Assembly (NCBI GenBank): GCA_015709655.1
Contig: CP054181.1
Span: forward strand, 1,298,207 to 1,362,206
From: Ignavibacteria bacterium
GTDB taxonomy: Bacteria; Bacteroidota; Ignavibacteria; Kapaibacteriales; Kapaibacteriaceae
Direction of reading: 5' to 3'
Length of the DNA: 64,000 bases
The notes below the pieces were generated by a model, which worked only from the letters and a program-made list of their open reading frames with translations, was not told the origin of the DNA and searched no databases. A program made the position numbers and the translations under genes. Below, piece by piece: positions 1 to 64,000 of this stretch (position 1 is the first letter of the stretch; each line of letters begins with the position of its first letter).

Positions 1-1631
1 TCGGCATTACGTTCAACTACGCAGGTAATCCCGTCAATTGTGACGGTCTGCGAGTTTACGACGGGTATGCCGTACGAGATTGTGGTTGGTGACAGCATTC
101 GCAGCGCGTTGGCAGCCGTCCCGACAATCCGGATATTATCAATATTTAGCAGTGTGCATTCGTACAGAACGTTTGTCAGATGCAGTGCTACACTAATCGT
201 ATCCCCCATTCCCCACCGGGTATCCGGGCTCAATGGTGTAATGATCACGCTGTCCCATTCAAACGAGGGGATGCTATCGGGATTTACGGTCACGGCATTC
301 AATACGTCAAGTCGGCCATAGGGGAGCAGCTCGCGCATGATTTCCGCCGGTATGGTCTTCCACGGTGCCGGTTGTGCCGCCTCGCGCACTACGGCACAGG
401 CCTGTACGGGTGTCAGATCGGGCCGGCGCGAGCGGACAAGGGCAACAGCACCCGCCACAATGGGGCTGGATCCGGAGGTACAGCAGAAACTACCGTACCC
501 GCCATTGTTGGATGTTGTTAATGTATACTGTCCGGGTGCCATGATATCAACAGTGGGCCCGTGTCCGGTCATCCGAATTACATTATCACTGGGGTCGCAT
601 ACGCCTACACTTAACACGCCGGGATACGAGGCAGGGTAAAATGGGGCTGCTGTGCCGTGATTGCCGGCGGCTGCTACAATTGCGGTGCCTCGTTCGATTG
701 TATATGCAACTACGGCTTCGTCAAAACACGACCGGCTGGACGAACCCCACGAGCAGTTCACAACCTTGATGCCATTTACTGCACAGTACACCAGCGACTC
801 GTATCCGTACACAATCCAGCCTGTATTATCGGGCATTGTTTTCAGCGGAACCATTTTGCAGTTGTTTGCAACACCGGCAATACCGATGGTATTGTTAACA
901 ACCGCATCGCAGATTCCAGCAACACCGGTGCCATGCCCTTCCCTTGAGTTGTACGTGTTGCCGGGCATTGTTCCGTCATCGGCAGTACAGAAATTGTAAC
1001 CCCGATAGTCATCCACATATCCATTGCTGTCATCATCAATTCCATTGTCGGCAATCTCTGCAGGATTTACGTGCAGAGCATCGGCAAGGTCTTCATGACT
1101 CTGCAGTACTCCGCTGTCACTAATCCCTATCAGTACCAAAGAATCTCCTTTTTCAACATCCCATGCATCGAAAGCACGAATGGCGGCCAGCATGGGCTGC
1201 TGGCTAACCAGCGAGTCATTTGGTATTCCGGTGAGTGTAACAGCATATACCGGAGAGCAGCATTCCACAAGGGTACAGGTACGTGCAACCTTTTCAGCCA
1301 TTATCGAGGGATGCTCACCGGACAGAAATTCAACAACGTACGACCGAAGGAGTTGCTGCTCCAGATCGTATAGTTTGTTAATACCGAGCGGCCGTATTGC
1401 GGTATCGGACCATACCGATTGCTCCGGGAGCAGTGCTCTGTACAGAATACGCAGACCGTAGCTTGCTAAAACTGACGGATGTAGGTGTTCGGGTACACCC
1501 TTCGTGAGCCGCACCTTGAGTCGGCCGGCCACAACCCCTTCGCTGACGTTACCGGAGAGTGACGGTAGTACAACGATTTCTGCGTGAAGAACACCTGCAC
1601 ACAGCAATATGAGAGCAAAGATTTTTGTCAT
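1..1631 (-). CDS. Secreted S8 (subtilisin-like) peptidase, C-terminus cut by window edge
   Basis: Reading leftward from the ATG at 1631, the protein opens with a short signal peptide (MTKIFALILLCAGVLHA, then EIVV). A pro-region follows, then the subtilase catalytic domain. The Asp motif is GISDSGV, followed by SHEDLADAL; the His motif is GHGTGVAG; the oxyanion Asn lies in AAAGNHG; the Ser motif is CTSGSSPIVAG, in which Cys and Gly-Ser replace the usual G-T-S-x-A-x-P surroundings while the Thr-Ser and Pro remain. The Asp-His spacing contains an acidic Asp/Asn-rich stretch (DNGIDDDSNG), also seen in the neighbouring subtilase. The frame stays open to base 1, so the C-terminal part, which would show whether it carries a sorting domain, is missing. 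It starts 18 bases after the stop of the 949-aa subtilase and is probably co-transcribed with it. Family is certain; substrate is unknown. Confidence 0.88.
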   Translation of the reverse strand, partial: MTKIFALILLCAGVLHAEIVVLPSLSGNVSEGVVAGRLKVRLTKGVPEHLHPSVLASYGLRILYRALLPEQSVWSDTAIRPLGINKLYDLEQQLLRSYVVEFLSGEHPSIMAEKVARTCTLVECCSPVYAVTLTGIPNDSLVSQQPMLAAIRAFDAWDVEKGDSLVLIGISDSGVLQSHEDLADALHVNPAEIADNGIDDDSNGYVDDYRGYNFCTADDGTMPGNTYNSREGHGTGVAGICDAVVNNTIGIAGVANNCKMVPLKTMPDNTGWIVYGYESLVYCAVNGIKVVNCSWGSSSRSCFDEAVVAYTIERGTAIVAAAGNHGTAAPFYPASYPGVLSVGVCDPSDNVIRMTGHGPTVDIMAPGQYTLTTSNNGGYGSFCCTSGSSPIVAGAVALVRSRRPDLTPVQACAVVREAAQPAPWKTIPAEIMRELLPYGRLDVLNAVTVNPDSIPSFEWDSVIITPLSPDTRWGMGDTISVALHLTNVLYECTLLNIDNIRIVGTAANALRMLSPTTISYGIPVVNSQTVTIDGITCVVERNA

Positions 1632-1649
1632 TGGCACATACGGTATAAA

Positions 1650-4499
1650 TCAGCGGACAATCACAAGCGGATGCCTGACCATGGTACGGTTACTTGTTGC
1701 CAGTATCGTGTAAAACCCTGCGGGCCACTGCGATGTTCCAATTGTAATCCGGTCTGCAAACGTTCGAGAGCTATACACAGTTCTGCCCAAAGCGTCAGCA
1801 ACCTCCACACTCGTGGTTCCCGCCGGTAGGATTACTGCTATACTCTCTCGTGCAGGCTGAGGCCATACGCTCAGTGAGCTGTGCGGAACCTCACGAACAG
1901 TTGTTGCTGACTGGATTGTCTCCCGCACTGCCTGATTTGCTTCCTGTTCTGTTTTACCTACGCCAATTACAATACTGAAGGCCTTGCGCTCACCTGGCTG
2001 TAGAACACCCGGGAATCTCATGCCCACTACACTGCACATATCGTCGGGAGCATTATTCCTGTCAGGCGTACCCGAATTAAGCAGGTTAATGACATCCTGA
2101 TCGGTTAACCTGTCACTGTCATCAACGATCTCCCATGTGGGCATGCCAACTGCCTGCGGCACACCCGGATGGTCACTTGTGTACGCTGCAATCGTGACTA
2201 CCATTGGGAACCCGTCGCGCTCAAACAACAGGGCGCCACCGTTTATCGCCGGATTGTCGGGGATTGCACTTTGCGCACGACGAGTAATGTTCTCGGCACC
2301 GGACGGACCAATATCAAAGTCGAAAAGGTAACCGGCTGCAACATCTGTGAGGGGGCTGGCAGTATGATTCTCAACTTCGATATCAATGACAGTAGCGGCG
2401 TTACTGCTCACGGGAAACCAGCAGTGCTCGCGTATCCGCAGGCCTATACTACGGTTTGGAAACACGGAGTCTGTGAGCACTGCCGATGTTGGATGAGGTG
2501 CCGCAAAGGGCTGCTCAGCCGCAAAATCTGAGTTGTCATCACGGTTATTGTACGCCTTCACTGCCCGAGTGTCTGCTTCGGCAGCCAGTAAACCACCAAC
2601 CCAGCTGAACTTTTGATTCCCTGTTTTCCAGCCCGCACCCCCGCCATCAGCAATGGTATTGTTCGTCATTGTTGATGCATATCCAAACATTCCGTGATCA
2701 CCGATACTATAAATTAGTTTATCGTTTTCAATGGTCGTCATCTTTGATCCCGGGAATACATTCCAGTTTAGCCTGCCGAACTGTTCATTGTTGCGGTACT
2801 GCAGTTCAAAAACAAGCGGCAGCTTACCTATTTCACCAAGAACTACGCGATATGGTCCGGCGGTTATCCGTATTCCCGGTGTTACTTCGTTTACGGTAAG
2901 GGGGTTGCCTGAAAAGCTAACGGACCAGTCTGCTTCGTCGGCAAGCTCCGGAGTAATAACTATCTGTGATGCCGTACCAAGCTGATTTTTCAGAAATACC
3001 AGAATGTCAATGGTATCACCGGTAGTGTATCTGGTTATCACGGTACCGGCCGTATTTGTAATCTGAACCTGTTCAATACTAAAGCCACATACAGTTTCCG
3101 GATTAGTACCAAGGGCTTTTGCCGCATTAATGCGCCCCGGCAAAACACCCTGATAGGCTGAATTCAGGGTAACAACGGGGTCGGCAGTAACCTGCAACAA
3201 TGCCGCAACCTGCTGTGCCGTGAAGTTGGGATACTTAGAAACAATAAGGGCTGCAACCCCGGCCGCAAACGGAGCTGCAAACGATGTCCCATTTATACCT
3301 TGCGAGCTGTAGCTGCCACCATGCACAGTAGTAAGTGCACCATTGCTTGGTGCCATGATATCGGCGTTGGTACCAAGTCCGGAAGACGGTGAGACCTTAT
3401 CACCGGTTGTTAGTTCACCTGTTCCGATAACACCATCGAAGGCTGCGGGGTAGTTAAATTCTTTCCAGCCGGCACCCTGCAATCCATTACCATGGTTACC
3501 GGCACTGGAGGTAATTACCATACCATGTGCGATGCAGTAGTCGGTGATCAGGTTTGAGATGGCGCTGTACGGACGTGGTGCCATACCCTGTCCGGGATGC
3601 GAGCCCCACGAGCAATTGGCCACCTTGAAACCCATCTGCGAAGCGTACAGTAACCCATCGTAACCATACAGAATCGATCCGGTTCCGCGGGGGGCTACTT
3701 TAATCGGAAACAACGAGCATGAGTGCGCAATTCCTGTAATCCCTTTATCGTTACTCCCTTTTGCACTGCAGATTCCGGCAACGTTAGTACCATGGCCGCC
3801 CGATCCCGTGTTGGCTGTAACACCCGGCTGGGTTCCGTCCTGCTGCCAGGTTAGATTAGCCCCCTGATAATCATCTACCACTCCGTTATTGTCATCATCA
3901 ATATTGTTAAGTGGTATTTCGGCGGAATTGGTCCACAGCGCCGGTTTCAGATCTTCGTGCGACTGATCTACACCGTTATCGATAACTGCAACAACAACAT
4001 CCGGACTTCCCTTGGTAATATCCCAGGCCTCTTCCATATTGATAACCTGAAGAGCCTCCTGCTCGCTAAACAAAGGGTCATTGGGCACGTAGTTAACGTC
4101 CATCGGATACCAAGGCTCAGCAAGGGTGACGTTGTTGAGTTTTGCTATCCGTGCAGCCACATAGCGCGGGTTTTCGATTCCTGTATATTGCACAACTGCG
4201 CACCGTGCCAGGTTCCATCGCGCCTGTAGCTGGCTCTGCCTTCTATCTGTTGGCGCATAATCGGGAAAGGTGCTGAACAAGGCCAGAGGTTCAACGTAGC
4301 GGTATGCAACAGTAAATCCTGAGGGTAGCCACGTACTGTCGAAAAAGGGGCTTTGAAACTGCACACGCAGGTAGCCCTGCACCATTGGTATACCGTCGTA
4401 GGTTTGAACTGATAACAGGGGAAGCTGACACCATGCCGTAACCACATTCAGTGAAAAGGCAAAAAGAAATACAAACCGGAGCAGATTCTTAAATTTCAT
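1650..4499 (-). CDS. Secreted S8 peptidase with T9SS type A sorting domain (949 aa)
   Basis: Secreted subtilisin-family endopeptidase. Residues 1-25 form a signal peptide ending in AWCQ. A pro-region runs to about 165. The catalytic domain shows Asp174 (VIDNGVDQSHED), His236 (GGHGTNVAG), oxyanion Asn335 (SSAGNHG) and Ser406 (NGTSFAAPFAAG), so the triad is complete. An acidic DDDNNG stretch at about 201-206 resembles calcium-binding loops of this family. After about residue 460 come beta-rich domains, and the last 75 residues (from SVWPQPA to HPLVIVR, with PAGFYTI) have the pattern of a T9SS type A C-terminal domain. Inference: exported through Sec, then across the outer membrane by T9SS, acting outside the cell on proteins. 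First gene of a two-subtilase unit, divergent from dnaX with only 36 bases between start codons. Confidence 0.92.
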   Translation of the reverse strand: MKFKNLLRFVFLFAFSLNVVTAWCQLPLLSVQTYDGIPMVQGYLRVQFQSPFFDSTWLPSGFTVAYRYVEPLALFSTFPDYAPTDRRQSQLQARWNLARCAVVQYTGIENPRYVAARIAKLNNVTLAEPWYPMDVNYVPNDPLFSEQEALQVINMEEAWDITKGSPDVVVAVIDNGVDQSHEDLKPALWTNSAEIPLNNIDDDNNGVVDDYQGANLTWQQDGTQPGVTANTGSGGHGTNVAGICSAKGSNDKGITGIAHSCSLFPIKVAPRGTGSILYGYDGLLYASQMGFKVANCSWGSHPGQGMAPRPYSAISNLITDYCIAHGMVITSSAGNHGNGLQGAGWKEFNYPAAFDGVIGTGELTTGDKVSPSSGLGTNADIMAPSNGALTTVHGGSYSSQGINGTSFAAPFAAGVAALIVSKYPNFTAQQVAALLQVTADPVVTLNSAYQGVLPGRINAAKALGTNPETVCGFSIEQVQITNTAGTVITRYTTGDTIDILVFLKNQLGTASQIVITPELADEADWSVSFSGNPLTVNEVTPGIRITAGPYRVVLGEIGKLPLVFELQYRNNEQFGRLNWNVFPGSKMTTIENDKLIYSIGDHGMFGYASTMTNNTIADGGGAGWKTGNQKFSWVGGLLAAEADTRAVKAYNNRDDNSDFAAEQPFAAPHPTSAVLTDSVFPNRSIGLRIREHCWFPVSSNAATVIDIEVENHTASPLTDVAAGYLFDFDIGPSGAENITRRAQSAIPDNPAINGGALLFERDGFPMVVTIAAYTSDHPGVPQAVGMPTWEIVDDSDRLTDQDVINLLNSGTPDRNNAPDDMCSVVGMRFPGVLQPGERKAFSIVIGVGKTEQEANQAVRETIQSATTVREVPHSSLSVWPQPARESIAVILPAGTTSVEVADALGRTVYSSRTFADRITIGTSQWPAGFYTILATSNRTMVRHPLVIVR

Positions 4500-4535
4500 A
4501 TTCGCATTTTACGGTACTTTAACAAATAACCTGCA

Positions 4536-6215
4536 ATGTCTGACACAAAACAATATATTGTAACGGCGCGCAAATGGCGTCCAAACCGGTTTGCCGACGT
4601 TGTTGGACAGGAACATATCACCACAACGCTCGTGAACGCCATTAAGAGCGGCCGCATACACCATGCCTACCTGTTCACCGGACCTCGCGGAGTTGGCAAA
4701 ACCACGTGTGCTCGAATCCTGGCCCGTGCCCTGAACTGTATCAGCCCGGTAAATTATGAACCGTGCAATACCTGCTCATCGTGTACTGAGATTTTGGAAA
4801 ACAAGAGTATCGACGTTACTGAGATTGACGGAGCGTCGAACAACAGTGTTGACGATGTGCGAAAACTCCGTGATAATGTCAAGTATGCACCGGTAAGCGG
4901 CAAGTACAAAATGTACATTATCGACGAAGTGCACATGCTCTCTACAGCAGCGTTTAACGCCTTGCTGAAAACACTGGAAGAGCCCCCTTCACATTTGATT
5001 TTTGTTTTTGCCACAACCGAAATCCACAAGGTACCGGCAACCATTGTAAGCCGGTGTCAGCGTTTTGACTTCAGGCGCATGGAGGTTTCGGCAATCGTGC
5101 AGCATCTTACGACGATCGCAGCAGCAGAGAATATCACAATCGACGAACAGTCGCTGGTTGCAATAGCAAAGAAAGCTGACGGGAGCATGCGTGACTCGCA
5201 AAGCATCTTCGATCAGATTGTGTCGTTCTGTGGTTCTGATATCCGAATGACCGATGTAGCCACTGCGCTGCATTTAATTGACTCGGATTTCTTTTTTGAG
5301 ATCAGCATTGCAGCCCGCCTTCACGATACCGCAAAGATTTTTACATTGGCGGCCGACGTTGTTGAACGCGGTTATGATATGCAGGAGTGCCTGGTTGGAT
5401 TGCTGGAGCACTATCGTAACCTTCTTGCTGTTCTCGCCACAAAAACCGCCAACCTTATTGATGCTTCGGAATCTGTCAGGGCGCAATACCTTGCCGAAGC
5501 AGAGCAATACAGTCATGCCGACCTGGTTCGCCTGATGTCGGTCGTTGCCCAGGGCGAACAGCAACTGCGTCAGAACCCGCCCCAGCCACGGCTGCGCTTT
5601 GAGTTTACACTAATCAAGATTGCCTCGTTGGACTCGAGTGTTGACCTTGGCGAACTCCTGTCGCGCCTGCGTGCTACACCGCAGTCGGCCGTTGGAGGCA
5701 TCCCCGTTGCATTGCGTGTTGGCCCTCAGGCCAGGCCCCCGGCAGCCACAGCCCCGGCACCCATACCTAAGGGTACCGGTCCGGGCGAGATTCTCAAGCC
5801 CCTTTCACCATTTGCAGCACGGATCCGTGAACTTGGAACACCCGCCAATTCATTAACCCGACATCAGATAGCAGGAAAATGGGAAAGCGCAATGGCCGGG
5901 CTGCCTGAGAATCTCATCTTTTTACACCAGGTTGTACAACAGGGTTTAATAAAGGTTGAGATTACCGATGTTGGCATTGCGTTTACACCCTCTGCCGATA
6001 TCCTTGCACACCGGCTACAGGATAAACTCGCCGATTTCAAAGCATATCTTGCAAAGGTGTACGGCACTGCTATCGGCGTACAAATCCTGGCTGCCCGGCC
6101 GAACAACGATGATGCCACTACAGCTACCGATGAGATCGGTAGTGATGCTGATACTGACGCGCCATTGCCCATCGAAGAAGTGATTTGTACACTTTTCAAC
6201 GCACGCAGAGTTTAA
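4536..6215 (+). CDS. dnaX: DNA polymerase III subunit gamma/tau
   Basis: Clamp-loader ATPase of the replicative polymerase, cytoplasmic. The N-terminal AAA+ domain starts with the family signature RKWRPNRFADVVGQEH. Walker A is GPRGVGKT at 49-56. The zinc-binding cysteines are C68, C77, C80 and C83. Walker B is DEVHMLS (130-136), sensor 1 is FATTE (158-162), and the SRC arginine-finger motif lies at 172-174. Domain III extends to about 370. After a Pro/Ala-rich linker (about 385-415), a C-terminal domain of about 140 residues is typical of tau-like versions in this phylum. Length 559 aa is normal. I see no obvious slippery run for a frameshifted gamma form. It is divergent from the subtilase gene and followed by bcp after 60 bases. 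Confidence 0.96.
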   Translation: MSDTKQYIVTARKWRPNRFADVVGQEHITTTLVNAIKSGRIHHAYLFTGPRGVGKTTCARILARALNCISPVNYEPCNTCSSCTEILENKSIDVTEIDGASNNSVDDVRKLRDNVKYAPVSGKYKMYIIDEVHMLSTAAFNALLKTLEEPPSHLIFVFATTEIHKVPATIVSRCQRFDFRRMEVSAIVQHLTTIAAAENITIDEQSLVAIAKKADGSMRDSQSIFDQIVSFCGSDIRMTDVATALHLIDSDFFFEISIAARLHDTAKIFTLAADVVERGYDMQECLVGLLEHYRNLLAVLATKTANLIDASESVRAQYLAEAEQYSHADLVRLMSVVAQGEQQLRQNPPQPRLRFEFTLIKIASLDSSVDLGELLSRLRATPQSAVGGIPVALRVGPQARPPAATAPAPIPKGTGPGEILKPLSPFAARIRELGTPANSLTRHQIAGKWESAMAGLPENLIFLHQVVQQGLIKVEITDVGIAFTPSADILAHRLQDKLADFKAYLAKVYGTAIGVQILAARPNNDDATTATDEIGSDADTDAPLPIEEVICTLFNARRV

Positions 6216-6244
6216 ACACGTCGGCATGTAATCAACGGCAGGCG

Positions 6245-6252
6245 TAGCTTTG
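6245..6252 (+). promoter_or_regulatory. Possible Bacteroidota-type -7 element upstream of bcp
   Basis: TAGCTTTG matches the TAnnTTTG -7 consensus used by the primary sigma factor of Bacteroidota and lies 23 bases before the bcp start codon. I do not see a convincing TTG -33 element at the usual spacing, so this is a weak call. Confidence 0.22.
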
Positions 6253-6275
6253 TAGATCACTTTGGGATACATTGC

Positions 6276-6746
6276 ATGGAACCGGCTGTAGGTGCAAAAG
6301 CACCATCATTTACACTTACTGCAGATACCGGCGAGGAATTTTCGCTGAAAACTCTTCTCGGCTCCTGGGTGGTGCTCTATTTCTATCCTGCGGATATGAC
6401 GCCAACGTGCACCAACCAGGCATGTTCCTTTCGGGATAATATGGAGCTTCTTGCCCGTGAGAACGTCACGGTTGTTGGTATCAGCCCCGATGATGTTGAT
6501 TCACACCTGAAATTCAGGTCGAAAAACAACCTGAACTTCATCCTGCTGGCTGATCCCGAAAAAAAAGTTCTTGAGAAGTACAACACCTGGAAACTTAAAA
6601 AAATGTACGGTCGCGAATACATGGGCGTCGTACGGACTACCTTCCTTATCGATCCCAAAGGCATAATTCGAAAAGTGTGGAATAAGGTTAAGGTGGCAAC
6701 CCAAATCGATGACATTACCACCACTCTTTTGCAAATGAAGCAGTGA
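6276..6746 (+). CDS. bcp: Thioredoxin-dependent peroxiredoxin, BCP/PrxQ type
   Basis: Reduces hydrogen and organic peroxides with electrons from thioredoxin; cytoplasmic. At 156 aa it has the usual BCP length. The peroxidatic cysteine is C45 in TPTCTNQACSFRD, and the resolving cysteine is C50, five residues later as in the E. coli BCP subfamily. The common PG in the motif (MTPGCT) is PT here. The thioredoxin-fold core (VVLYFYPADMTP, then VVGISPDDVDSHLKF) and the late TFLIDPKGIIRKVW strand are clear. The TGA stop overlaps the GTG start of tatD by four bases (GTGA), suggesting translational coupling. Confidence 0.93.
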   Translation: MEPAVGAKAPSFTLTADTGEEFSLKTLLGSWVVLYFYPADMTPTCTNQACSFRDNMELLARENVTVVGISPDDVDSHLKFRSKNNLNFILLADPEKKVLEKYNTWKLKKMYGREYMGVVRTTFLIDPKGIIRKVWNKVKVATQIDDITTTLLQMKQ

Positions 6747-8308
6747 TCGATTCACATGCACATATCGATACCACACCATTCGCTGCTGACCGTGCCGAAG
6801 TTCTTCAACGCGCCTGGGATGCCGGCATAACGTCAATCATTATCCCTGACATTCAACCTGAACATCGCGATAATCTGATAAGCATTACCAGTAGCGATCC
6901 CCGGTTATACAGAGGTATTGGCGTTCATCCTCATCACGTTGCCAATCTGCCGGAACAAGAACTTAACGAAATTGATAAAGGGGCTTTGGCAGACCGCGTT
7001 GTTGCAATTGGTGAAATTGGCCTGGATTATCATTACGACTTTGCCCCTGCCGAGACCCAGAAAGAATGGTTCCGGGCACAACTGCAACTCGCAAAAAAAC
7101 ATCATCTCCCCGCCATCATTCATAACCGTGAAGCTGATAACGACATTCTGGATATCCTGCATGACGAACAGGACGGTACGTTACAAGGCGTACTGCACTG
7201 CTTTAGCAGCGATACAGAAGTACTTAGGAAGGCGCTCGACCTTGGAATGCTTGTGTCGTTCACAGGCAATATCACCTTTAAGCGTTCGACTTTAGCCAAC
7301 GTGGTGCGCTACGTACCAACCGACAGATTTATGATTGAAACCGATGCACCGTACATAACTCCTGAACCCTATCGCGGAAAGCGAAACGAACCGGCATATG
7401 TTGCACGTGTTGCCGGCAAGATTGCCGAAATTAAAGGACTCTCCATGGACCAGATTATCGACTTTTCTACTACAACTGCTAAGAAATTCTTTGCCCTGTG
7501 CGCACTGATTGTAGTTTGTACGATTACGGCAGTAGCACAGCCTACACCACCACGCGATGAAGATTATCCGTTTGACAGAGACTGGGAAATTGCTCTTGAC
7601 AATTACTACGCTGACAGTGTAGCATGGGAAAAATGGATTAAACCACGGCGCCTTGGTGTTGGACTGAGCATTGGCACCTTAACCGTGGTGGAACTTCAGC
7701 AGTTCCTTCAACGATACAACTACCGCAGTACCAGCGTACCTACTGACCCGTCAAGATGGACGTATTATCAGCGCGGTGAAGGACCGGAGCGATCGTTTTC
7801 ATTTGAAAGCTTGTCAGCCATAGGCGGTACTGTCACCTACGGATTGTCAACAAACGTAGTTCTGGAAGCCTCGGGTTTTTATTCCCAGAACACTAAACCG
7901 GCCAAGGACTTCGGGCTTGATCCCATTACCACGATAATGGCCGAGTTTACTGCCCTTTACTCACTGAACCCCTACAGCAAAATCAACTTTCTGCCTCAGG
8001 CCGGACTTTGCTATGCAAGTATTGACGATGGCACCCTTACCCGCACAAAGTTTGGCGTTAACACAGGTCTGGGTATTGGCATCAACATCCCCACCAAGAT
8101 CGGTCTGTTTTATCCGGTGTTCAATATCCGCTTTAACTTCTTACTGGGTACCGATGAGAACCGTGTAGTAACTCGTTATATCGACCCGATTGTGGGCGGG
8201 ATTTACCAGAACAGCACAAATCCGAATATTAAATCAGAAGATCTTGCCGATGTGAATTCGATTTACTCGTTGCCACGGCTGACCATTTTATACTACCTTC
8301 CATTCTGA
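6743..8308 (+). CDS. tatD: TatD-family metal-dependent hydrolase fused in frame to an outer-membrane beta-barrel-type protein (521 aa)
   Basis: Residues 1-250 form a complete TatD hydrolase with all expected metal ligands: H5 and H7 (DSHAHID), E91 (AIGEIGLDYH), H127, H152 (LHCF) and D201 (ETDAPY). TatD enzymes are Mg-dependent 3'-5' exonucleases/deoxyribonucleases of the cytoplasm and normally end where this domain ends, at TTTAKKFFAL. Here the frame continues without a stop through a hydrophobic stretch (249-265, then AVAQ) and a 250-residue region rich in alternating, aromatic strands (YNYRSTS, VVLEASGFYSQN, FNIRFNFLLG). The end, LTILYYLPF, is typical of an outer-membrane barrel. A cytoplasmic nuclease joined to an exported barrel makes little sense as one polypeptide, so separate translation from Met235 is likely (see the next feature). 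Starts with GTG overlapping the bcp stop. Confidence 0.85.
   Translation: MIDSHAHIDTTPFAADRAEVLQRAWDAGITSIIIPDIQPEHRDNLISITSSDPRLYRGIGVHPHHVANLPEQELNEIDKGALADRVVAIGEIGLDYHYDFAPAETQKEWFRAQLQLAKKHHLPAIIHNREADNDILDILHDEQDGTLQGVLHCFSSDTEVLRKALDLGMLVSFTGNITFKRSTLANVVRYVPTDRFMIETDAPYITPEPYRGKRNEPAYVARVAGKIAEIKGLSMDQIIDFSTTTAKKFFALCALIVVCTITAVAQPTPPRDEDYPFDRDWEIALDNYYADSVAWEKWIKPRRLGVGLSIGTLTVVELQQFLQRYNYRSTSVPTDPSRWTYYQRGEGPERSFSFESLSAIGGTVTYGLSTNVVLEASGFYSQNTKPAKDFGLDPITTIMAEFTALYSLNPYSKINFLPQAGLCYASIDDGTLTRTKFGVNTGLGIGINIPTKIGLFYPVFNIRFNFLLGTDENRVVTRYIDPIVGGIYQNSTNPNIKSEDLADVNSIYSLPRLTILYYLPF
7445..8308 (+). CDS. Probable separate outer-membrane barrel protein started inside the tatD frame (287 aa)
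   Basis: An in-frame ATG at 7445 (Met235 of the fused frame) is preceded by AAAGGA with a six-base gap, a good Shine-Dalgarno arrangement. From this start the protein would begin MDQIIDFSTTTAKK, followed by the hydrophobic core FFALCALIVVCTITAVA and a plausible cleavage before Q. This is a conventional signal peptide whose first residues double as the last helix of TatD. The remaining ~255 residues look like a small outer-membrane barrel (porin-like or PorV/DUF-type; no family recognised). The alternative is a genuine fusion, or a lost stop codon through a sequencing or evolutionary indel. The internal start is inference, but the site is visible in the sequence. Confidence 0.5.
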   Translation: MDQIIDFSTTTAKKFFALCALIVVCTITAVAQPTPPRDEDYPFDRDWEIALDNYYADSVAWEKWIKPRRLGVGLSIGTLTVVELQQFLQRYNYRSTSVPTDPSRWTYYQRGEGPERSFSFESLSAIGGTVTYGLSTNVVLEASGFYSQNTKPAKDFGLDPITTIMAEFTALYSLNPYSKINFLPQAGLCYASIDDGTLTRTKFGVNTGLGIGINIPTKIGLFYPVFNIRFNFLLGTDENRVVTRYIDPIVGGIYQNSTNPNIKSEDLADVNSIYSLPRLTILYYLPF

Positions 8309-8319
8309 TTTCATAGCGT

Positions 8320-8940
8320 ATGGTTACCGAACTCGGCGGAACTGGCATCCAGCATGAACTGTCAATCATCAGGTCAGTAGATACCGATATCCCCCGATTT
8401 CGGTCAGCAATTCACAGAATAGGACTCCATCTGGCAGTAGCGGTGAGCGCGCGTTTAAGCAGCGACCCCTGCACCGTAACCACGCCACTGGCCACAATTG
8501 AATCCCAGCGTATCCACGGCAACATTATCCTGGTCCCGGTGCTCCGTGCTGGACTGGGTTTGCTTCAGGCATTCCTTGACATTTTCCCCGATGCGCGGGT
8601 AGGCTTCCACGGATTACGTCGTAACGAGCAAACACTGCAACCAGCCGAGTATTATTCACGGTTCCCCGCTACTACACTGCAAACAACCATGATCGTGCTT
8701 GACCCCATGCTTGCCACTGCAGGCAGTATGCGTGCCACCATCCAACACCTGCAACGGCTGCCACATCATAAGATGATGGCAGCATGTATCATTGGAGCTC
8801 CGGAAGGTAAGGCCCTTATGGAACAAGAACATCCTGCGGTGGACGTAGTTGTAGCAGCTCTGGATTCGCATCTAAATCCTCATGGTTTTATCGTACCCGG
8901 ATTAGGTGATGCCGGAGACCGTTTATTTGGCGCTGACTAA
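8320..8940 (+). CDS. upp: Uracil phosphoribosyltransferase
   Basis: Converts uracil and PRPP to UMP in pyrimidine salvage; cytoplasmic. Recognised by the PRPP-binding loop VLDPMLATAGSM, the RNEQTLQPAEYYSRFP segment and the C-terminal GLGDAGDRLFGAD, all in the expected order. The 206-aa length matches the family. The canonical ATGGS is ATAGS here, a mild variation. It begins 11 bases after the tatD/barrel stop, probably in the same operon. The AT-rich bases after the stop contain only a weak stem (8951-8956 with 8964-8969), not a convincing terminator. Confidence 0.94.
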   Translation: MVTELGGTGIQHELSIIRSVDTDIPRFRSAIHRIGLHLAVAVSARLSSDPCTVTTPLATIESQRIHGNIILVPVLRAGLGLLQAFLDIFPDARVGFHGLRRNEQTLQPAEYYSRFPATTLQTTMIVLDPMLATAGSMRATIQHLQRLPHHKMMAACIIGAPEGKALMEQEHPAVDVVVAALDSHLNPHGFIVPGLGDAGDRLFGAD

Positions 8941-9047
8941 TAAAATGAAAAAAACGGAAAATTCGTTTTGCCGAAACAGAACTTCGGTGTACATTGTAAC
9001 ATTAGTTTAACCACAATTATTCATTCACTAAGTAGGTAGAGGACGCC

Positions 9048-9284
9048 ATGAAGATATTTCAGTTTGGCAGACACCGTATACCGTTTGCCGATGTACACGA
9101 CATTAACGTCGAGTACCGATATCAAGACAATGAGATGTTTGTGGATTTAGAAATCCAGGGTGGTGCCCAGCTTAGTTTAAACCTACCGGATTCGCTCGAG
9201 TTTATGGAGCAGTTTATTACAAAAATCCGGCATGTTAAAAACCTTCCCGGAGAAAGCACACGGCAGGTTGAATCTCCCAACTAA
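9048..9284 (+). CDS. Small conserved-looking cytoplasmic protein (78 aa)
   Basis: Not recognised. A short acidic, soluble protein starting MKIFQFGRHRIPFADVHDI, with no signal peptide or membrane segment. Coding is supported by a start codon with a purine-rich run upstream (GTAGAGGACGCC before ATG), a separate 107-base AT-rich upstream region that could hold a promoter, and no better ORF on the other strand. It ends 31 bases before the converging stop of the aminotransferase gene. Function unknown. Confidence 0.6.
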   Translation: MKIFQFGRHRIPFADVHDINVEYRYQDNEMFVDLEIQGGAQLSLNLPDSLEFMEQFITKIRHVKNLPGESTRQVESPN

Positions 9285-9315
9285 GGGTGAGGCTGCGGAA
9301 GTCAAAAGCCAACCA

Positions 9316-10470
9316 TTACAAACCCAGTTCAAGAGCAACGGCTTTTACAAGTGCATCAACTTCGGGTTGTGTGGTATAACCATGAATGCTGAATCGTAAA
9401 ATCGTGGCGTCAAGCCACGTTAAGCAAATGCACTGAATACTATACTTTTCCAGCAGAACACGCTGGAACTGTGCTGAATCCAAAACCATTGGTACCAACA
9501 CCGACCCCATCATCAACCTGTGCTGTTCCCAGTCGGACTGCACAGGTTGAATTGTATTATGAAGGCTGCATAGTGCCTGAACACCATACTGTACCAGCAA
9601 ATGCGAGTCGGATATCACTTTGTTCCAGTTGCTTTTTTTCATCCACCGCTGTGCTGCGTGAATTGTTAAAAAACATGATGGATCGCGCGTACCCAAATAT
9701 TCGTGCTCATCAATAAACGTACCGTCGTTTACTGATGTCCACGTATTGCCCCAGCTACCAATAAGGGGCGGAACATGTTGCTGCAGATGTGGTGCTACCC
9801 AAAGCATACCCGATCCCTTGGGCATACACATCCATTTGTGACAGTTAGCGGTGTACATGTCTGCACCGAGCACTCCAAGGTCAAGGTCAATATGCCCAAG
9901 GGCATGTGCACCGTCAACCAGCAACAGTACTTTTTGCCGTTGCGTAAATTCTGCAAGACGCTCTACTGGCATACGCGCCGCCGTCGGCGATGTGATATGG
10001 CTAATAAAAACGGCCCGTGTTTTCCCGGTAATTGCCTTTGTTATGATATGCATAACCGTTTCAGCATCCGGAACTGGGATTGGAATGGCAACGGTTGAAA
10101 TTGTTATGCCTGTACCTTGCAGGTGGAACTCCCATGCACGGCGGCATGCACCGTATTCATGATCCGTTAATAGTATCTCGTCGCCGGCATTAAGATAACG
10201 CGCCATGGCGTACGCCATAACGTTGGCGCCATAGGTGCTGTTGGTAACAAACACCAGGTCAGTGCGCCGTGCTCCCACCATTTGGGCAAGCTGTTCACGA
10301 GCCTGCTGCATACGTTCAGGGAGAGCATGAAAAAACGCTACAGGTTCCTTTTCAAGCAGCTGCTGCCACCGAAACTCTTCATCTAAAATTTCTTTCGGAC
10401 ATGCCCCGAACGAACCATGGTTTAGGAATACAACGTCGGGATTCAGTAAGAAATCGCTTCTGTCCATCAT
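9316..10470 (-). CDS. PLP-dependent class V aminotransferase, isopenicillin-N-epimerase-like
   Basis: Fold type I PLP enzyme of the aminotransferase class V / cysteine desulfurase superfamily, cytoplasmic. The N-terminal FLNHGSFGACP is the hallmark of the isopenicillin N epimerase-like branch. PLP contacts are D186 and H189 (LVDGAHALG), and the Schiff-base lysine is K212 in NCHKWMCMPKGSG. At 384 aa it is of normal length. Members of this branch act on diverse amino acids, and the name does not imply beta-lactam synthesis. Its ATG overlaps the stop of the OmpA-family gene by four bases (ATGA), making it the last gene of a six-gene minus-strand run. Why an amino-acid enzyme is coupled to envelope genes is not clear. 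Confidence 0.88.
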   Translation of the reverse strand: MMDRSDFLLNPDVVFLNHGSFGACPKEILDEEFRWQQLLEKEPVAFFHALPERMQQAREQLAQMVGARRTDLVFVTNSTYGANVMAYAMARYLNAGDEILLTDHEYGACRRAWEFHLQGTGITISTVAIPIPVPDAETVMHIITKAITGKTRAVFISHITSPTAARMPVERLAEFTQRQKVLLLVDGAHALGHIDLDLGVLGADMYTANCHKWMCMPKGSGMLWVAPHLQQHVPPLIGSWGNTWTSVNDGTFIDEHEYLGTRDPSCFLTIHAAQRWMKKSNWNKVISDSHLLVQYGVQALCSLHNTIQPVQSDWEQHRLMMGSVLVPMVLDSAQFQRVLLEKYSIQCICLTWLDATILRFSIHGYTTQPEVDALVKAVALELGL

Positions 10471-12416
10471 TGTTGACCTTTTTGTGCAATTCGGATACGG
10501 ACGGCTCGCTGATATGCACGTTCGGCCGGGTTATGTGCGGTCTGCGGGTCTGCCGATGTAAATTCATACGTTACCATGGCCGACGGTATTCCAAGGTATC
10601 TAACGGCTGCTTCGGCTCTCTTAATTTGAAGCTGCCGATTGTAGTCAGCTGAGCCAAATTCGTCAGTTCCGGCTATCACCGTAATGAAAGCCCCTTCCCG
10701 GATCGCCTTCCGTACTGAATCGGCAACCCGAATGTTGACGGCTGAGAATGAGTCCGAATCAAAATCAAATAGGGCCAGAAGTATGGTGTTACTGTTAACG
10801 CCACGCAGATCAGTTTGTTCAACTTTTTTACGTACAAGATTTTTCTGTACAATGGTAACGATTGCAGCGGCAGTTGCCATTACACTATTCGAATCGGCAT
10901 CGGTGGTGCGGACGGTTACCAATATCGGCCGCGAGATGGCCTGATTGGTGGTTGCGTGATTAAACGTCATGGTAACAGGTATCACGGGTTCGGTTGTTAC
11001 GCTTTGGGTTGTGGTTCCGCCTTTCACGGTTACGTACGAGGTGCAGGGCGGCGCTCCGCATGTTAGCACATGCATTGCAGAGAGCTGTACGGGATCGGCA
11101 TAGGCTGCCACCGATTCTGAGTATCGGTGCAGCATTCTGGCCTGCTCGCCAAGACGAACCTTAACGTACCGGGCTTCTGCCGCCAGCTCAGGCCGTGCAG
11201 TTGAGTCAGCTCTCTTCATCACAATACGTACCAGGTTGCGATCTACATCCAGCATGTCGATTAGGGCTGATAAACGCGACCGTGACAGACTCGGGTCTTC
11301 GTCATACGATGTTGATCCGGTTAACTCCATCAGTTCGCGCTGATCAGTTGCATCGACTACTGACTGCCGGACAGCCTGGGCAAAGCGTACCAGCGCTTCC
11401 TGACCACCAATGGGTTCAGTGCTGTTATAGTGGTAATACAATACAGGCTGCACTGCGCAGATGGTGTCGGTAATGGTTGCATTTATTACAGGTACGATAA
11501 TCGTATCATTTCTAACCACTGCATGTTCCGACTGCGCGGCAAGAATTAAACTCGAAACCGGAACCGGCTTCACCTGTGGCGGCGGTGGTGGCGGCGGCGG
11601 CGGAGGAGGAGGAGGAGAGGGCCGGGGGACTGCATACGAAAACAGTACTCCGGCATCAATGCCGGAAATTACCCAGGGGGCAGCCTTTGTAATACTGCTC
11701 AGGCCGACCGTATAGCTTGCAAAAGGAAAAAAGTTGATGTCTTTTGTCAATGGGACCCGGTATAGCGCAGCCAGACGAATACTAAACGTTAATGACGTAG
11801 GCTGCGGAAGCTGACCCTGTTGGGCTTCGCGTATTCGGGTTCCGTTTTCAAAAACATACGCCGGATCTGCCGGAGCCACAAGTTCCTGCTGTTGCTCCAG
11901 GTGTGTGGTTAGTGGAACTCCAACGCGGATACCCGTCAGTAGAAAGACGTCTGTAAGGGGCGTAGGGAGTAGGGCAGCAGGCTCAACCTCGAAGGTCGTG
12001 TACGAAAGGCTGGCACGGTGTTCAACAATACCATCAGTTACCGAAGTACCGCTGATGATGTTACCCACTTCTTCGTTCTGCAAGGCAGTCCCGGGTAATA
12101 GACGGAGTCCACCCATAACACCCACCTGAACTGCTCTGTTAAATAACTTTAGCGGTGTAGTAGTAAAAATGCCAACGCCAAGTCCGGCACTAACCCCAAA
12201 TCCGTTGGTGTATGAGCTGCAACAATTGGGGAAACCCGGCAATTCAGTGAAGTCCAAACTGTGAACCGAGGCGCCTCCGAAAACCTGACCTACCAGGATT
12301 GTGCCTGATTGATTGCCAGAAGAATCTGTATCGGCTCCCTGCATAACAGTAACCGACAGTACAATCACCACATACCGGAATATCATCCCGAGTACAGAAT
12401 CCCGTGTATGAAGCAT
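10467..12416 (-). CDS. OmpA-family outer-membrane protein with polyproline linker (649 aa)
   Basis: An N-terminal hydrophobic export signal (MIFRYVVIVLSVTVMQGAD; Met11 could be the true start) precedes a ~230-residue domain with barrel-like repeats of glycine and aromatic residues. A run of 13 consecutive prolines follows (bases 11577-11615). The C-terminal ~100 residues form an OmpA-like peptidoglycan-binding domain: FDFDSDSF, the TDEFGSADYN loop and LQIKRAEAAVRYLGI supply the Asp and Arg that bind diaminopimelate in this family. Between linker and OmpA domain, residues about 300-540 are beta-rich and unrecognised. Likely role: anchoring the outer membrane to the cell wall. Its ATG directly follows the TAG of the 1206-aa gene, and its stop overlaps the aminotransferase start. 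Confidence 0.87.
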   Translation of the reverse strand: MLHTRDSVLGMIFRYVVIVLSVTVMQGADTDSSGNQSGTILVGQVFGGASVHSLDFTELPGFPNCCSSYTNGFGVSAGLGVGIFTTTPLKLFNRAVQVGVMGGLRLLPGTALQNEEVGNIISGTSVTDGIVEHRASLSYTTFEVEPAALLPTPLTDVFLLTGIRVGVPLTTHLEQQQELVAPADPAYVFENGTRIREAQQGQLPQPTSLTFSIRLAALYRVPLTKDINFFPFASYTVGLSSITKAAPWVISGIDAGVLFSYAVPRPSPPPPPPPPPPPPPQVKPVPVSSLILAAQSEHAVVRNDTIIVPVINATITDTICAVQPVLYYHYNSTEPIGGQEALVRFAQAVRQSVVDATDQRELMELTGSTSYDEDPSLSRSRLSALIDMLDVDRNLVRIVMKRADSTARPELAAEARYVKVRLGEQARMLHRYSESVAAYADPVQLSAMHVLTCGAPPCTSYVTVKGGTTTQSVTTEPVIPVTMTFNHATTNQAISRPILVTVRTTDADSNSVMATAAAIVTIVQKNLVRKKVEQTDLRGVNSNTILLALFDFDSDSFSAVNIRVADSVRKAIREGAFITVIAGTDEFGSADYNRQLQIKRAEAAVRYLGIPSAMVTYEFTSADPQTAHNPAERAYQRAVRIRIAQKGQQ

Positions 12417-15400
12417 CTATTGTACCACCACAAATGGTATTCGAAGAATTTCCTGTGCGCTCTGAACCTCTACTGCATACAAGCCCGGAACAACCCCGGC
12501 AAGTGATATCGGTATCTCGGCATCTCGGTTAATCATAATATTACTTGCTACATCAGCAATATGGTTACCATCGGATCCCACCAGCCGGACGGATACGTGT
12601 ACGGGGCTAACGGTATGGACGGCAACTGTGGCGTGTCCGCCTGCAGGTTGCGGAAACACAACGGCTGCCACGGGCTGTCCGCCGGTACGGATAATGCGCC
12701 TTACAGGATCGGGATGCTGAATAATCAGGGCACCGCTCTTGAACGTAACGGGGATTGCAGAGCCAAACCCATCTGCCGGAATAAAATCAATTAAGCATGA
12801 GTCAACTTCGGCCATCCCTGCGTAGCCATGCAGACGGGCGATCTCGGCAGTGCCGGTAAAGTCACCGTCTATCCTGAAATGAATCGTCCGCCACTGATCC
12901 GTTACTTCCTGTGAAACAATACTTACTTCGCCAACATCCGACGTTATGGTCCGTGCAAGGAACAAGCGGGGGTGCAAACGCAGTTTCCCCTCAAAGAACC
13001 TCTGTCCTGCATACAACTGCTGCTCGTTGATCTGCGCAATAACCGGGATGCTTAGCGTGTCGTTCCGGGGATCTGACGTTATCCGTGCCGATGAGATAAC
13101 GGCTGATCCTGAGTACAGCCGTAGTCCAACCTTGTTCTGTGCTCCACACGGCTGAACATAGAATTGCAGATATGCATTGCCGGAAGTTGTACCGCCAAGG
13201 TAGCGGACATCAATTCCCGTTGTCTGGCCGGGCTGCAACTCTACCGGCATCGGCGTTACGATACTGAACGGCTCACCGGATACAATCGAAACTGAGTCGA
13301 TAGTAACCTTGTTTGTGTTATTGTTGGTAACGGTAATTGACCGAACAGGAATCTCCGGAATAAACGGAAGATCGGTGTGCGAAAGGTCAAGCAGTGCGCC
13401 ACTGCCCCTGCCGGTAACTTTAACAAAGCGGCGCACAACATCCTGTCCCGCGTACCTGATGATAACGATGCCGGTATCCAGTCCCAGTTGGCGGGGAACA
13501 AACTCAACGGCAACAACCAGGGTTCCGCCGGGTGGGAGCACTGAGTCCACAATTGCTTCGGCAATGCGGTACTGAGCGTTTAAGCCCCCTTGTACAAAAA
13601 CATTGTTGATGACCACGCTAACGGGGTCGATATTCCTGAGCACGGCAAGACGTAAAATCTTTGATGATCCAACACACAGGTCGCCAAAATCTCCGTTGGC
13701 AAGCAGCATTTCAAAGTTCCGGTCGGCTACATTCACGCGCACAGGTACCTGAACACGTGCTCCGCATGCCTCAAGGACAACTGTATCGGTAAGCAATCCG
13801 GTGTCTGCCACTGCAGCATTAATCAGGAGATCCAGGCATTCACCCGGATTAAGCGTATCGGGCAGCCGTACATTTTTCACGTGCAGCCACTTGCCGAGCG
13901 TTGTTCGTACGGATGTATAAATGATTGGCACCGTACCGGTATTGCACACGGCACGTTGAATAAGTGTGTCCGTAGAGGTTCCAATGTACATCGGACTCAG
14001 TGTTACATGTTCTGCTGCGTATTGTATCGGAACAATACTAAATGTAGTATCTGAGGCGTCGGTTTCCGGAACACTAACCCTGCGCAGTAACAGGTTGTTG
14101 GTGCTGTCGATACTTGCCGAGACAATACTGGAGCCATTAGGACTGAAGGCAATATCGCTTAGCTTATTGCTGTGTCCGGCAGACGAACCGGAAGGCGGAA
14201 GCGCTGAATTTGACTGCAGGTCCAGCACTACAAGCTGGGGGTTAAATTCAAATCCCATATTGAGGAATGATCCGCTGGGACTAAACCCGAAGTTTACAAC
14301 GTTGCTACCCTGCCGGTGCAGAATTCGCACCAAGGCATCCTGCTGCATATCGTACACATAGGTCATTTGCGATTTGGGTACGTTCAACCCTGCAACAAGC
14401 TGGGGTCCTGCCATAGCAACCAGTCGCCCATCGGTAGTAGCCGTAACAAGTGATGCATAGGGTCCAAGTGCCTCAGCAATACCGGTTTGAGCCCGTTGTT
14501 CTTCGGCTCCGGTCATTGCGGAATACCGTACTACCGACCCGTCCAAGAATGCAACTGTCAGAGTTGAGCCCGTCATCCCAACGGATGCAGCAGTAGCACT
14601 GAGTTTGATGGGAATACCCGATTCAAGGTTCGCCGGGTTAAAACTCGGGATGCGGGATGCAAACCGAGGAAGAACATATCCCACGCTCCCGTCTGATGTT
14701 GTACGAATCGTTAGGGGTTGGATATCAGAATCCACCGTCATAGTGAGTGCCGGTTGTGACGTACCACTGTTAAACTTTGTGATTGTACCTCCGGATGAAC
14801 CAGCACGAGAGTGTAAGCTCAGAATATCTCTGCCTGCTCCAACATAACAAAGAGCACTTACCGGTGGGGTGCCTGACGGTGCACGATACTCACCAACTTT
14901 TTTACCATCAGCAGCATCGTATTCTACAATGTCACCATTGCCAAAAGCTGCTGCCAGATACCGTCCGTTTGCATTAAACGCAGCGGCAAGGGCAGGTTCG
15001 TGTGGTGTTGCAAGCCACTGTGAAAATGCGGCTTCAAACTTCTGGTACACACGGATGCGTACTGCAGAGCTTATGGTATTCGGAACCTCCCATTGCAGCG
15101 AGCTATCCATTGTGCTGTCGATATACGTCCAGGATTTACCATTGTCCACCGTGTACTCTGCATGTGCCTGAAACCCGGGAGTCATCCCCGCCCACCTCAG
15201 GTTTATCGTCTGGCATGGTGTTACCAGCTCGCCGCCATTAGGGTACACAACATTCAGCACTGTCCGTCGCGGGTATGCCGGAGGGTTGGCCAGGATGATC
15301 ACCGTTGTTCTTAAGCCCCCTTCAAAGGTAATGGTAAGCACATCGCTCAACGGCTTGGTTGTGGTAGGTTCACATACAAGGTCAATCCTGTATTCCAGCG

Positions 15401-16037
15401 GAGAAATCACTGTAGCAGGCAGTGGACCTGACCCAAAGGAACCCTTCCACAGTGCTTTTACTTCGGGGCGGGTGGTGGTAACGGACTCGATTACAATTGG
15501 CCGTTCGTGTTTTCCTGTTGCATCGAGTGCAGCATCTGTTGCCACAACTTTAAGTTTCAGGGTATCGGAGGCGCCGGGAGCAACAGATCCAAAGTCAATG
15601 TAACCGCGAATGTTTCTGCTCATACTGTCGCGTACAACAACAGTACCTCCTTTGCTTTTATTAAACGTTGCAGAAAAGGGAGTAGATGCCGTTATTCCCT
15701 CGTAGCTGGCAATAAGTCGTGCGCCAAGACCTTCACCAAACCGGATAGATTTCCAGACTACCAGGTGGACACCATTGCCAACATGCGTAACGCTCTCGGG
15801 TACAAGGGCAACATTGGTTTCGAGAAGATAAACGGTATTTGCTCCAAGAACAACGGGCTGACCCTTATAGGTGGTACGCACCTGTGCCTTTAAGGTAGGA
15901 TAGCCCGAAATATCCAGAGTAGAGCCTCCCGGAAATGCTACCGGGGTGACTGTAAACTGAGAATACAACGCTGATCCGAACAGCAGGAAGGCCGTCAGCA
16001 GTACGATGTAACGTTGAAATGTTGTACCAAGAACCAT
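12417..16037 (-). CDS. Large secreted protein with propeller-like and Ig-like domains and T9SS sorting domain (1206 aa)
   Basis: Begins with a signal peptide (hydrophobic residues about 10-26, ending LYSQ). The first ~330 residues are beta-sandwich-like. A WD40/YVTN-type propeller region follows (about 340-670), with repeated patterns such as FNANGRYLAAAFGNGDIVEY, FSPSGSFLNMGF and FSPNGSSIVSASIDS. Several repeats resembling choice-of-anchor-D / ASPM-type domains come next, with phrases like LNPGECLDLLINA, PPGGTLVVAVEFVPRQLG and LQPGQTTGIDVRY. The last ~75 residues (PQPAGGHATV to VVPGLYAVEV to IPFVVVQ) are a T9SS type A domain. Probably displayed on or released from the cell surface; specific function unknown. 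Followed without a gap by the OmpA-family gene. Confidence 0.85.
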   Translation of the reverse strand: MVLGTTFQRYIVLLTAFLLFGSALYSQFTVTPVAFPGGSTLDISGYPTLKAQVRTTYKGQPVVLGANTVYLLETNVALVPESVTHVGNGVHLVVWKSIRFGEGLGARLIASYEGITASTPFSATFNKSKGGTVVVRDSMSRNIRGYIDFGSVAPGASDTLKLKVVATDAALDATGKHERPIVIESVTTTRPEVKALWKGSFGSGPLPATVISPLEYRIDLVCEPTTTKPLSDVLTITFEGGLRTTVIILANPPAYPRRTVLNVVYPNGGELVTPCQTINLRWAGMTPGFQAHAEYTVDNGKSWTYIDSTMDSSLQWEVPNTISSAVRIRVYQKFEAAFSQWLATPHEPALAAAFNANGRYLAAAFGNGDIVEYDAADGKKVGEYRAPSGTPPVSALCYVGAGRDILSLHSRAGSSGGTITKFNSGTSQPALTMTVDSDIQPLTIRTTSDGSVGYVLPRFASRIPSFNPANLESGIPIKLSATAASVGMTGSTLTVAFLDGSVVRYSAMTGAEEQRAQTGIAEALGPYASLVTATTDGRLVAMAGPQLVAGLNVPKSQMTYVYDMQQDALVRILHRQGSNVVNFGFSPSGSFLNMGFEFNPQLVVLDLQSNSALPPSGSSAGHSNKLSDIAFSPNGSSIVSASIDSTNNLLLRRVSVPETDASDTTFSIVPIQYAAEHVTLSPMYIGTSTDTLIQRAVCNTGTVPIIYTSVRTTLGKWLHVKNVRLPDTLNPGECLDLLINAAVADTGLLTDTVVLEACGARVQVPVRVNVADRNFEMLLANGDFGDLCVGSSKILRLAVLRNIDPVSVVINNVFVQGGLNAQYRIAEAIVDSVLPPGGTLVVAVEFVPRQLGLDTGIVIIRYAGQDVVRRFVKVTGRGSGALLDLSHTDLPFIPEIPVRSITVTNNNTNKVTIDSVSIVSGEPFSIVTPMPVELQPGQTTGIDVRYLGGTTSGNAYLQFYVQPCGAQNKVGLRLYSGSAVISSARITSDPRNDTLSIPVIAQINEQQLYAGQRFFEGKLRLHPRLFLARTITSDVGEVSIVSQEVTDQWRTIHFRIDGDFTGTAEIARLHGYAGMAEVDSCLIDFIPADGFGSAIPVTFKSGALIIQHPDPVRRIIRTGGQPVAAVVFPQPAGGHATVAVHTVSPVHVSVRLVGSDGNHIADVASNIMINRDAEIPISLAGVVPGLYAVEVQSAQEILRIPFVVVQ

Positions 16038-16110
16038 ATACGGATGTGCATTGACTTTCGGGCAGCCTCTTTCGTTACAAAAACCTCCGGTAACCGTGAG
16101 GCATCACTGA

Positions 16111-16896
16111 TTAAAACCCCTCGGCAACATACCGTGAAAGAAAATCAACCACAACGGGGTCGGCACTGCTTCGCAGCTCGGGTACGGTACCCTGAAACCA
16201 GATAATTCCATCATGGATCATCACAACCCGGCTTGCAACATTAAAAATGCTAAACATGTCGTGCGTGATAACAACCGAGGTAACGTTCAGGGTTTGCGAT
16301 AAACCCGCTATTAAATCATCAATTTGCTGGGATGTTACCGGATCCAGACCGGTTGTTGGCTCATCATAAAAAATATAATCAGGGTTGCCAACCAGGGCGC
16401 GGGCAACACCAACGCGCTTCCGCATGCCGCCTGACAGGTCGGACGGACGTTTGGTGGACAGTTCGGTAAAAGCATGCTGATAGGCTGGTGTTTCTCGTTC
16501 GGAATACGGGGGCAGCAGGCTAACGGCACTTAACACACGTTGCGCTTCGGGAATCAACACCGCCTTGTCGTGGATACCCCGTTCCACCATGCCAATAACT
16601 ACATTGCTGTACACATTCAGCGAATCAAAAAGTGCTGCACCCTGGAACACGTAGCCAATCTGGCTGCGCACTTTGAAGAGCTCTTTACGATGTAATGTCT
16701 GAATTTGCCTGCCATCAATTTCTACGGTACCGGAATCGGCCTTCAGCAGACCAACGATATGTTTAAGCAGGACGCTTTTGCCACAGCCGGAGCGACCAAT
16801 AATGCAGGTTGTACTGCCGGAAGGAACCGTAAGGCTGATATCCTTCAGGACGGTGTTTGAGCCAAACGACTTTCTCAGACTGGTGATTTTAATCAT
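16111..16896 (-). CDS. ABC transporter ATP-binding protein, MlaF-type
   Basis: ATPase of the Mla/Ttg2 subclass, which drives phospholipid movement between inner and outer membranes with an MlaE permease and an MlaD MCE protein. Walker A is GRSGCGKS, the Q-loop is YVFQGAALFDSLNVYSNV (the FDSL feature is typical of MlaF), the signature is LSGGMRKRVGVARAL, Walker B is IFYDEPTTGLD, and the H-loop is VITHD. Length 261 aa fits. No MlaE or MlaD lies next to it in this window; instead it follows a Dpp/Opp-type double ATPase with two bases between them. The family-level call is sure; the exact substrate is inferred. Confidence 0.9.
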   Translation of the reverse strand: MIKITSLRKSFGSNTVLKDISLTVPSGSTTCIIGRSGCGKSVLLKHIVGLLKADSGTVEIDGRQIQTLHRKELFKVRSQIGYVFQGAALFDSLNVYSNVVIGMVERGIHDKAVLIPEAQRVLSAVSLLPPYSERETPAYQHAFTELSTKRPSDLSGGMRKRVGVARALVGNPDYIFYDEPTTGLDPVTSQQIDDLIAGLSQTLNVTSVVITHDMFSIFNVASRVVMIHDGIIWFQGTVPELRSSADPVVVDFLSRYVAEGF

Positions 16897-16898
16897 GG

Positions 16899-18692
16899 CT
16901 ATGCAGCATCACGTTCAGCACGGCGTTTCCGAATATCTTCAACGGTACCAAGTGGTATGGCATCTATTAAGCCCCTGGTATATTCACTTGCTGGAGAATG
17001 ATAAATATTTTGGGCAACACCGATTTCCTCGATCTTACCGGCATTCATCACAGCAATACGATCGCTGATAAACTTTACAACACTCAAGTCATGAGAAATA
17101 AAAATGTACGTAAGCTTAAACTCATCGCGCAGTGATACCAGCAGGTTAAGCACTTGTGCCTGCACCGACACATCTAATGCACTCACGCTTTCATCGCAGA
17201 TAAGCAGGCTTGGCTTTAAGGCAAGAGCGCGGGCAATACAAATTCGCTGGCGTTGTCCGCCCGAAAACTCGTGCGGGTAGTTGTTGTAATGACGTGGCAG
17301 CAAGTTTACCTTATCCAGCAGGTACAGCACCTGCTCCTTCCGCTCTTTATCGGAACTGCCGATACCATGTACTCGCAGAACCTCCGAGATTGCATTTCCC
17401 ACACTCAGGCGTGGATTTAACGAAGAGTACGGATCCTGGAAGATGATCTGGAAATCCTTGCGGAGTGCTTTCAGTTCTGCAGGCCCCAGAGCCCGAACAT
17501 CCCGGTCCTTAAACATAACCGTCCCCCCCGTAGGTTCAACCAGACGGAGCACAGCCCTGCCCGTAGTTGTTTTGCCGCAGCCGCTCTCGCCAACCAGGCC
17601 CAGCGTTTCGCCCGGGCGTACCGAAAACGACACTCCGTCCACCGCCCTTACCCAGCCGGTAATTCGGCCCAGTAGTCCGGACCTGATCGGGAAGTGAACC
17701 TTTAAATCGTTAACCGACAGGATAGGCGGCACCGTGTTGAACGCGTCGTTGCGTTGTTGTATTTCGATCTCGGAAAACTTCAGTTGATGTACGAGCGCAT
17801 CGGGATTATCGGCGGTACGCTCGGTAATATTACCGGCATCATCCTCCACCATAAAGTCAAGAACAGTTGGAAGAACCTTCAATTTTGTATCCAGGCGCGG
17901 GCGGCATGCCAGGAGTCCCTTGGTATAGGGGTGCTGAGGGTTGGTAAATATCTGTTCAACGGGTCCCTGCTCAACAATTTTACCTTTATACATTACGATA
18001 ACATCATCGGCAATTTCGGCGATCACACCCAAATCGTGGGTGATAAACATCATGCTCATACCGTGAGTGCGCTGAAGTCTGCGCATCAAATCCAGTATCG
18101 TTGCCTGTACCGTAACGTCAAGGGCAGTAGTTGGCTCATCGGCAATCAGCAGATCCGGATTGCAGCTCATTGCCATGGCAATCATAACGCGCTGCTTTTG
18201 TCCGCCCGACAGCTGGTGCGGGTACGACCGCAGCATGTGTTCCGGTCGGGGAAGCTGCACTTCGTTCAGCAGTTCAAGGGCACACCGGGTTGCTGTTTGT
18301 TTATCAACTTTTTGATGAAGCCTGATGGCTTCAATAATCTGATTCCCACATGTAAATACAGGGTTAAGTGACGTCATTGGTTCCTGGAAAATCATCGCAA
18401 TGCGGTTTCCCCGATAGGCGCGCATGGAATCTTCCGAAAGCTGCAGTAGGTCTGTCACCGTGCCGTCGGCCTCGGTAAAGCAGACGCTACCGCTTACGAT
18501 TTTACCGGGTGGGCTTTGGATAAGCCGCATAACGCTAAGGCTTGTTACCGATTTCCCCGAACCGGATTCGCCCACGATACCAAGGGTGCGTCCCTTCCCC
18601 ACCGAGAAGCTCACGTTATTCACGGCCTTTACCACAGCCCCTTCGGTACGGAACTCAGTGGTAAGCCCCTTAACATTCAGTAGTGTTTCCAT
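16899..18692 (-). CDS. Double ATP-binding protein of Dpp/Opp-type peptide ABC transporter
   Basis: A fused pair of ATPases equivalent to DppD plus DppF (or GsiA). First half: Walker A GESGSGKS, signature [14 protein letters not shown], Walker [13 protein letters not shown]. Second half: Walker A GESGCGKT, signature [15 protein letters not shown], Walker [13 protein letters not shown] (Ser replaces the usual Pro-Thr after Glu). Both halves carry the oligopeptide/nickel C-terminal extension motif ([15 protein letters not shown] and [15 protein letters not shown]). I place the start at 18692 ([10 protein letters not shown]), where homology begins; an upstream in-frame ATG at 18725 would add 11 residues overlapping the transporter gene. 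No permeases or peptide-binding protein occur in the window, so its partners must be encoded elsewhere. Confidence 0.92.
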
Positions 18693-18709
18693 GCAAGGCA
18701 AAGATAGGG

Positions 18710-20005
18710 TCAGGGGGCTTGCCATTCGCGCCGGATACGCTTTGAAACCATAACTGCGTAGGCAACCGAGGCAACGATGCCGGCCGTTATGGCCAGTGAG
18801 GCACTGAGTACGCCATTGGGGTTACCCAGCCCAACAAAGACCAGAATTACAGCCGTAGTTGTTCCAACCTCGATAACCATACTGGCAGTGACATGAACCG
18901 TTCGGCGATACGAAATCATCACGGCGCGGGCAACCGAATATGTTGCTGCCGTAAACGGTGCCACCGTCAGTAAACGTGTAGGCCATATAGCCATTTGCAC
19001 CAGCGACTCCGGAAGTGCAAAAACGTTCAGAAAAATCCACTCCAGCAGTGGCGTCCACACCACCACTGCCATTGCAAGCGTAGTGGCAACTGTAATTTTC
19101 CGTGCAACACGTTCAACCATGCGATACGCCGATGTGTGCTTTCCGAGCATTGCAATTCCAACCTCCTGATACGAGAAGCCAAAGCTGCGGAACACAAACA
19201 GGAACGAACTTATCACCGGCATTACGGCAAGTGATGCCACCGCCAGCGGCAAACGCAGCACAAAGAACGAAAGAAGCGGTGCAGCTAAAAAACTTACAAC
19301 CGAGGTTAGGGCCAGTGGCGCATAAAACCTGATGATGTGGGCATTGGTAAGCTCGGCCAACGGTGGAAGCATCCCTGACTGGTCAGCCGGGTCCAGTGTC
19401 CGCGCAAGCCACCACGTGGCTATTGCTTCGTTCAGCACACCAACCGTTAGGGCACAACACCCAACAATCACGCCCTCAACATTGAGTGTAGCCAGTATGC
19501 CGGCAGTAGAAGCCATACTACACAGCCGGATTACTGTTCCTATGGCTACGCACTTTGTTTTCCCCGCCTGTATCAGCAACCCCTGATAATACCGTCGTAT
19601 TCCGATTGCGGCCGGCCACGCCAGCATGCATACCAGACCCCAGTATACTCGCCATGCAACATCTGCCGGAAGGTTCATGACAGATGCTGCCAGTTTAAAA
19701 ACAAGCGGTATGCATACGGTGAGCATAATTGCCGATACAACAATGTTGATACGCACCATGAACTTAAACAGCAGCGCCACTGCAGCGGCATTCGTGCCCA
19801 GCGCAACAACTGTGCTTAACAATGCTATAACCGGCGACTCGATAAGCATTGCAACCGACGTTGCTATACCGTATGCCGCAAGGTTAACCTCACTGTGGGC
19901 CATTCGGGCTACGACTGCCGCTATCAACGGGCCCTCGGTAGCCATCATCAGCCAGGTACTGCTTAAGGGAAGCCAAAACTTTATAATTTGCCGTTCTGAA
20001 ATCAT
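18710..20005 (-). CDS. Multidrug/oligosaccharide-type flippase, MATE/ANK-like (431 aa)
   Basis: A polytopic inner-membrane protein with about 12 hydrophobic segments. The opening (FWLPLSSTWLMMATEGPLIA, then AAYGIATSVAMLIESPVIAL) resembles progressive-ankylosis (ANK) homologues and MATE-type members of the MOP flippase superfamily. The second-half repeat opens similarly (IIRFYAPLALTSVVSFLAAP), as expected for an internally duplicated transporter. ANK proteins in animals export pyrophosphate/ATP/citrate; bacterial substrates are not established. First gene of the minus-strand run to 9316; its last bases overlap only an optional upstream start of the double ATPase. Superfamily fairly sure, ANK subfamily is a judgement from sequence resemblance. 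Confidence 0.72.
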   Translation of the reverse strand: MISERQIIKFWLPLSSTWLMMATEGPLIAAVVARMAHSEVNLAAYGIATSVAMLIESPVIALLSTVVALGTNAAAVALLFKFMVRINIVVSAIMLTVCIPLVFKLAASVMNLPADVAWRVYWGLVCMLAWPAAIGIRRYYQGLLIQAGKTKCVAIGTVIRLCSMASTAGILATLNVEGVIVGCCALTVGVLNEAIATWWLARTLDPADQSGMLPPLAELTNAHIIRFYAPLALTSVVSFLAAPLLSFFVLRLPLAVASLAVMPVISSFLFVFRSFGFSYQEVGIAMLGKHTSAYRMVERVARKITVATTLAMAVVVWTPLLEWIFLNVFALPESLVQMAIWPTRLLTVAPFTAATYSVARAVMISYRRTVHVTASMVIEVGTTTAVILVFVGLGNPNGVLSASLAITAGIVASVAYAVMVSKRIRREWQAP

Positions 20006-20097
20006 GACACAAAATTCAACTGCGGGTACCTAACTTGATTCAGAAAATTGATAATTCCTGGTATTTCAGTACATCACTCACACATAAAACCCTTGCC

Positions 20098-21285
20098 ATG
20101 CCTGGCACCTTTGCTCACCGAATCCTTGCCGTAGTCCTTCTTGCCGCCCTTACCTGGCAGCCCCTACAATCGGCCGACACGTTGCGGATATGCACGTATA
20201 ACGTGCTGAACTACAGCCTGAATACCGATAACGGGCGGACAGAACATTTTCAGCGCATCCTGGAAGCCATCAAACCGGACATCCTGGTTTGCTCGGAGGT
20301 CACGGCCGGAAACATGGCAACCCACTTTGTCTCGAACGTCCTTACCTGGGAACCCTTTTCTGCAACACCCTTTGTGGACGGACCCGACAGTGATAATCAA
20401 CTGTTCTACAACAACACAAAGGTCAGGTTCATCAGCCAGCGCGCCATACCCACTGCTCTGCGAAACATTGCAGAATATACCCTTGAACGCATCCCTGCTC
20501 CCGGCTTTCTGCCGGATACTATCGTTGTTTACAGTATGCACTTAAAGGCTAATCGCGACGAAGAGGCTGCCGGCAGGCGTGCCGCCGAGGTCGAGGTATT
20601 TCAGAGTACTGTTACTCACAACCGGTATGCCATGGTGTGCGGTGACTTAAATATCTACTCTCCAACCGAGAGGGCGTACCAGCTTCTGGCAAATCCCGAG
20701 CAGGGCAGAGTGTTTGTTGACCCGCTGGGATCCGACTGGCAGCGTGACAGATCGACGTACTCATGGATATACACCCAAAGTACCCGAATGCAAAATCCGC
20801 AGGGCTGCACCGTGGGCTCCACCGGTGGCATGGACGACCGTTTTGATTACATTTTTTTAAGCTCCGAATTGTCGGAACATCTTGTGCCCAACAGCTATAC
20901 TGCCTTTGGGAATGATTCGGTTTCCCGGCTCAACTCATCGATTTACGAACCCGAAAACACTACATACGGTAACAGCATGGCCTATTCGCTAATGTGTGTT
21001 TCTGATCACTTACCGGTTTATGTTGACTTGGCCTTTGATGATACGCCCGCAGGTGTCAGCATTCCTACTGCTGTCCGGCTGCAAATTTCTTACTCACCAA
21101 ACGCAGAAGCCGTCACCATTACCAACTGTACTCCCCGAATCCCGATTACCGTTGTCAACATCAACGGACAACGGATGATTTCAACCATGCCTGTTGACAA
21201 CGTTTGCATATTGTCAACCGGAGCATGGCCGAAAGGAACCTACATTGTTTACCAGGGTTCTGACCACGTGAAATTCAGTAAGTAG
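20098..21285 (+). CDS. Secreted endonuclease/exonuclease/phosphatase-family protein with T9SS tail (395 aa)
   Basis: From ATG 20098 a signal peptide (MPGTFAHRILAVVLLAALTW, then QPLQSA) precedes an EEP-superfamily domain related to DNase I and Mg-dependent phosphodiesterases. Motifs in order: CTYNVLNYS, LVCSEVTAG (metal Glu), VYSMHLKA, VCGDLNIYSPTE (Asp/Asn), DYIFLS and VSDHLPVYVDL (Asp-His pair). The remaining ~70 residues (NAEAVTITN to WPKGTYIVYQG to KFSK) look like a T9SS sorting domain, shorter than average. An in-frame TTG at 20035 would add 21 residues before the signal peptide and is unlikely. Likely an extracellular nuclease or phosphoesterase for nutrient scavenging. Confidence 0.86.
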   Translation: MPGTFAHRILAVVLLAALTWQPLQSADTLRICTYNVLNYSLNTDNGRTEHFQRILEAIKPDILVCSEVTAGNMATHFVSNVLTWEPFSATPFVDGPDSDNQLFYNNTKVRFISQRAIPTALRNIAEYTLERIPAPGFLPDTIVVYSMHLKANRDEEAAGRRAAEVEVFQSTVTHNRYAMVCGDLNIYSPTERAYQLLANPEQGRVFVDPLGSDWQRDRSTYSWIYTQSTRMQNPQGCTVGSTGGMDDRFDYIFLSSELSEHLVPNSYTAFGNDSVSRLNSSIYEPENTTYGNSMAYSLMCVSDHLPVYVDLAFDDTPAGVSIPTAVRLQISYSPNAEAVTITNCTPRIPITVVNINGQRMISTMPVDNVCILSTGAWPKGTYIVYQGSDHVKFSK

Positions 21286-21291
21286 GAACTC

Positions 21292-22263
21292 TTACCAACC
21301 CATAATCCAGGCAAAAATGAGCGGTGCTACAATTGTAGCATCGGACTCTACGATGAACTTCGGCGTGGTGATGTCCAGCTTCCCCCACGTGATTTTTTCG
21401 TTTGGCACAGCACCGGAGTACGAACCGTACGATGTTGTGGAATCCGAAATCTGGCAGAAGTACGACCAGAATGGTACATCATGCCATCCCAGATCCTGAT
21501 ACATCATCGGCACCACACAAATCGGGAAGTCACCAGCTATACCGCCGCCAATCTGGAAGAAGCCCACTCCCTTGCCTGATGAGTTCTTCCGATACCAGTC
21601 AGACAGCCACATCATGTATTCAATCCCGCTCTTCATGGTTGTTGGCAGTAGTTCTCCCTTGATGCAGTATGACGCGAAGATGTTGCCCATGGTACTGTCT
21701 TCCCACCCCGGCACGATGATGGGCAGATTCTTTTCGGCAGCTGCCAGCATCCAACTGTTTGCGGGGTCGATCTCGTAATACTGCTCCATCTCGCCACTTA
21801 GGAGCATCCTGTACATGAACTCATGCGGGAAGGCGCGTTCACCCGAATCCTGAGCCCCCTTCCACTGCTTAACAATGTGCTTTTGAATTTTCCTGAATGC
21901 CTCCTCCTCCGGTATACAGGTATCTGTAACGCGGTTATACCCTTTCTCGAGCAAGGCCCATTCGTCCTGCGGCGATAAATCACGGTAGTGAGGCACTCGT
22001 TTATAGTGCGAGTGCGCCACCAGGTTCATGATATCTTCCTCGAGATTTGCTCCCGTACACGTAATGATCTGCACCTTGTCCTGACGGATCATCTCGGCAA
22101 GCGTCTTACCCAGCTCAGCCGTACTCATCGCACCTGCCAGGGTTATCATCATTTTACCACCTTCGTCAAGGTGGCGTACATACCCTTTGGCGGCATCCAC
22201 CAGTGCGGCTGCGTTAAAGTGAAGGAAGTTATTCTCGATAAACTCAGAAATTGGCTTGCTCAT
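21292..22263 (-). CDS. Deoxyhypusine synthase-family protein (bacterial)
   Basis: Belongs to the deoxyhypusine synthase / homospermidine synthase-like family: NAD-dependent transfer of the aminobutyl group of spermidine to a lysine (eukaryotes, archaea) or to a small amine (some bacteria). Family features include MITLAGAMSTAELG near the N-terminus, TCTGANLEEDI, VPGWEDSTMGN, GGGIAGDFP and, close to the C-terminus, SGAVPNEKITWGKLD, where K295 aligns with the catalytic lysine of eukaryotic enzymes (SWGKI). Length 323 aa is a little shorter than eukaryotic versions. Bacteria lack eIF5A, so the substrate here is not protein-bound hypusine in the classical sense; polyamine synthesis is the likely role. 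It converges on the EEP gene with six bases between stops. Confidence 0.88.
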   Translation of the reverse strand: MSKPISEFIENNFLHFNAAALVDAAKGYVRHLDEGGKMMITLAGAMSTAELGKTLAEMIRQDKVQIITCTGANLEEDIMNLVAHSHYKRVPHYRDLSPQDEWALLEKGYNRVTDTCIPEEEAFRKIQKHIVKQWKGAQDSGERAFPHEFMYRMLLSGEMEQYYEIDPANSWMLAAAEKNLPIIVPGWEDSTMGNIFASYCIKGELLPTTMKSGIEYMMWLSDWYRKNSSGKGVGFFQIGGGIAGDFPICVVPMMYQDLGWHDVPFWSYFCQISDSTTSYGSYSGAVPNEKITWGKLDITTPKFIVESDATIVAPLIFAWIMGW

Positions 22264-22297
22264 ACGATACCTATGTGAAAATTATGATGGAGGGGCT

Positions 22298-22306
22298 GCA
22301 AAAATA
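22298..22306 (-). promoter_or_regulatory. Possible -7 element for the deoxyhypusine synthase-like gene
   Basis: Read on the minus strand, TATTTTTGC fits TAnnTTTG and lies 35 bases before the start codon at 22263. No TTG is found at the expected upstream spacing. Weak. Confidence 0.2.
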
Positions 22307-22332
22307 GGCACCATTGTTGGGTATTTTGCCGT

Positions 22333-23394
22333 ATGGATGCAACCATTCGAAGCCGAAATGCTGCCTTGCTGTTTATCTGTGCGGCACTTGCTATCACAGC
22401 AGGGTATCTTGTCAGAGATCTGCTGCTGCCCTTGGTTGTGGCTATCTTTTTTGCTATTCTTTTTCAGCCAATTACCCATACCGTAAAAAAACTGCGGTTA
22501 CCGTCGTGGATTGGACTCATTATCGTGGTGGCACTAACTGGCGGCGCTATCTGGGGCATTGCCTCGATTGTGGCAGTTGGCGTGGATGCTGTAAACGCAA
22601 AGGCACCCGAATACAGTGCTAAAATTCAGCGTATGGTATTGGAAGCACAGCACTATATTCAAAATATGCCGGGTGGAACAGAACTCCTGAATCCCGCTAA
22701 CTTTTCGATAAACCAGGATACTATCATCAAAACAGCAAGCCAGGTTCTTGGGTCAGTGGTCGGCATCGTTGGCGATACCATCCTGGTGCTGATATACCTG
22801 ATCTTCATGCTCGTAAGCTCGGTTAAGTTTAACGAGAAAATGGATGCCGCACTCGATAGGGCCAATGCGGCGCACCTGAAAAAAGTTGCTACTGAGGTAA
22901 ATGCAAAAGTGCTGAAGTATCTGCGAGTGAAAACCTTTTTTAACGTTATTAATGCGGGAATAACCTATGGTGTGTTAATATATTTTAATATTGATTTTGC
23001 ACCACTTTTTGCATTGCTGACGTTCTTCATTACGTACCTGCCTAATATCGGCTCGGTTGTAGGCGTTGTATTGCCTGGTATTGTATCGCTTATTCAGTAC
23101 GAAGACCCCGCACTGACGCTGATTGCCGTTGGAGTTCTGGCAGTACTTCAAAGCCTGGTTGGGAATGTATTGGAGCCACGGGCCATGGGACAAAGCTTCG
23201 ACCTGAGTCCGGTTGTCGTCTTATTTTCGTTAGTTTTCTGGGGATGGATGTGGGGTGTTGTTGGCATGATTTTGTCAGTTCCAATAATGGCAATCGTAAA
23301 AGCTACCATGGAGCAGTTCGAAACAACCGCACCGCTTGCAATTTTGATGGGTAATCGGAAGCCTGTGCCGGAACCCATGAAGGCGGGTGTATGA
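22333..23394 (+). CDS. AI-2E family transporter (PerM/TqsA-like permease)
   Basis: An inner-membrane protein with about eight hydrophobic segments. An N-terminal pair (AALLFICAALAITAGYLV, LLPLVVAIFFAILFQPI) is followed by a soluble stretch to about residue 135, then the conserved C-terminal block: FNVINAGITYGVLIYF, YLPNIGSVVGVVLPG and DLSPVVVLFSLVFWGWMWG, then GVVGMILSVPIMAIVK. Family members have been linked to autoinducer-2 export, Na+/H+ antiport or other small-molecule export, so the substrate is open. Its stop overlaps the start of the following ATPase by four bases (ATGA). Confidence 0.9.
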   Translation: MDATIRSRNAALLFICAALAITAGYLVRDLLLPLVVAIFFAILFQPITHTVKKLRLPSWIGLIIVVALTGGAIWGIASIVAVGVDAVNAKAPEYSAKIQRMVLEAQHYIQNMPGGTELLNPANFSINQDTIIKTASQVLGSVVGIVGDTILVLIYLIFMLVSSVKFNEKMDAALDRANAAHLKKVATEVNAKVLKYLRVKTFFNVINAGITYGVLIYFNIDFAPLFALLTFFITYLPNIGSVVGVVLPGIVSLIQYEDPALTLIAVGVLAVLQSLVGNVLEPRAMGQSFDLSPVVVLFSLVFWGWMWGVVGMILSVPIMAIVKATMEQFETTAPLAILMGNRKPVPEPMKAGV

Positions 23395-24047
23395 CGATTG
23401 AGGTTGACAATGTCACGGTAACCCACAACGGCATTGCCTCGGTCAGCGGTGTCAGCCTGACAATTACCGCACCTTCAGTTACTCTTGTTACCGGTGCCAC
23501 GGGCTCCGGCAAGTCAACACTGCTACGACTGCTATGGGCTGATATCATCCCTACGATGGGTACGGTTACCATAAACGGGACATCTACCCGAAAAATGCGG
23601 TCAGCAGGGTTACAGGCCCACAGAAAGGCAATTGGCATTGTGCACCAGTTCTCATATCTGAACAGTGTGCTTACGGCCTTCCAGAATGTTCTCATGCCGT
23701 GTGCAACCCATAATAACGATGCCGCAAAGGCAACCGCTACCGCTCTGGAACTCCTTGCCCTCCTGGGCGTTAGTCACTGCCGTACAAAACTGCCGGGGCA
23801 GCTCTCGGGCGGTGAGCGACAGCTTGTTGCCATTGCCAGAGCACTAATCACGAATCCAACATTGTTTATTGCAGACGAACCACTGAGCATGCTTGATTCA
23901 CACTCTGCACAACGGGTACTTGATGTCCTGAATCAGCGTATTTCAGCCGGAATGGGCATGGTTGTCAGCTCGCATAACGACGCTTTGACCGGAGCATTCC
24001 CGAATGCCACCATGGTACGTCTTGAAGAAGGAAGGGTGATAGCCTGA
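23391..24047 (+). CDS. ABC transporter ATP-binding protein, FtsE/LolD-like
   Basis: Single ABC ATPase of 218 aa. Walker A is GATGSGKST, the Q-loop is GIVHQFSYLN, the signature is LSGGERQLVAIARAL, Walker B is LFIADEPLSMLD and the H-loop is VVSSHND. Size and LSGGERQ signature place it in the FtsE/LolD/MacB group that works with FtsX-like permeases in cell division or lipoprotein/envelope transport. In the Q-loop region the sequence reads HQFSYLNS instead of the common FQ. No FtsX-type permease is adjacent; instead it is translationally coupled to the AI-2E-family permease upstream, and its last base is the first base of the dapB start codon. Pairing with the AI-2E protein would be unusual and is not assumed. 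Confidence 0.85.
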   Translation: MTIEVDNVTVTHNGIASVSGVSLTITAPSVTLVTGATGSGKSTLLRLLWADIIPTMGTVTINGTSTRKMRSAGLQAHRKAIGIVHQFSYLNSVLTAFQNVLMPCATHNNDAAKATATALELLALLGVSHCRTKLPGQLSGGERQLVAIARALITNPTLFIADEPLSMLDSHSAQRVLDVLNQRISAGMGMVVSSHNDALTGAFPNATMVRLEEGRVIA

Positions 24048-24796
24048 TGACGAAGATTGCACTGATCGGCTACGGAGCCATGGGCAAGGAAATTCACGGC
24101 CTGGCAGAAGTCCATGGCTGTACGGTAGTTCAGATTTTCGATGCTGATAATCCGCTTAGCAATGCGGACTTTGCCTCATGGGATGTGGCCGTTGACTTTA
24201 GCAGTGCCGATGCAATTGCTGCAAATGTTGAGCTGCTGTGCTCCATGAAAAAAAACATGGTTATCGGCACTACCGGCTGGAATAGTCAGCAGGAACGTAT
24301 TCACAACACCATTTCCAAGGCAGGTGTGGGCTGCGTTGTTGGCTCCAACTTCTCTGTTGGCATGCAGATCTTTCTGCGCCTTACCCGTACAGCGGCAGCC
24401 TTGTTGAATTCAACACCAGATTACGACATCATGGTGCACGAATGGCACCATAAACGAAAAGCCGACAGCCCCAGCGGAACCGCTCTGACAATTGCAAACA
24501 TTGTTATTGGCGAGCTGGACAGAAAGAAGCACGTTGCAACCGAGACCATGCACCAGCCTGCTGACCCCGAGGTCCTTCACGTAACGTCAACCCGCGGTGG
24601 CGAAATCCCGGGTAGGCATACTGTGACGATTGATGGTCCGTTTGACAGGATTGACCTTATCCACGATGCCCGAAACCGCTCTGGCTTTGCATCGGGTGCT
24701 CTGCGTGCCGCACAATGGATTCACGGGAAAAACGGCTTATACCGCTTTGATGACATCTTTTCACACATGAGCAATTCCAGCAATGAAGATTGTTAA
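24047..24796 (+). CDS. dapB: 4-hydroxy-tetrahydrodipicolinate reductase
   Basis: Catalyses the NAD(P)H-dependent reduction step of the diaminopimelate/lysine pathway, feeding peptidoglycan and protein synthesis; cytoplasmic. Visible features: Rossmann nucleotide loop GYGAMG (8-13), the GTTGW segment (74-78), NFSVGMQIF and the active-site block EWHHKRKADSPSGTA with H134, H135, K138 and the SPSGT substrate loop (141-145). Length 249 aa is within the short-form range. The one-base overlap with the upstream ATPase and 14-base overlap with the downstream gene place it in the middle of a compact operon. Confidence 0.95.
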   Translation: MTKIALIGYGAMGKEIHGLAEVHGCTVVQIFDADNPLSNADFASWDVAVDFSSADAIAANVELLCSMKKNMVIGTTGWNSQQERIHNTISKAGVGCVVGSNFSVGMQIFLRLTRTAAALLNSTPDYDIMVHEWHHKRKADSPSGTALTIANIVIGELDRKKHVATETMHQPADPEVLHVTSTRGGEIPGRHTVTIDGPFDRIDLIHDARNRSGFASGALRAAQWIHGKNGLYRFDDIFSHMSNSSNEDC

Positions 24797-25178
24797 GGGG
24801 CTTTGGTTCACTGTTCCGTTATGCCTGCTGCTCGTGGGCAGACTACTTGCTGCTGATCCCGATGATTTACGGTTTTCACCACCTGTTCTTGATGTTGTCA
24901 GGGACAGTACCGGCTACGTTCAGGCGATGATCTACTGTAATTCCGTCAGTGGCGACAGTGTTACCATCACCAACGTCAGCGGTTCATGCCGGTGTGCCGC
25001 TGCAACGGTACAACGGGCTACCGCTACTGACTCGGTTCAGGGGAAAATCTACCTGGCCATTAACGCAAAACACTTTACCGATAGCCTAAACTACCTTGAC
25101 TACACAATAACACATACCGGCAACAATTCACCATCCATGTACAGAGTAATTGTCCGCCTTCCTCACAAAACACCATGA
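24783..25178 (+). CDS. Small exported DUF1573-like protein (131 aa)
   Basis: Signal peptide at the N-terminus (hydrophobic FTVPLCLLLVGRLLA, cleavage near LLAADP). The body resembles DUF1573 proteins of Bacteroidota: LRFSPPVLDVVRD, then an Ig-like fold with the CRC pair in the segment SGSCRCAAATVQRA, and a final beta strand (MYRVIVRLPHK). The motif aligned with the family's xxSCGCTxA is changed to SCRCAAAT. Role unknown; a periplasmic or surface Ig-like domain is likely. Overlaps dapB by 14 bases and the EVE gene by four. Confidence 0.68.
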   Translation: MKIVKGLWFTVPLCLLLVGRLLAADPDDLRFSPPVLDVVRDSTGYVQAMIYCNSVSGDSVTITNVSGSCRCAAATVQRATATDSVQGKIYLAINAKHFTDSLNYLDYTITHTGNNSPSMYRVIVRLPHKTP

Positions 25179-25591
25179 AGTACTGGCTTGTAAAAACCGA
25201 ACCCGATGTTTACAGTTGGGATATGTTTACCGCCGATGGACAAACTTTCTGGGATGGTGTCCGAAACTACTCGGCACGCAACTATATGCAGGCCATGAGC
25301 AAGGGAGACGTGGTAGTGTTTTATCACACCGGCACCGATAAATGTGCCATGGGTCTGGCGAAGGTTGTAAAGGAAGCGTACCAGGATCCCACAATTCAGG
25401 ACGAAGCATGGGTCTGCGTTGACATAAAACTTTATAAAAAATTCAAATATCCCGTCCCGCTTCACCTACTTAAAGCAGACCCTGCCTATTCTCAATCGCC
25501 ACTCATCAGAATTGGCAGACTGAGCGTACTCCCCCTCAGAGAAGAGGAATTTAATCGGTTGATGTATTATTCTGAAACCCAGGCAGCGTAA
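25175..25591 (+). CDS. EVE domain-containing protein
   Basis: A 138-aa single-domain protein of the EVE (PUA-like) family, thought to bind modified nucleic acid bases. The family opening MKYWLVKTEPDVYSWD, the WDGVRNYSARNYM block, the GDVVVFYHTG segment and CMGLAKVVKEAY are all present, and the length matches single-domain members. Cytoplasmic. Its start overlaps the DUF1573-like stop by four bases (ATGA), and it converges on dnaA. Biological role in bacteria is not settled; some EVE proteins are tied to restriction or RNA modification, but no such genes are seen nearby. Confidence 0.92.
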   Translation: MKYWLVKTEPDVYSWDMFTADGQTFWDGVRNYSARNYMQAMSKGDVVVFYHTGTDKCAMGLAKVVKEAYQDPTIQDEAWVCVDIKLYKKFKYPVPLHLLKADPAYSQSPLIRIGRLSVLPLREEEFNRLMYYSETQAA

Positions 25592-25633
25592 CCTGGCGTC
25601 ACCCCAGAATCGTCGTCTTCAGTATCAGCCCTG

Positions 25634-27145
25634 TTATGAACGCAGTGCCTTTTTCAGGAACTCTACGTCCTGCCTGACCTTTCTGTCGGTATCAATATAG
25701 TTTGATATCTGCTGGCAGGAATGAAGCACCGTAGTATGGTCACGGCCTCCGAAGTGCATGCCAATGCTTTTTAGCGACATCTGGGTAAGATGTTTTGCAA
25801 GATACATACACATCTGGCGTGGCAGTACAACCTCGTGTTTGCGCGTTTTTGCCGACAGCAGCTCGATGGGCTGGTTATAGTAAACCGACACTTCCTGCTT
25901 GATATCCTCGATCGTGAGCTGCCGGGCTGACGGTGAGCTGGTAACATTTCGAACAACATCCTTGGCAAGTTCCAGTGACAACTCGCGGTTATCCAGTGTC
26001 ACCTTTGCAAGAATCGAAATCAGACATCCCTCGATTTCACGCACGCTGGACGAAACGTTTCTGGCAACGAACTCAAGAATATCACCCGGCAGATCCACTC
26101 CCTCTTCCAGAGCCTTTTGCTGCAGAATTGCCATTCGTGTTTCAAAGTCGGGTGGTTGAATATCTGCCATCAGCCCCCACACAAACCGCGAAATCAGCCG
26201 TTCGTCAACATCGGCCAGATCCTTGGGCTGTTTATCACTGGTAAGAACAACCTGCTTCCCAATGCTCAGAAGAGCATTAAATGTATGAAAGAACTGATCC
26301 TGTGTTTTTTCCTTACCGCCAAGGAACTGAATATCGTCAACAATCAGAACATCAACACCGCGGTAAAAATTCGTGAAGTCCGGTACCTTGTTGGTCTGGA
26401 TGGCATTGATGTATTCCATCGTGAACTTTTCACTGTTCGTATACAGCACCTTTGCCGACCTGTTGCGCTGCAGCACGCGGTTACCAATTGCCTGAACCAG
26501 GTGGGTTTTTCCCAGCCCCGTTGGACCATAGATTACCAGCGGATTATAGCTCGTACCACCCGGGTTATCAGCTACCGCCATTGCAGCAGAAATTGCCAGT
26601 TGATTGCTCTCGCCGCGAATAAAGTTTTCGAAGGTATGCCGCGGATTGAAGTACGACAGATAATGTACGGCCGGACCCTGCGCCTGAGGAGCCGACGGTG
26701 AAGAAGACTTGGGAGCATGAAACGGAAGTGCCGGCTGCTGCATTCCATGTCCTGCCGGCAGGTACACCGCATTCGACGGTTCAGCAGAATCCTTTTCTAC
26801 CACCACGCGATAGCGCACCTTACTGCGGGCACCCAGAATTTTTTGAGTTGTTTTCTTAATGAGCTGAGCGTAATGCTCTTCCAGCCACTCATAAAAAAAG
26901 TTACTTGGCAACTCAATTGTCAGCGTCGTCCCGTCCCAGCTGCTCGGGCGTATCTGTTCGAACCAGGTAGAAAACACCTGTTCCGACACATTGTCGCGAA
27001 TGATTTCCAAACACCGGGCCCACAGGGTCTCGGCATCTGAAGTACCGCCGCTTCGTGCAGAACGCTCACTTGCAGTTGCTGCCGTCGGGGTTCCGGCTGC
27101 CACCTGAGTTGTAGAAAATAAATTTAGTTCGTCATGCTTACTCAC
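25634..27145 (-). CDS. dnaA: Chromosomal replication initiator protein DnaA
   Basis: Initiates replication by binding DnaA boxes and melting the origin. Domain I (about 38-115) includes FSTWFEQIRP. A variable Pro/Ser-rich domain II runs to about 160. The AAA+ domain III has Walker A GPTGLGKT (207-214) and Walker B IVDDIQFLGG (D270, D271). Domain IV carries the signature around KSIGMHFGGRDHTTVLHSC. Length 503 aa is normal. The GTG start at 27145 is supported by a strong Shine-Dalgarno, AGGAGG at 27153-27158, seven bases away. Divergent from tatC; dnaN and recF are not next to it, unlike many Gram-positive genomes. Confidence 0.97.
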   Translation of the reverse strand: MSKHDELNLFSTTQVAAGTPTAATASERSARSGGTSDAETLWARCLEIIRDNVSEQVFSTWFEQIRPSSWDGTTLTIELPSNFFYEWLEEHYAQLIKKTTQKILGARSKVRYRVVVEKDSAEPSNAVYLPAGHGMQQPALPFHAPKSSSPSAPQAQGPAVHYLSYFNPRHTFENFIRGESNQLAISAAMAVADNPGGTSYNPLVIYGPTGLGKTHLVQAIGNRVLQRNRSAKVLYTNSEKFTMEYINAIQTNKVPDFTNFYRGVDVLIVDDIQFLGGKEKTQDQFFHTFNALLSIGKQVVLTSDKQPKDLADVDERLISRFVWGLMADIQPPDFETRMAILQQKALEEGVDLPGDILEFVARNVSSSVREIEGCLISILAKVTLDNRELSLELAKDVVRNVTSSPSARQLTIEDIKQEVSVYYNQPIELLSAKTRKHEVVLPRQMCMYLAKHLTQMSLKSIGMHFGGRDHTTVLHSCQQISNYIDTDRKVRQDVEFLKKALRS

Positions 27146-27152
27146 CCAACAT

Positions 27153-27158
27153 CCTCCT
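27153..27158 (-). promoter_or_regulatory. Shine-Dalgarno of dnaA
   Basis: AGGAGG on the minus strand, seven bases before the GTG start. It fixes the dnaA start and shows that this organism uses canonical ribosome binding at least for some genes. Confidence 0.75.
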
Positions 27159-27422
27159 TGTTGTCTTGTTCACTACCTTTTGCTCCTGGACACACAGTGC
27201 GCTGTGTTGATATTCCAAGGGGTGCAAATTTGAATGATTCTATGTATCCAGTCCAAGAAAAATAGTTGATTGTTGTGCAGATTTTTTCCTTGCATTTCTC
27301 GGAATCGCTATAACATGCCACAGTTAAAAACACTTCCTGCGATTCCTCGATAAAATGGAGTAGGTCAAACATACGCCTGCCCTGATTAGCCGTATCTTCG
27401 CAGCCAAATCGGATCAACAGAG
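27159..27422. other. dnaA-tatC divergent intergenic region
   Basis: AT-richer than the flanking genes and must hold promoters for both directions. I see no consensus DnaA box (TTATCCACA or near variants) here, so it is not an obvious origin. A minus-strand reading frame (27142-27417) ending in a GTGA overlap with dnaA exists, but it has a TTG start, unusual composition and no recognisable content. Confidence 0.4.
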
Positions 27423-28175
27423 ATGGCAGAACAAGATAACGAAAAATCTGGTAGCGAGATGAGTTTCCTGGGGCATCTTGACGAGCTGCGCAGGCGCTTG
27501 TTTCGTGCCTTGTTATGGCTTATTGCCGGAACTGCGATTGCAGGATTCTTTCATGAGTGGATCATGAACGTGGCGCTACTGGGTCCGGCCGTCCGGTCGG
27601 GCATTCATTTACAGAATTTGCAGCCGTTCGGGCAAGCCTTTTTGTTGTTCAAAGTTGTGTTTTTTGCAGGGTTAATTCTATCGTTTCCGTTTATTGCCTG
27701 GCAGGTGTGGGGGTTTGTAGCACCCGGCCTGTATGCACATGAGCGTAAGTGGGCACGTTGGGTAACCGCATTAACTACTCTGTGTTTTTTGCTTGGGGTT
27801 GCCTTTGGCTATTTTGCCCTGATACCGAGTATGATGGATTATATCCATGCCATGCAAAATCCCAATATCGAGGACAATATTGCTGTTAACGACTATTTTT
27901 CGTTCTTTGTAAATATGATGCTTGCTTCGGGGTTGATTTTTGAGTTACCCATGGTAACGTGGGTAGTTTCCAGGATTGGTTTAATATCAGACAAAGTGAT
28001 GACAAAGTACCGTCGGCATGCCATTGTTGGAATCCTGGTCATTGCTGCCATTATTACGCCAACGCCCGACCCGATTACGCAGTTGATGGTTGCCATACCG
28101 CTGTACATTTTATACGAGATCAGTGTTGTGATTGCGCGGTTCAACTACCGAAAGCGGCAGGAGGCTGATGCCTGA
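27423..28175 (+). CDS. tatC: Sec-independent protein translocase TatC
   Basis: Core receptor of the twin-arginine translocase, binding RR signal peptides at the inner membrane. Six hydrophobic segments are visible. Conserved blocks are SFLGHLDELRRRLFRAL at the N-terminus (HLxELRxR, signal-peptide binding), GYFALIPSMM, YFSFFVNMMLASGLIFELP (with the key Glu) and IITPTPDPITQLMVAIPL near the C-terminus. Length 250 aa is typical. No tatA/tatB is in the window. A probable Tat substrate is encoded at 42242-43171. The last base is shared with the start codon of the prenyl synthase gene. Confidence 0.96.
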   Translation: MAEQDNEKSGSEMSFLGHLDELRRRLFRALLWLIAGTAIAGFFHEWIMNVALLGPAVRSGIHLQNLQPFGQAFLLFKVVFFAGLILSFPFIAWQVWGFVAPGLYAHERKWARWVTALTTLCFLLGVAFGYFALIPSMMDYIHAMQNPNIEDNIAVNDYFSFFVNMMLASGLIFELPMVTWVVSRIGLISDKVMTKYRRHAIVGILVIAAIITPTPDPITQLMVAIPLYILYEISVVIARFNYRKRQEADA

Positions 28176-29158
28176 TGTCTGTAGCCGTCCATAAAAATAT
28201 CAGCTCACTTATCTCAGGCGAGTTGAACGAGTTAGACACGTTTATCCGTGTGCATCTTAAGTCGAAGACGGCATTGCTGGATACCGTTATCCGGTATATT
28301 CTGCGGCAGCGTGGAAAGCGTGCAAGGCCTATGCTGGTATTTCTGAGTGCAGGTGCGGCTGGCGGGATTACGCACAGAGCAACCGTTGGTGCTGCGATGC
28401 TCGAGCTGTTGCACACGGCCACGCTGGTACATGATGATGTGGTTGACAACAGTGCTGAGCGGCGCGGCATAGCAAGCATCAATGCGATCTGGAAGAACAA
28501 GGTAGCCGTTCTTGCCGGCGACTACCTGTTATCACAGGGCTTGCTTCTGGCAATGCAAAACAACGAAACCGGTTTCCTGCACATCACGTCGAATGCTGTG
28601 CGACGGATGAGTGAAGGCGAACTACTGCAGATTCAGAAAAGCCGGCAGCGCACGATAACAGAAGACACGTACTTCCAGATTATCTCCGATAAAACAGCAT
28701 CGCTCATTTCGGCCTGCTGCGAAATCGGCGCTGTAAGCGCTTCAGCCTCACCCGAGGTTCAGCAGGCATTCTGCGATTTTGGTGAGCTGTTGGGCAGGGC
28801 CTTTCAGATTCGTGACGATGTACTGGATTATACCAGCAGGAGCACTATCCTTGGTAAGCCGGTGGGCAATGACATTACCGAGAACAAGATTACGCTGCCA
28901 CTGATTTATGCATGCAACAACGCAACCAGTTCCGAAGCCCGGGCAATGATCAAGCTGGTAAAAGGAAAGAATCCCGGTAAAAAGGAAGTCAGTACGGTCA
29001 TGAAGTTTGTTAACTTACATCAGGGTACGCAACAGGCTCAGGCAAAAGCCCATGAACTACAGGCCAAGGCTGTTCGTCTTCTTGATATACTGCCACCATC
29101 GTCATACAAGGAAGCATTGGTGGAGTTTTCTAAGTTTGCGGTTGAACGACCGTCATAA
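28175..29158 (+). CDS. Polyprenyl diphosphate synthase (IspB/HepT-type)
   Basis: All-trans prenyl chain synthase that condenses isopentenyl diphosphate units to make the side chain of menaquinone or a related lipid. First Asp-rich motif HDDVVDNSAERRG (D87, D88, D91), the upstream KRARPMLVFLSAGA block (Gly-x-Lys-Arg-x-Arg-Pro) and the second Asp-rich motif FQIRDDVLDYT are intact. Also present is the GNDITENKITLPLIYA segment. Length 327 aa fits medium/long-chain synthases; chain length cannot be told from the sequence alone. One-base overlap with tatC suggests an operon. Confidence 0.93.
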   Translation: MSVAVHKNISSLISGELNELDTFIRVHLKSKTALLDTVIRYILRQRGKRARPMLVFLSAGAAGGITHRATVGAAMLELLHTATLVHDDVVDNSAERRGIASINAIWKNKVAVLAGDYLLSQGLLLAMQNNETGFLHITSNAVRRMSEGELLQIQKSRQRTITEDTYFQIISDKTASLISACCEIGAVSASASPEVQQAFCDFGELLGRAFQIRDDVLDYTSRSTILGKPVGNDITENKITLPLIYACNNATSSEARAMIKLVKGKNPGKKEVSTVMKFVNLHQGTQQAQAKAHELQAKAVRLLDILPPSSYKEALVEFSKFAVERPS

Positions 29159-29174
29159 AACAGGAGAATGCATT

Positions 29175-29882
29175 ATGAATTCGTTTGATGTAAATACCCG
29201 GCCATTTGCTGCTGCCGTGGATGCCGATGCACTACGTACCTACGTGCAAAAAGTGTATGCGTGGATGATAGGGGGCTTACTCACAACGTCAGTCACCGCG
29301 TGGCTTGTTGCATCGAGTCCTGCCATCATCAGTGCCGTTTTTGGGACACCGCTCATTTGGGTGTTTATGCTGGCTCCCATCGCAATGGTGTGGATACTGG
29401 CATCCCGCGTTGACACGATGAAACCCAGCACCGCTGCCGGATTGTTTATTGCCTACTCACTGGTTAACGGAATTGCATTTGCCAGTATCTTCCTTGTGTA
29501 CGAGCTTGGCAGTATCTTCCAGGTGTTCTTCATTGCAGCAGGGATGTATGCTGCCGCCGCAGTGTACGGTTATACTACCAAACGCGATCTGACGGGGATG
29601 GGCTCGTTCCTGTTCATGGGCCTTATTGGAATTCTGATTGCCATGTTCGTAAACTGGTTTCTGAACAGCCCGGCAATTACCTGGGCTGTAAGTGTGATTG
29701 GCGTGCTAATCTTTACCGGGCTTACAGCCTACGATATGCAACGCATTAAGGAGCAGGCTATCGTGATGTATTCGGGCGACGCACTTGCATCGAAACGGGC
29801 AATTGTTGGTGCATTGTCACTCTACCTGAATTTCGTTAACCTGTTCCTGTTCCTGCTGCGCTTATTCGGCGACCGGCGATAA
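29175..29882 (+). CDS. Bax inhibitor-1/YccA family membrane protein
   Basis: Seven-segment inner-membrane protein of the BI-1/YccA/YbhL family (235 aa). Start chosen at ATG 29175 because AGGAGA lies seven bases upstream and the protein then begins like its relatives (an Ala/Asp-rich leader, then YVQKVYAWMIGGLLTTSVTAW). Family blocks: VNGIAFASIFLVYELGSIFQ, YGYTTKRDLTGMGSFLFMGL, TAYDMQRIKEQ (the conserved Asp) and the C-terminal ALSLYLNFVNLFLFLLRLFG. Members act as Ca2+/H+ leak channels or modulate membrane proteases. A longer frame beginning upstream at 29007 overlaps the prenyl synthase and is not used. Confidence 0.92.
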   Translation: MNSFDVNTRPFAAAVDADALRTYVQKVYAWMIGGLLTTSVTAWLVASSPAIISAVFGTPLIWVFMLAPIAMVWILASRVDTMKPSTAAGLFIAYSLVNGIAFASIFLVYELGSIFQVFFIAAGMYAAAAVYGYTTKRDLTGMGSFLFMGLIGILIAMFVNWFLNSPAITWAVSVIGVLIFTGLTAYDMQRIKEQAIVMYSGDALASKRAIVGALSLYLNFVNLFLFLLRLFGDRR

Positions 29883-29893
29883 TTTGGCTGTAC

Positions 29894-30832
29894 ATGGTAA
29901 CCATGGATACGTCCACACCGGTTGATATTGACCTTGCTCCCGAAGTGGTTCGATTGCTTGAGAGCGCAGAAACCAACCGCGCTTTAACTCTGGCCGCTCA
30001 GTGTGTAGAAACGTATCCTGAGTACATTGGTGGTTATATTCTGCTGGCCGATTGCTACCACGTACTTGGTCAGACCGAGGCAGCACGAATCATCCTTGAT
30101 GCGGCAGGCGCACTGTTCCCCGACCGGTTAATCGTGACCGAACGAATGCAGGGTCTGTCTGCCCGGCCGCACTGGCCCGTACCGCCAGAAGTGAAGGTGC
30201 CTGCTGACAATCCCGAAGAGGTGTACGGTTCTGCCACTGATGCTACTGAGGGATTGCACAGACAGCAGCCACAGGAAGTTGTGATCGAACACCATAGCCC
30301 CCTGAGGGATATCAAGAACTCCGATACCGTAAAAACTACTCAGGTATTCCCTCTCCGCGTTATCGAACTGGTACCGTCAGGTGGGGCCGACAGAAAGATC
30401 CGCAGTACAAACATGAGGCTGATTCCGGGTTTGGAATATACCTCGCTCCGGTTTGAGAGTACATCACTTCGCGACTACCACGCTGTACACTCACTCACCC
30501 AACCGCCGCCCTTCCGGGAATTCCATCCTCCACGGAATACGTCCGGCCGTTCGTCTGCAGCACCCCGGGAAGCCAGCCTTGAGCAGATGGCGGCCAAGCT
30601 TGGGAAGCTGCGGAGATCCAGATCCGGCAGCGATGAACCTGTTCCCGCTCCCGCGATAACTACCCCGCCCCCGGCTGTAGCTTCGATTACTCTTGCCGGT
30701 ATTTACATGCAACAGCAGAACTACGATGCCGCGCTGGCCATGCTGCAGTTACTTGTCCCCAAATCCCAGGAACAACAAAAACGTATTACCGACTTGATTG
30801 CGGAATGTAAGCAACGCCTTTCATCATCATAA
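29894..30832 (+). CDS. TPR-like protein with long low-complexity middle (312 aa)
   Basis: Family not recognised by name. The N-terminal ~85 residues contain helix pairs like tetratricopeptide repeats (LTLAAQCVETYPEYIGGYIL, then ADCYHVLGQTEAARIILD). The C-terminus has another (LAGIYMQQQNYDAALAMLQLL). Between them lie about 180 Pro/Ser/Arg-rich residues, probably disordered. No signal peptide or membrane segment, so likely cytoplasmic and involved in protein-protein contacts. It sits 11 bases after the BI-1 gene and 12 before the LptF/G permease gene. Confidence 0.7.
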   Translation: MVTMDTSTPVDIDLAPEVVRLLESAETNRALTLAAQCVETYPEYIGGYILLADCYHVLGQTEAARIILDAAGALFPDRLIVTERMQGLSARPHWPVPPEVKVPADNPEEVYGSATDATEGLHRQQPQEVVIEHHSPLRDIKNSDTVKTTQVFPLRVIELVPSGGADRKIRSTNMRLIPGLEYTSLRFESTSLRDYHAVHSLTQPPPFREFHPPRNTSGRSSAAPREASLEQMAAKLGKLRRSRSGSDEPVPAPAITTPPPAVASITLAGIYMQQQNYDAALAMLQLLVPKSQEQQKRITDLIAECKQRLSSS

Positions 30833-30844
30833 TTCTGTTTATTA

Positions 30845-32122
30845 ATGATCCTGTGGCGTTATATCGTAAAGGCTCATCTCGGCCCGTTTATCTTTGGCAC
30901 TGTAGTAATCATTTTTCTGTTTCTGACGCAGTTCCTGATGAAGTGGCTTGGCGACCTGACAAGTAAGGGGCTTGATAATGCTACAATTATTGAGTTTATT
31001 GTTCTGAATATCTCGTGGATTTTGGTCCTTGCCATTCCAATTGGCGTGCTGTTTGCAACAGTCATGGCGTTTGGTTCGCTGAGCAGTACGGCCGAAGTCA
31101 CAGTGATGAAGGCAAGCGGGATGGGCCTGTTCAGGATGATGATGCCGGTTCTTATCCTGGGAACTGCCATGTGGTGGTTTACATTTTGGTACACCGACAA
31201 CATTTTGCCGGATACAAATCACCGCCTAAGCAGCATGATGAGCGATATACAGCGTCTGAAGCCAACGTTTGCAATTGAGGCAGGAAAATTTAGTACCGAT
31301 ATTGATGGTTTTACGATTCTTGCTCGCAACCTTACACCGGCGGGCGAAATGCTCAACGTGACGATTTACGATCACTCACGCTCTGATCGGCTGAATATCG
31401 TTAGTGCTGATACCGGCAGGCTGGCTTTCTCGCCCTCGCTAACAAAGCTGGTGCTGGATTTGCACAATGGCGAAGTGCATCAGAGTTTTAGGAACGCACC
31501 GGATGATTACCGGATTATTCAGTTCCGGAAGCACCAGATGACGATGCCTGCAGACCAATTCTTCCTGGAGCGGTCAGATATGAGCTCTTCGTCGAGAGGC
31601 GAGCGCGAAATGCGCATCTCTGATATGCAGCGCATTGTTAACCGCTCTGACAGCGCAATAGCTGTGTCACAGGCAACTACCGACTCACTGTGGAAAATGC
31701 AGTTTGCCGTGCCGGGTTCAGAGCTCACGGCACCACCGTCAAAAACAGAGGCTATCAACCGCGCTGCAACGTTTATCAGCACGTCACGTGTTGCACTCGA
31801 GGGCGAAGCTAATCGTGCGGCCTCGGAACAAGAAACCATAAACCGCTACGAGGTAGAAATCCACAAGAAGTACGCCATACCATTTGCATGCCTGCTGTTT
31901 GTTCTGGTTGGATGCCCGCTTGGTATCTTAACCAAGGGAGGCAATTTTGGACTCTCGGCTGCTATTTGCCTGGTGTGCTACATAGCGTACTGGATGGCGC
32001 TGATGGGTGGCGAAACTCTGGCAGACCGTGGACTTATCCAACCAATGATTGCAATGTGGCTTGGGAACGGCATCTTCCTTGCCGTTGGAAGCGCTGCAAC
32101 GTACGTTGTTAACAATCGGTAA
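30845..32122 (+). CDS. LptF/LptG-family permease
   Basis: Inner-membrane permease of the LPS export ABC complex (LptB2FG). Three hydrophobic segments in the N-terminal ~120 residues and three near the C-terminus (FACLLFVLVGCPLGIL, GLSAAICLVCYIAYWM, then the last at about 400-420) flank a periplasmic beta-jellyroll region (about 130-330). The N-terminal MILWRYIVKAHLGPFIFGT, the VPIGVLFATVMAFGSLSSTAEVTVMKASG-like cytoplasmic loop (coupling helix region) and GNFGLSAAI are typical. Length 425 aa is somewhat above the E. coli proteins because of a Glu/Ser-rich insertion before the last segments. F or G cannot be assigned from this gene alone. Confidence 0.9.
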   Translation: MILWRYIVKAHLGPFIFGTVVIIFLFLTQFLMKWLGDLTSKGLDNATIIEFIVLNISWILVLAIPIGVLFATVMAFGSLSSTAEVTVMKASGMGLFRMMMPVLILGTAMWWFTFWYTDNILPDTNHRLSSMMSDIQRLKPTFAIEAGKFSTDIDGFTILARNLTPAGEMLNVTIYDHSRSDRLNIVSADTGRLAFSPSLTKLVLDLHNGEVHQSFRNAPDDYRIIQFRKHQMTMPADQFFLERSDMSSSSRGEREMRISDMQRIVNRSDSAIAVSQATTDSLWKMQFAVPGSELTAPPSKTEAINRAATFISTSRVALEGEANRAASEQETINRYEVEIHKKYAIPFACLLFVLVGCPLGILTKGGNFGLSAAICLVCYIAYWMALMGGETLADRGLIQPMIAMWLGNGIFLAVGSAATYVVNNR

Positions 32123-32132
32123 CAAGCAACGA

Positions 32133-34679
32133 CTATCTGCTGACGACCATTATTGACTGCGTGGCGTACAGCGGAGTTCTGAAGGTTATTCCATACAGTC
32201 CCCCCGGCCATCGCGATACATCAACAACTGAAATATGCGCCTCCGGCTGACTACCCTGCTTGCTGAAAATAAATTTATCTACTTCCTGTCCGAGCGTATT
32301 GGTAACCACCAACTCATACTTGCCAGGTGCCGATAACTCAACGTTAATAACTGCCTGCTCAGAAGCGGGATTCGGGGAAATGGTGGCTGCCATCGATGCA
32401 TACATCCGGATTTGCCTTCCATCCTGGAAGCAGACCGGAGAAACCTGCAGTGAACCGTTGGTTATACTGGTGATGGGCACCTGAAAAATATCCTGATATT
32501 TAACGTCGGACACGATAAACGGCGAGTGTCGGACGTGACTGCTAAGAATTGTTCCGATAACAGTGGTTAAGAGTGTTTGTGGCCCCCTGATATCAACCGA
32601 GTCAAACTGCACCGTAAGCGTCCGCCGGTTTGCAACCACATCAATAATGTCACCGATAATAACACCGGTAGTAACCATCGAAGGAGCAAAGACGCGGGAA
32701 TCAAACGATATGTTTAGCTGCATTCTGGTAGCAGGTAACACAAGCGTGTCCGGCGTTAGCCGTACATACACAGGCATACCAAAACCGGTAGAGCCCACCA
32801 GACCTGTTGTATCGGGCATGCTGTACTTGGCGTACACCAGATTCATCGTAGCCTTTACGGTTATTTTTCCGGTGTCGGGGCATGGGCTAACAATCGACAC
32901 ATACAGCGTATCAAGATAATCAGTTTCTTTCGATGTGAACAAGCGCACAACAACATCAAGGGTACCGCCTGCCGGAATGGTAACCGGATATCCCAGGGGT
33001 GCTATTACTGCAATATCAAATCCCTGTGAAATCCTGCTTATTTCAATCGGTTCGTCATCGGTATTAACAAATTGTACTGTTCGAATGTAGTTGCGCTTAT
33101 AATCAACCGTACCGTAGTCCAGAACAGCATCCAAATTGTATTGTGGACTGTTTTCCCAGGCTTTCACTGATGCCGACGTAAAGGTGCATCCGCTTGGGTC
33201 AGTAGCAACAACACTGTAGTCACCGGGAGTATTTACCGTTATTACGCGGGTTGTATCGCCATTATTCCACCGATATTTTATGAAGCCCGAACTGGCTGAA
33301 ATATCAACCGTTTGAGTTCCGCAAAACGGACCTCCACCCCAGACGTCCAGACCAAGACTAATTGGTTGTTTCCAGGCAAGACCAACGGTAACGATTCCAT
33401 CCTTTCCATTTTCAGCACCCCACGATGTCCCGGTAAATCCGTGATTCTTGCCCAGGTTGAGTCCTGCAAGGCCACCGGAGACATCGGTAACCAGATTTGT
33501 CAGTGTGCGTTTTGTGATTATCGCGCCGCCACCACCACCGCCACCCGGCCCATGTGGGTTATATCTGGAGAGCACATCACCACTCTTGCCACCACGCGCC
33601 TGCACATATAGCGTGGAAGCAACCGAATCGATATCAAGAACAACAGTGCCGCCGGCACCGCCGCCACCCGTACCGTCACCCTGAACATCATCCGGAGAGC
33701 TACCCGACTTTCCGCCATTAGCCGAAATCGTATGATTCTGACCATGCACCGTACCTGCTTTGATTACCACAAGTCCGCCACCATTGCCGCCGGCAGAACC
33801 TTTTAAGTCGTTCTGCTGACCACCGCCTCCTCCACCACCTAATACAAATCGTAAAGACCGTGGGAGCGAATCCACTGCAAAGCCCGGTAAACCTCCAACA
33901 TCCCAGTTCTGCGGTCGGTTGTGTTCGGATGACCAGCCTCCCTTTCCGCCGCTTCCGCCGTTTCCACCACCGCCACCGCCGGCATTGGTACCGTTGCCGC
34001 CACCACCACCTGTAGCCATGCAACCGCGACCGGCAATCGGATACGTCCATTTTGACCTTGCTATGCCCTCACCTTTTTCTCCGGAGGCACCGGTAAGCCA
34101 ATTGTACAAGTAGCCGGTTTTATTCATGGCGGTAATTCGTGCTGAAGCATTCCCGCCAACAAACCCCATCTCTGAAACCGAGACATCAGCATCCAAATAA
34201 AGGTTGTTGCTAACCGAGAGTACCAGTACTCCGCCTGTGCGTCCGTTCCAGGGCGGAGCTGAAAGTTTATCGGTAATCCTGGCATTTGTGTATTGCGGAA
34301 CACGGATAAGCTGAACCAGACCTGCCGGATCGTATAGGTTGGCAATGCGTGTTGTAAACACTACTCTGTCCGGTCCAACCGATCCGATTGTTAAAAACTC
34401 ACATGTGCCTGCACCATGAGTGCTTAATATCGTTCCAAATGTAGAGTCATCCGACGTGCGTATCTCAGCCCCCTTCATCTGAATAATAAAAACCAGATCA
34501 CCGGGCCGCAAACCGTCTGTAGAGCTTAATACAACTGTACTGTCGCACGGAATAATATCAACTACCGAGACATATTGATTAATCGTCCCGCTAATGGGGG
34601 TCTGGGCATGGCAATGCATTCCGAAAAGAATTCCGAAAACAAAAAGCCAGATACTGTAATGTCGAATCGTTTGTGTCAC
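32133..34679 (-). CDS. Glycine-rich surface protein with T9SS sorting domain (848 aa)
   Basis: Signal peptide (hydrophobic IWLFVFGILFGMHCHA), then a beta-rich head. A large glycine-rich region (about 205-400) has long Gly runs alternating with short beta segments such as LVVIKAGTVHG and TVVLDIDSVASTLYVQARGG. A cohesin/CARDB-like middle follows, and the last ~80 residues form a T9SS type A domain (ISPNPASEQAVINVEL, then WPGGLYGITF). Looks like an extracellular structural or adhesive protein; no enzymatic motif seen. It converges on the LptF/G gene with ten bases between stops and is divergent from the LD-carboxypeptidase gene across an unusual intergenic region. Confidence 0.85.
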   Translation of the reverse strand: MTQTIRHYSIWLFVFGILFGMHCHAQTPISGTINQYVSVVDIIPCDSTVVLSSTDGLRPGDLVFIIQMKGAEIRTSDDSTFGTILSTHGAGTCEFLTIGSVGPDRVVFTTRIANLYDPAGLVQLIRVPQYTNARITDKLSAPPWNGRTGGVLVLSVSNNLYLDADVSVSEMGFVGGNASARITAMNKTGYLYNWLTGASGEKGEGIARSKWTYPIAGRGCMATGGGGGNGTNAGGGGGGNGGSGGKGGWSSEHNRPQNWDVGGLPGFAVDSLPRSLRFVLGGGGGGGQQNDLKGSAGGNGGGLVVIKAGTVHGQNHTISANGGKSGSSPDDVQGDGTGGGGAGGTVVLDIDSVASTLYVQARGGKSGDVLSRYNPHGPGGGGGGGAIITKRTLTNLVTDVSGGLAGLNLGKNHGFTGTSWGAENGKDGIVTVGLAWKQPISLGLDVWGGGPFCGTQTVDISASSGFIKYRWNNGDTTRVITVNTPGDYSVVATDPSGCTFTSASVKAWENSPQYNLDAVLDYGTVDYKRNYIRTVQFVNTDDEPIEISRISQGFDIAVIAPLGYPVTIPAGGTLDVVVRLFTSKETDYLDTLYVSIVSPCPDTGKITVKATMNLVYAKYSMPDTTGLVGSTGFGMPVYVRLTPDTLVLPATRMQLNISFDSRVFAPSMVTTGVIIGDIIDVVANRRTLTVQFDSVDIRGPQTLLTTVIGTILSSHVRHSPFIVSDVKYQDIFQVPITSITNGSLQVSPVCFQDGRQIRMYASMAATISPNPASEQAVINVELSAPGKYELVVTNTLGQEVDKFIFSKQGSQPEAHISVVDVSRWPGGLYGITFRTPLYATQSIMVVSR

Positions 34680-34909
34680 TCTTAAAATCCGTACCCCTAA
34701 ATATGGGGCAGTCTCCCTTCCAAAACCTATGCCAATTAGGGTACGGAATAAGCAATTTTACGGAATAGTTGTGTAAGTAACGTGGTACCAATATGTTAAC
34801 GCAGCATTATCCACAAAAGATTCATTAAAATGTTGGTAATCTGTTACAGAATCAGTATAGTTTTCCACAGGAATTAGTGTTATTTCCTCACTTATGCAGA
34901 TTTTTGGCC
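34680..34909. other. AT-rich intergenic region with DnaA box and short iterons
   Basis: Between divergent genes. It contains a perfect consensus DnaA box, TTATCCACA (34807-34815), and a close variant, TTTTCCACA (34861-34869). TACGGAATA occurs twice as a direct repeat (34742-34750 and 34759-34767), and its core appears inverted at 34688-34693, part of the perfect 9-bp inverted pair TCCGTACCC/GGGTACGGA (34688-34696, 34739-34747). The stretch is visibly AT-richer than its neighbours. It may be an origin element, a DnaA-controlled promoter region, or both. The GTG at 34877 and ATG at 34894 within it are not the best start for the downstream gene. Confidence 0.45.
34807..34815 (+). promoter_or_regulatory. 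Consensus DnaA box
   Basis: TTATCCACA, the full E. coli-type consensus, in an intergenic stretch. A second near match lies 54 bases downstream. Confidence 0.5.
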
Positions 34910-35848
34910 ATGCAAACGATTTTGCCGAAGAAGCTGGTGCCCGGTGCAACGATTGGGATTATCGCTCCTGCGTCGCCACAGCGTGATACCAAACGGTTAG
35001 AGCGCGGAATTTCGTATTTGGAACGGTTGGGTTTCAGGGTTGTATGCGGCGAGAATCTTCATAGCAGGCATGGTGGATATCTGGCAGGCACCGATGATGA
35101 GCGGGTGGCAGATCTTCATTCGATGTTTGCCGACCGGCGTGTTGACGCTGTTTTTTGCTCGCGCGGAGGATATGGGTCAGGACGGCTTCTACCGCTGATA
35201 AACTTTGATATTATTAAGAAAAACCCTAAAATATTCGTTGGGTTTTCTGATATCACTGCACTGCAGCTGGCAATATTTGCCCGAACCGGATTAATAACGT
35301 TTAGTGGTGCGATGCCAAGTGTTGATATGGCGGATGGTTTCGATCCGTTTGCAGAAGAGTGGTTTTGGCGTGTATTGCAATCGGCGAAACCTCTGGGCGT
35401 AATCAGACAGCCTAAACCCAAGAAGGTAATAAAGGGTGGAGCAGCTACCGGCTACCTGATACCGGCAAATCTTAGTGTCCTTTGCAGCATAATTGGCTCG
35501 GGTTTTCTGCCCAAATGGAACGATAAAATTTTGCTTTTGGAAGACATCGCTGAGGAAACGTACCGGATTGACAGGATGCTCACGCAGCTACGATTAGCGG
35601 GAATACTGGGCAGTATTCAGGGATTGGCCACTGGGTACTGGAGCCAGTCTGCGTCTGACCGCAGTACGCCACACCGTGATGTTCACGAAATGATATCTGA
35701 AAACGCTGGTGTGGTGAACGGTCCGGTTGTGAGGAATATCTGTTACGGACACGAGAAGAAGAAACTTACAGTTCCTGTTGGTATTCGGGCGAAGCTTTCT
35801 GCAAGGGGGCTCGGGTTAACCTTCCTGAGTGCTGCCGTACAGGCGTAA
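34910..35848 (+). CDS. ldcA: LD-carboxypeptidase (peptidase family S66)
   Basis: Removes the terminal D-alanine from tetrapeptides released from peptidoglycan, so that the tripeptide can be recycled; cytoplasmic. With the start at ATG 34910 the nucleophile is Ser113 in VGFSDITALQ. The glutamate lies in LLLEDIAEETYRIDRML and the catalytic histidine in CYGHEKKKLTVPVG, matching the Ser-Glu-His triad of LdcA. Length 312 aa is normal. The gene converges with a GlcNAc-kinase-like gene, their 3' ends overlapping by 33 bases, which puts two wall-recycling functions side by side. Confidence 0.91.
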   Translation: MQTILPKKLVPGATIGIIAPASPQRDTKRLERGISYLERLGFRVVCGENLHSRHGGYLAGTDDERVADLHSMFADRRVDAVFCSRGGYGSGRLLPLINFDIIKKNPKIFVGFSDITALQLAIFARTGLITFSGAMPSVDMADGFDPFAEEWFWRVLQSAKPLGVIRQPKPKKVIKGGAATGYLIPANLSVLCSIIGSGFLPKWNDKILLLEDIAEETYRIDRMLTQLRLAGILGSIQGLATGYWSQSASDRSTPHRDVHEMISENAGVVNGPVVRNICYGHEKKKLTVPVGIRAKLSARGLGLTFLSAAVQA

Positions 35849-36757
35849 TGCCGCTGCTTCAATAACGCTGGGAACAAATGTTAGCTTACACTGCGGATAT
35901 ATTTTTGCAACTTCATTTGTGACGATTGTAAAATAATATGTGTTTTTGAACAGCGATCCATGTACGTACACCTGATCGTGTTCTATCGTCAGTGGTTTTA
36001 GGTGAAGCGCTAATGCGGCGGCGGCAGTATTGCAGATCTCATGTGCAGCTGCGTCACCCTTCTGTGCGTAGTCAAACACCTTTTCGGCCAGCAGTGCCAC
36101 CCTGAGTGTACCTGACCGTAGTATGTCCGATAGCCGTGCTTGGTCAGTGGCTGGCACGCCGGCCAGTTCGGCAACGGCTTCAATAAGCCGTGTGCTGCTA
36201 CCTCTTCCGTCAATCGCAGCAGCAACAGCCCGCATGGCAAGCATTCCGATATGAAATCCGCTCCCGGCATCGTCAAGGTGCGGTCCCCAGCCCCCTACTT
36301 TTTTCAGAAGCCCGCGGGTTCTCTGCACTGCAACACTTCCCGTACCGGCAATCAGGACAATACCGGGATTAAGGCCATTTGCTGCGTACAGTACCAGTTC
36401 AGGATCGCTGCAAACAGCCACCCGAGGTTTGTAGGCAAAAAGCGTTAGCCAATCGTGTATAAATAACTCGTGGTATTTGGAGTACTCAGCCTCTCCCCAA
36501 ATGCCGGCAGCACCAATCATGACTGCCTGAATTCCAAGTTCTGAATTTAAGGCAACACCTACCTCCCGGGTAAGCCAGGTGTGTACATTCGTGCACAGCA
36601 GGTTTGTTCTATAGTCCTGTGCTGTTGGTTTAAACGACGGGAGCGTTGTCCGGGCAACAACCGCATTGTTGGCAGCTACGGCAACCTTGGTAGAAGTGCC
36701 ACCAATATCAACAACAATAACGGCAGGTATTATTTCTTTCCCACTGGAGGTTTCCAT
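35816..36757 (-). CDS. BadF/BadG/BcrA-type ATPase, N-acetylglucosamine kinase-like
   Basis: Sugar-kinase fold protein (ASKHA superfamily). Phosphate-1 loop VVDIGGTSTKVAV, the IAGTGSVAVQR and GGWGPHLDDAGSGFHIG motifs characteristic of the bacterial GlcNAc kinase / NAGK branch, and the adenosine-binding VYVHGSLFKN region are visible. Expected to phosphorylate GlcNAc or a related amino sugar (possibly glucosamine or MurNAc) in wall recycling; cytoplasmic. Start taken at Met in METSSGKEII (36757); another in-frame ATG is 15 bases upstream. Both starts lie inside the end of the DUF3108 gene, so translation is probably coupled. Confidence 0.86.
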   Translation of the reverse strand: METSSGKEIIPAVIVVDIGGTSTKVAVAANNAVVARTTLPSFKPTAQDYRTNLLCTNVHTWLTREVGVALNSELGIQAVMIGAAGIWGEAEYSKYHELFIHDWLTLFAYKPRVAVCSDPELVLYAANGLNPGIVLIAGTGSVAVQRTRGLLKKVGGWGPHLDDAGSGFHIGMLAMRAVAAAIDGRGSSTRLIEAVAELAGVPATDQARLSDILRSGTLRVALLAEKVFDYAQKGDAAAHEICNTAAAALALHLKPLTIEHDQVYVHGSLFKNTYYFTIVTNEVAKIYPQCKLTFVPSVIEAAALRLYGSTQEG

Positions 36758-37515
36758 GACCCGCGTTTCCACTGCTTTAACTCGATTGTAACAGATCCCA
36801 CGTACACCTTCATTTTCGCGCGGATCGGCACGCGGGCTTCATCATCAGAAAACCATCCTTCAAACCGTCCGGTTAAACCATAAACACCGGTCCAGTTTGC
36901 ATCTCCGTTTAGGTAAACTGTTTTTATCGGATAGTCAACAGCATTGATTTCTGTTAGCTGCTTCTTACCGCTGAAGTTAATAACCGTGCTTACAGTGTTG
37001 CCCATTATCGCAGTTGGGATGCTAAAGCTTTTACCGGAGTACAGCAGGGCACGGGCAGCAAACAAGAGCGACGAACCATCATTGTATTTTTTGGGGAGAT
37101 CTACGATGTCCGACTTGATCTTTTCCTTATTCCGGTATTTTTCCATTGTAAGTTTTTTCGATCCATAGTCAAACAGATACTGATCAAACTCCCATACTTT
37201 ATCGTCGACCAAGGTATTGGCATTGAACTTATGCGAATACGTTATTGATGTATCAATCCAGCTCTCGTACACTGAGTGCAGGCTTACAAACGGGATGTTG
37301 GGGTGGGAGTCGATAAACACTTTTACTTTTGCAACCCGGCGACCATCCAACATTGTAAACGGTTCGGTAACTGTTTTAATGGTTCCCAGTGTAATATTCA
37401 GATACGACACACGATATACAAGTTCTTCGCCTTCGTACATCAGTTGGGCAGATGTGACGGATGTAGTGCAAATGGCGATAACGGCTCCGAGGATAAGGCT
37501 TACTACTCTCTGCAT
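36730..37515 (-). CDS. DUF3108-containing exported protein
   Basis: A 261-aa protein with an N-terminal signal peptide (VVSLILGAVIAICTTSVTSA, then QLMYEG). The family signature GEELVYRVSYLNITLGTIK follows directly. The rest alternates strands and charged loops, as expected for this periplasmic beta-rich family of unknown function. It ends inside the start of the kinase gene and begins 16 bases after the CtpA stop, so CtpA, DUF3108 and kinase probably form one operon. Confidence 0.86.
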   Translation of the reverse strand: MQRVVSLILGAVIAICTTSVTSAQLMYEGEELVYRVSYLNITLGTIKTVTEPFTMLDGRRVAKVKVFIDSHPNIPFVSLHSVYESWIDTSITYSHKFNANTLVDDKVWEFDQYLFDYGSKKLTMEKYRNKEKIKSDIVDLPKKYNDGSSLLFAARALLYSGKSFSIPTAIMGNTVSTVINFSGKKQLTEINAVDYPIKTVYLNGDANWTGVYGLTGRFEGWFSDDEARVPIRAKMKVYVGSVTIELKQWKRGSWKPPVGKK

Positions 37516-37531
37516 TTTACGATTGTAGGTA

Positions 37532-39157
37532 TTAATTAATCTGGGCTATTTTTTTTGCTTCGTCGAACAGCTCCATGGCTTTTTTTGCCTGAGAGTCCAT
37601 GCGTAGCATAACCGAGGTATAGCCGTTGTTATTAAAGATGTTGCGTCCGATATGAGCCTTAATAATCATTTTTATAAACTCTTCGTCAAAGGTATAATCC
37701 TTGGCATCCCAGGTAATGCTATCCTGATCGGCAAACGATTTGAGTATATCAATGTCGGTGGGAGTCACTTCGAACGTATTCAGGAAGGCAGTCATTTTAC
37801 CTTGGTAGTCGTCGCGAATTATCTTCCCGCGTTGTTTCATAATCTGGTCTGCAGTTTTCCAGAATAAATTCTTTGACCGAAGCTTACGAGCAAGCATCCC
37901 AATGGTATCGGCCTTTACGATATAATCCGGAGTAATCCCACCTCCGCCGTACACTGTACGTCCACCAGCAGTTTTGTACTGAGGTTTGGCCTTGGAAGAA
38001 TCGGCATGGGCAATATCCGACTGGTGCTCAATATTGTCGCCTTCTTCACCTTCATCGCGCCCCACACCGCTGTAGTACTCTTTTTTATTAGCGTACGGAC
38101 GCTGAATTAGTCTGCCGGACGGGGTGTAGTACTTGGCAATGGTAATGCGAACGGCCGATCCGTCACCTAACGGATACTGCCGTTGTACAAGCCCCTTGCC
38201 GAATGAGGTTTCGCCAACCACAATACCGCGGTCCAGGTCTTGAACAGCTCCCGAGACGATCTCACTTGCCGAAGCGGAGCCACCGTTTATGAGAACGACC
38301 AGTGGTATATTTTCCAGTTCACCGTGTTGTGTTGCCATGAAATCTTCATCAAATTCCGGGCGTCGTCCTCTGGTATATACGATTTTCTTACCGGCACCGA
38401 TAAACTCATCCGCAATCTGGAATGCCTGATCAAGATACCCGCCTGGGTTGCTGCGAAGGTCCAGAAGAAGTCTCTTCATTCCCTGAGCTTTTAGTTTACG
38501 CGCTGCTTCAATAATCTCGTCGTGAGTTGTTGCGCTAAACCTGTTAGCCGTGATGTACCCAATATCCGTCTGATCAATCATGAACGACGCATCAACTGAA
38601 TTGAGTGGAATTTTATCGCGGGTAATATCAAACACAAGCAGGCTTTTTTCACCCGTGCGGCGGATGTGAACCTTTACCTGTGTGCCTTTCTTTCCGCGCA
38701 GCTTTTTAGGAACCTCGGTTCGCGACATTCCGATAGCGGTTGTATCGTTAATCTTCACGATTTTATCACCGGCCATGATTCCAAGTGCTTCGCTTGGACC
38801 CCCAACGATTGGGGATACAATTGTTATGGTATCGGCAATAACATCAAACTCAACACCAATCCCTTCGAATGATCCGCTGAATTCTTCTTCAACCCGTTCC
38901 ATTTCCTTTGCCGGGATGTACACCGAGTGGGGGTCTAACTCCGAGAGCATGCCGCGGATAGCTGCTTCGGTTAATTTCTGGGTATCAACATCGTCAACAT
39001 AACCTTTTACGGTTAGGCCGAGTACATCGTTAAACTTCCGGACTTGTTCAAAAATGCTGTCGCCGCCAACAGCCGGCTGTACGTATACGGCAGCAGCGAT
39101 GGCAATGGCAATGGTGCCTGCAACAATGGCACTGAGTCGTGCTGGGGCTATCTTCAT
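37532..39157 (-). CDS. C-terminal processing peptidase (S41A), CtpA/Prc-type
   Basis: Periplasmic serine protease that trims or degrades envelope proteins. N-terminal hydrophobic anchor (about 9-26), PDZ domain (about 95-170, with GIGVEF and GDKIVKIND), then the S41 core. The catalytic pair is Ser296 (INGGSASASEI) and Lys321 (TSFGKGLVQ), 25 residues apart as in plant CtpA; the LRSNPGGYLDQA substrate-binding block is also present. A ~130-residue C-terminal extension rich in Asp, Lys and Ile follows the core, common in Bacteroidota members. First gene of the likely CtpA-DUF3108-kinase operon. Substrates unknown. Confidence 0.94.
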   Translation of the reverse strand: MKIAPARLSAIVAGTIAIAIAAAVYVQPAVGGDSIFEQVRKFNDVLGLTVKGYVDDVDTQKLTEAAIRGMLSELDPHSVYIPAKEMERVEEEFSGSFEGIGVEFDVIADTITIVSPIVGGPSEALGIMAGDKIVKINDTTAIGMSRTEVPKKLRGKKGTQVKVHIRRTGEKSLLVFDITRDKIPLNSVDASFMIDQTDIGYITANRFSATTHDEIIEAARKLKAQGMKRLLLDLRSNPGGYLDQAFQIADEFIGAGKKIVYTRGRRPEFDEDFMATQHGELENIPLVVLINGGSASASEIVSGAVQDLDRGIVVGETSFGKGLVQRQYPLGDGSAVRITIAKYYTPSGRLIQRPYANKKEYYSGVGRDEGEEGDNIEHQSDIAHADSSKAKPQYKTAGGRTVYGGGGITPDYIVKADTIGMLARKLRSKNLFWKTADQIMKQRGKIIRDDYQGKMTAFLNTFEVTPTDIDILKSFADQDSITWDAKDYTFDEEFIKMIIKAHIGRNIFNNNGYTSVMLRMDSQAKKAMELFDEAKKIAQIN

Positions 39158-39248
39158 ATAATCAGTGTAAAAGAGGGGAACACAAAGCTACAACCCGCAA
39201 TGGTCATAACCAGACGGCTATGCCTGTATCCAAGTGTATTGCAAGGGG

Positions 39249-42242
39249 TTATCTGATGATCAGCGGCTTTGTTACCAGCCCGGTATTTGTGGTAATCTGC
39301 AAAAGAAACAGGCCACCGGGAAGATCCGAAACGTCGGCCAGGTATCGTTGTTCGCCATCAGGCTGCAACGTCAGCATGGCTATGAGTGCACCCGTCACAT
39401 CCAGAACCCGGGCTGTTGTCTGTACCGCTGACCCGGGTACGAATACGTGCAGATGATCATCGGCAGGGGCTGGATACACCTGAACTGCAGATGAGGGTGA
39501 AATCACCTTTGTCGTAACAGTTACATCACATCGGCTTGAACCGGATAAATACGCTGGTACACCGTTTCCCAGGAGTTCAATGCCTTTGGCAATACACTCG
39601 TCAAATAGTTCCAGAGTATCAGCATCCGGAACTCCGGTAACAGCAGCAGGCTGGTAACAAACGAGCAGCGGAACTGACGTCCCGGGATACACCGAAATGG
39701 GGAGCTGGTGTTGCGGAACTGAAAAACGGATGTTAACGCGCAACAGGATGTCCGTAATTACCTGCGGAAATAGTCCGTAGTTGCTCAACCATATCGTATC
39801 GCACACCATATCGCCGATTTCTTCTGACCAAGGAGGGTTGGAAGAGAACCAGTCCGGACCGTTGTTCAGTGCAATCGTAAAGCCGGGAATCGTATCCACG
39901 ATAACAGCTCGGTTGCCGGCAGAATCAGTTGCTTCAAAACCATAGATGGCATCGTACCGCTTGTCGGTTACCTCCACCTGGTAACGGTACTGCAAGGCTG
40001 AACTGTCGAGCAGCCGTACACTACAGTTCACAAGCAGATCGGTACGGATCACCGACTGTTGAATGCCAAAGTCAACCAGTCGGTCATCGCCTACAACAGC
40101 GATTACGGTGTCGTTGCACGGCGATCCTGGACGTGCTGTGTATGGCGGCTCGGTATCGGAGCGCACGTCATTTACAAACCGGTATACCGGTCGGGGAGAG
40201 CAACTGTCCCACACAAATAGGGTATCAGAATACAGCCCGGCGGAATCAAATTTTCTGCAGGCTACTACGGCCACCCTGCTACCCGGCTGAATTTCAAGCG
40301 GTGTTTCAGGCTGGGCAATCAGTGAGCCAAGACTGGATGAAATGCGAAATATGGTCCGCGGAAACACACCGTAATTATGAATCCAGAGGGTATCGCATAC
40401 ATATTTACCAATGGCAAAAATCCTCGAAGTATCTACCGGCGCAGGACTATTGGTTACCGAGATGGCAGAAATTGTAAAGCCCGGTATGGTTACAGTACTG
40501 CGTGCGGATTGCTTTGCATTGTCGACTGCTTCCAGGATAAACGATCCGTCAGCATACGGGTCGATCAGCGTAGCCGAAAACTGAACCGATGCGGCAGGGG
40601 GGGTGTAGGGGGCTATACTAACGTTTACATTTTGTTCTGAACCGGCAACGATCTGAACAGAATGAATGCGGGTGTCGCCTATTGAACTGTCAGCCGCAAT
40701 GCCCTCAAACACTCCGCATTGATGAGTACCGTAAATAACGGGTGGTTTTACGTCGAGCGGACGAAACGCCATGCCACCGATGTACCCATACGAATTTGCT
40801 TCTCCGTAGCCGTAAACATATATACCAAATGGTTCATCAGCTGATGCTTCGTGAACACCATCGGTTACTCTGAGCTGTGCATACGAAAACCGTGTTGTAC
40901 CGATTTGTTGAAAATCCCGGCTGTTCACCGGATTACCATCAATTACTAAACTCGGCACTGCTGCCGTTGGTATTACCACGTTCAGCCACTGTTCGGTGTA
41001 AACAGTGGAAACTGGCTCGGGTTTGTTGTTGATAAGCACGTACCGGTATGCCTGAATGCTAACAAAACGGTATTTATCCATAAACTGCTCTGCGGGCGGT
41101 ACCAGCATCATAAATGGATCACCATCGTTTGATAGACCAACACCGGAAGCACTGGAGGTTTTCTTGAGCAATGCAACCATGGACGGCTTACTGGTAATGA
41201 GTTCCATGGCCGCCGTAAGCTGTCCCTCGTAATACGAGTGCGCATGTATCTCGGCAACCTGAACGCCATCAATAAAGACCTTCGTACTATCAAATGCCGC
41301 AATAACTCTGTACAGATTTTCACCGGTACGAACCTCGTTGGAACTCCATGCCAGCGGAGTAGCATAAGCTGACTTACCCCACGTGCGTATCGGGTTCATC
41401 TGTTCAATCAGGCAGTCACGAGACGTCAGCATTTTCTTCTGTTCCAAGGGCACGATTGCACGCTGGTGACCACCGAAAACGGCTACCGGTTTACTGGCAC
41501 GTACAAGTGAGCCGGTAAGGTCCGACCGCGACGTGACACGAGGATCCACCTGAACCAAATAAACCTGTCCCTTGTTCAGGCGTATTGTTTGTGGTTCCAG
41601 ATTCGGACTCTTAAATGTGGCAGCCGACGGGAGAAGAGTAACATCAGTTCCGTCCTCCGTTGCAACCACACAAAATTGGGATGGAGTAGAATTCGACGAT
41701 GGTGTTGTTGGTCCAATCCAGTCTATATCGGATTTGTACGAGGCAACCACGTAGTCTTCGGCAAGAGCATCTGTAGGAAGAACCAGAAAGGCTTCGCTGG
41801 TTAGCGGGGCCTGGTTGGCAACATAGACGGTTACTTCGTGATCTGTTGAAATATGTATGCTTTGCTCGGCAACGGTTTCTGTCTGCATTGCACTGTAATC
41901 AATCAGGCCACTTTGGTTCCAACCCACTAACTCATACGGAATGGTGTATGTTCGGAACTGATATACTTCCTGAGGATTTGTAATGGTAAAAGGCTCAGTC
42001 CGCACTTCACCGGCATCATTACGTAATGTTATTACACCATTGGTAATCGTATCAGCGCTAATTAGAATATACAGCTGATGTTCCTGTTGCAATGCTTCAT
42101 CAAACGGCAGTATTTCAAGGGAATTATGAAAATTCGGAAGTACGGCAAACCAGAAGTTTGTACCCTTGCTGTCGGGAAAATCCTGTGCAACAGCACTCCA
42201 GACGATGCAACACCAAATAAATATGGTTGTAACTATCTTCAT
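39249..42242 (-). CDS. IgGFc-binding-type surface protein with T9SS sorting domain (997 aa)
   Basis: After a signal peptide (IFIWCCIVWSAVAQ) comes a ~500-residue region of the IgGFc-binding N-terminal type (DSKGTNFWFAVLPNF, VAVFGGHQRAIVP, DGDPFMMLVPP and FGIYVYGYGEANSYGY). Two or three Ig-like modules follow, each with an LWIHNYGVFPR / IWLSNYGLFPQ phrase that repeats (the second about 200 residues after the first). The last ~75 residues (VYPAPADDHLHV to LPGGLFLLQI to KPLIIR) form a T9SS type A domain. Probably an adhesin-like surface protein; binding partner unknown. The same N-terminal architecture recurs in the gene at 47939-50308. Starts at the base where the phosphoesterase stop ends (TAATG). 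Confidence 0.86.
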   Translation of the reverse strand: MKIVTTIFIWCCIVWSAVAQDFPDSKGTNFWFAVLPNFHNSLEILPFDEALQQEHQLYILISADTITNGVITLRNDAGEVRTEPFTITNPQEVYQFRTYTIPYELVGWNQSGLIDYSAMQTETVAEQSIHISTDHEVTVYVANQAPLTSEAFLVLPTDALAEDYVVASYKSDIDWIGPTTPSSNSTPSQFCVVATEDGTDVTLLPSAATFKSPNLEPQTIRLNKGQVYLVQVDPRVTSRSDLTGSLVRASKPVAVFGGHQRAIVPLEQKKMLTSRDCLIEQMNPIRTWGKSAYATPLAWSSNEVRTGENLYRVIAAFDSTKVFIDGVQVAEIHAHSYYEGQLTAAMELITSKPSMVALLKKTSSASGVGLSNDGDPFMMLVPPAEQFMDKYRFVSIQAYRYVLINNKPEPVSTVYTEQWLNVVIPTAAVPSLVIDGNPVNSRDFQQIGTTRFSYAQLRVTDGVHEASADEPFGIYVYGYGEANSYGYIGGMAFRPLDVKPPVIYGTHQCGVFEGIAADSSIGDTRIHSVQIVAGSEQNVNVSIAPYTPPAASVQFSATLIDPYADGSFILEAVDNAKQSARSTVTIPGFTISAISVTNSPAPVDTSRIFAIGKYVCDTLWIHNYGVFPRTIFRISSSLGSLIAQPETPLEIQPGSRVAVVACRKFDSAGLYSDTLFVWDSCSPRPVYRFVNDVRSDTEPPYTARPGSPCNDTVIAVVGDDRLVDFGIQQSVIRTDLLVNCSVRLLDSSALQYRYQVEVTDKRYDAIYGFEATDSAGNRAVIVDTIPGFTIALNNGPDWFSSNPPWSEEIGDMVCDTIWLSNYGLFPQVITDILLRVNIRFSVPQHQLPISVYPGTSVPLLVCYQPAAVTGVPDADTLELFDECIAKGIELLGNGVPAYLSGSSRCDVTVTTKVISPSSAVQVYPAPADDHLHVFVPGSAVQTTARVLDVTGALIAMLTLQPDGEQRYLADVSDLPGGLFLLQITTNTGLVTKPLIIR

Positions 42243-43171
42243 TATCGATTTACAACAGGCACAAGCCCCCTACTTTTTCCCTCAATATCAATTAACTCGG
42301 CAAACAGCTGCGAAGTTCCAAAATGGAGTGCGGCAAAGCCGCCTTTAGCATACGCTGCCTTCGTGTATGTACCCCAGGCTGTACTTCGGCATCCACCGCC
42401 ACCGCCCGAAACTACGCATGTAAACGTATCCTGTGGATGCTGGATTATCTGCATATCGTGGTCATGGCCGCACACATACGCCTGCGCTCCGTACGATTCC
42501 ATAAGGGGCTTAACATTCTTTAGCATAAACGCCTGGTCCTGGTAGTGTCCGTACGACCTCATGGGATGATGTCCAACAATAATCTTAAACGCTGACGTTG
42601 TTTCTGACAGCGTTTTTTCTAACCATGACAACTGGTCCAACCACCCCTGGTTCTGCTTGAGTATCATCTGCGTATCAAGACAGATGAAGGTGACCTTGGT
42701 TTCAGCACCCGGGCAGGGCGTGGTATGATAGATATCTGGCATTATCCAGTGCTTGTTGATCTCACCGTATTGAACCTGCGCCCTGGTGCTGCCACGATAA
42801 TCGTGATTACCAAGAACAGCTATCCAGGACAGATCCTTAAGATGTTCCAGATTGTAGATATTCTCGAATTTGGCTTTCCACTGCGGGTCGGCTGGTGAGT
42901 CAACTCCGCTCGGGTAGATATTGTCACCGGTTGACACTATGGCCAGTGGCTTTCGCATTGCTGCATATTCATTCATGCGTGCTGCCACCTTTTTCTGATG
43001 GGAGCCGCCCGTACCAAAGTCCCCAACGGCAAACACCGTCTGCAACCCTGCGGGCAGTTCCGGATACTGCAGTGTGGACGGAATATTACCGGTAACCTCG
43101 CACGAGCCTCCTTTCAGGCGGACAGCGAGCGGGAGTACGGCAAGTGTAGCAAGGAAATTTCTACGACGCAT
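42242..43171 (-). CDS. Tat-exported metallophosphoesterase (purple acid phosphatase-like)
   Basis: The N-terminus MRRRNFLATLAVLPLAV is a twin-arginine signal, and tatC is in this window. Metal-binding motifs of calcineurin-like phosphoesterases are complete: VGDFGTGG (first Asp), STGDNIYPSG, VLGNHDYRG, VGHHPMRS and CGHDHDMQ. Order and spacing resemble tartrate-resistant/purple acid phosphatases. Likely a periplasmic or surface phosphatase (309 aa). Start at ATG 43171 preferred over 43186 because it places the RR motif at the very N-terminus. Its stop overlaps the start of the 997-aa surface-protein gene by one base, so the two are probably expressed together. Confidence 0.92.
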   Translation of the reverse strand: MRRRNFLATLAVLPLAVRLKGGSCEVTGNIPSTLQYPELPAGLQTVFAVGDFGTGGSHQKKVAARMNEYAAMRKPLAIVSTGDNIYPSGVDSPADPQWKAKFENIYNLEHLKDLSWIAVLGNHDYRGSTRAQVQYGEINKHWIMPDIYHTTPCPGAETKVTFICLDTQMILKQNQGWLDQLSWLEKTLSETTSAFKIIVGHHPMRSYGHYQDQAFMLKNVKPLMESYGAQAYVCGHDHDMQIIQHPQDTFTCVVSGGGGGCRSTAWGTYTKAAYAKGGFAALHFGTSQLFAELIDIEGKSRGLVPVVNR

Positions 43172-43259
43172 ACTGTAAAGTAACACTATTCCGACGAAAA
43201 CGTACGCTTCCTGCCGATTTTACAGGTCAGGTTGATTGCTGCCTGTTATCGGATTTTGC

Positions 43260-43276
43260 AAATATCCCGGATATTT
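43260..43276. promoter_or_regulatory. Perfect 7-bp inverted repeat upstream of trmH-family gene
   Basis: AAATATC-CCG-GATATTT, a perfect dyad with a three-base centre, 14 bases before the ATG at 43291 and in the shared upstream region of two divergent genes. The position suits an operator; no regulator is identified. Confidence 0.35.
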
Positions 43277-43290
43277 CGCTATGTTCACGA

Positions 43291-43821
43291 ATGCATAAAC
43301 TATCACATGCCGAACTCATGCAGCAACGACTTACCGAACATCAGGTCCGGGGTACTCCACGATTCCCGGTCACCATGGTTCTCCAGAATGTCCGCAGTCG
43401 CTATAATGTTGGCAGTATTTTCCGCAGTGCCGATGCTTTTCGGATTAACCGGCTGGTCCTAACAGGATTCACACCGGCACCTCCATCGGCCGAGATAAGT
43501 AAAACTGCGCTCGGTTCGGAGCGCACTGTACCTTTTGTTCATATCCCTGATATCCACGAAGCCATCACGAACCTGGAGCAGGATAACCATACCATCGTGG
43601 CACTGGAGCTTGCCGAACCTTCGGTGCGGCTTACCGACGTTGTCAGCGAACAATATCCTCTGGCCATCATTGTAGGGAACGAACTCACCGGCATCACCGA
43701 TGATGTACTCCACAGGTGTTCTGCAGCCATAACGATTCCGATGTATGGCGTAAAACACTCGCTGAATGTTGCAGTTGCTGCCGGAATCGCAATGTACCAA
43801 CTCACACTGCGTTTGCCGTAA
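43291..43821 (+). CDS. TrmH/SpoU-family RNA 2'-O-methyltransferase
   Basis: SAM-dependent methyltransferase of the SPOUT class that acts on ribose in tRNA or rRNA; cytoplasmic. Motif 1 is NVRSRYNVGSIFRSADAF, motif 2 IIVGNELTGITDDVL and motif 3 IPMYGVKHSLNVAVAAGIA, forming the trefoil-knot cofactor site. At 176 aa it is a single catalytic domain without an N-terminal RNA-binding extension, similar to TrmL-size proteins. It is followed after nine bases by an MqnA/D-like gene. Confidence 0.92.
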   Translation: MHKLSHAELMQQRLTEHQVRGTPRFPVTMVLQNVRSRYNVGSIFRSADAFRINRLVLTGFTPAPPSAEISKTALGSERTVPFVHIPDIHEAITNLEQDNHTIVALELAEPSVRLTDVVSEQYPLAIIVGNELTGITDDVLHRCSAAITIPMYGVKHSLNVAVAAGIAMYQLTLRLP

Positions 43822-43830
43822 CTTCGAACT

Positions 43831-44604
43831 ATGCGGATTGTTGTTCCACATCATTCATTAACGAAACCCCTGCTGGCCAACGCCGTTCAGGCCTGTAGTG
43901 ACTTAGGCGTTTCACTCCGGGAACTCAGTGCGGATGACTGCGAACGCTACCTTGCCGACAGCCTGGCGGATGCCGCACTGCTGTCGCCATTGCAATACAG
44001 CCGCATCTCGGATTATACAGAATGCACCATCATCCCCGCAACCTGTGTGGCACTGAGTGGCTTTACTAATGCAATGGGGATTTTTCTGTCTGATACCGTT
44101 GCACACATCCGTAGTATCGGTGCCGATAATCCGGATGACTTCGTAACCATTATGGGTTCGATTATCCTGCGGGAACGCTACGAGGCAGCCGGCACAACTA
44201 TTCACAAACTCTCCAAGGATGGTGCACCGGACTCTGAAGATGTAAAACCCGATGCCATTATTCGCATTCCGGAAACTGAATACGCCGTTGCCCAGCTGGA
44301 TGTTAGTGAAGAGTTTACCGACATGGCGGAAAGCCCCTTGCCAATCCTTCTCTGGGTTGTACGTCACGAAGTCGCGCACCGTACCACACACGATGCCCTG
44401 CTGGCTATGGCCGACGCTACAACGGAACTTCATGTGGCTGAAGCCGGAGTAAATGGAAAGGATTATGAACCCCGAACCGGTACAGTACTGTATCGGTGGT
44501 CGGATGAAGTAGAAGGCGGTCTGGACGCTGCCGTTAACCTGCTTTTCTATCACCAGGCTCTGACAGTACTACCCGAACTTCGCATCCTCACTCCTGACAT
44601 GTAG
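43831..44604 (+). CDS. MqnA/MqnD-family-like protein (257 aa)
   Basis: Resembles menaquinone-biosynthesis (futalosine pathway) enzymes MqnA/MqnD, which have a periplasmic-binding-protein fold. Similar features are DAALLSPLQYSR (cf. family D-ALI-S-EY), the NAMGIFLSDTVAHIRSIG strand and TDMAESPLPILLWVVRHEV (cf. GLPFVFAVW). Sequence is divergent: the usual serine/threonine-rich substrate loop is hard to place and an ~20-residue Asp-rich insert (SKDGAPDSEDVKPDAI) is present. It could be an MqnA with changed specificity or a solute-binding relative. No other mqn gene is next to it; a prenyl synthase, needed for menaquinone, lies ~16 kb away. Confidence 0.58.
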   Translation: MRIVVPHHSLTKPLLANAVQACSDLGVSLRELSADDCERYLADSLADAALLSPLQYSRISDYTECTIIPATCVALSGFTNAMGIFLSDTVAHIRSIGADNPDDFVTIMGSIILRERYEAAGTTIHKLSKDGAPDSEDVKPDAIIRIPETEYAVAQLDVSEEFTDMAESPLPILLWVVRHEVAHRTTHDALLAMADATTELHVAEAGVNGKDYEPRTGTVLYRWSDEVEGGLDAAVNLLFYHQALTVLPELRILTPDM

Positions 44605-44640
44605 TTACCAAATTGTATCATTTTTTACAGTGGACAGACA

Positions 44641-45300
44641 ATGCAACTCTATGTTGACTCTGCTAATCTTAAAGACATCAAACACGCTGTTTCCCTTGGT
44701 TTTGTAAGCGGCGTCACTACCAACCCTTCACTTCTTGCCAAAGAAGATCCATCGCTGGATATTAAGGAATTGATTCTTGACATTCACAAGTCGGTGGGCG
44801 GACATGTAAGCGTTGAAGTAGTATCTACCGACACTGACGGTATGCTTCGCGAAGCAGATGAAATTTTATCATGGTTTCCTGAAGCCACCATTAAGATTCC
44901 GGTTATCCCTGCGGGGCTGGCTGCAGTTCGGAAGCTTTCCGACCAAGGCGTACCAACCAATGTTACCCTGTGCTTTACCGCCCTGCAGGCGCTACTTGCC
45001 GCAAACGCCGGCGCAACGTACGTGAGCATCTTCCTTGGGCGCTTAGACGATGTTGGAACTGATGGAATTCAGGCAATCGAGGACGCCTGCGAGATTTGGG
45101 ATGTTCAAGGATTGGACTCACTGATTATTGCTGCCTCGCTCCGCCATCCGATGCATGTATTGGCGTGTGCGGGAGCAGGTGCTGACATTGCCACCGTACC
45201 CTATAAAGTACTCATGCAATGCTTAAATCATCCTCTTACCGATAAGGGGCTGGATGCTTTCCTGGCAGATGCCCGAAAGATGGCTGCCGCGAAATCGTGA
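44641..45300 (+). CDS. fsa: Transaldolase-like fructose-6-phosphate aldolase
   Basis: Small transaldolase of the TalC/FSA subfamily, cytoplasmic, in the non-oxidative pentose phosphate branch or fructose-6-phosphate cleavage. Start MQLYVDSANLKDIKHA, the GVTTNPSLLAKE motif, Schiff-base Lys85 in ATIKIPV (same number as E. coli FSA) and the late GADIATVPYKVLMQ are all present. Length 219 aa is that of the subfamily. TalC members with true transaldolase activity look very similar, so the exact reaction is open. Stop overlaps the GTG start of the next gene by three bases. Confidence 0.92.
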   Translation: MQLYVDSANLKDIKHAVSLGFVSGVTTNPSLLAKEDPSLDIKELILDIHKSVGGHVSVEVVSTDTDGMLREADEILSWFPEATIKIPVIPAGLAAVRKLSDQGVPTNVTLCFTALQALLAANAGATYVSIFLGRLDDVGTDGIQAIEDACEIWDVQGLDSLIIAASLRHPMHVLACAGAGADIATVPYKVLMQCLNHPLTDKGLDAFLADARKMAAAKS

Positions 45301-45812
45301 TCATAACCCTCCTTACTTTTCTGGCACTCACCATGCAGTCCGCAGCTCCTAAAGCCGTCGGCCTTACGGTGAGTGCCTTTGTTTTATCCGACCAGTACGA
45401 TAAGGAATGGAGCTGGAAGGAACAGGGCGCACACAATGCAATTATTATGATGCTTACCGACAGGGACGGCAGTACATACCTGGACAAGTGGACCGCACCG
45501 ATAAGTGCTCGTTTCGGTGACCGGTTACGGGTAATTCGCATCGCCAATACATCCGGGGCCCCGGGGTTCCTGCACTCGTTTATTAAGGGCAGATTTCGGA
45601 AATCGTTTAGTTACCCGATGCTGCTGGATTGGGAGGGCGTTTTATTTAGCCGATATCACATTCGTGAAGCGGTTCCCAACATACTGTTTGTTGATGCACA
45701 CGGTAAAATCAGACTGCACACCTGGGGGAAAGGCGATACCCTGCATGTAAGCACGGTAATAAACAAAATTGCAGATCTGCTGCAAGCAGCAACGCCTGAA
45801 CAGACTAAGTAA
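45297..45812 (+). CDS. Exported thioredoxin-fold-like protein lacking the CxxC (171 aa)
   Basis: An N-terminal hydrophobic stretch (IITLLTFLALTMQSA) suggests export. The body has the strand order of thioredoxin/redoxin folds: NAIIMMLTDRDG, a helix with YLDKWTAPISARFG, RVIRIANTSG, then YPMLLDWEG and the cis-Pro-like VPNILFVDAHGKIRLH. No cysteine pair is present, so it cannot act as a classical disulfide exchanger; it may be a chaperone-like or binding relative. Starts with GTG overlapping the fsa stop (GTGA), and overlaps the end of the convergent membrane protein gene by eight bases. Confidence 0.65.
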   Translation: MIITLLTFLALTMQSAAPKAVGLTVSAFVLSDQYDKEWSWKEQGAHNAIIMMLTDRDGSTYLDKWTAPISARFGDRLRVIRIANTSGAPGFLHSFIKGRFRKSFSYPMLLDWEGVLFSRYHIREAVPNILFVDAHGKIRLHTWGKGDTLHVSTVINKIADLLQAATPEQTK

Positions 45813-47040
45813 ACAACACAAAAGCAATTGTTCCCAGCAGGGCATACTGGACGATTTGCTTTTTCCGTTCGAACCACTTCTGCCTACCAATCCAGTCCAT
45901 AGTAATTGCAATGGCAAGCGTTACAAGTATGATAATGAGTGCTACCACGATACCTTGCTGCAATGACAATGCGCGATAATGCGTTCTGCCAAAGCTGGAT
46001 GCCCATGGTGTTCCAAACAGAAGAACCAGGTGGATAATGTAGATGTAAAGCGACTTTTTCCCCAGGACGGAATACCAATTGCGCAACGACCAGGTTCGTT
46101 CAAGAATCCACACCGATAAACTAAAAAAGCACAAAACCACGCCCACACGTAAAACAAACGTGGGGATACTCATGGAGCTGCTGTAATATTCCGGGTTTAC
46201 ACCTGTTTTCTGCATAATGTAGGTTGCCAGGAAACCAAGCAACGCCGTAATTAAACCAATGCGCCAGGCGTATGTTTTCAGAACTTCATTGCGTTGCTCA
46301 CGTGGAGCAGCATGCATCAAAGAACCAACAAATAAACCCACAAACAAGAAGGCTGCAAAAGGGAAAACCGGAAAGAGTGATCCGGTTGATATGTTGATAT
46401 ACGGCACCAGCCATTTGGGCAACCCGGCTGTTACCGACGGATTCTGCATTAACGGGGTGAGGGCAAGTATTGCGATGGAAACACCCAAAGCCCGCCGTCC
46501 CAGTTGCTGAACATTCTTCGTTGACGCTGCAACCAACACATACAGTAAAAGAGTAACACCGGTTAAATGCAGAATATTCACTGCCAGAAATGTGTTCCAG
46601 GTTACCGGTTGCACATACGGCAAATCCCACAGACTGTTTGCCGGAAACATCATAAAGTACCCGATGCCGATAATAGTAAGCGCCCATCTGATACGTCGGC
46701 TTAACAGATCGGCTTTTACTGTTCCATCTTCTTCACGCCGGGTTGCAAAAACGTGTACTGCGCCGGAAACCATCAGAAAGGTCGGAGCCGTAAATCCGCG
46801 CACAATATGCCAGATATTCCAGGGGAATTCAGTGACTGAGATGTAGGATTGCGACACTACGGCGTCCAGCACATGACCCTGCATCATGAATACCATTGCC
46901 ATAAAACGGGCAAAGTCCAGTGCATACAGCCGACCGTCCGCTGATACAACAGCCGAACGCGAACGGGTCTGTACTCCCGGTAACACCCAACCGAACGGAA
47001 GTGCGATAGCTTGGCGCACTTTCAGAATCAACTCCGACAT
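45805..47040 (-). CDS. Multi-pass membrane protein, heparan-alpha-glucosaminide acetyltransferase (DUF1624)-like
   Basis: Polytopic inner-membrane protein with about ten hydrophobic segments. The opening RLYALDFARFMAMVFMMQGHVLDAVV has the LDxxR...M..H pattern of the DUF1624/YeiB/acyltransferase-3-like group, in which the conserved His takes part in acyl transfer. RGFTAPTFLMVSGAVHVFATRR is also typical. Length 411 aa fits. Likely moves an acyl group to an envelope sugar or lipid; substrate not predictable. It ends against the thioredoxin-like gene and is separated from ccmB by 153 bases containing two stem-loops. Confidence 0.78.
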   Translation of the reverse strand: MSELILKVRQAIALPFGWVLPGVQTRSRSAVVSADGRLYALDFARFMAMVFMMQGHVLDAVVSQSYISVTEFPWNIWHIVRGFTAPTFLMVSGAVHVFATRREEDGTVKADLLSRRIRWALTIIGIGYFMMFPANSLWDLPYVQPVTWNTFLAVNILHLTGVTLLLYVLVAASTKNVQQLGRRALGVSIAILALTPLMQNPSVTAGLPKWLVPYINISTGSLFPVFPFAAFLFVGLFVGSLMHAAPREQRNEVLKTYAWRIGLITALLGFLATYIMQKTGVNPEYYSSSMSIPTFVLRVGVVLCFFSLSVWILERTWSLRNWYSVLGKKSLYIYIIHLVLLFGTPWASSFGRTHYRALSLQQGIVVALIIILVTLAIAITMDWIGRQKWFERKKQIVQYALLGTIAFVLFT

Positions 47041-47082
47041 AGTACGAATTTCTGCAAATGAAGTGACGTCTCCTAATTAATC

Positions 47083-47099
47083 AATGTTCACAAAACATT
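47083..47099. other. Small stem-loop AATGTT-CACAA-AACATT
   Basis: Perfect 6-bp stem with a five-base loop in the ccmB/membrane-protein gap. It is AT-rich and lacks a U-tract, so it is more likely an operator or an mRNA structure than a terminator. Confidence 0.3.
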
Positions 47100-47121
47100 C
47101 ATTAATCCCGTCGCCTACGGT

Positions 47122-47148
47122 AGCCTGTAGCCGGTTCCAATACAGGCT
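47122..47148. other. Stem-loop AGCCTGTA/TACAGGCT
   Basis: Perfect 8-bp stem around an 11-base loop, downstream of ccmB and upstream of the next minus-strand gene. No U-run follows on either strand. The loop contains GGTTCCAA, which gives a tRNA T-arm look, but no complete cloverleaf can be formed. Confidence 0.35.
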
Positions 47149-47193
47149 TAATCATCCGAAGGGACAGCGTACGATCAGCGGGGCAGATTTTCC

Positions 47194-47862
47194 CTAATCA
47201 GACCAGATTATTTCAAAAAGCCAGGTACTAATCACCAGTACGATGCCACCATAGCTAAGCATCAGAATCACCGATGAAGCGATTTCAGCAAAATCAAATC
47301 CTGCCAAAGCCTGCGTCGTGGCCCGTGTGCCAAGCAGGAGTACCGGAACAAGCAAGGGGAAGCTGAGAACCGGAAGGATGGCTGACCGGGTTTGTGCCTT
47401 CGCCACGATTGCGCTGACAATGGTTAGGACAATAGCAAGACAAATGCTTCCGGCACCTACAACAAAGGCTAACGTATGCAAGGGCGGAGTGTCGGCCAAT
47501 ACCGCAAATCCTAAAAACATCATTACGCTAAACAGGTTTATTATCGTTGCAATCACGGCATTTGTAAAGAGCTTGCCCAGATACACAGCCAAGGGTGTGC
47601 TGTTGATACGAAGAAACAGTGCCGTCCCTCGCTCTTCTTCCGAAACAAAGGCCCGTCCCAAACCGGTCATGGCAGTAAACACCATCACCGTCCACAGCAT
47701 CGAACTAACAATTGGTCTTGGTACAGGTTCGCCGGCAGCCGCGAATACCACCAAGACAACTGCTGTGACCGAAAACAGGAGTAGTGCCGAAATGCCATAG
47801 CGAGTGCGCAGCTCGCTGTGTATGTCTTTCCGAACAACAGCCCGGCTTTGCGAAACCAACAT
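47194..47862 (-). CDS. ccmB: Heme exporter protein CcmB
   Basis: Permease subunit of the CcmABC transporter that delivers heme for c-type cytochrome maturation, inner membrane, six hydrophobic segments. The N-terminal VRKDIHSELRTRYGISALLLFS block, EEERGTALFLRINSTPLAVYLGK region, and VPVLLLGTRAT are typical; length 222 aa fits. It stands alone: no ccmA, ccmC or other maturation gene lies in the flanking minus-strand genes visible here. Family call is fairly sure. Confidence 0.88.
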   Translation of the reverse strand: MLVSQSRAVVRKDIHSELRTRYGISALLLFSVTAVVLVVFAAAGEPVPRPIVSSMLWTVMVFTAMTGLGRAFVSEEERGTALFLRINSTPLAVYLGKLFTNAVIATIINLFSVMMFLGFAVLADTPPLHTLAFVVGAGSICLAIVLTIVSAIVAKAQTRSAILPVLSFPLLVPVLLLGTRATTQALAGFDFAEIASSVILMLSYGGIVLVISTWLFEIIWSD

Positions 47863-47938
47863 GTACGTTTTTAATGTCAGGTGAAATGCAAGGACAACAC
47901 CGATTGTACCAGTTCCCGTAACTGCATTACAGATTCTG

Positions 47939-50308
47939 TTACAGCCGGTAAAGAATACCCAGATTCATACCAAAGGTAGAGAGTTTCCAGTCAACATCGG
48001 TTGCCATCGAGCCAAGGCGTTTGGTATAGAGAGATTCGAAGAATACTGACCCATGCATGGTAACAGGATAGCTAAATCCTATTCCGGCCATTCCTTCGAA
48101 GTCAACTGACTTCAGGGTAGAAACCTCCTGAGGTCCGGTTGGTGCTGTTAGCCCACCCTGTGGAAGCTGCCAGCCTACCGGACGGAGAACGGAGCGATAC
48201 ACATCGGCCCCTGAGCCTAAGGTGATCACTGTGTTCAGGCCTGCGGTAAGGTAAAAGAACCGCTGTGCAAACCACTGAACTGTACCTCCCAGTCTGATTT
48301 GTAGACCATGCAGACTTAGTGAGGTTCCTTCCTGATAGGGTACAACCTTGCCTGAGGCTGAATCAAAAACACTTGCAATAACAGTATCGGGCGATATCAG
48401 GGTTCCCCCGATGCCGCTGACCGAGAGCCGTGCATTGGCAATTACTCCGGTGTAAACACGCCTGCCTGCCAGCACACCAAAGCCCCATGCAGCCCCTTCG
48501 GCTTCACCAAATCCGCTTTGACCAGTTACGCTGGCAACGTGCGAAAACGAAGTAGCATGCATGGTTGCAGCGATTGACCCATACGCACCAACAATCCACG
48601 ATTCTTCTGTACTGCATGAAACGTACGGATCATCAGATATCGTGAATACGTACCTTTCGCTCCTGCTGTCGTATACGTAACATACTGCAAACTGGGAGCG
48701 ATTGCCGGCAACGTCAATCGCTTCGAATACTATTCGACCCGTTTTCCCGCTTTCTGACGGGCGTACCCGAACTGAGATCTGCGGTGTGCCGGGTTCAATT
48801 TTGGGAACCTCAACTTCTAATGCACTGGAACTGACAACATTGACAAATGCTACGCCACGGTCCATAACCCTGTCATCCCGGAAGGTAACAATGTAGTCAT
48901 CACGAACCATCTTAGCTGTTGCCAGCGGTGGCAACGAGTCAACAAGGGTATTCAACTCAAAAAAACTCTGACCGGCCATGTTCCCATACGCATCATACGC
49001 ATCTGACTTATACCCAAAGCCGTACGAGTATAAGCCAAATGGCACATCAGACCTGATGACGTGGGTTCCGTATGGTACCTCTACCTGGGCAATCGAATAT
49101 CGGCTTTCGCCAAGAATGCCAAATTGGGTTGAATCTATTCGTTTACCATTCAGCCGGATTTTTGAAATACTTTCAGTTGGAGCAACCAGGTTAATGTAGT
49201 GATGCCAGTCACCGCTAATGGGGGTTGCAACTCGGTATTCGTTCATGAACTGCTGAGTAGGACTTACCAGAATCATCATTGGGTCACCAACACTGTCGCC
49301 ATTTTTAAAACCCTGAGCAAACTGTGCCACAAGGATCGGCTTGTCTGCCGTTATCTGAAGGTGCTGGGTGACATTGAGATTTTCGAAGTACTCGCCGGCA
49401 TTTAAAACAGCCGCAAGACGTGAGTTCTCGAATACCCTGGTTTTGTTTTCCGATGCAATAACGCGATAGGTGTATTTCGACCGTTCCTTCAGCATACCGA
49501 TATAGTAGTGCAGACCCCAGGCACTTACCGGTGGCAGTTGTTCCACCAGGTGATTGCACGCTTCTACTTTTGGCGGAACATAGGCACAGTTATGCCCGCT
49601 GAACACCGCAATTTTCTTATTGGCTACAACACGCGTTCCTGTTAAGTCACAGGGTCCGATACTTTCCCAGCGGGCACCCACTGAATACACGTCGCCCTTG
49701 CGAAGCTTTACCTTGAATGGCGTACCAGAGGGTCTGCCGGTAGTGGTGGTAGCCGTTGGCGTAATCTCTATTTCGGTGTCATCTTCTGTGGCTACAATTG
49801 ATATGGCCGACAGCAGGTCGGTTGCAAGCTTAGTGTAGCCAACGGCCCGGTACTCGGTTCCCAGCACACTAATTGGCAAACCAAGGAACGTATCGGTTGT
49901 CTGATACCTGCTGTTAAGCCCATACACTGCTATCGTTGTATCAGCAGTAATGTGTACTGCCAGCCGTTCTGCCGTTTCCAAGGCTCGGAGTTGTGCTCGT
50001 GCAGGAATCTGAATCGGAACTACGGTGTTGGCGCGGACTTCGATGGTTGTTTTATACGAGATTTCTTCAATTTCGATATTTACCTTTGCGTTATAGCTGC
50101 TTGTGATGAACAACTGCAGCCGTAATGCTGCAGGCCGGTTCTGTACGTCATTACCGCCAGTCCGGAAATTCTTCATAAAACAAAGCCAGAACTCTGTGCC
50201 TTCGGAATTCTTGGTGATATACTCCGGTTCCTTGCCAGCCAAACGGCCGGCCATGCCCACAAGCAGGCAGATAAACGCAACAACTGCCGGTAAACGTGTA
50301 CTTCTCAC
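47939..50308 (-). CDS. IgGFc-binding-type protein with C-terminal outer-membrane barrel (789 aa)
   Basis: Start placed at GTG 50308, whose GTGA overlaps the upstream stop; this gives a clean signal peptide (LPAVVAFICLLVGMAG). The longer frame to 50389 only reads through the previous gene. Residues ~25-500 share the architecture of the 997-aa protein: EGTEFWLCFMKNF, IAVFSGHNCAYVP, GDPMMILVSPTQQFMNEY and VPFGLYSYGFGYKSDAY. After an Ig-like module, the last ~200 residues alternate Gly/aromatic strands and end KLSTFGMNLGILYRL, the pattern of an outer-membrane barrel, instead of a T9SS domain. So it is probably integrated in the outer membrane with its head outside or in the periplasm. Ligand unknown. 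Confidence 0.8.
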   Translation of the reverse strand: MRSTRLPAVVAFICLLVGMAGRLAGKEPEYITKNSEGTEFWLCFMKNFRTGGNDVQNRPAALRLQLFITSSYNAKVNIEIEEISYKTTIEVRANTVVPIQIPARAQLRALETAERLAVHITADTTIAVYGLNSRYQTTDTFLGLPISVLGTEYRAVGYTKLATDLLSAISIVATEDDTEIEITPTATTTTGRPSGTPFKVKLRKGDVYSVGARWESIGPCDLTGTRVVANKKIAVFSGHNCAYVPPKVEACNHLVEQLPPVSAWGLHYYIGMLKERSKYTYRVIASENKTRVFENSRLAAVLNAGEYFENLNVTQHLQITADKPILVAQFAQGFKNGDSVGDPMMILVSPTQQFMNEYRVATPISGDWHHYINLVAPTESISKIRLNGKRIDSTQFGILGESRYSIAQVEVPYGTHVIRSDVPFGLYSYGFGYKSDAYDAYGNMAGQSFFELNTLVDSLPPLATAKMVRDDYIVTFRDDRVMDRGVAFVNVVSSSALEVEVPKIEPGTPQISVRVRPSESGKTGRIVFEAIDVAGNRSQFAVCYVYDSRSERYVFTISDDPYVSCSTEESWIVGAYGSIAATMHATSFSHVASVTGQSGFGEAEGAAWGFGVLAGRRVYTGVIANARLSVSGIGGTLISPDTVIASVFDSASGKVVPYQEGTSLSLHGLQIRLGGTVQWFAQRFFYLTAGLNTVITLGSGADVYRSVLRPVGWQLPQGGLTAPTGPQEVSTLKSVDFEGMAGIGFSYPVTMHGSVFFESLYTKRLGSMATDVDWKLSTFGMNLGILYRL

Positions 50309-51063
50309 TTCATCACCAAGAAAGGGTGAACAAAAACACCTGTTTCCTGCTCCAGAACCATTAAGTACGGCCCTTGTGCCAATTCCCACTCCTCGAAATG
50401 TAAATCAAATCTGTTCTCACCAGCTGTTGCACTTATGCTTTGGATTCTCTTTACAAGTGTTCCGCGAATGTCGTACACTGCAAGATTAACCACCATTGGA
50501 GCTTGCAACGAGAACACAAAGATGCCGGAACCGTTACCCGGGTTGGGATAGTTCCCGGCAAAACCATCACCGCCGGTTGGTTTTGTTGCCGGGGAAGTTG
50601 CAGAAATCGAGGCAGCACCTAATATAGCCCCTTCCACCAGCTCCCTGTTTCGCCGAATACTGTCAAACCTAAAGGTACCGGTAGTACCAGGTCCTTTTAA
50701 AACTTCAGCTTCGATCAAAAATAAGAGTACATCCGCGGCAGGCACGGTTTCCCAGCATTCAAGAATCATCATACCGCGGGTGCCAATGGTCGTGTCTGAT
50801 GCAATGTAAAAATTGGTACAGTGGTATGGCATGGTTTCTCCCCCGTGCGCATTTACAATACGCACCACATCAGCGGGATATTCAAGGGTAATGCTGACGT
50901 GCCCGCCGTCAGTATTACTGCCCGTTACGGGGATCTGAATGGTTTCACCCCTTTCACCAGAAATGGCAGAAGGTAACTGCAGGATATCCTGAGAAAACGC
51001 TCCGGTTGGCATTAAGCAGCAAACCAGAAACCAAATGATGAGGTAAGGGGAAAGAATCCGCAT
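50305..51063 (-). CDS. Secreted cohesin-like protein with T9SS sorting domain (252 aa)
   Basis: Signal peptide (LIIWFLVCCLMPTGAFSQ), one ~120-residue beta domain reminiscent of cohesins (GERGETIQIPVTGSN, VSITLEYPADVVRIV), and a T9SS type A tail (NYPNPGNGSGIFVF to VYDIRGTLVKRI to LAQGPYLMVLEQ to HPFLVMK). Cohesin-like domains bind partner proteins; no dockerin was noticed nearby. Its stop overlaps the GTG start of the 789-aa barrel protein, so these two are probably made together. Confidence 0.82.
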   Translation of the reverse strand: MRILSPYLIIWFLVCCLMPTGAFSQDILQLPSAISGERGETIQIPVTGSNTDGGHVSITLEYPADVVRIVNAHGGETMPYHCTNFYIASDTTIGTRGMMILECWETVPAADVLLFLIEAEVLKGPGTTGTFRFDSIRRNRELVEGAILGAASISATSPATKPTGGDGFAGNYPNPGNGSGIFVFSLQAPMVVNLAVYDIRGTLVKRIQSISATAGENRFDLHFEEWELAQGPYLMVLEQETGVFVHPFLVMK

Positions 51064-51094
51064 TTATTCAGACAAAGTTACGCTGGGTACGGTA

Positions 51095-53101
51095 CTAGAA
51101 CTCCTGCAAAACAATTACTTCGTAGCCTATTTCCTTCCTGCCGGCAACAATCATCGAATAACTGTTTCCCATAGGACCAATGTTAATCGGCAATGTGAAT
51201 AACAGTTTGCGCGATTGTGAGTCGTAAAAATACATCGAGCCGCGGCGATCACTACTTAACACATACACGTCGGATGTTTCACCAAAGGGAATGTTGGCCA
51301 TGATTTTGTACGAACTATCGGGATACTGTGAGTACAGCGTGTCATACGTCACCGTGATAAAATCAACATCGGCGGTAGCGTTAATTGTCCTGCGGTCACT
51401 CTGCCGCGCGATTTGCCGCAACGGAGGACTGGTAACCGAAAACAACGTCCCCTGATCTCCACGGGGTGCGTACACAACCAGCGTCCGCATGGGTGTAGAT
51501 GTTGCAACCGTATGTGATGCACCTCCGGCCGATATCCTCACCTGGCCAGCATCGACACTTGTGGCAAGTGAATTTCTAAAAAACACGGCACCGTTTTCTA
51601 CCATTGAGCCAATAGTGGTAATTGCCGGCGTGCTGGCGGGGACGGCATTAACGAAACGTAAGAATGCCGCATTGGGTAAGGGGCTAAGGCTTCCCTCAGC
51701 CTGATCGTCTGAAAACATGAAGACTTCCAGGGTAGCGTCTGGACGTTGAGTGATCACCATGGTATATGATTTACCAGGTTCAATGGTGGTTTTACCGATA
51801 TTTAATATCGTTGTAGGCGTTGATGCAGTTGTAACAGTCAGTGGCAGAACGCCAGGTGCCAGCACAACGGGCTGAGTAATTTCGGTAAAGCCAATGTTCG
51901 TTGCCAGGGTTACGCCCGAGCTTACGTTTGATACGTTTGAAGAGCTTGTCCGGGCTCCGCTGCTTACTGTAATTCTGCCTGAACCGGGAACGCCGTTAAC
52001 CACCCTCAATATTGCCTGACCGTCAGTCTGATACAACACGGGCAGGGGCGGTACAATAATTTGTTCAACACCGTTATCTTTTTCTATTGCTATAAGAGTA
52101 TAGTTTTTCTGGATCTCGATGGCTGTACTGTCGGTATCAGACAGTCCATTAGCCAAAGTAAGAGTGATCACATCAGCATTGGTATGCACACACGAGGGAA
52201 CCGAGATGTACGGGGCTATGGTATGCGCGGGGATGTTGGCTGCCACGGGTGCACCAAGCTGCGAAAGCTCGGCCGATGCTAGCTGACCGGTAAGGTTGCA
52301 GAGTCTCACGAAAGCGCTACGTTCGGTTACCGGTTGTACGTTACGTGTGGGTGTGGCTGTATGGTCATCTTCATTAATCAGCATGAGTTGAGGTTCGCCA
52401 CCTGCCTCAGTCTGGTATAGAATTAGCGAGTATGGTGTCCGTTCATCGAGCTTAACCTCGAATGTACCCATTGAACTGAGTGTTCCGGCACGCATCGTCT
52501 GCGCACTGATAACTACGGTGCCCGGTGCAACTTCCCTATAGAGCGAAACTCCGCGATAAGGCAGTGGCTGACTTGAGATTGGAACGCCATTCAAACACCC
52601 CAGGCGAACGTCGGCTACAGCGTTGCTGTCGGGGAATGCATTAATAACGCGAAGCTGTGAAGTTGGTACAGTAGTAAGAACTTTGTTTGCGTTGCTTACA
52701 ATTACAGTGTCGAAGCCTGGATTTCCATTTGCTTTCGATAATACCAGTACGTCGTAGGTGCTGTTACGAACAAAACGTATCCTGTGTTGACTTTTATATT
52801 CCGTCCCTGCATCACTGACAATCTCGATATAGCCGGAGTCTGTAGGTGCTGTAACTGCGGCACTAACAGAACCAGGTAATGTGCTTGCCGTTTGGTACCC
52901 CTGCTCCATAACCAGCTTTCGTGGTTTTCCGTCGGGCACTAGGTTTAAAAGGCGGACCACACTTTCGGATGCACCCGCCGGCGGGTTAAGGATGTTTGGA
53001 TCTTCCTGCATACATCCCGTCAGCACAACAGCAAGTACCGCTGCCAGCAACGCCGGATAGCGGTTGACCCTCGTCTGTTTTTGGTGTAGATTATTGTTCA
53101 T
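51095..53101 (-). CDS. DUF4397 lipoprotein with five tandem repeats (668 aa)
   Basis: A lipoprotein signal ends VLAVVLTGC (lipobox LTGC, Cys anchor), followed by MQEDP. Five DUF4397-like units follow, each opening with a phrase such as VVRLLNLVPD, LRVINAFPDS, FVRLCNLTGQ, LRVVNGVPGS and FLRFVNAVPAS, ~110-130 residues apart. DUF4397 forms Ig-like sandwiches in surface lipoproteins of Bacteroidota and relatives; function unknown. I choose ATG 53101 (MNNNLHQKQT) over 53134 because it puts the hydrophobic core at a normal distance. Divergent from prfA. It lies outside the tight cohesin-barrel pair by 32 bases. Confidence 0.85.
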   Translation of the reverse strand: MNNNLHQKQTRVNRYPALLAAVLAVVLTGCMQEDPNILNPPAGASESVVRLLNLVPDGKPRKLVMEQGYQTASTLPGSVSAAVTAPTDSGYIEIVSDAGTEYKSQHRIRFVRNSTYDVLVLSKANGNPGFDTVIVSNANKVLTTVPTSQLRVINAFPDSNAVADVRLGCLNGVPISSQPLPYRGVSLYREVAPGTVVISAQTMRAGTLSSMGTFEVKLDERTPYSLILYQTEAGGEPQLMLINEDDHTATPTRNVQPVTERSAFVRLCNLTGQLASAELSQLGAPVAANIPAHTIAPYISVPSCVHTNADVITLTLANGLSDTDSTAIEIQKNYTLIAIEKDNGVEQIIVPPLPVLYQTDGQAILRVVNGVPGSGRITVSSGARTSSSNVSNVSSGVTLATNIGFTEITQPVVLAPGVLPLTVTTASTPTTILNIGKTTIEPGKSYTMVITQRPDATLEVFMFSDDQAEGSLSPLPNAAFLRFVNAVPASTPAITTIGSMVENGAVFFRNSLATSVDAGQVRISAGGASHTVATSTPMRTLVVYAPRGDQGTLFSVTSPPLRQIARQSDRRTINATADVDFITVTYDTLYSQYPDSSYKIMANIPFGETSDVYVLSSDRRGSMYFYDSQSRKLLFTLPINIGPMGNSYSMIVAGRKEIGYEVIVLQEF

Positions 53102-53175
53102 GAACTGCAAAGGCACGGCAACGAACTGCAACATGCGATATTTTCGTGATTTAGTCTAGTAAAGCTCTAATCGCT

Positions 53176-54231
53176 GTGGAAAAAAGATTACACGAGATCC
53201 TCGATGAATACGCTGCCCTGGAGCAGTCACTCAACGACCCGGAGGTGGTGAACAACCCAAGGTCTCTTCGTGATGTTTCACGAAGTTACAAGGCTTTAAC
53301 ACCAACAGCCGAGGCAGCACGCTTATACCTTGCCACTGCGACCAGACTCCATGAGGCCGAAACGATGGTTAACGATACGTCGCTTGATAAAGATCTGCGT
53401 GACCTTGCCCACGAAGAAGTCCGTATTCTGGAAGCCGATCTTGAACGCCAGGAACAACATCTGCTGGTTCTGCTTGTGCCTCGCGATCCCAACGATATGA
53501 AAAACTGCATCATGGAAATCCGTGCCGGAACCGGAGGCGATGAAGCAGCGTTGTTTGCCGGCGACTTATACCGGATGTACACGCGCTACGCGGAACAACA
53601 GGGGTGGCAGGTTGGCATTATCGACTTTACAGAGGCAGAAAAAGGGGGCTTTAAAGAAATTATCCTCGATGTAAATGGCGATGATGCTTATGGGAAACTT
53701 AAAACCGAGAGTGGCGTTCACCGCGTTCAACGTGTTCCCGAAACCGAGGCCCAGGGACGTATCCATACAAGTGCCGCTACTGTTGCCGTACTGCCGGAAG
53801 CCGAAGATGTTGATGTGCAGATTAATGAAGCCGATCTACGGATTGATATCTTCCGTTCCGGTGGGAAAGGCGGTCAAAACGTAAACAAAGTTGAAACCGC
53901 AGTACGTATCGTTCATAATCCTACCGGCATTGTGGTACAGTGTCAGGACGAACGGTCACAGCTAAAAAACAAAGACAAAGCCATGAAGGTTCTCCGCGCA
54001 CGCCTGTACGAAATGGAACTCGAAAAACAGCAAAGCTCGATTGCAGGGTCGAGAAAAGACATGGTAAGAAGCGGCGACAGGTCCGAAAAAATCAGGACGT
54101 ATAATTATCCGCAAAATCGGGTCACAGATCACCGCCTTGAAGGCGAACACAAAAACTATCCACTTGAGCAAATCATCGAAGGCGATCTGGATGAAGTGAT
54201 CGCTGCCCTACGGGCACTCAGCCGCCCGTAG
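53176..54231 (+). CDS. prfA: Peptide chain release factor 1
   Basis: Terminates translation at UAA/UAG. The domain order is that of class I factors: [19 protein letters not shown], the PxT stop-codon motif PET (188-190) in [15 protein letters not shown], and GGQ (232-234) in [13 protein letters not shown], followed by [11 protein letters not shown]. The PxT rather than SPF motif separates RF1 from RF2. Length 351 aa fits. GTG start at 53176. The last codons and the TAG stop lie inside two strong overlapping inverted repeats that begin the repeat region downstream. Confidence 0.96.
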
Positions 54232-54233
54232 GG
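54206..54233 (+). other. Hairpin 1 spanning the prfA stop codon
   Basis: Perfect 10-bp inverted repeat CCCTACGGGC (54206-54215) and GCCCGTAGGG (54224-54233) with an eight-base loop. The prfA TAG stop is inside the right arm. It shares bases with hairpin 2 (54213-54245), so both cannot form at once. No U-tract follows. Confidence 0.6.
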
Positions 54234-54245
54234 TGGCTGAGTGCC
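54213..54245 (+). other. Hairpin 2, overlapping and mutually exclusive with hairpin 1
   Basis: Perfect 11-bp inverted repeat GGCACTCAGCC (54213-54223) and GGCTGAGTGCC (54235-54245), loop of 11 bases. The left arm uses the loop and part of the left arm of hairpin 1; the loop here is the right arm of hairpin 1. Looks like an alternating-structure switch or the inserted end of a repeat element. Confidence 0.55.
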
Positions 54246-54711
54246 GTCGAACCCACCAGAGGACGGCCCTACGGTTATGCGTTGTGTTCAACGGTGATTC
54301 GCGTGGGCGACTACATGGGGTTGCCCATACACGGTTTCTCGTCCACATTACAGGTTACCACAACCCACCTGCGCAACCGAACCACGCTATAAATCCCGAA
54401 CGGACGGACTACGGCCCTTTGGCACCCCCACCTCCACCACCATCGTGCATCACCACCTACCTACACAGCTCGGCTGGTCGGCTGCGCTGCGCAGCCTACG
54501 TAAACTACCTTAGGAATTCCGGAGCAATTGCTTTCAGATATAGTGGGCAATCTCGGGCAAGTGTGACATGGCCATACGGTTTCGTATCGGTGTTTATGAT
54601 TTATCGTGCTGGATGACCACGCGGAGTCGCCCCTACGGTTATGCGTGTGTGGAGGTTATGCAAGGACGGACGCCATCCGCCCCTGCTCCACTCTGTCGCG
54701 ACGGTGGAAGT
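54232..54711. repeat. Repeat region A between prfA and the 1788-aa gene
   Basis: No credible gene. It starts in the prfA-terminal hairpins and holds degenerate units with a small hairpin (GGGCGACTACATGGGGTTGC at 54306-54325, a GACCACGCGGAGTCGCCCC-type unit near 54614, GGACGGACGCCATCCGCCCC near 54666). Each unit is followed by a CTACGGTTATGCG-like spacer. In its middle lies a 102-bp core (54446-54547) that recurs almost exactly at 61886-61987. Confidence 0.7.
54446..54547 (+). repeat. 102-bp direct repeat, copy 1
   Basis: Identical to 61886-61987 except for one base (C versus T in the hairpin GGCTGCG-CTG-CGCAGCC). Same orientation. It contains two adjacent palindromes, GGAATTCC and AGCAATTGCT. 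It flanks, with copy 2, the two-gene module 54712-61478. Confidence 0.9.
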
Positions 54712-57700
54712 CTAATGCATAACGGTAAATTGTGATGTACTGAAGGTCTCGTCAGCAGCAGTGAGTATAGCGTTGTAGGTACCTGCCGGCCAGCTGGAAA
54801 CGTTAACAGTGATAACATCTGTGCTCTGACACGGCAGGCGTGTTAAGACTCTGCCAAGCGGATCGATGATGTGCAGAAGGGGTCCGGTAGCTTCGTGCTC
54901 TGACCGGACAACGACCGTAAGATTGCCGGCCACCGGATTGGGATATACGGTAAGGCTTGCCGGCTGAGCTTTGTAGTGCTTCATGGTACGCAGGTCAATG
55001 ACCGTAGCATTACCGGTACTTTTTTGAGCACTCTTGGTGCCGGCCAGTCGGAGTTCGGTGTCTTCGACCGCATGCGTGGCAGGATTGTCAGGCGTGATGA
55101 AAAAGCGGTACCACTGGCCCTGCTCTGCCAGCAGCGTGGCATCATTGTGCCACACGGCACCATCTTGGTTTACGGCTACTGCGTTAAGATCCGTTGCCTC
55201 GGCTTCACCACGGCGCTGCACCCAGAGACGGGCTTCCGTCTCGGAACCAAGAGCTCTGGTCTCTAACCCGATGCTGGTAACATTGGACAGTTGCAGCCAG
55301 GCGCTGGAGAATTCGGCAGGCTCGTTATTCTCTGTACTGCCCCACGGCTTCAGCGGTATCCAGCGGTCTAAGTCCGGCAGATAGATCGGAGCCGTCAGAG
55401 CATATCCCTTATCACTGCGGAAGCCCACGTGCTGCACCACACGAATGCTGTCTTCCCGATAGCCTTTGTAGAAGTGTTCCGATGAGGTGGTTATTATCGG
55501 GGCACGCTGGTAATTACTCCACAACGGATTATTATCAAGACTGTTAAAGATCCGGCGGTTTCGCTGCCAGCCACGATTGTTACGGCCGATCATCGAATAG
55601 CGTGCTGCCAGGTGCGGATACAGGCCATTATCGCGAAGTACCCGTACCGAGTCGACGGAAACCAGATGTTCTAGGTTATGGTTCCCACTGGCACCGTATA
55701 GATGCCAGCTCATTGTCATCGACCAGAGTTTGGGAAAATGATCTGTTGTCGAGGTGTCCGACCAGAATTCTAACACCGATGTGGAGTCATCATAGTCCCA
55801 CGCATTATATCCCGGATCCGAGCCCCATTGCCACCACTGCTCACCCTGTGCAACATCAGGACCACGCAGATTAAAAGAAGTAGAAAAAATGATGAATACG
55901 GGTTTTGAACCCAGTGTATCAATACCACCATTCACGCTGCTACTCCATTCCGCCACATCGAACATGCGGCGTGAAATGACGGTTCTGCCGTTACCCGTTA
56001 GTGTTGATTGCCAATAAGCCCGCTCAGCTTTATAGTTAATCAAGCCTATATCATAGTATTTCCCCGACGACGGTGTGAGATTCCAGTCTGACATCTGGCG
56101 GTACAACACCGGGTAACTGTGCGTTGCAATGTAATTTAAATCATTATATGGCACTTGAGGACCACAGACGCGGGCAACGCTATTATCATCCAGAACTATC
56201 ATGCCCGGATCTTGAAAAACAGGGGGATCATCAGCACTCAGCTGGTGATAGATCTGATTATTGGGATAATGTTTAAGACGAGTATAGTAGATATCGTGTC
56301 CGTTGACCGGATTTGGACCTTCCTGCCATATCAGTCCGGCGTCGTCCTCGCCAATGTGAAGGCGCGAATATGAATTCATCGATGGATGTGTGGCTACGTA
56401 CTCGCCAGGTGTAACACGTAGGTACTCGGTCTGCCCTGGTAAAAACTCGCGCATATGCGGTTGCTTAAAGCCCACACCAATTTGACTGAGTTCAGAATTA
56501 GACCAGCAGTAGTAGTTCCCCGACTGCGAGGCGTTAATCATGGGCGTTCCCCAATGCTCAAGAACATTACCAGGAGTTACCGGTGGATAAATAGGATAAA
56601 AACGCATCTCATCGAGCTTCACAGCATAATCTCCTGCGACAAAGTCAACTTGCTGTTGGTGCGGAACGTCGGCAGGCAGAACGGTTTCACACACAAGAAC
56701 ACGGCCGTTGACCGTATCAGCCGGCTTATACTCACAAGCAAAGACGATATAGACTTTTGAGACGTTGCCTTCAAGAGTATCAACACGAACAACCAGGGCG
56801 GGGAAACCGCAGCTGAGATCCATGATCTGGGGAATCTTAGGGAAAACATCAGGTGGTGCATACATGATACGGCTGCTTACGTTGACAGGGGGCTCCCATT
56901 CGATGACCGACGCATCAAACGCTGGTAACGCCGGTGAGGCTGGCAGCGTATCACTCAGCACCAGCGGCTGACTGCGCTGATACCATACCGTTAGCGCTCC
57001 TGTCTCAGCAGAATCACGCCTGCGGTGAAATACACGGTGGTAGCGCATTGTATCGCCCGGAACCATCTGCCGCCATGTGCGTACCGTATCGCCATACGTA
57101 GTGTCGACTGCAGTAATGAACGAGTCTATTACCGGAAATGCTACGATCTTTCGTTGGTTGGAGTGTGCCAGAAAACCTGTTCCCTGCTGACTCGAAGCGG
57201 GGACTGTAGAAACACGGAAGAATTTTCCTTCACCAGGGAGAAAATCTATATCCAAGGCAACATCGCGGCCGATGATCGTATCTATCGGCGGCTGCATGTT
57301 CATCATTGTGGTATCGGCAAATCGCAGCTCCTGTACGCGCAGATTCCGTGCCTGTGCGGACATCCCCTGATAGTGGAATGGCAGGCGCAGCCGCCGCGCA
57401 CCGTATTGTTTATAGAGATCCGGCGGGTTGCTGCGTACACGGGATTTCAGTTCATCGTACGTGTAAACATAATCCTGACCGAAGGTGGTGTCGTAACGCG
57501 GGTCCGTACGCCGGTTTAGAACGCCAATAACGCATACCTGGTCAATCGGAGCAGTACCAATAGAATGAATTGTAATATCATAAAACGTACTGTCGTACGG
57601 CTCCGTGCGCGGGCGTGGTATCGCAGTGCCCACATCCTGTTCGGCAGGAATGCATACGCGCTGATGCGCACTGTCGCCGTGCAGCCAGAGCTTGTAGGCT

Positions 57701-60078
57701 GCTGTATCTCCCAGAAAATAGTGCCGGAAGCCCTGACCGCGCCACGCTACCAATCGCATCTGCAAAAGCGAGTCGGTAAACGGTTGGATACTGCGCTGCA
57801 CTTCACGTACCACCTGACGCATCGTTTTACGGAACAGCGGTACGCCCGGCGGGTTGGCCGCCATGGCATTCATTGCTAAGGCCGTCGTGTCTATGCCATG
57901 CGGCAAATACTTGTCATAATGCGAACTGTCTCCGTCTTGAAGATAATCCGTACCCAGCGAATCATTGTCGATGCGGGCATCACCAAGAGCCGCAACATCA
58001 AGGCATGCCGGGTACTGGTGTACCATACCGACATCGGCTCCTATTGTATTTGCTTTTCCTGCTTTTGGTATATCACCCCACTTTGAATCATTCACATCTT
58101 CCGGAAGGGCGCCGGTTTGACCGTGGTAGTGGAACAGTCCCTTGGAACCCAGGATCAGCGGCAGCCAGTTTTGAAGGCGTATCTCCTCAGCTGACTTGAC
58201 CCGTGCATTGGTTGTCTTATCAAGGCGCAACACCAGACTGTCACCAACATTCTTCCGTAAACCTCTGAATGAGGAATACTCCCATACGTTATCATACCGC
58301 GTAATCGTGGTATCGAACAGTAGCTGCGGATGATTTGCATAGCCAATTTTGAGAGCCTGCTCTACATAACCCAATACTCCGGTTTCATAGGAGTCGCAAT
58401 AAAAATCAATTGAATCATTTGGAAGGGGCAATGGCTTATTGCTGTAATTCCTGTTAGTTACATTTCCGCAGCTCTTACTCCAATGCTCCAATCTTGTTTC
58501 GAAGTCCCGCCAGTCATCACGGCCTTTCTTGAAACCGGCATACAGATAAAGAGAATCCAGATTTGTATTGTTATTTAATACCCCGTGACGTATCAGAGGT
58601 GATGGTGCATTGTTAATCAACGCTACCGTTTCACCGCTCCAGTATTCTTTCAGGCGCAGGCAGTGGCGTGCCTTGCTCATGTCAGGGACATACCACTCCG
58701 TCGTCACGCGGTCATGCAGCAGCCGGTTTATGTAGCGGAAGGCCTTCCAGTGCATTGGTGATATTTCATCGCGCCCGTAAACGCGCCACAGCCGTGGCTG
58801 CTCACCGGGGACGGCGACTGAATCGTGGTTATACTGACGAAGCCGCGCCATAAAGCCGGCAACGCTGTCACAGATCTGCTTATCAAAGCCTCCCCAGAAC
58901 AGCTCGCGTCCGCTGCCGCTCTCAAGGCGCACCCATTTAATATCCACACCCAGCTCATCACAAAATGTCACGTCAACACTCACCCTGCCAATACAGGTCC
59001 TATTGTCGTTGTCCCGTTGATTCCTTACAAAACGTGGATTTCGCCAGATATCAGGATTATCGTCGGCAGGGATGTGGTTTGTGTCCACTTTCAGGTCAAA
59101 GACCAACATTCCATAGACGGTGATATTTTTATCACTACTATTAATGGGCGGTATCATGCGGCGGGTGATAACCATCTCCGTTGGACCGGTAGAGGTCGTA
59201 TCCGCATTAATACGCTGACCGCGGTAGGAGCCATCAAAGGTTGAATACACCGTTTCGATAGCTCCGGTCGTGTCTGGCAGTGCCCTAAACTTCGATAGTG
59301 AGCTGTCGGGACTACACTGCCATTTCCACCACTTCGGAACACGCAGGCGCAGCACCGGATTATCTAAATTCTCCGGTGTATCAGGTGAAGCATCATTACG
59401 CTGCAGGGTGATTGCAAGGTAGAGAGTATCCGTCGTGAAATGCGGATGGGCTTCTGTCTCCCACCGCGTAAAGCCGTCGCTGCATTCCACATCCGAAAGT
59501 ACGAGCGTCTGCCCTGTAAACTTTGATGTTTCCAGGCGGTAGCGGTAGCAGCCGTCTGCAGTATCATAAACAACAGTGCCGGAGTCATCGCGCTGGTGGA
59601 ACCCCCATACGCCACCGGTAGAATCGTCGGGAAGAAGGGCAAACGTATCCGCCTGCTTCTGCAGCCATGGCTGCCACTCCATGGCAATACTCTCACTGGG
59701 CATCCGATATCGTGTGCGTTCACTTAGAGTGTCTTTATACGGTGCTGCTTCAGAAACCCCACTGATACTCGCAACCAGCAACTGACCCGCAACACGCGTA
59801 TCTCCGAATTCTTTTGGGGCGACGCTGTCCCACATAAACGGATCCTGGATGTGCCAGACATTCATGCCCAGGGTGTGTGAAACATTGCTATCGGTACTGC
59901 CCCAGTTCCAGCCAAAGAGAAACGGGCGCTCAGTAAATGCCAGTACCGAATCTGCATCCGCAACAGAATTGTTCCACCCTAGCGAATCGAGTGGTAGCTG
60001 CGGAGCCTCATACTTCTGCGCACTCATGCCGGTGATGCCGGCAGCGAGCAGGACGGCAGCGATTACCAGGTGTTTCAT
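54712..60078 (-). CDS. Giant secreted protein with T9SS sorting domain (1788 aa), unknown family
   Basis: Start at ATG 60078 gives a signal peptide (KHLVIAAVLLAAGITGMSA, then QKYEAPQ); the longer frame only extends into the upstream gene. I do not recognise a catalytic domain. It is rich in Trp, Tyr and Asp, with long sugar-binding- or glycosidase-like phrases (FLFGWNWGSTDS, GMNVWHIQDPFMWDS, GLFHYHGQTG, ADVGMVHQYPACLD), and Ig-like segments in the last third. The final ~75 residues (LTVYPNPVAGNLTVVV, LGRVLTRLP, WPAGTYNAIL, STSQFTVMH) are a T9SS type A domain. Secreted and probably surface-displayed. Preceded by a propeller-type cargo gene 14 bases upstream, so the two likely form an operon. 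Confidence 0.82.
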   Translation of the reverse strand: MKHLVIAAVLLAAGITGMSAQKYEAPQLPLDSLGWNNSVADADSVLAFTERPFLFGWNWGSTDSNVSHTLGMNVWHIQDPFMWDSVAPKEFGDTRVAGQLLVASISGVSEAAPYKDTLSERTRYRMPSESIAMEWQPWLQKQADTFALLPDDSTGGVWGFHQRDDSGTVVYDTADGCYRYRLETSKFTGQTLVLSDVECSDGFTRWETEAHPHFTTDTLYLAITLQRNDASPDTPENLDNPVLRLRVPKWWKWQCSPDSSLSKFRALPDTTGAIETVYSTFDGSYRGQRINADTTSTGPTEMVITRRMIPPINSSDKNITVYGMLVFDLKVDTNHIPADDNPDIWRNPRFVRNQRDNDNRTCIGRVSVDVTFCDELGVDIKWVRLESGSGRELFWGGFDKQICDSVAGFMARLRQYNHDSVAVPGEQPRLWRVYGRDEISPMHWKAFRYINRLLHDRVTTEWYVPDMSKARHCLRLKEYWSGETVALINNAPSPLIRHGVLNNNTNLDSLYLYAGFKKGRDDWRDFETRLEHWSKSCGNVTNRNYSNKPLPLPNDSIDFYCDSYETGVLGYVEQALKIGYANHPQLLFDTTITRYDNVWEYSSFRGLRKNVGDSLVLRLDKTTNARVKSAEEIRLQNWLPLILGSKGLFHYHGQTGALPEDVNDSKWGDIPKAGKANTIGADVGMVHQYPACLDVAALGDARIDNDSLGTDYLQDGDSSHYDKYLPHGIDTTALAMNAMAANPPGVPLFRKTMRQVVREVQRSIQPFTDSLLQMRLVAWRGQGFRHYFLGDTAAYKLWLHGDSAHQRVCIPAEQDVGTAIPRPRTEPYDSTFYDITIHSIGTAPIDQVCVIGVLNRRTDPRYDTTFGQDYVYTYDELKSRVRSNPPDLYKQYGARRLRLPFHYQGMSAQARNLRVQELRFADTTMMNMQPPIDTIIGRDVALDIDFLPGEGKFFRVSTVPASSQQGTGFLAHSNQRKIVAFPVIDSFITAVDTTYGDTVRTWRQMVPGDTMRYHRVFHRRRDSAETGALTVWYQRSQPLVLSDTLPASPALPAFDASVIEWEPPVNVSSRIMYAPPDVFPKIPQIMDLSCGFPALVVRVDTLEGNVSKVYIVFACEYKPADTVNGRVLVCETVLPADVPHQQQVDFVAGDYAVKLDEMRFYPIYPPVTPGNVLEHWGTPMINASQSGNYYCWSNSELSQIGVGFKQPHMREFLPGQTEYLRVTPGEYVATHPSMNSYSRLHIGEDDAGLIWQEGPNPVNGHDIYYTRLKHYPNNQIYHQLSADDPPVFQDPGMIVLDDNSVARVCGPQVPYNDLNYIATHSYPVLYRQMSDWNLTPSSGKYYDIGLINYKAERAYWQSTLTGNGRTVISRRMFDVAEWSSSVNGGIDTLGSKPVFIIFSTSFNLRGPDVAQGEQWWQWGSDPGYNAWDYDDSTSVLEFWSDTSTTDHFPKLWSMTMSWHLYGASGNHNLEHLVSVDSVRVLRDNGLYPHLAARYSMIGRNNRGWQRNRRIFNSLDNNPLWSNYQRAPIITTSSEHFYKGYREDSIRVVQHVGFRSDKGYALTAPIYLPDLDRWIPLKPWGSTENNEPAEFSSAWLQLSNVTSIGLETRALGSETEARLWVQRRGEAEATDLNAVAVNQDGAVWHNDATLLAEQGQWYRFFITPDNPATHAVEDTELRLAGTKSAQKSTGNATVIDLRTMKHYKAQPASLTVYPNPVAGNLTVVVRSEHEATGPLLHIIDPLGRVLTRLPCQSTDVITVNVSSWPAGTYNAILTAADETFSTSQFTVMH

Positions 60079-60092
60079 ACCGCATCGGCTCC

Positions 60093-61478
60093 CTACCTCA
60101 GCACAAGTGGTGATGAAAACACGATGGTCGCATCTCGCTGCAACTGCAGCATATAGGCACCGGCAGAAAGCCGGCCGCTCAGGACAAGACGGCACCGGCC
60201 ACCGCTGACCAGGGCAGGCTGCTGAAGTACAAGCTGCCCCGCACTGTCAGCAACTCTGCACGTTACCGCTCCATCACTGAGGCCGGTAATCGTCACCGCG
60301 CCATCGGCGGGATTAGGGTATAAAATGCTTCCGCCACCCTCTATTTTGCCGTCAACAGAGACAGCGTCAAGGTGAAGGCGGGTAACGAAAATTCTGGACA
60401 AAGTACTTTCATAGGCATATCGCCAGTCAGGGGAGAATTTTTTCCCTGCAGGGAAGGCGTACCGTTTAATGGGTTGTCGGTCCCACGCCCGGTAGTAATC
60501 CACTACGCCACGGTACGTCCTCACTAAGAGTCCCTTACCATCAGGAAGCAGGGCCAGTCGTAGAGGGCTGTACCTTTGTAAGTCACTGACGTTGAGTACT
60601 TTTTTGTTTGCTACCCTGTCATAGACAACAATAGAGCCTTCAGTGTCCTCATATTTCCGGCCCAAAGCGATATAGCGCGCATCGTCGGACAGTGCCATGC
60701 AGCTGATCCAGTCGTCTCCACTACCGCCACCGTAAGGGCCGTCCACTACACTGCCGGTAGCTGCATCCAACAGAACAGCGGTAGTCCAACTTCGGCCACC
60801 AAAACGGCCATCCGGGGGGAGATAATTTAACTTAGGAACCAGCAGATAACGGTCGTCGGCACTGAAGACCGCAAAGCCATTATCCTCCTTTGTCGCACCT
60901 GCTCTCGAGGCTGCATTCCGATACCTCCACACCGTATCACCGGTGTGCGTGTCCCAGAGAATACCCGTGCCGGCATCATACACCCGGGTGCCCGATCCGT
61001 TGAGCACGGCTGACGTCATATGCCACCAAAAATCATCATCCGTAGTCGTTTGTATTGATACGGTACGCTCCATCTCCGGCCACCGCCATACCGTAATACG
61101 CCCCGGGGAGGCGGTAGCCACCATGTTGGCATTGCGGGCAAACGACATACTCATAACATTGCCGGCTTCAGAAATCACACTACGGATGCCCTCACCGGTT
61201 TCAATGTTCAGTTCAACCAAACGTGGCTCCCTGGCCTTTGTTCCGCCGTGACATGCCGCCACCATCATCGGCGGGTCCCCTCCAATAACACAATCGTGAA
61301 TCTCTCCCCAATCCCAATCCGTGGACATTTTATACCAGAGTTGCTCCAGAGTATCTTCTTGCATCTGGCTGCGCAGCACGGAAGAGGGCAGAGCAATAGT
61401 TACCATGCAAATTGCGGCAGTAATTACTGCCTGTAAGGCCCGGTAATACCGGGCAATGGAAGTATCAGGACTTTTCAT
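60093..61478 (-). CDS. Secreted beta-propeller-like protein with T9SS sorting domain (461 aa)
   Basis: ATG 61478 is preceded by AGGTGA with a short gap and gives a signal peptide around ALQAVITAAICMVTIALPS. The body has WD40/YVTN-like repeats: MSFARNANMVATASPGRITV (followed by WRWP), TGILWDTHTGDTVWRYR, VFSADDRYLLVPKLN, ALSDDARYIALGRKYED and LALLPDGKGLLVRTYRG. The last ~75 residues (LYPNPADGAVTITG to SAGAYMLQLQ to SSPLVLR) are a T9SS type A domain. It probably scaffolds or binds a partner outside the cell; the downstream 1788-aa protein is a candidate. A longer frame to 61595 would put ~39 residues before the signal and is not preferred. Confidence 0.83.
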   Translation of the reverse strand: MKSPDTSIARYYRALQAVITAAICMVTIALPSSVLRSQMQEDTLEQLWYKMSTDWDWGEIHDCVIGGDPPMMVAACHGGTKAREPRLVELNIETGEGIRSVISEAGNVMSMSFARNANMVATASPGRITVWRWPEMERTVSIQTTTDDDFWWHMTSAVLNGSGTRVYDAGTGILWDTHTGDTVWRYRNAASRAGATKEDNGFAVFSADDRYLLVPKLNYLPPDGRFGGRSWTTAVLLDAATGSVVDGPYGGGSGDDWISCMALSDDARYIALGRKYEDTEGSIVVYDRVANKKVLNVSDLQRYSPLRLALLPDGKGLLVRTYRGVVDYYRAWDRQPIKRYAFPAGKKFSPDWRYAYESTLSRIFVTRLHLDAVSVDGKIEGGGSILYPNPADGAVTITGLSDGAVTCRVADSAGQLVLQQPALVSGGRCRLVLSGRLSAGAYMLQLQRDATIVFSSPLVLR

Positions 61479-61635
61479 GTCGTCACCTGAGGTTTCTAAA
61501 AAAGCGTATGGAAGTGTCTGCTGAATCACTGCCATGACCGTGCAGGCACCAGCAAATATGACAAAAATATCCCTCAGAATGTTCCATTTGGACAATTTAT
61601 ATTTTTAGAACATAGTTGTACTGAAACGCTACCCG

Positions 61636-61695
61636 CCCCGGCCCCACCCCCCGGCCCCATCCCCAAACGCGCATGCGCGTTTAGGGAGGGGGAGG
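61636..61695 (+). repeat. GC-rich hairpin element C1
   Basis: A CCCCGGCCCCACCCCC-type leader, then a stem built around the perfect 18-bp palindrome at 61665-61682 (AAACGCGCATGCGCGTTT), closed by CCCC and AGGGAGGGG. Shares its flanks with element C2, but the apex differs. Confidence 0.65.
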
Positions 61696-61885
61696 ATATG
61701 GTTTTTATGGTTGTTTATGGTGTTTCGTGCGGACGGATGCCATCCTCCCCTTATGGGATACGTGTTGGGCGACCACGCAGGGTCGCCCCTACGGTTATAC
61801 ATCACGTTCAACGCGGTAGAATCACGTCAACATTCCATGCGGACGGTTTACGTCCCTTCGGGCCCCTCCCCCACCGCCGCCATCT

Positions 61886-61987
61886 TGCATCACCACCTAC
61901 CTACACAGCTCGGCTGGTCGGCTGCGTTGCGCAGCCTACGTAAACTACCTTAGGAATTCCGGAGCAATTGCTTTCAGATATAGTGGG
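61886..61987 (+). repeat. 102-bp direct repeat, copy 2
   Basis: One mismatch against copy 1 (54446-54547), same orientation, 7.4 kb apart. Sequence beyond both ends diverges, although weaker similarity (GGACGG, CCTTCGGGC-like runs) continues upstream of both. Confidence 0.9.
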
Positions 61988-62009
61988 AGAAAGACAGAAA
62001 ATGTGACAC

Positions 62010-62067
62010 ACCCCGGCCCCACCCCCGGCCCCCTCCCCAAACCCCTTCGGGCTTTAGGGAGGGGAGA
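62010..62067 (+). repeat. GC-rich hairpin element C2
   Basis: The CCCCGGCCCCACCCCCGG leader as in C1, then a stem CCCCTCCC (62030-62037) with GGGAGGGG (62057-62064), an inner AAA/TTT and a CCC-TTC-GGG tip. Same family as C1. Confidence 0.65.
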
Positions 62068-62198
62068 CAGAATCATAAGATTTATTAAAACTTTTAATGG
62101 TCAGAACGTCAGGGCGCACGGCCGTGCACCCGCAATAGACAATCTCGCCGATTTTGTATTGTTTTTTATGATGTTCCGTACAGGCCAACCATGTGCGG

Positions 62199-62402
62199 CA
62201 GGGTGGCCGCATGGGGCCGCCCCTACGGTATTATCGTTATTTATGTTGTTTCGTGCGGGCGACCACGCGGGGTTGCCCCTACGGTTTCGTATTTTTTTTA
62301 TGTTGTTTCGCGGTGGACGGATGCCATCCGCCCCTACGGATTCGCGCGGGCGACCACGCGGGGTTGTCCATACGAGTTCGTATTGTGTTTATGATGTTTC
62401 TG
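62199..62402 (+). repeat. Degenerate tandem array of hairpin units
   Basis: Four units in a row at about 62199, 62257, 62315 and 62348. Each has a small hairpin (GGGCGACC-loop-GGTTGCCC or GGACGGATGCCATCCGCCC) followed by CTACGG, an AT-rich spacer and a TTTATG(T/A)TGTTTCG end. Another unit is at 61767-61788 with a perfect 8-bp stem. Confidence 0.6.
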
Positions 62403-62435
62403 ACCCAATCAATTCAGCTCTGAGTAATTTTGTCT

Positions 62436-62906
62436 ATGGGTGAAATTCTCCGTAACCGGTTAAAGCAGAAAGGATTCGATTCCGAGCATCAGGAAGCGCT
62501 CCTTAGTCTACTGGTGGCTGCCGACGTGTTAAACAGGAAGCTGCAGCAAATCTGTGAACAGTATTCCATTACGCACCCTCAGTATAACGTTCTTAGAATC
62601 TTGCGGGGTTCGTATCCAAATGGACATCCGCGTTCTGAGATCATTGCAAGGATGTTGCAACGAGCTCCGGATGTTACACGGTTAATAAACCGGTTGGAAA
62701 AAGTTGGCCTTGTATGCAGGGCCCGTACTACCGAGGATCGCCGACTGTCTCTAACCTTTATCACCCCAAAAGGTATTGAGCTGCTCAATGCGATGCATGC
62801 CGATATAACAAGCCTTGGAACTGAGCTTCGGGAGCGCCTGAACGTTGAAGAAGCCGCCGATCTGATTAAATATTGCGAGCGTATTATTCAATGGGACCTC
62901 GAATAA
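62436..62906 (+). CDS. MarR-family transcriptional regulator
   Basis: DNA-binding repressor of 156 aa, start at ATG 62436 (an upstream TTG at 62430 is less likely). Winged-helix features include ITHPQYNVLRILRGS, the recognition-helix region RAPDVTRLINRLEKVGLV and the beta-wing RARTTEDRRLSLTFITPKG, with DRR as in most MarR proteins. Helices at both ends would form the dimer interface. Overlaps the CAP-domain gene by 16 bases, so it may control that gene or itself. Confidence 0.93.
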   Translation: MGEILRNRLKQKGFDSEHQEALLSLLVAADVLNRKLQQICEQYSITHPQYNVLRILRGSYPNGHPRSEIIARMLQRAPDVTRLINRLEKVGLVCRARTTEDRRLSLTFITPKGIELLNAMHADITSLGTELRERLNVEEAADLIKYCERIIQWDLE

Positions 62907-63487
62907 CCCGCATATTCTCCTTTTTTGCGGCATGGTTGATGTGGGCGTTGCCTGCATCGGCACAACAACTGTCATACGACTCGCTGGCAGGTTCGTTCGT
63001 GAAAGAGCTGAATGCACTGCGTGCAGATCCTGCATCGTATCTGCCGCGCATCGAGGAATACCGAGTCCAGGTTCAGTCGTTCACACCCAGCATTAAAAAA
63101 CTCAATAAAGCCGTCAGTGAGATTAAAACGATCCTGGCAAAACAGAGCCCCCTTCTCCCACTTACCGTTGACTCTGCATTAATGAAGGCGGCGGCTGACC
63201 ATGTAGCCGATGCGGCGGCTACCGGTATTTTGGGCCATATCGGAAGCAGTGGATCAAATCCAGGTACCAGAGTGGCACGGTATGGATTGTATCGGGATTT
63301 GTCAGAAGCAATTACGTACGGACATTTGAGTACTGCTCTGATGCTAGCATCGTTCCTTGTTGACGAAGGAACACCCGACAGAGGTCACAGAAAATCAGTA
63401 CTGGCGTCTCAGTACACCAAAATTGGCGTTGCCATTGGCTACCATCCAAAGTACGACATTCAGCTTGTTGTGCTGGTTGGTAATTAA
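62891..63487 (+). CDS. Secreted CAP (SCP/PR1) domain protein
   Basis: ATG 62891 gives a signal peptide (TRIFSFFAAWLMWALPASAQ). The CAP fold starts at LAGSFVKELNALRADPASYL. Family motifs: SALMKAAADHVADAAATGILGHI (CAP1-like with the HIG histidine), SEAITYG (Glu), TPDRGHRKSVLAS and KIGVAIGYH. CAP proteins of this type are extracellular, often with a metal-binding His/Glu cleft, and their activity in bacteria is uncertain (protease-like or lipid-binding roles have been proposed). 198 aa. Begins inside the end of marR. Confidence 0.88.
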   Translation: MGPRITRIFSFFAAWLMWALPASAQQLSYDSLAGSFVKELNALRADPASYLPRIEEYRVQVQSFTPSIKKLNKAVSEIKTILAKQSPLLPLTVDSALMKAAADHVADAAATGILGHIGSSGSNPGTRVARYGLYRDLSEAITYGHLSTALMLASFLVDEGTPDRGHRKSVLASQYTKIGVAIGYHPKYDIQLVVLVGN

Positions 63488-63530
63488 AGAGCCGTATCTG
63501 TCCACTCTTAGTACCAACACCTGCATACCC

Positions 63531-64000
63531 CTACAGCGGTATTGTTCCATGCTTCTTTGCGGGATTACTATCCACCTTTGTTGCCAGCCGCCTCAATGCC
63601 GTAATCAGCTCTCTTCGAGTTTCTGCGGGTTCAATCACGTCATCCACGTAGCCGCGTTCTGCAGCCTCGTACGGATTGGCAAATTCTTTATTATACTCGT
63701 CGATGAGCTGCTGGGTTCGTTTTTCGATTTGTTCGGGTGTAGGAGCAACCGAATCGCTACCGTTTGCCTTTTTCCTGTCCTTGTATAGTATTTCAACAGC
63801 CCCTTTCGCTCCCATTACGGCGATTTCGGCTGTTGGCCATGCAACATTATAGTCGCCACGAATATGCCGTGAACTCATCACATCATAAGCGCCGCCGTAT
63901 GCTTTACGCGTAATAACAGTCAGCTTGGGAACGGTTGCCTCGCAATAGGCATACAGCAGTTTTGCTCCGTGGCGTATGATACCTCCCCATTCCTGGTCAG
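63531..64000 (-). CDS. Acyl-CoA carboxylase carboxyltransferase (beta) subunit, C-terminal part, cut by window edge
   Basis: The frame is open to the end of the window. The visible segment (about 157 residues) contains [58 protein letters not shown], a Lys/Glu-rich linker and [26 protein letters not shown]. This is the C-terminal crotonase-fold half of propionyl-CoA/methylmalonyl-CoA carboxytransferase subunits (PccB/MmdA type). Which acyl-CoA is used cannot be told from this piece. It converges on the CAP gene. Confidence 0.93.

Follow-up and report, generated by a model that had tools for sequence, protein, structure and literature searches.

A TatD nuclease frame joined to a predicted outer-membrane barrel in Kapaibacteriales, with a conserved internal start codon

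Features of the fused frame

The window, meaning the whole 64,000-nucleotide stretch of DNA that was analysed, contains a single open frame at 6743–8308 on the forward strand that runs from a TatD nuclease through a signal peptide into an eight-stranded barrel. The frame encodes 521 amino acids between a GTG start and a TGA stop (8306–8308), with no stop codon inside it. Its first half is a complete TatD nuclease. The DNase domain (6743–7498, forward strand, residues 1–252) is matched by PF01026 over residues 2–250 of 521 (profile positions 1–252 of 253), scoring 261.2 bits against a cut-off of 27, and by TIGR00010 with 254.2 bits against a cut-off of 206. It has the full set of TatD metal ligands (HxH, E, H, H, D), and the residues concerned (H5, H7, E91, H127, H152 and D201) are invariant in the 38 relatives aligned; nuclease activity is inferred. 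TatD ends at about L252 (codon 7496–7498), and a hydrophobic run begins directly after it without a linker.

The neighboring genes lie close by. An upstream peroxiredoxin-like ORF (6276–6746, forward strand) overlaps the TatD start by 4 nt, and a downstream uracil phosphoribosyltransferase-like ORF (8320–8940, forward strand) starts 11 nt past the stop. Further along the window, an ORF at 10467–12416 on the reverse strand has an apparent signal, a proline-rich linker and a C-terminal OmpA-like domain. These three names come from sequence only. Rfam families have no match anywhere in the window. Many of the genomes compared also encode a second TatD-like hydrolase (e.g. G000:C1:1868269-1868694), which matches positions 56–202 in a frame of about 225–280 aa, and the fused TatD is therefore not the sole member of its family there.

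After the final TatD helix the protein reads ALCALIVVCTITAVA and then Q, with the hydrophobic run closing in ITAVA just before Q266. The inferred signal peptide, MDQIIDFSTTTAKKFFALCALIVVCTITAVA (7445–7537, forward strand), has the last TatD helix as its n-region, an assignment based on the sequence, the helix model and the motif in relatives. A cleavage-like site (AVA before Q) falls behind codon 7535–7537, giving a predicted mature N-terminus of QPTPPR. The full-length model has one unbroken predicted helix from residue 235 to 264, leading from TatD into the signal. A cleavage-like [ASC]Q motif is present in 95 of 101 fused relatives, and the maximum 12-mer hydropathy averages 2.71 in fused relatives versus 0.84 in TatDs fused to a radical SAM domain.

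The remaining codons (7538–8305, forward strand) encode an inferred mature outer-membrane barrel of eight strands with a C-terminal F, as judged by AlphaFold2 and structure alignment. The barrel model has a pLDDT of 89 and eight long strands, and aligns structurally to OmpA (Z 18.1), NspA (Z 17.7) and OmpW (Z 17.5). The barrel half of the window protein does not meet the PF13505 cut-off (17.9 versus 28.7 bits), and weak matches to this profile occur in 9 of 38 relatives. In the alignment of relatives the last barrel residue is mostly F, W or similar. The second half is thus predicted to be an OmpA/OmpW-like eight-stranded outer-membrane barrel with a signal peptide and a C-terminal aromatic residue; export and insertion are inferred. 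An earlier, sequence-only reading had proposed that a TatD frame runs without a stop into an exported barrel-like protein, and that the last TatD helix and the signal n-region share the same bases and frame. The first claim held on the strength of profiles, ligands, barrel model and relatives, and the second is supported by the sequence and the predicted helix.

Conservation of the fusion

Searching 391 genomes of the class identified the barrel in 82, all within the window's own order and spread over 10 families. The order name Kapaibacteriales is taken from the relatives' named records, which are Candidatus Kapaibacterium and Ignavibacteria metagenome-assembled genomes. These 82 genomes come from the 95 available for the order, and the barrel match always lies in the TatD frame, bar three pieces cut by a contig end. 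The same was seen among the 40 relatives searched, where the barrel half is present in 37 and, unless a contig end truncates the piece, shares the TatD frame. Of the 13 order members lacking a barrel match, nine have a TatD frame of fused length (479–541 aa); the other four have a fragment, a TatD paralogue only or no TatD match. A check for relatives with a stop codon between the TatD and barrel halves found none in any genome compared.

In two further families of the class, a single frame likewise encodes TatD, a signal peptide and a barrel (f13, 5 of 5; f19, 11 of 11 with a TatD match). Profile comparison with the order's barrel gave 99.8% probability for the f13 barrel and a weaker 94% for that of f19. 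Other families of the class have TatD with a radical SAM domain (TIGR04038) or TatD alone, and the TatD frames listed for sampled genomes of other classes are mostly about 255–300 aa. In a quick TatD tree, all 101 fused sequences fall on one side of a branch with SH-aLRT support of 90. A barrel-profile search of 118 class genomes found no free-standing barrel, with 19 of 19 matches in fused frames.

The fusion is therefore real and order-wide, and neither local nor accidental. One rival explanation, which the sequence-only reading had left open, is a recently lost stop codon, or a sequencing or assembly error that joined two genes. Its sole support is the oddity of joining two cellular compartments. 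Against it, the same join is present in every intact relative across the order's 10 families and two more, in independent assemblies, and the comparative data rule it out for practical purposes.

Some lineages differ in the layout of the join. In f19 (L066, L072–L074, L163–L172) a long, charged, coiled-coil-like insert lies between the signal peptide and the barrel, and L073 and L170 of this family have a short linker between TatD and the signal, still without a stop. In L151 and L152 (f7) an added linker, IPTRISGGN..., separates the end of TatD from the signal peptide; the frame stays open, and the Met is kept without a Shine-Dalgarno (SD) sequence. An ancestral separate barrel gene was also sought by profile search in fetched outgroup loci, and none was found beside unfused TatDs. 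At eight loci read in f11, f26 and f27, the frame directly 3′ of TatD is an LptB-like ABC ATPase, identified by sequence only.

Internal start codon and Shine-Dalgarno sequence

Within the TatD domain, an in-frame ATG at 7445–7447 (forward strand) is the inferred start of an exported 287-aa product, and relatives have an ATG in the same TatD region. The SD-like sequence AAAGGA (7433–7438, forward strand) is written in the TatD codons for K and G, with a 6-nt spacer to the ATG; in relatives, GAGG or GGAG stands 8–9 nt before the Met. The sequence-only reading had proposed this start, this upstream element and a product of 287 residues; the sequence features held, and the product remains inferred. 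The window's genome has two copies of the canonical 16S tail, GGATCACCTCCTT. Taken alone, its AAAGGA is not significant (duplex energy −4.6, p = 0.13).

The Met itself is strongly enriched. Of 101 distinct fused genes, 92 have an in-frame ATG within the final 25 codons of TatD, versus 3 of 28 TatDs without a barrel. These 28 references end after TatD or join a radical SAM domain. The excess may partly reflect ancestry, given just 28 references in separate clades. Relative to the final TatD F, the Met lies at −17, −9, −10/−11 or −15, and these differing positions rule out a single inherited residue; the −17 state changes at least 9 times on the tree, and the −9 state at least 12 times. Strict phylogenetically independent pair contrasts on the TatD tree yielded too few pairs, and significance was not reached. 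The internal ATG is missing in nine of the 101 genes: five in f5 (L027, L032, L114, L118 and L120, all of one genus), L140, two of f19, and L007, which has a GTG behind CGAGGA in its place.

Codon choice upstream of the Met gives independent evidence. Pairing with the 16S tail before the junction ATG averages −4.8 kcal/mol, versus −2.6 when synonymous codons are shuffled; for 662 other ATGs of the same genes, the corresponding values are −1.54 and −1.68. Where the Met is at −9, 34 of 35 genes use a G-ending codon for the E, K or Q four positions upstream (expected 8.6, P = 6e-22), which yields GAGG, AAGG or CAGG 8 nt before the ATG. The bias persists when genes are counted as 80%-identity clusters (27 of 28, P = 1e-16), and cluster-level counts carry weight because wobble positions, by inference, should be near saturation between clusters below 80% protein identity. 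Without a Met at −9, this column shows no bias (12 of 27 G-ending, 13.4 expected). Among 74 testable TatD columns in the −9 group the SD site ranks top (z = 9.7; next 3.1). For the Met at −17, GCGGAG is present in 14 of 14 genes of the window's own family, versus 1.8 expected. The preference for GAG reverses when the Met position changes (Fisher 2e-5 and 1e-5; by cluster 5e-5 and 4e-4). The codon statistics show selection for a conserved internal start and ribosome-binding site beyond chance, with exceptions; the product is inferred. In f13, f19 and most of f7, the Met is present and the SD signal is absent.

In these genes the start of TatD itself lacks any SD bias (mean −1.68), with 12% of these starts at −6 kcal/mol or below versus 61% of junction ATGs. 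SD use in the window's genome was assessed over 304 kb, made up of the window and twelve 20-kb stretches; 19% of clear starts there reach −4.5 or below versus 16% of internal ATGs. Ordinary genes of this genome thus show little SD use, consistent with reports that Bacteroidia ribosomes do not recognise SD sequences in general (PMC9976891); how strongly its ribosomes read SD sequences is not settled by this. A further alanine codon, lying about 33–35 nt ahead of the internal ATG in L005–L023 (f1), is written GCG in 14 of 16 genes (expected 3.9) and is usually followed by GAA or GAG, and AAA. This site is too distant to act as an SD.

There are other possible explanations for the element before the Met. 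SD-like sequences within genes have been discussed as pause elements, and the internal sequence could slow the ribosome before the signal peptide emerges rather than mark a start site. We regard this as very improbable: the spacing to the Met is fixed at 8–9 nt, the element relocates with the Met, and a pause needs no Met. A second alternative is a pure polyprotein, in which only the full-length chain is made, the internal signal serves as an anchor, and signal peptidase splits TatD from the barrel. Several observations favor it, as no relative has a stop, the signal peptide and cleavage-like site are kept in 95 of 101, f5 and L140 keep the fusion without an internal ATG, and f13 and f19 lack the SD signal. 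It nevertheless leaves unexplained the wobble-level GAGG or GGAG at fixed spacing before the Met, the Met excess and the bias that moves with the Met, and we therefore consider it unlikely.

A two-product model

Our preferred interpretation is that the locus is probably a conserved nested gene with two products, both of which are inferred in the absence of expression or protein data. Ribosomes starting at 6743 would make a TatD–signal–barrel precursor, as inferred from the lack of a stop. Because no stop separates the halves, TatD would be made solely as the N-terminal part of the full-length chain, barring an unseen frameshift, and ribosomes from the TatD start would also make the full-length precursor, so that the two products coexist. 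Other ribosomes would start at 7445, inside the TatD frame, and make a barrel protein with its own signal peptide, a product that is likewise inferred; in most relatives this initiation would be guided by the SD written in the TatD codons. The sequence-only reading had listed dual-product coding and read-through fusion as separate options. The former is supported by independent codon-level evidence, with protein evidence absent, and the latter is not a separate option, since without a stop it coexists with the internal product.

The barrel is predicted to pass through Sec, be cut after AVA and insert in the outer membrane, as inferred from motif, fold and C-terminal aromatic residue. The precursor would probably enter Sec as an N-in signal anchor and also be cut by signal peptidase after AVA, which would release one more barrel and leave a cytoplasmic, active TatD carrying a membrane tail at its C-terminus. 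The internal start would add barrel without TatD; here selection of the start is shown and the product inferred. The two chains differ in predicted peptides: GLSMDQIIDFSTTTAK of the window genome is unique to the full-length chain, and the internally started product has the predicted N-terminus MDQIIDFSTTTAK (possibly formyl-). As the last TatD helix doubles as the signal's charged n-region, any stop placed at the join would be expected to break one of the two halves. The join may not have been lost because selection on either product would hold it.

The single frame and the continuous predicted helix over the join could also suggest one unsplit TatD-barrel protein, for example with an uncut anchor keeping TatD at the inner face. 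This is most unlikely, given the outer-membrane-type terminal aromatic residue and the conserved cleavage-like site. With an inner-membrane anchor still attached, the barrel would be unable to get to the outer membrane, and selection of the internal start would be unexplained. We also considered a programmed frameshift giving TatD alone, and rejected it as no slippery heptamer is held in common at the join. Stops in the +1 frame lie only a little nearer than in controls (the nearest within 45 nt in 70% versus 52%), and in the other frame the reverse is seen (23% versus 58%).

A bolder form of the two-product model can also be put forward, to which we give slightly less than even odds. It holds that the nested gene is as old as the order, that the internal SD sets barrel output, and that the full-length chain is a true polyprotein from which signal peptidase would yield an inner-membrane-tethered nuclease and an outer-membrane barrel, with one segment acting as both enzyme helix and Sec n-region. 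If so, lineages without the internal start would depend on the polyprotein route alone.

Relation to known systems

Among the closest known layouts is that of FbcH of Bradyrhizobium japonicum, reportedly a cytochrome b/c1 polyprotein with an internal export signal cut by signal peptidase. In both cases, two proteins in one reading frame are joined by an internal export signal. The TatD-barrel frame meets this layout, with its single frame, internal export signal, cleavage-like site and lack of a stop; processing by signal peptidase is inferred. In FbcH both halves belong to a single complex, the first of them being a membrane protein; in the present gene the partners are a soluble nuclease and an outer-membrane barrel, and the internal start is selected. 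The bacterial genes cheA, infB and clpB have in-frame internal initiation, and similarly a second start inside the gene gives a shorter in-frame product. Those genes yield truncated versions of one protein, while the internal product predicted here is a different protein for another compartment, and its start sits in codons of the upstream enzyme.

The TatD-linked radical SAM proteins (TIGR04038) of neighboring families of the class also have TatD with a C-terminal fused partner. Their partner is instead a radical SAM domain, and the signal peptide and internal Met are absent in 14 of 14; TIGR04038 has no match in the window protein, versus 214 and 229 bits in the neighboring families. OmpA, NspA and OmpW share the barrel fold (Z 17–18) at only 9–15% identity to the TatD-linked barrel, and none of the three is known to be fused to an enzyme. 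The gene thus combines two known kinds, internal in-frame initiation and the internal-signal polyprotein, in a combination unreported in the literature searched. No paper linking Kapabacteria and TatD was found in the open-access literature searched.

The locus provides a natural, long-conserved case in which an export signal and one helix of a folded enzyme are written in the same bases and the same frame. It offers a direct test of whether bacterial internal-signal polyproteins are processed in vivo, and of whether SD sites are recognised in a Bacteroidota lineage that seems to make little use of them in its ordinary genes. Gene callers presumably label the frame as one TatD hydrolase, in which case an outer-membrane protein has been missed in the order's genomes. 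Turning to public records, two genomes titled Bradyrhizobiaceae bacterium and Melioribacter roseus P3M-2 (L094 and L097) carry the fused gene with a barrel half 44–59% identical, and the taxonomy in these titles looks misassigned.
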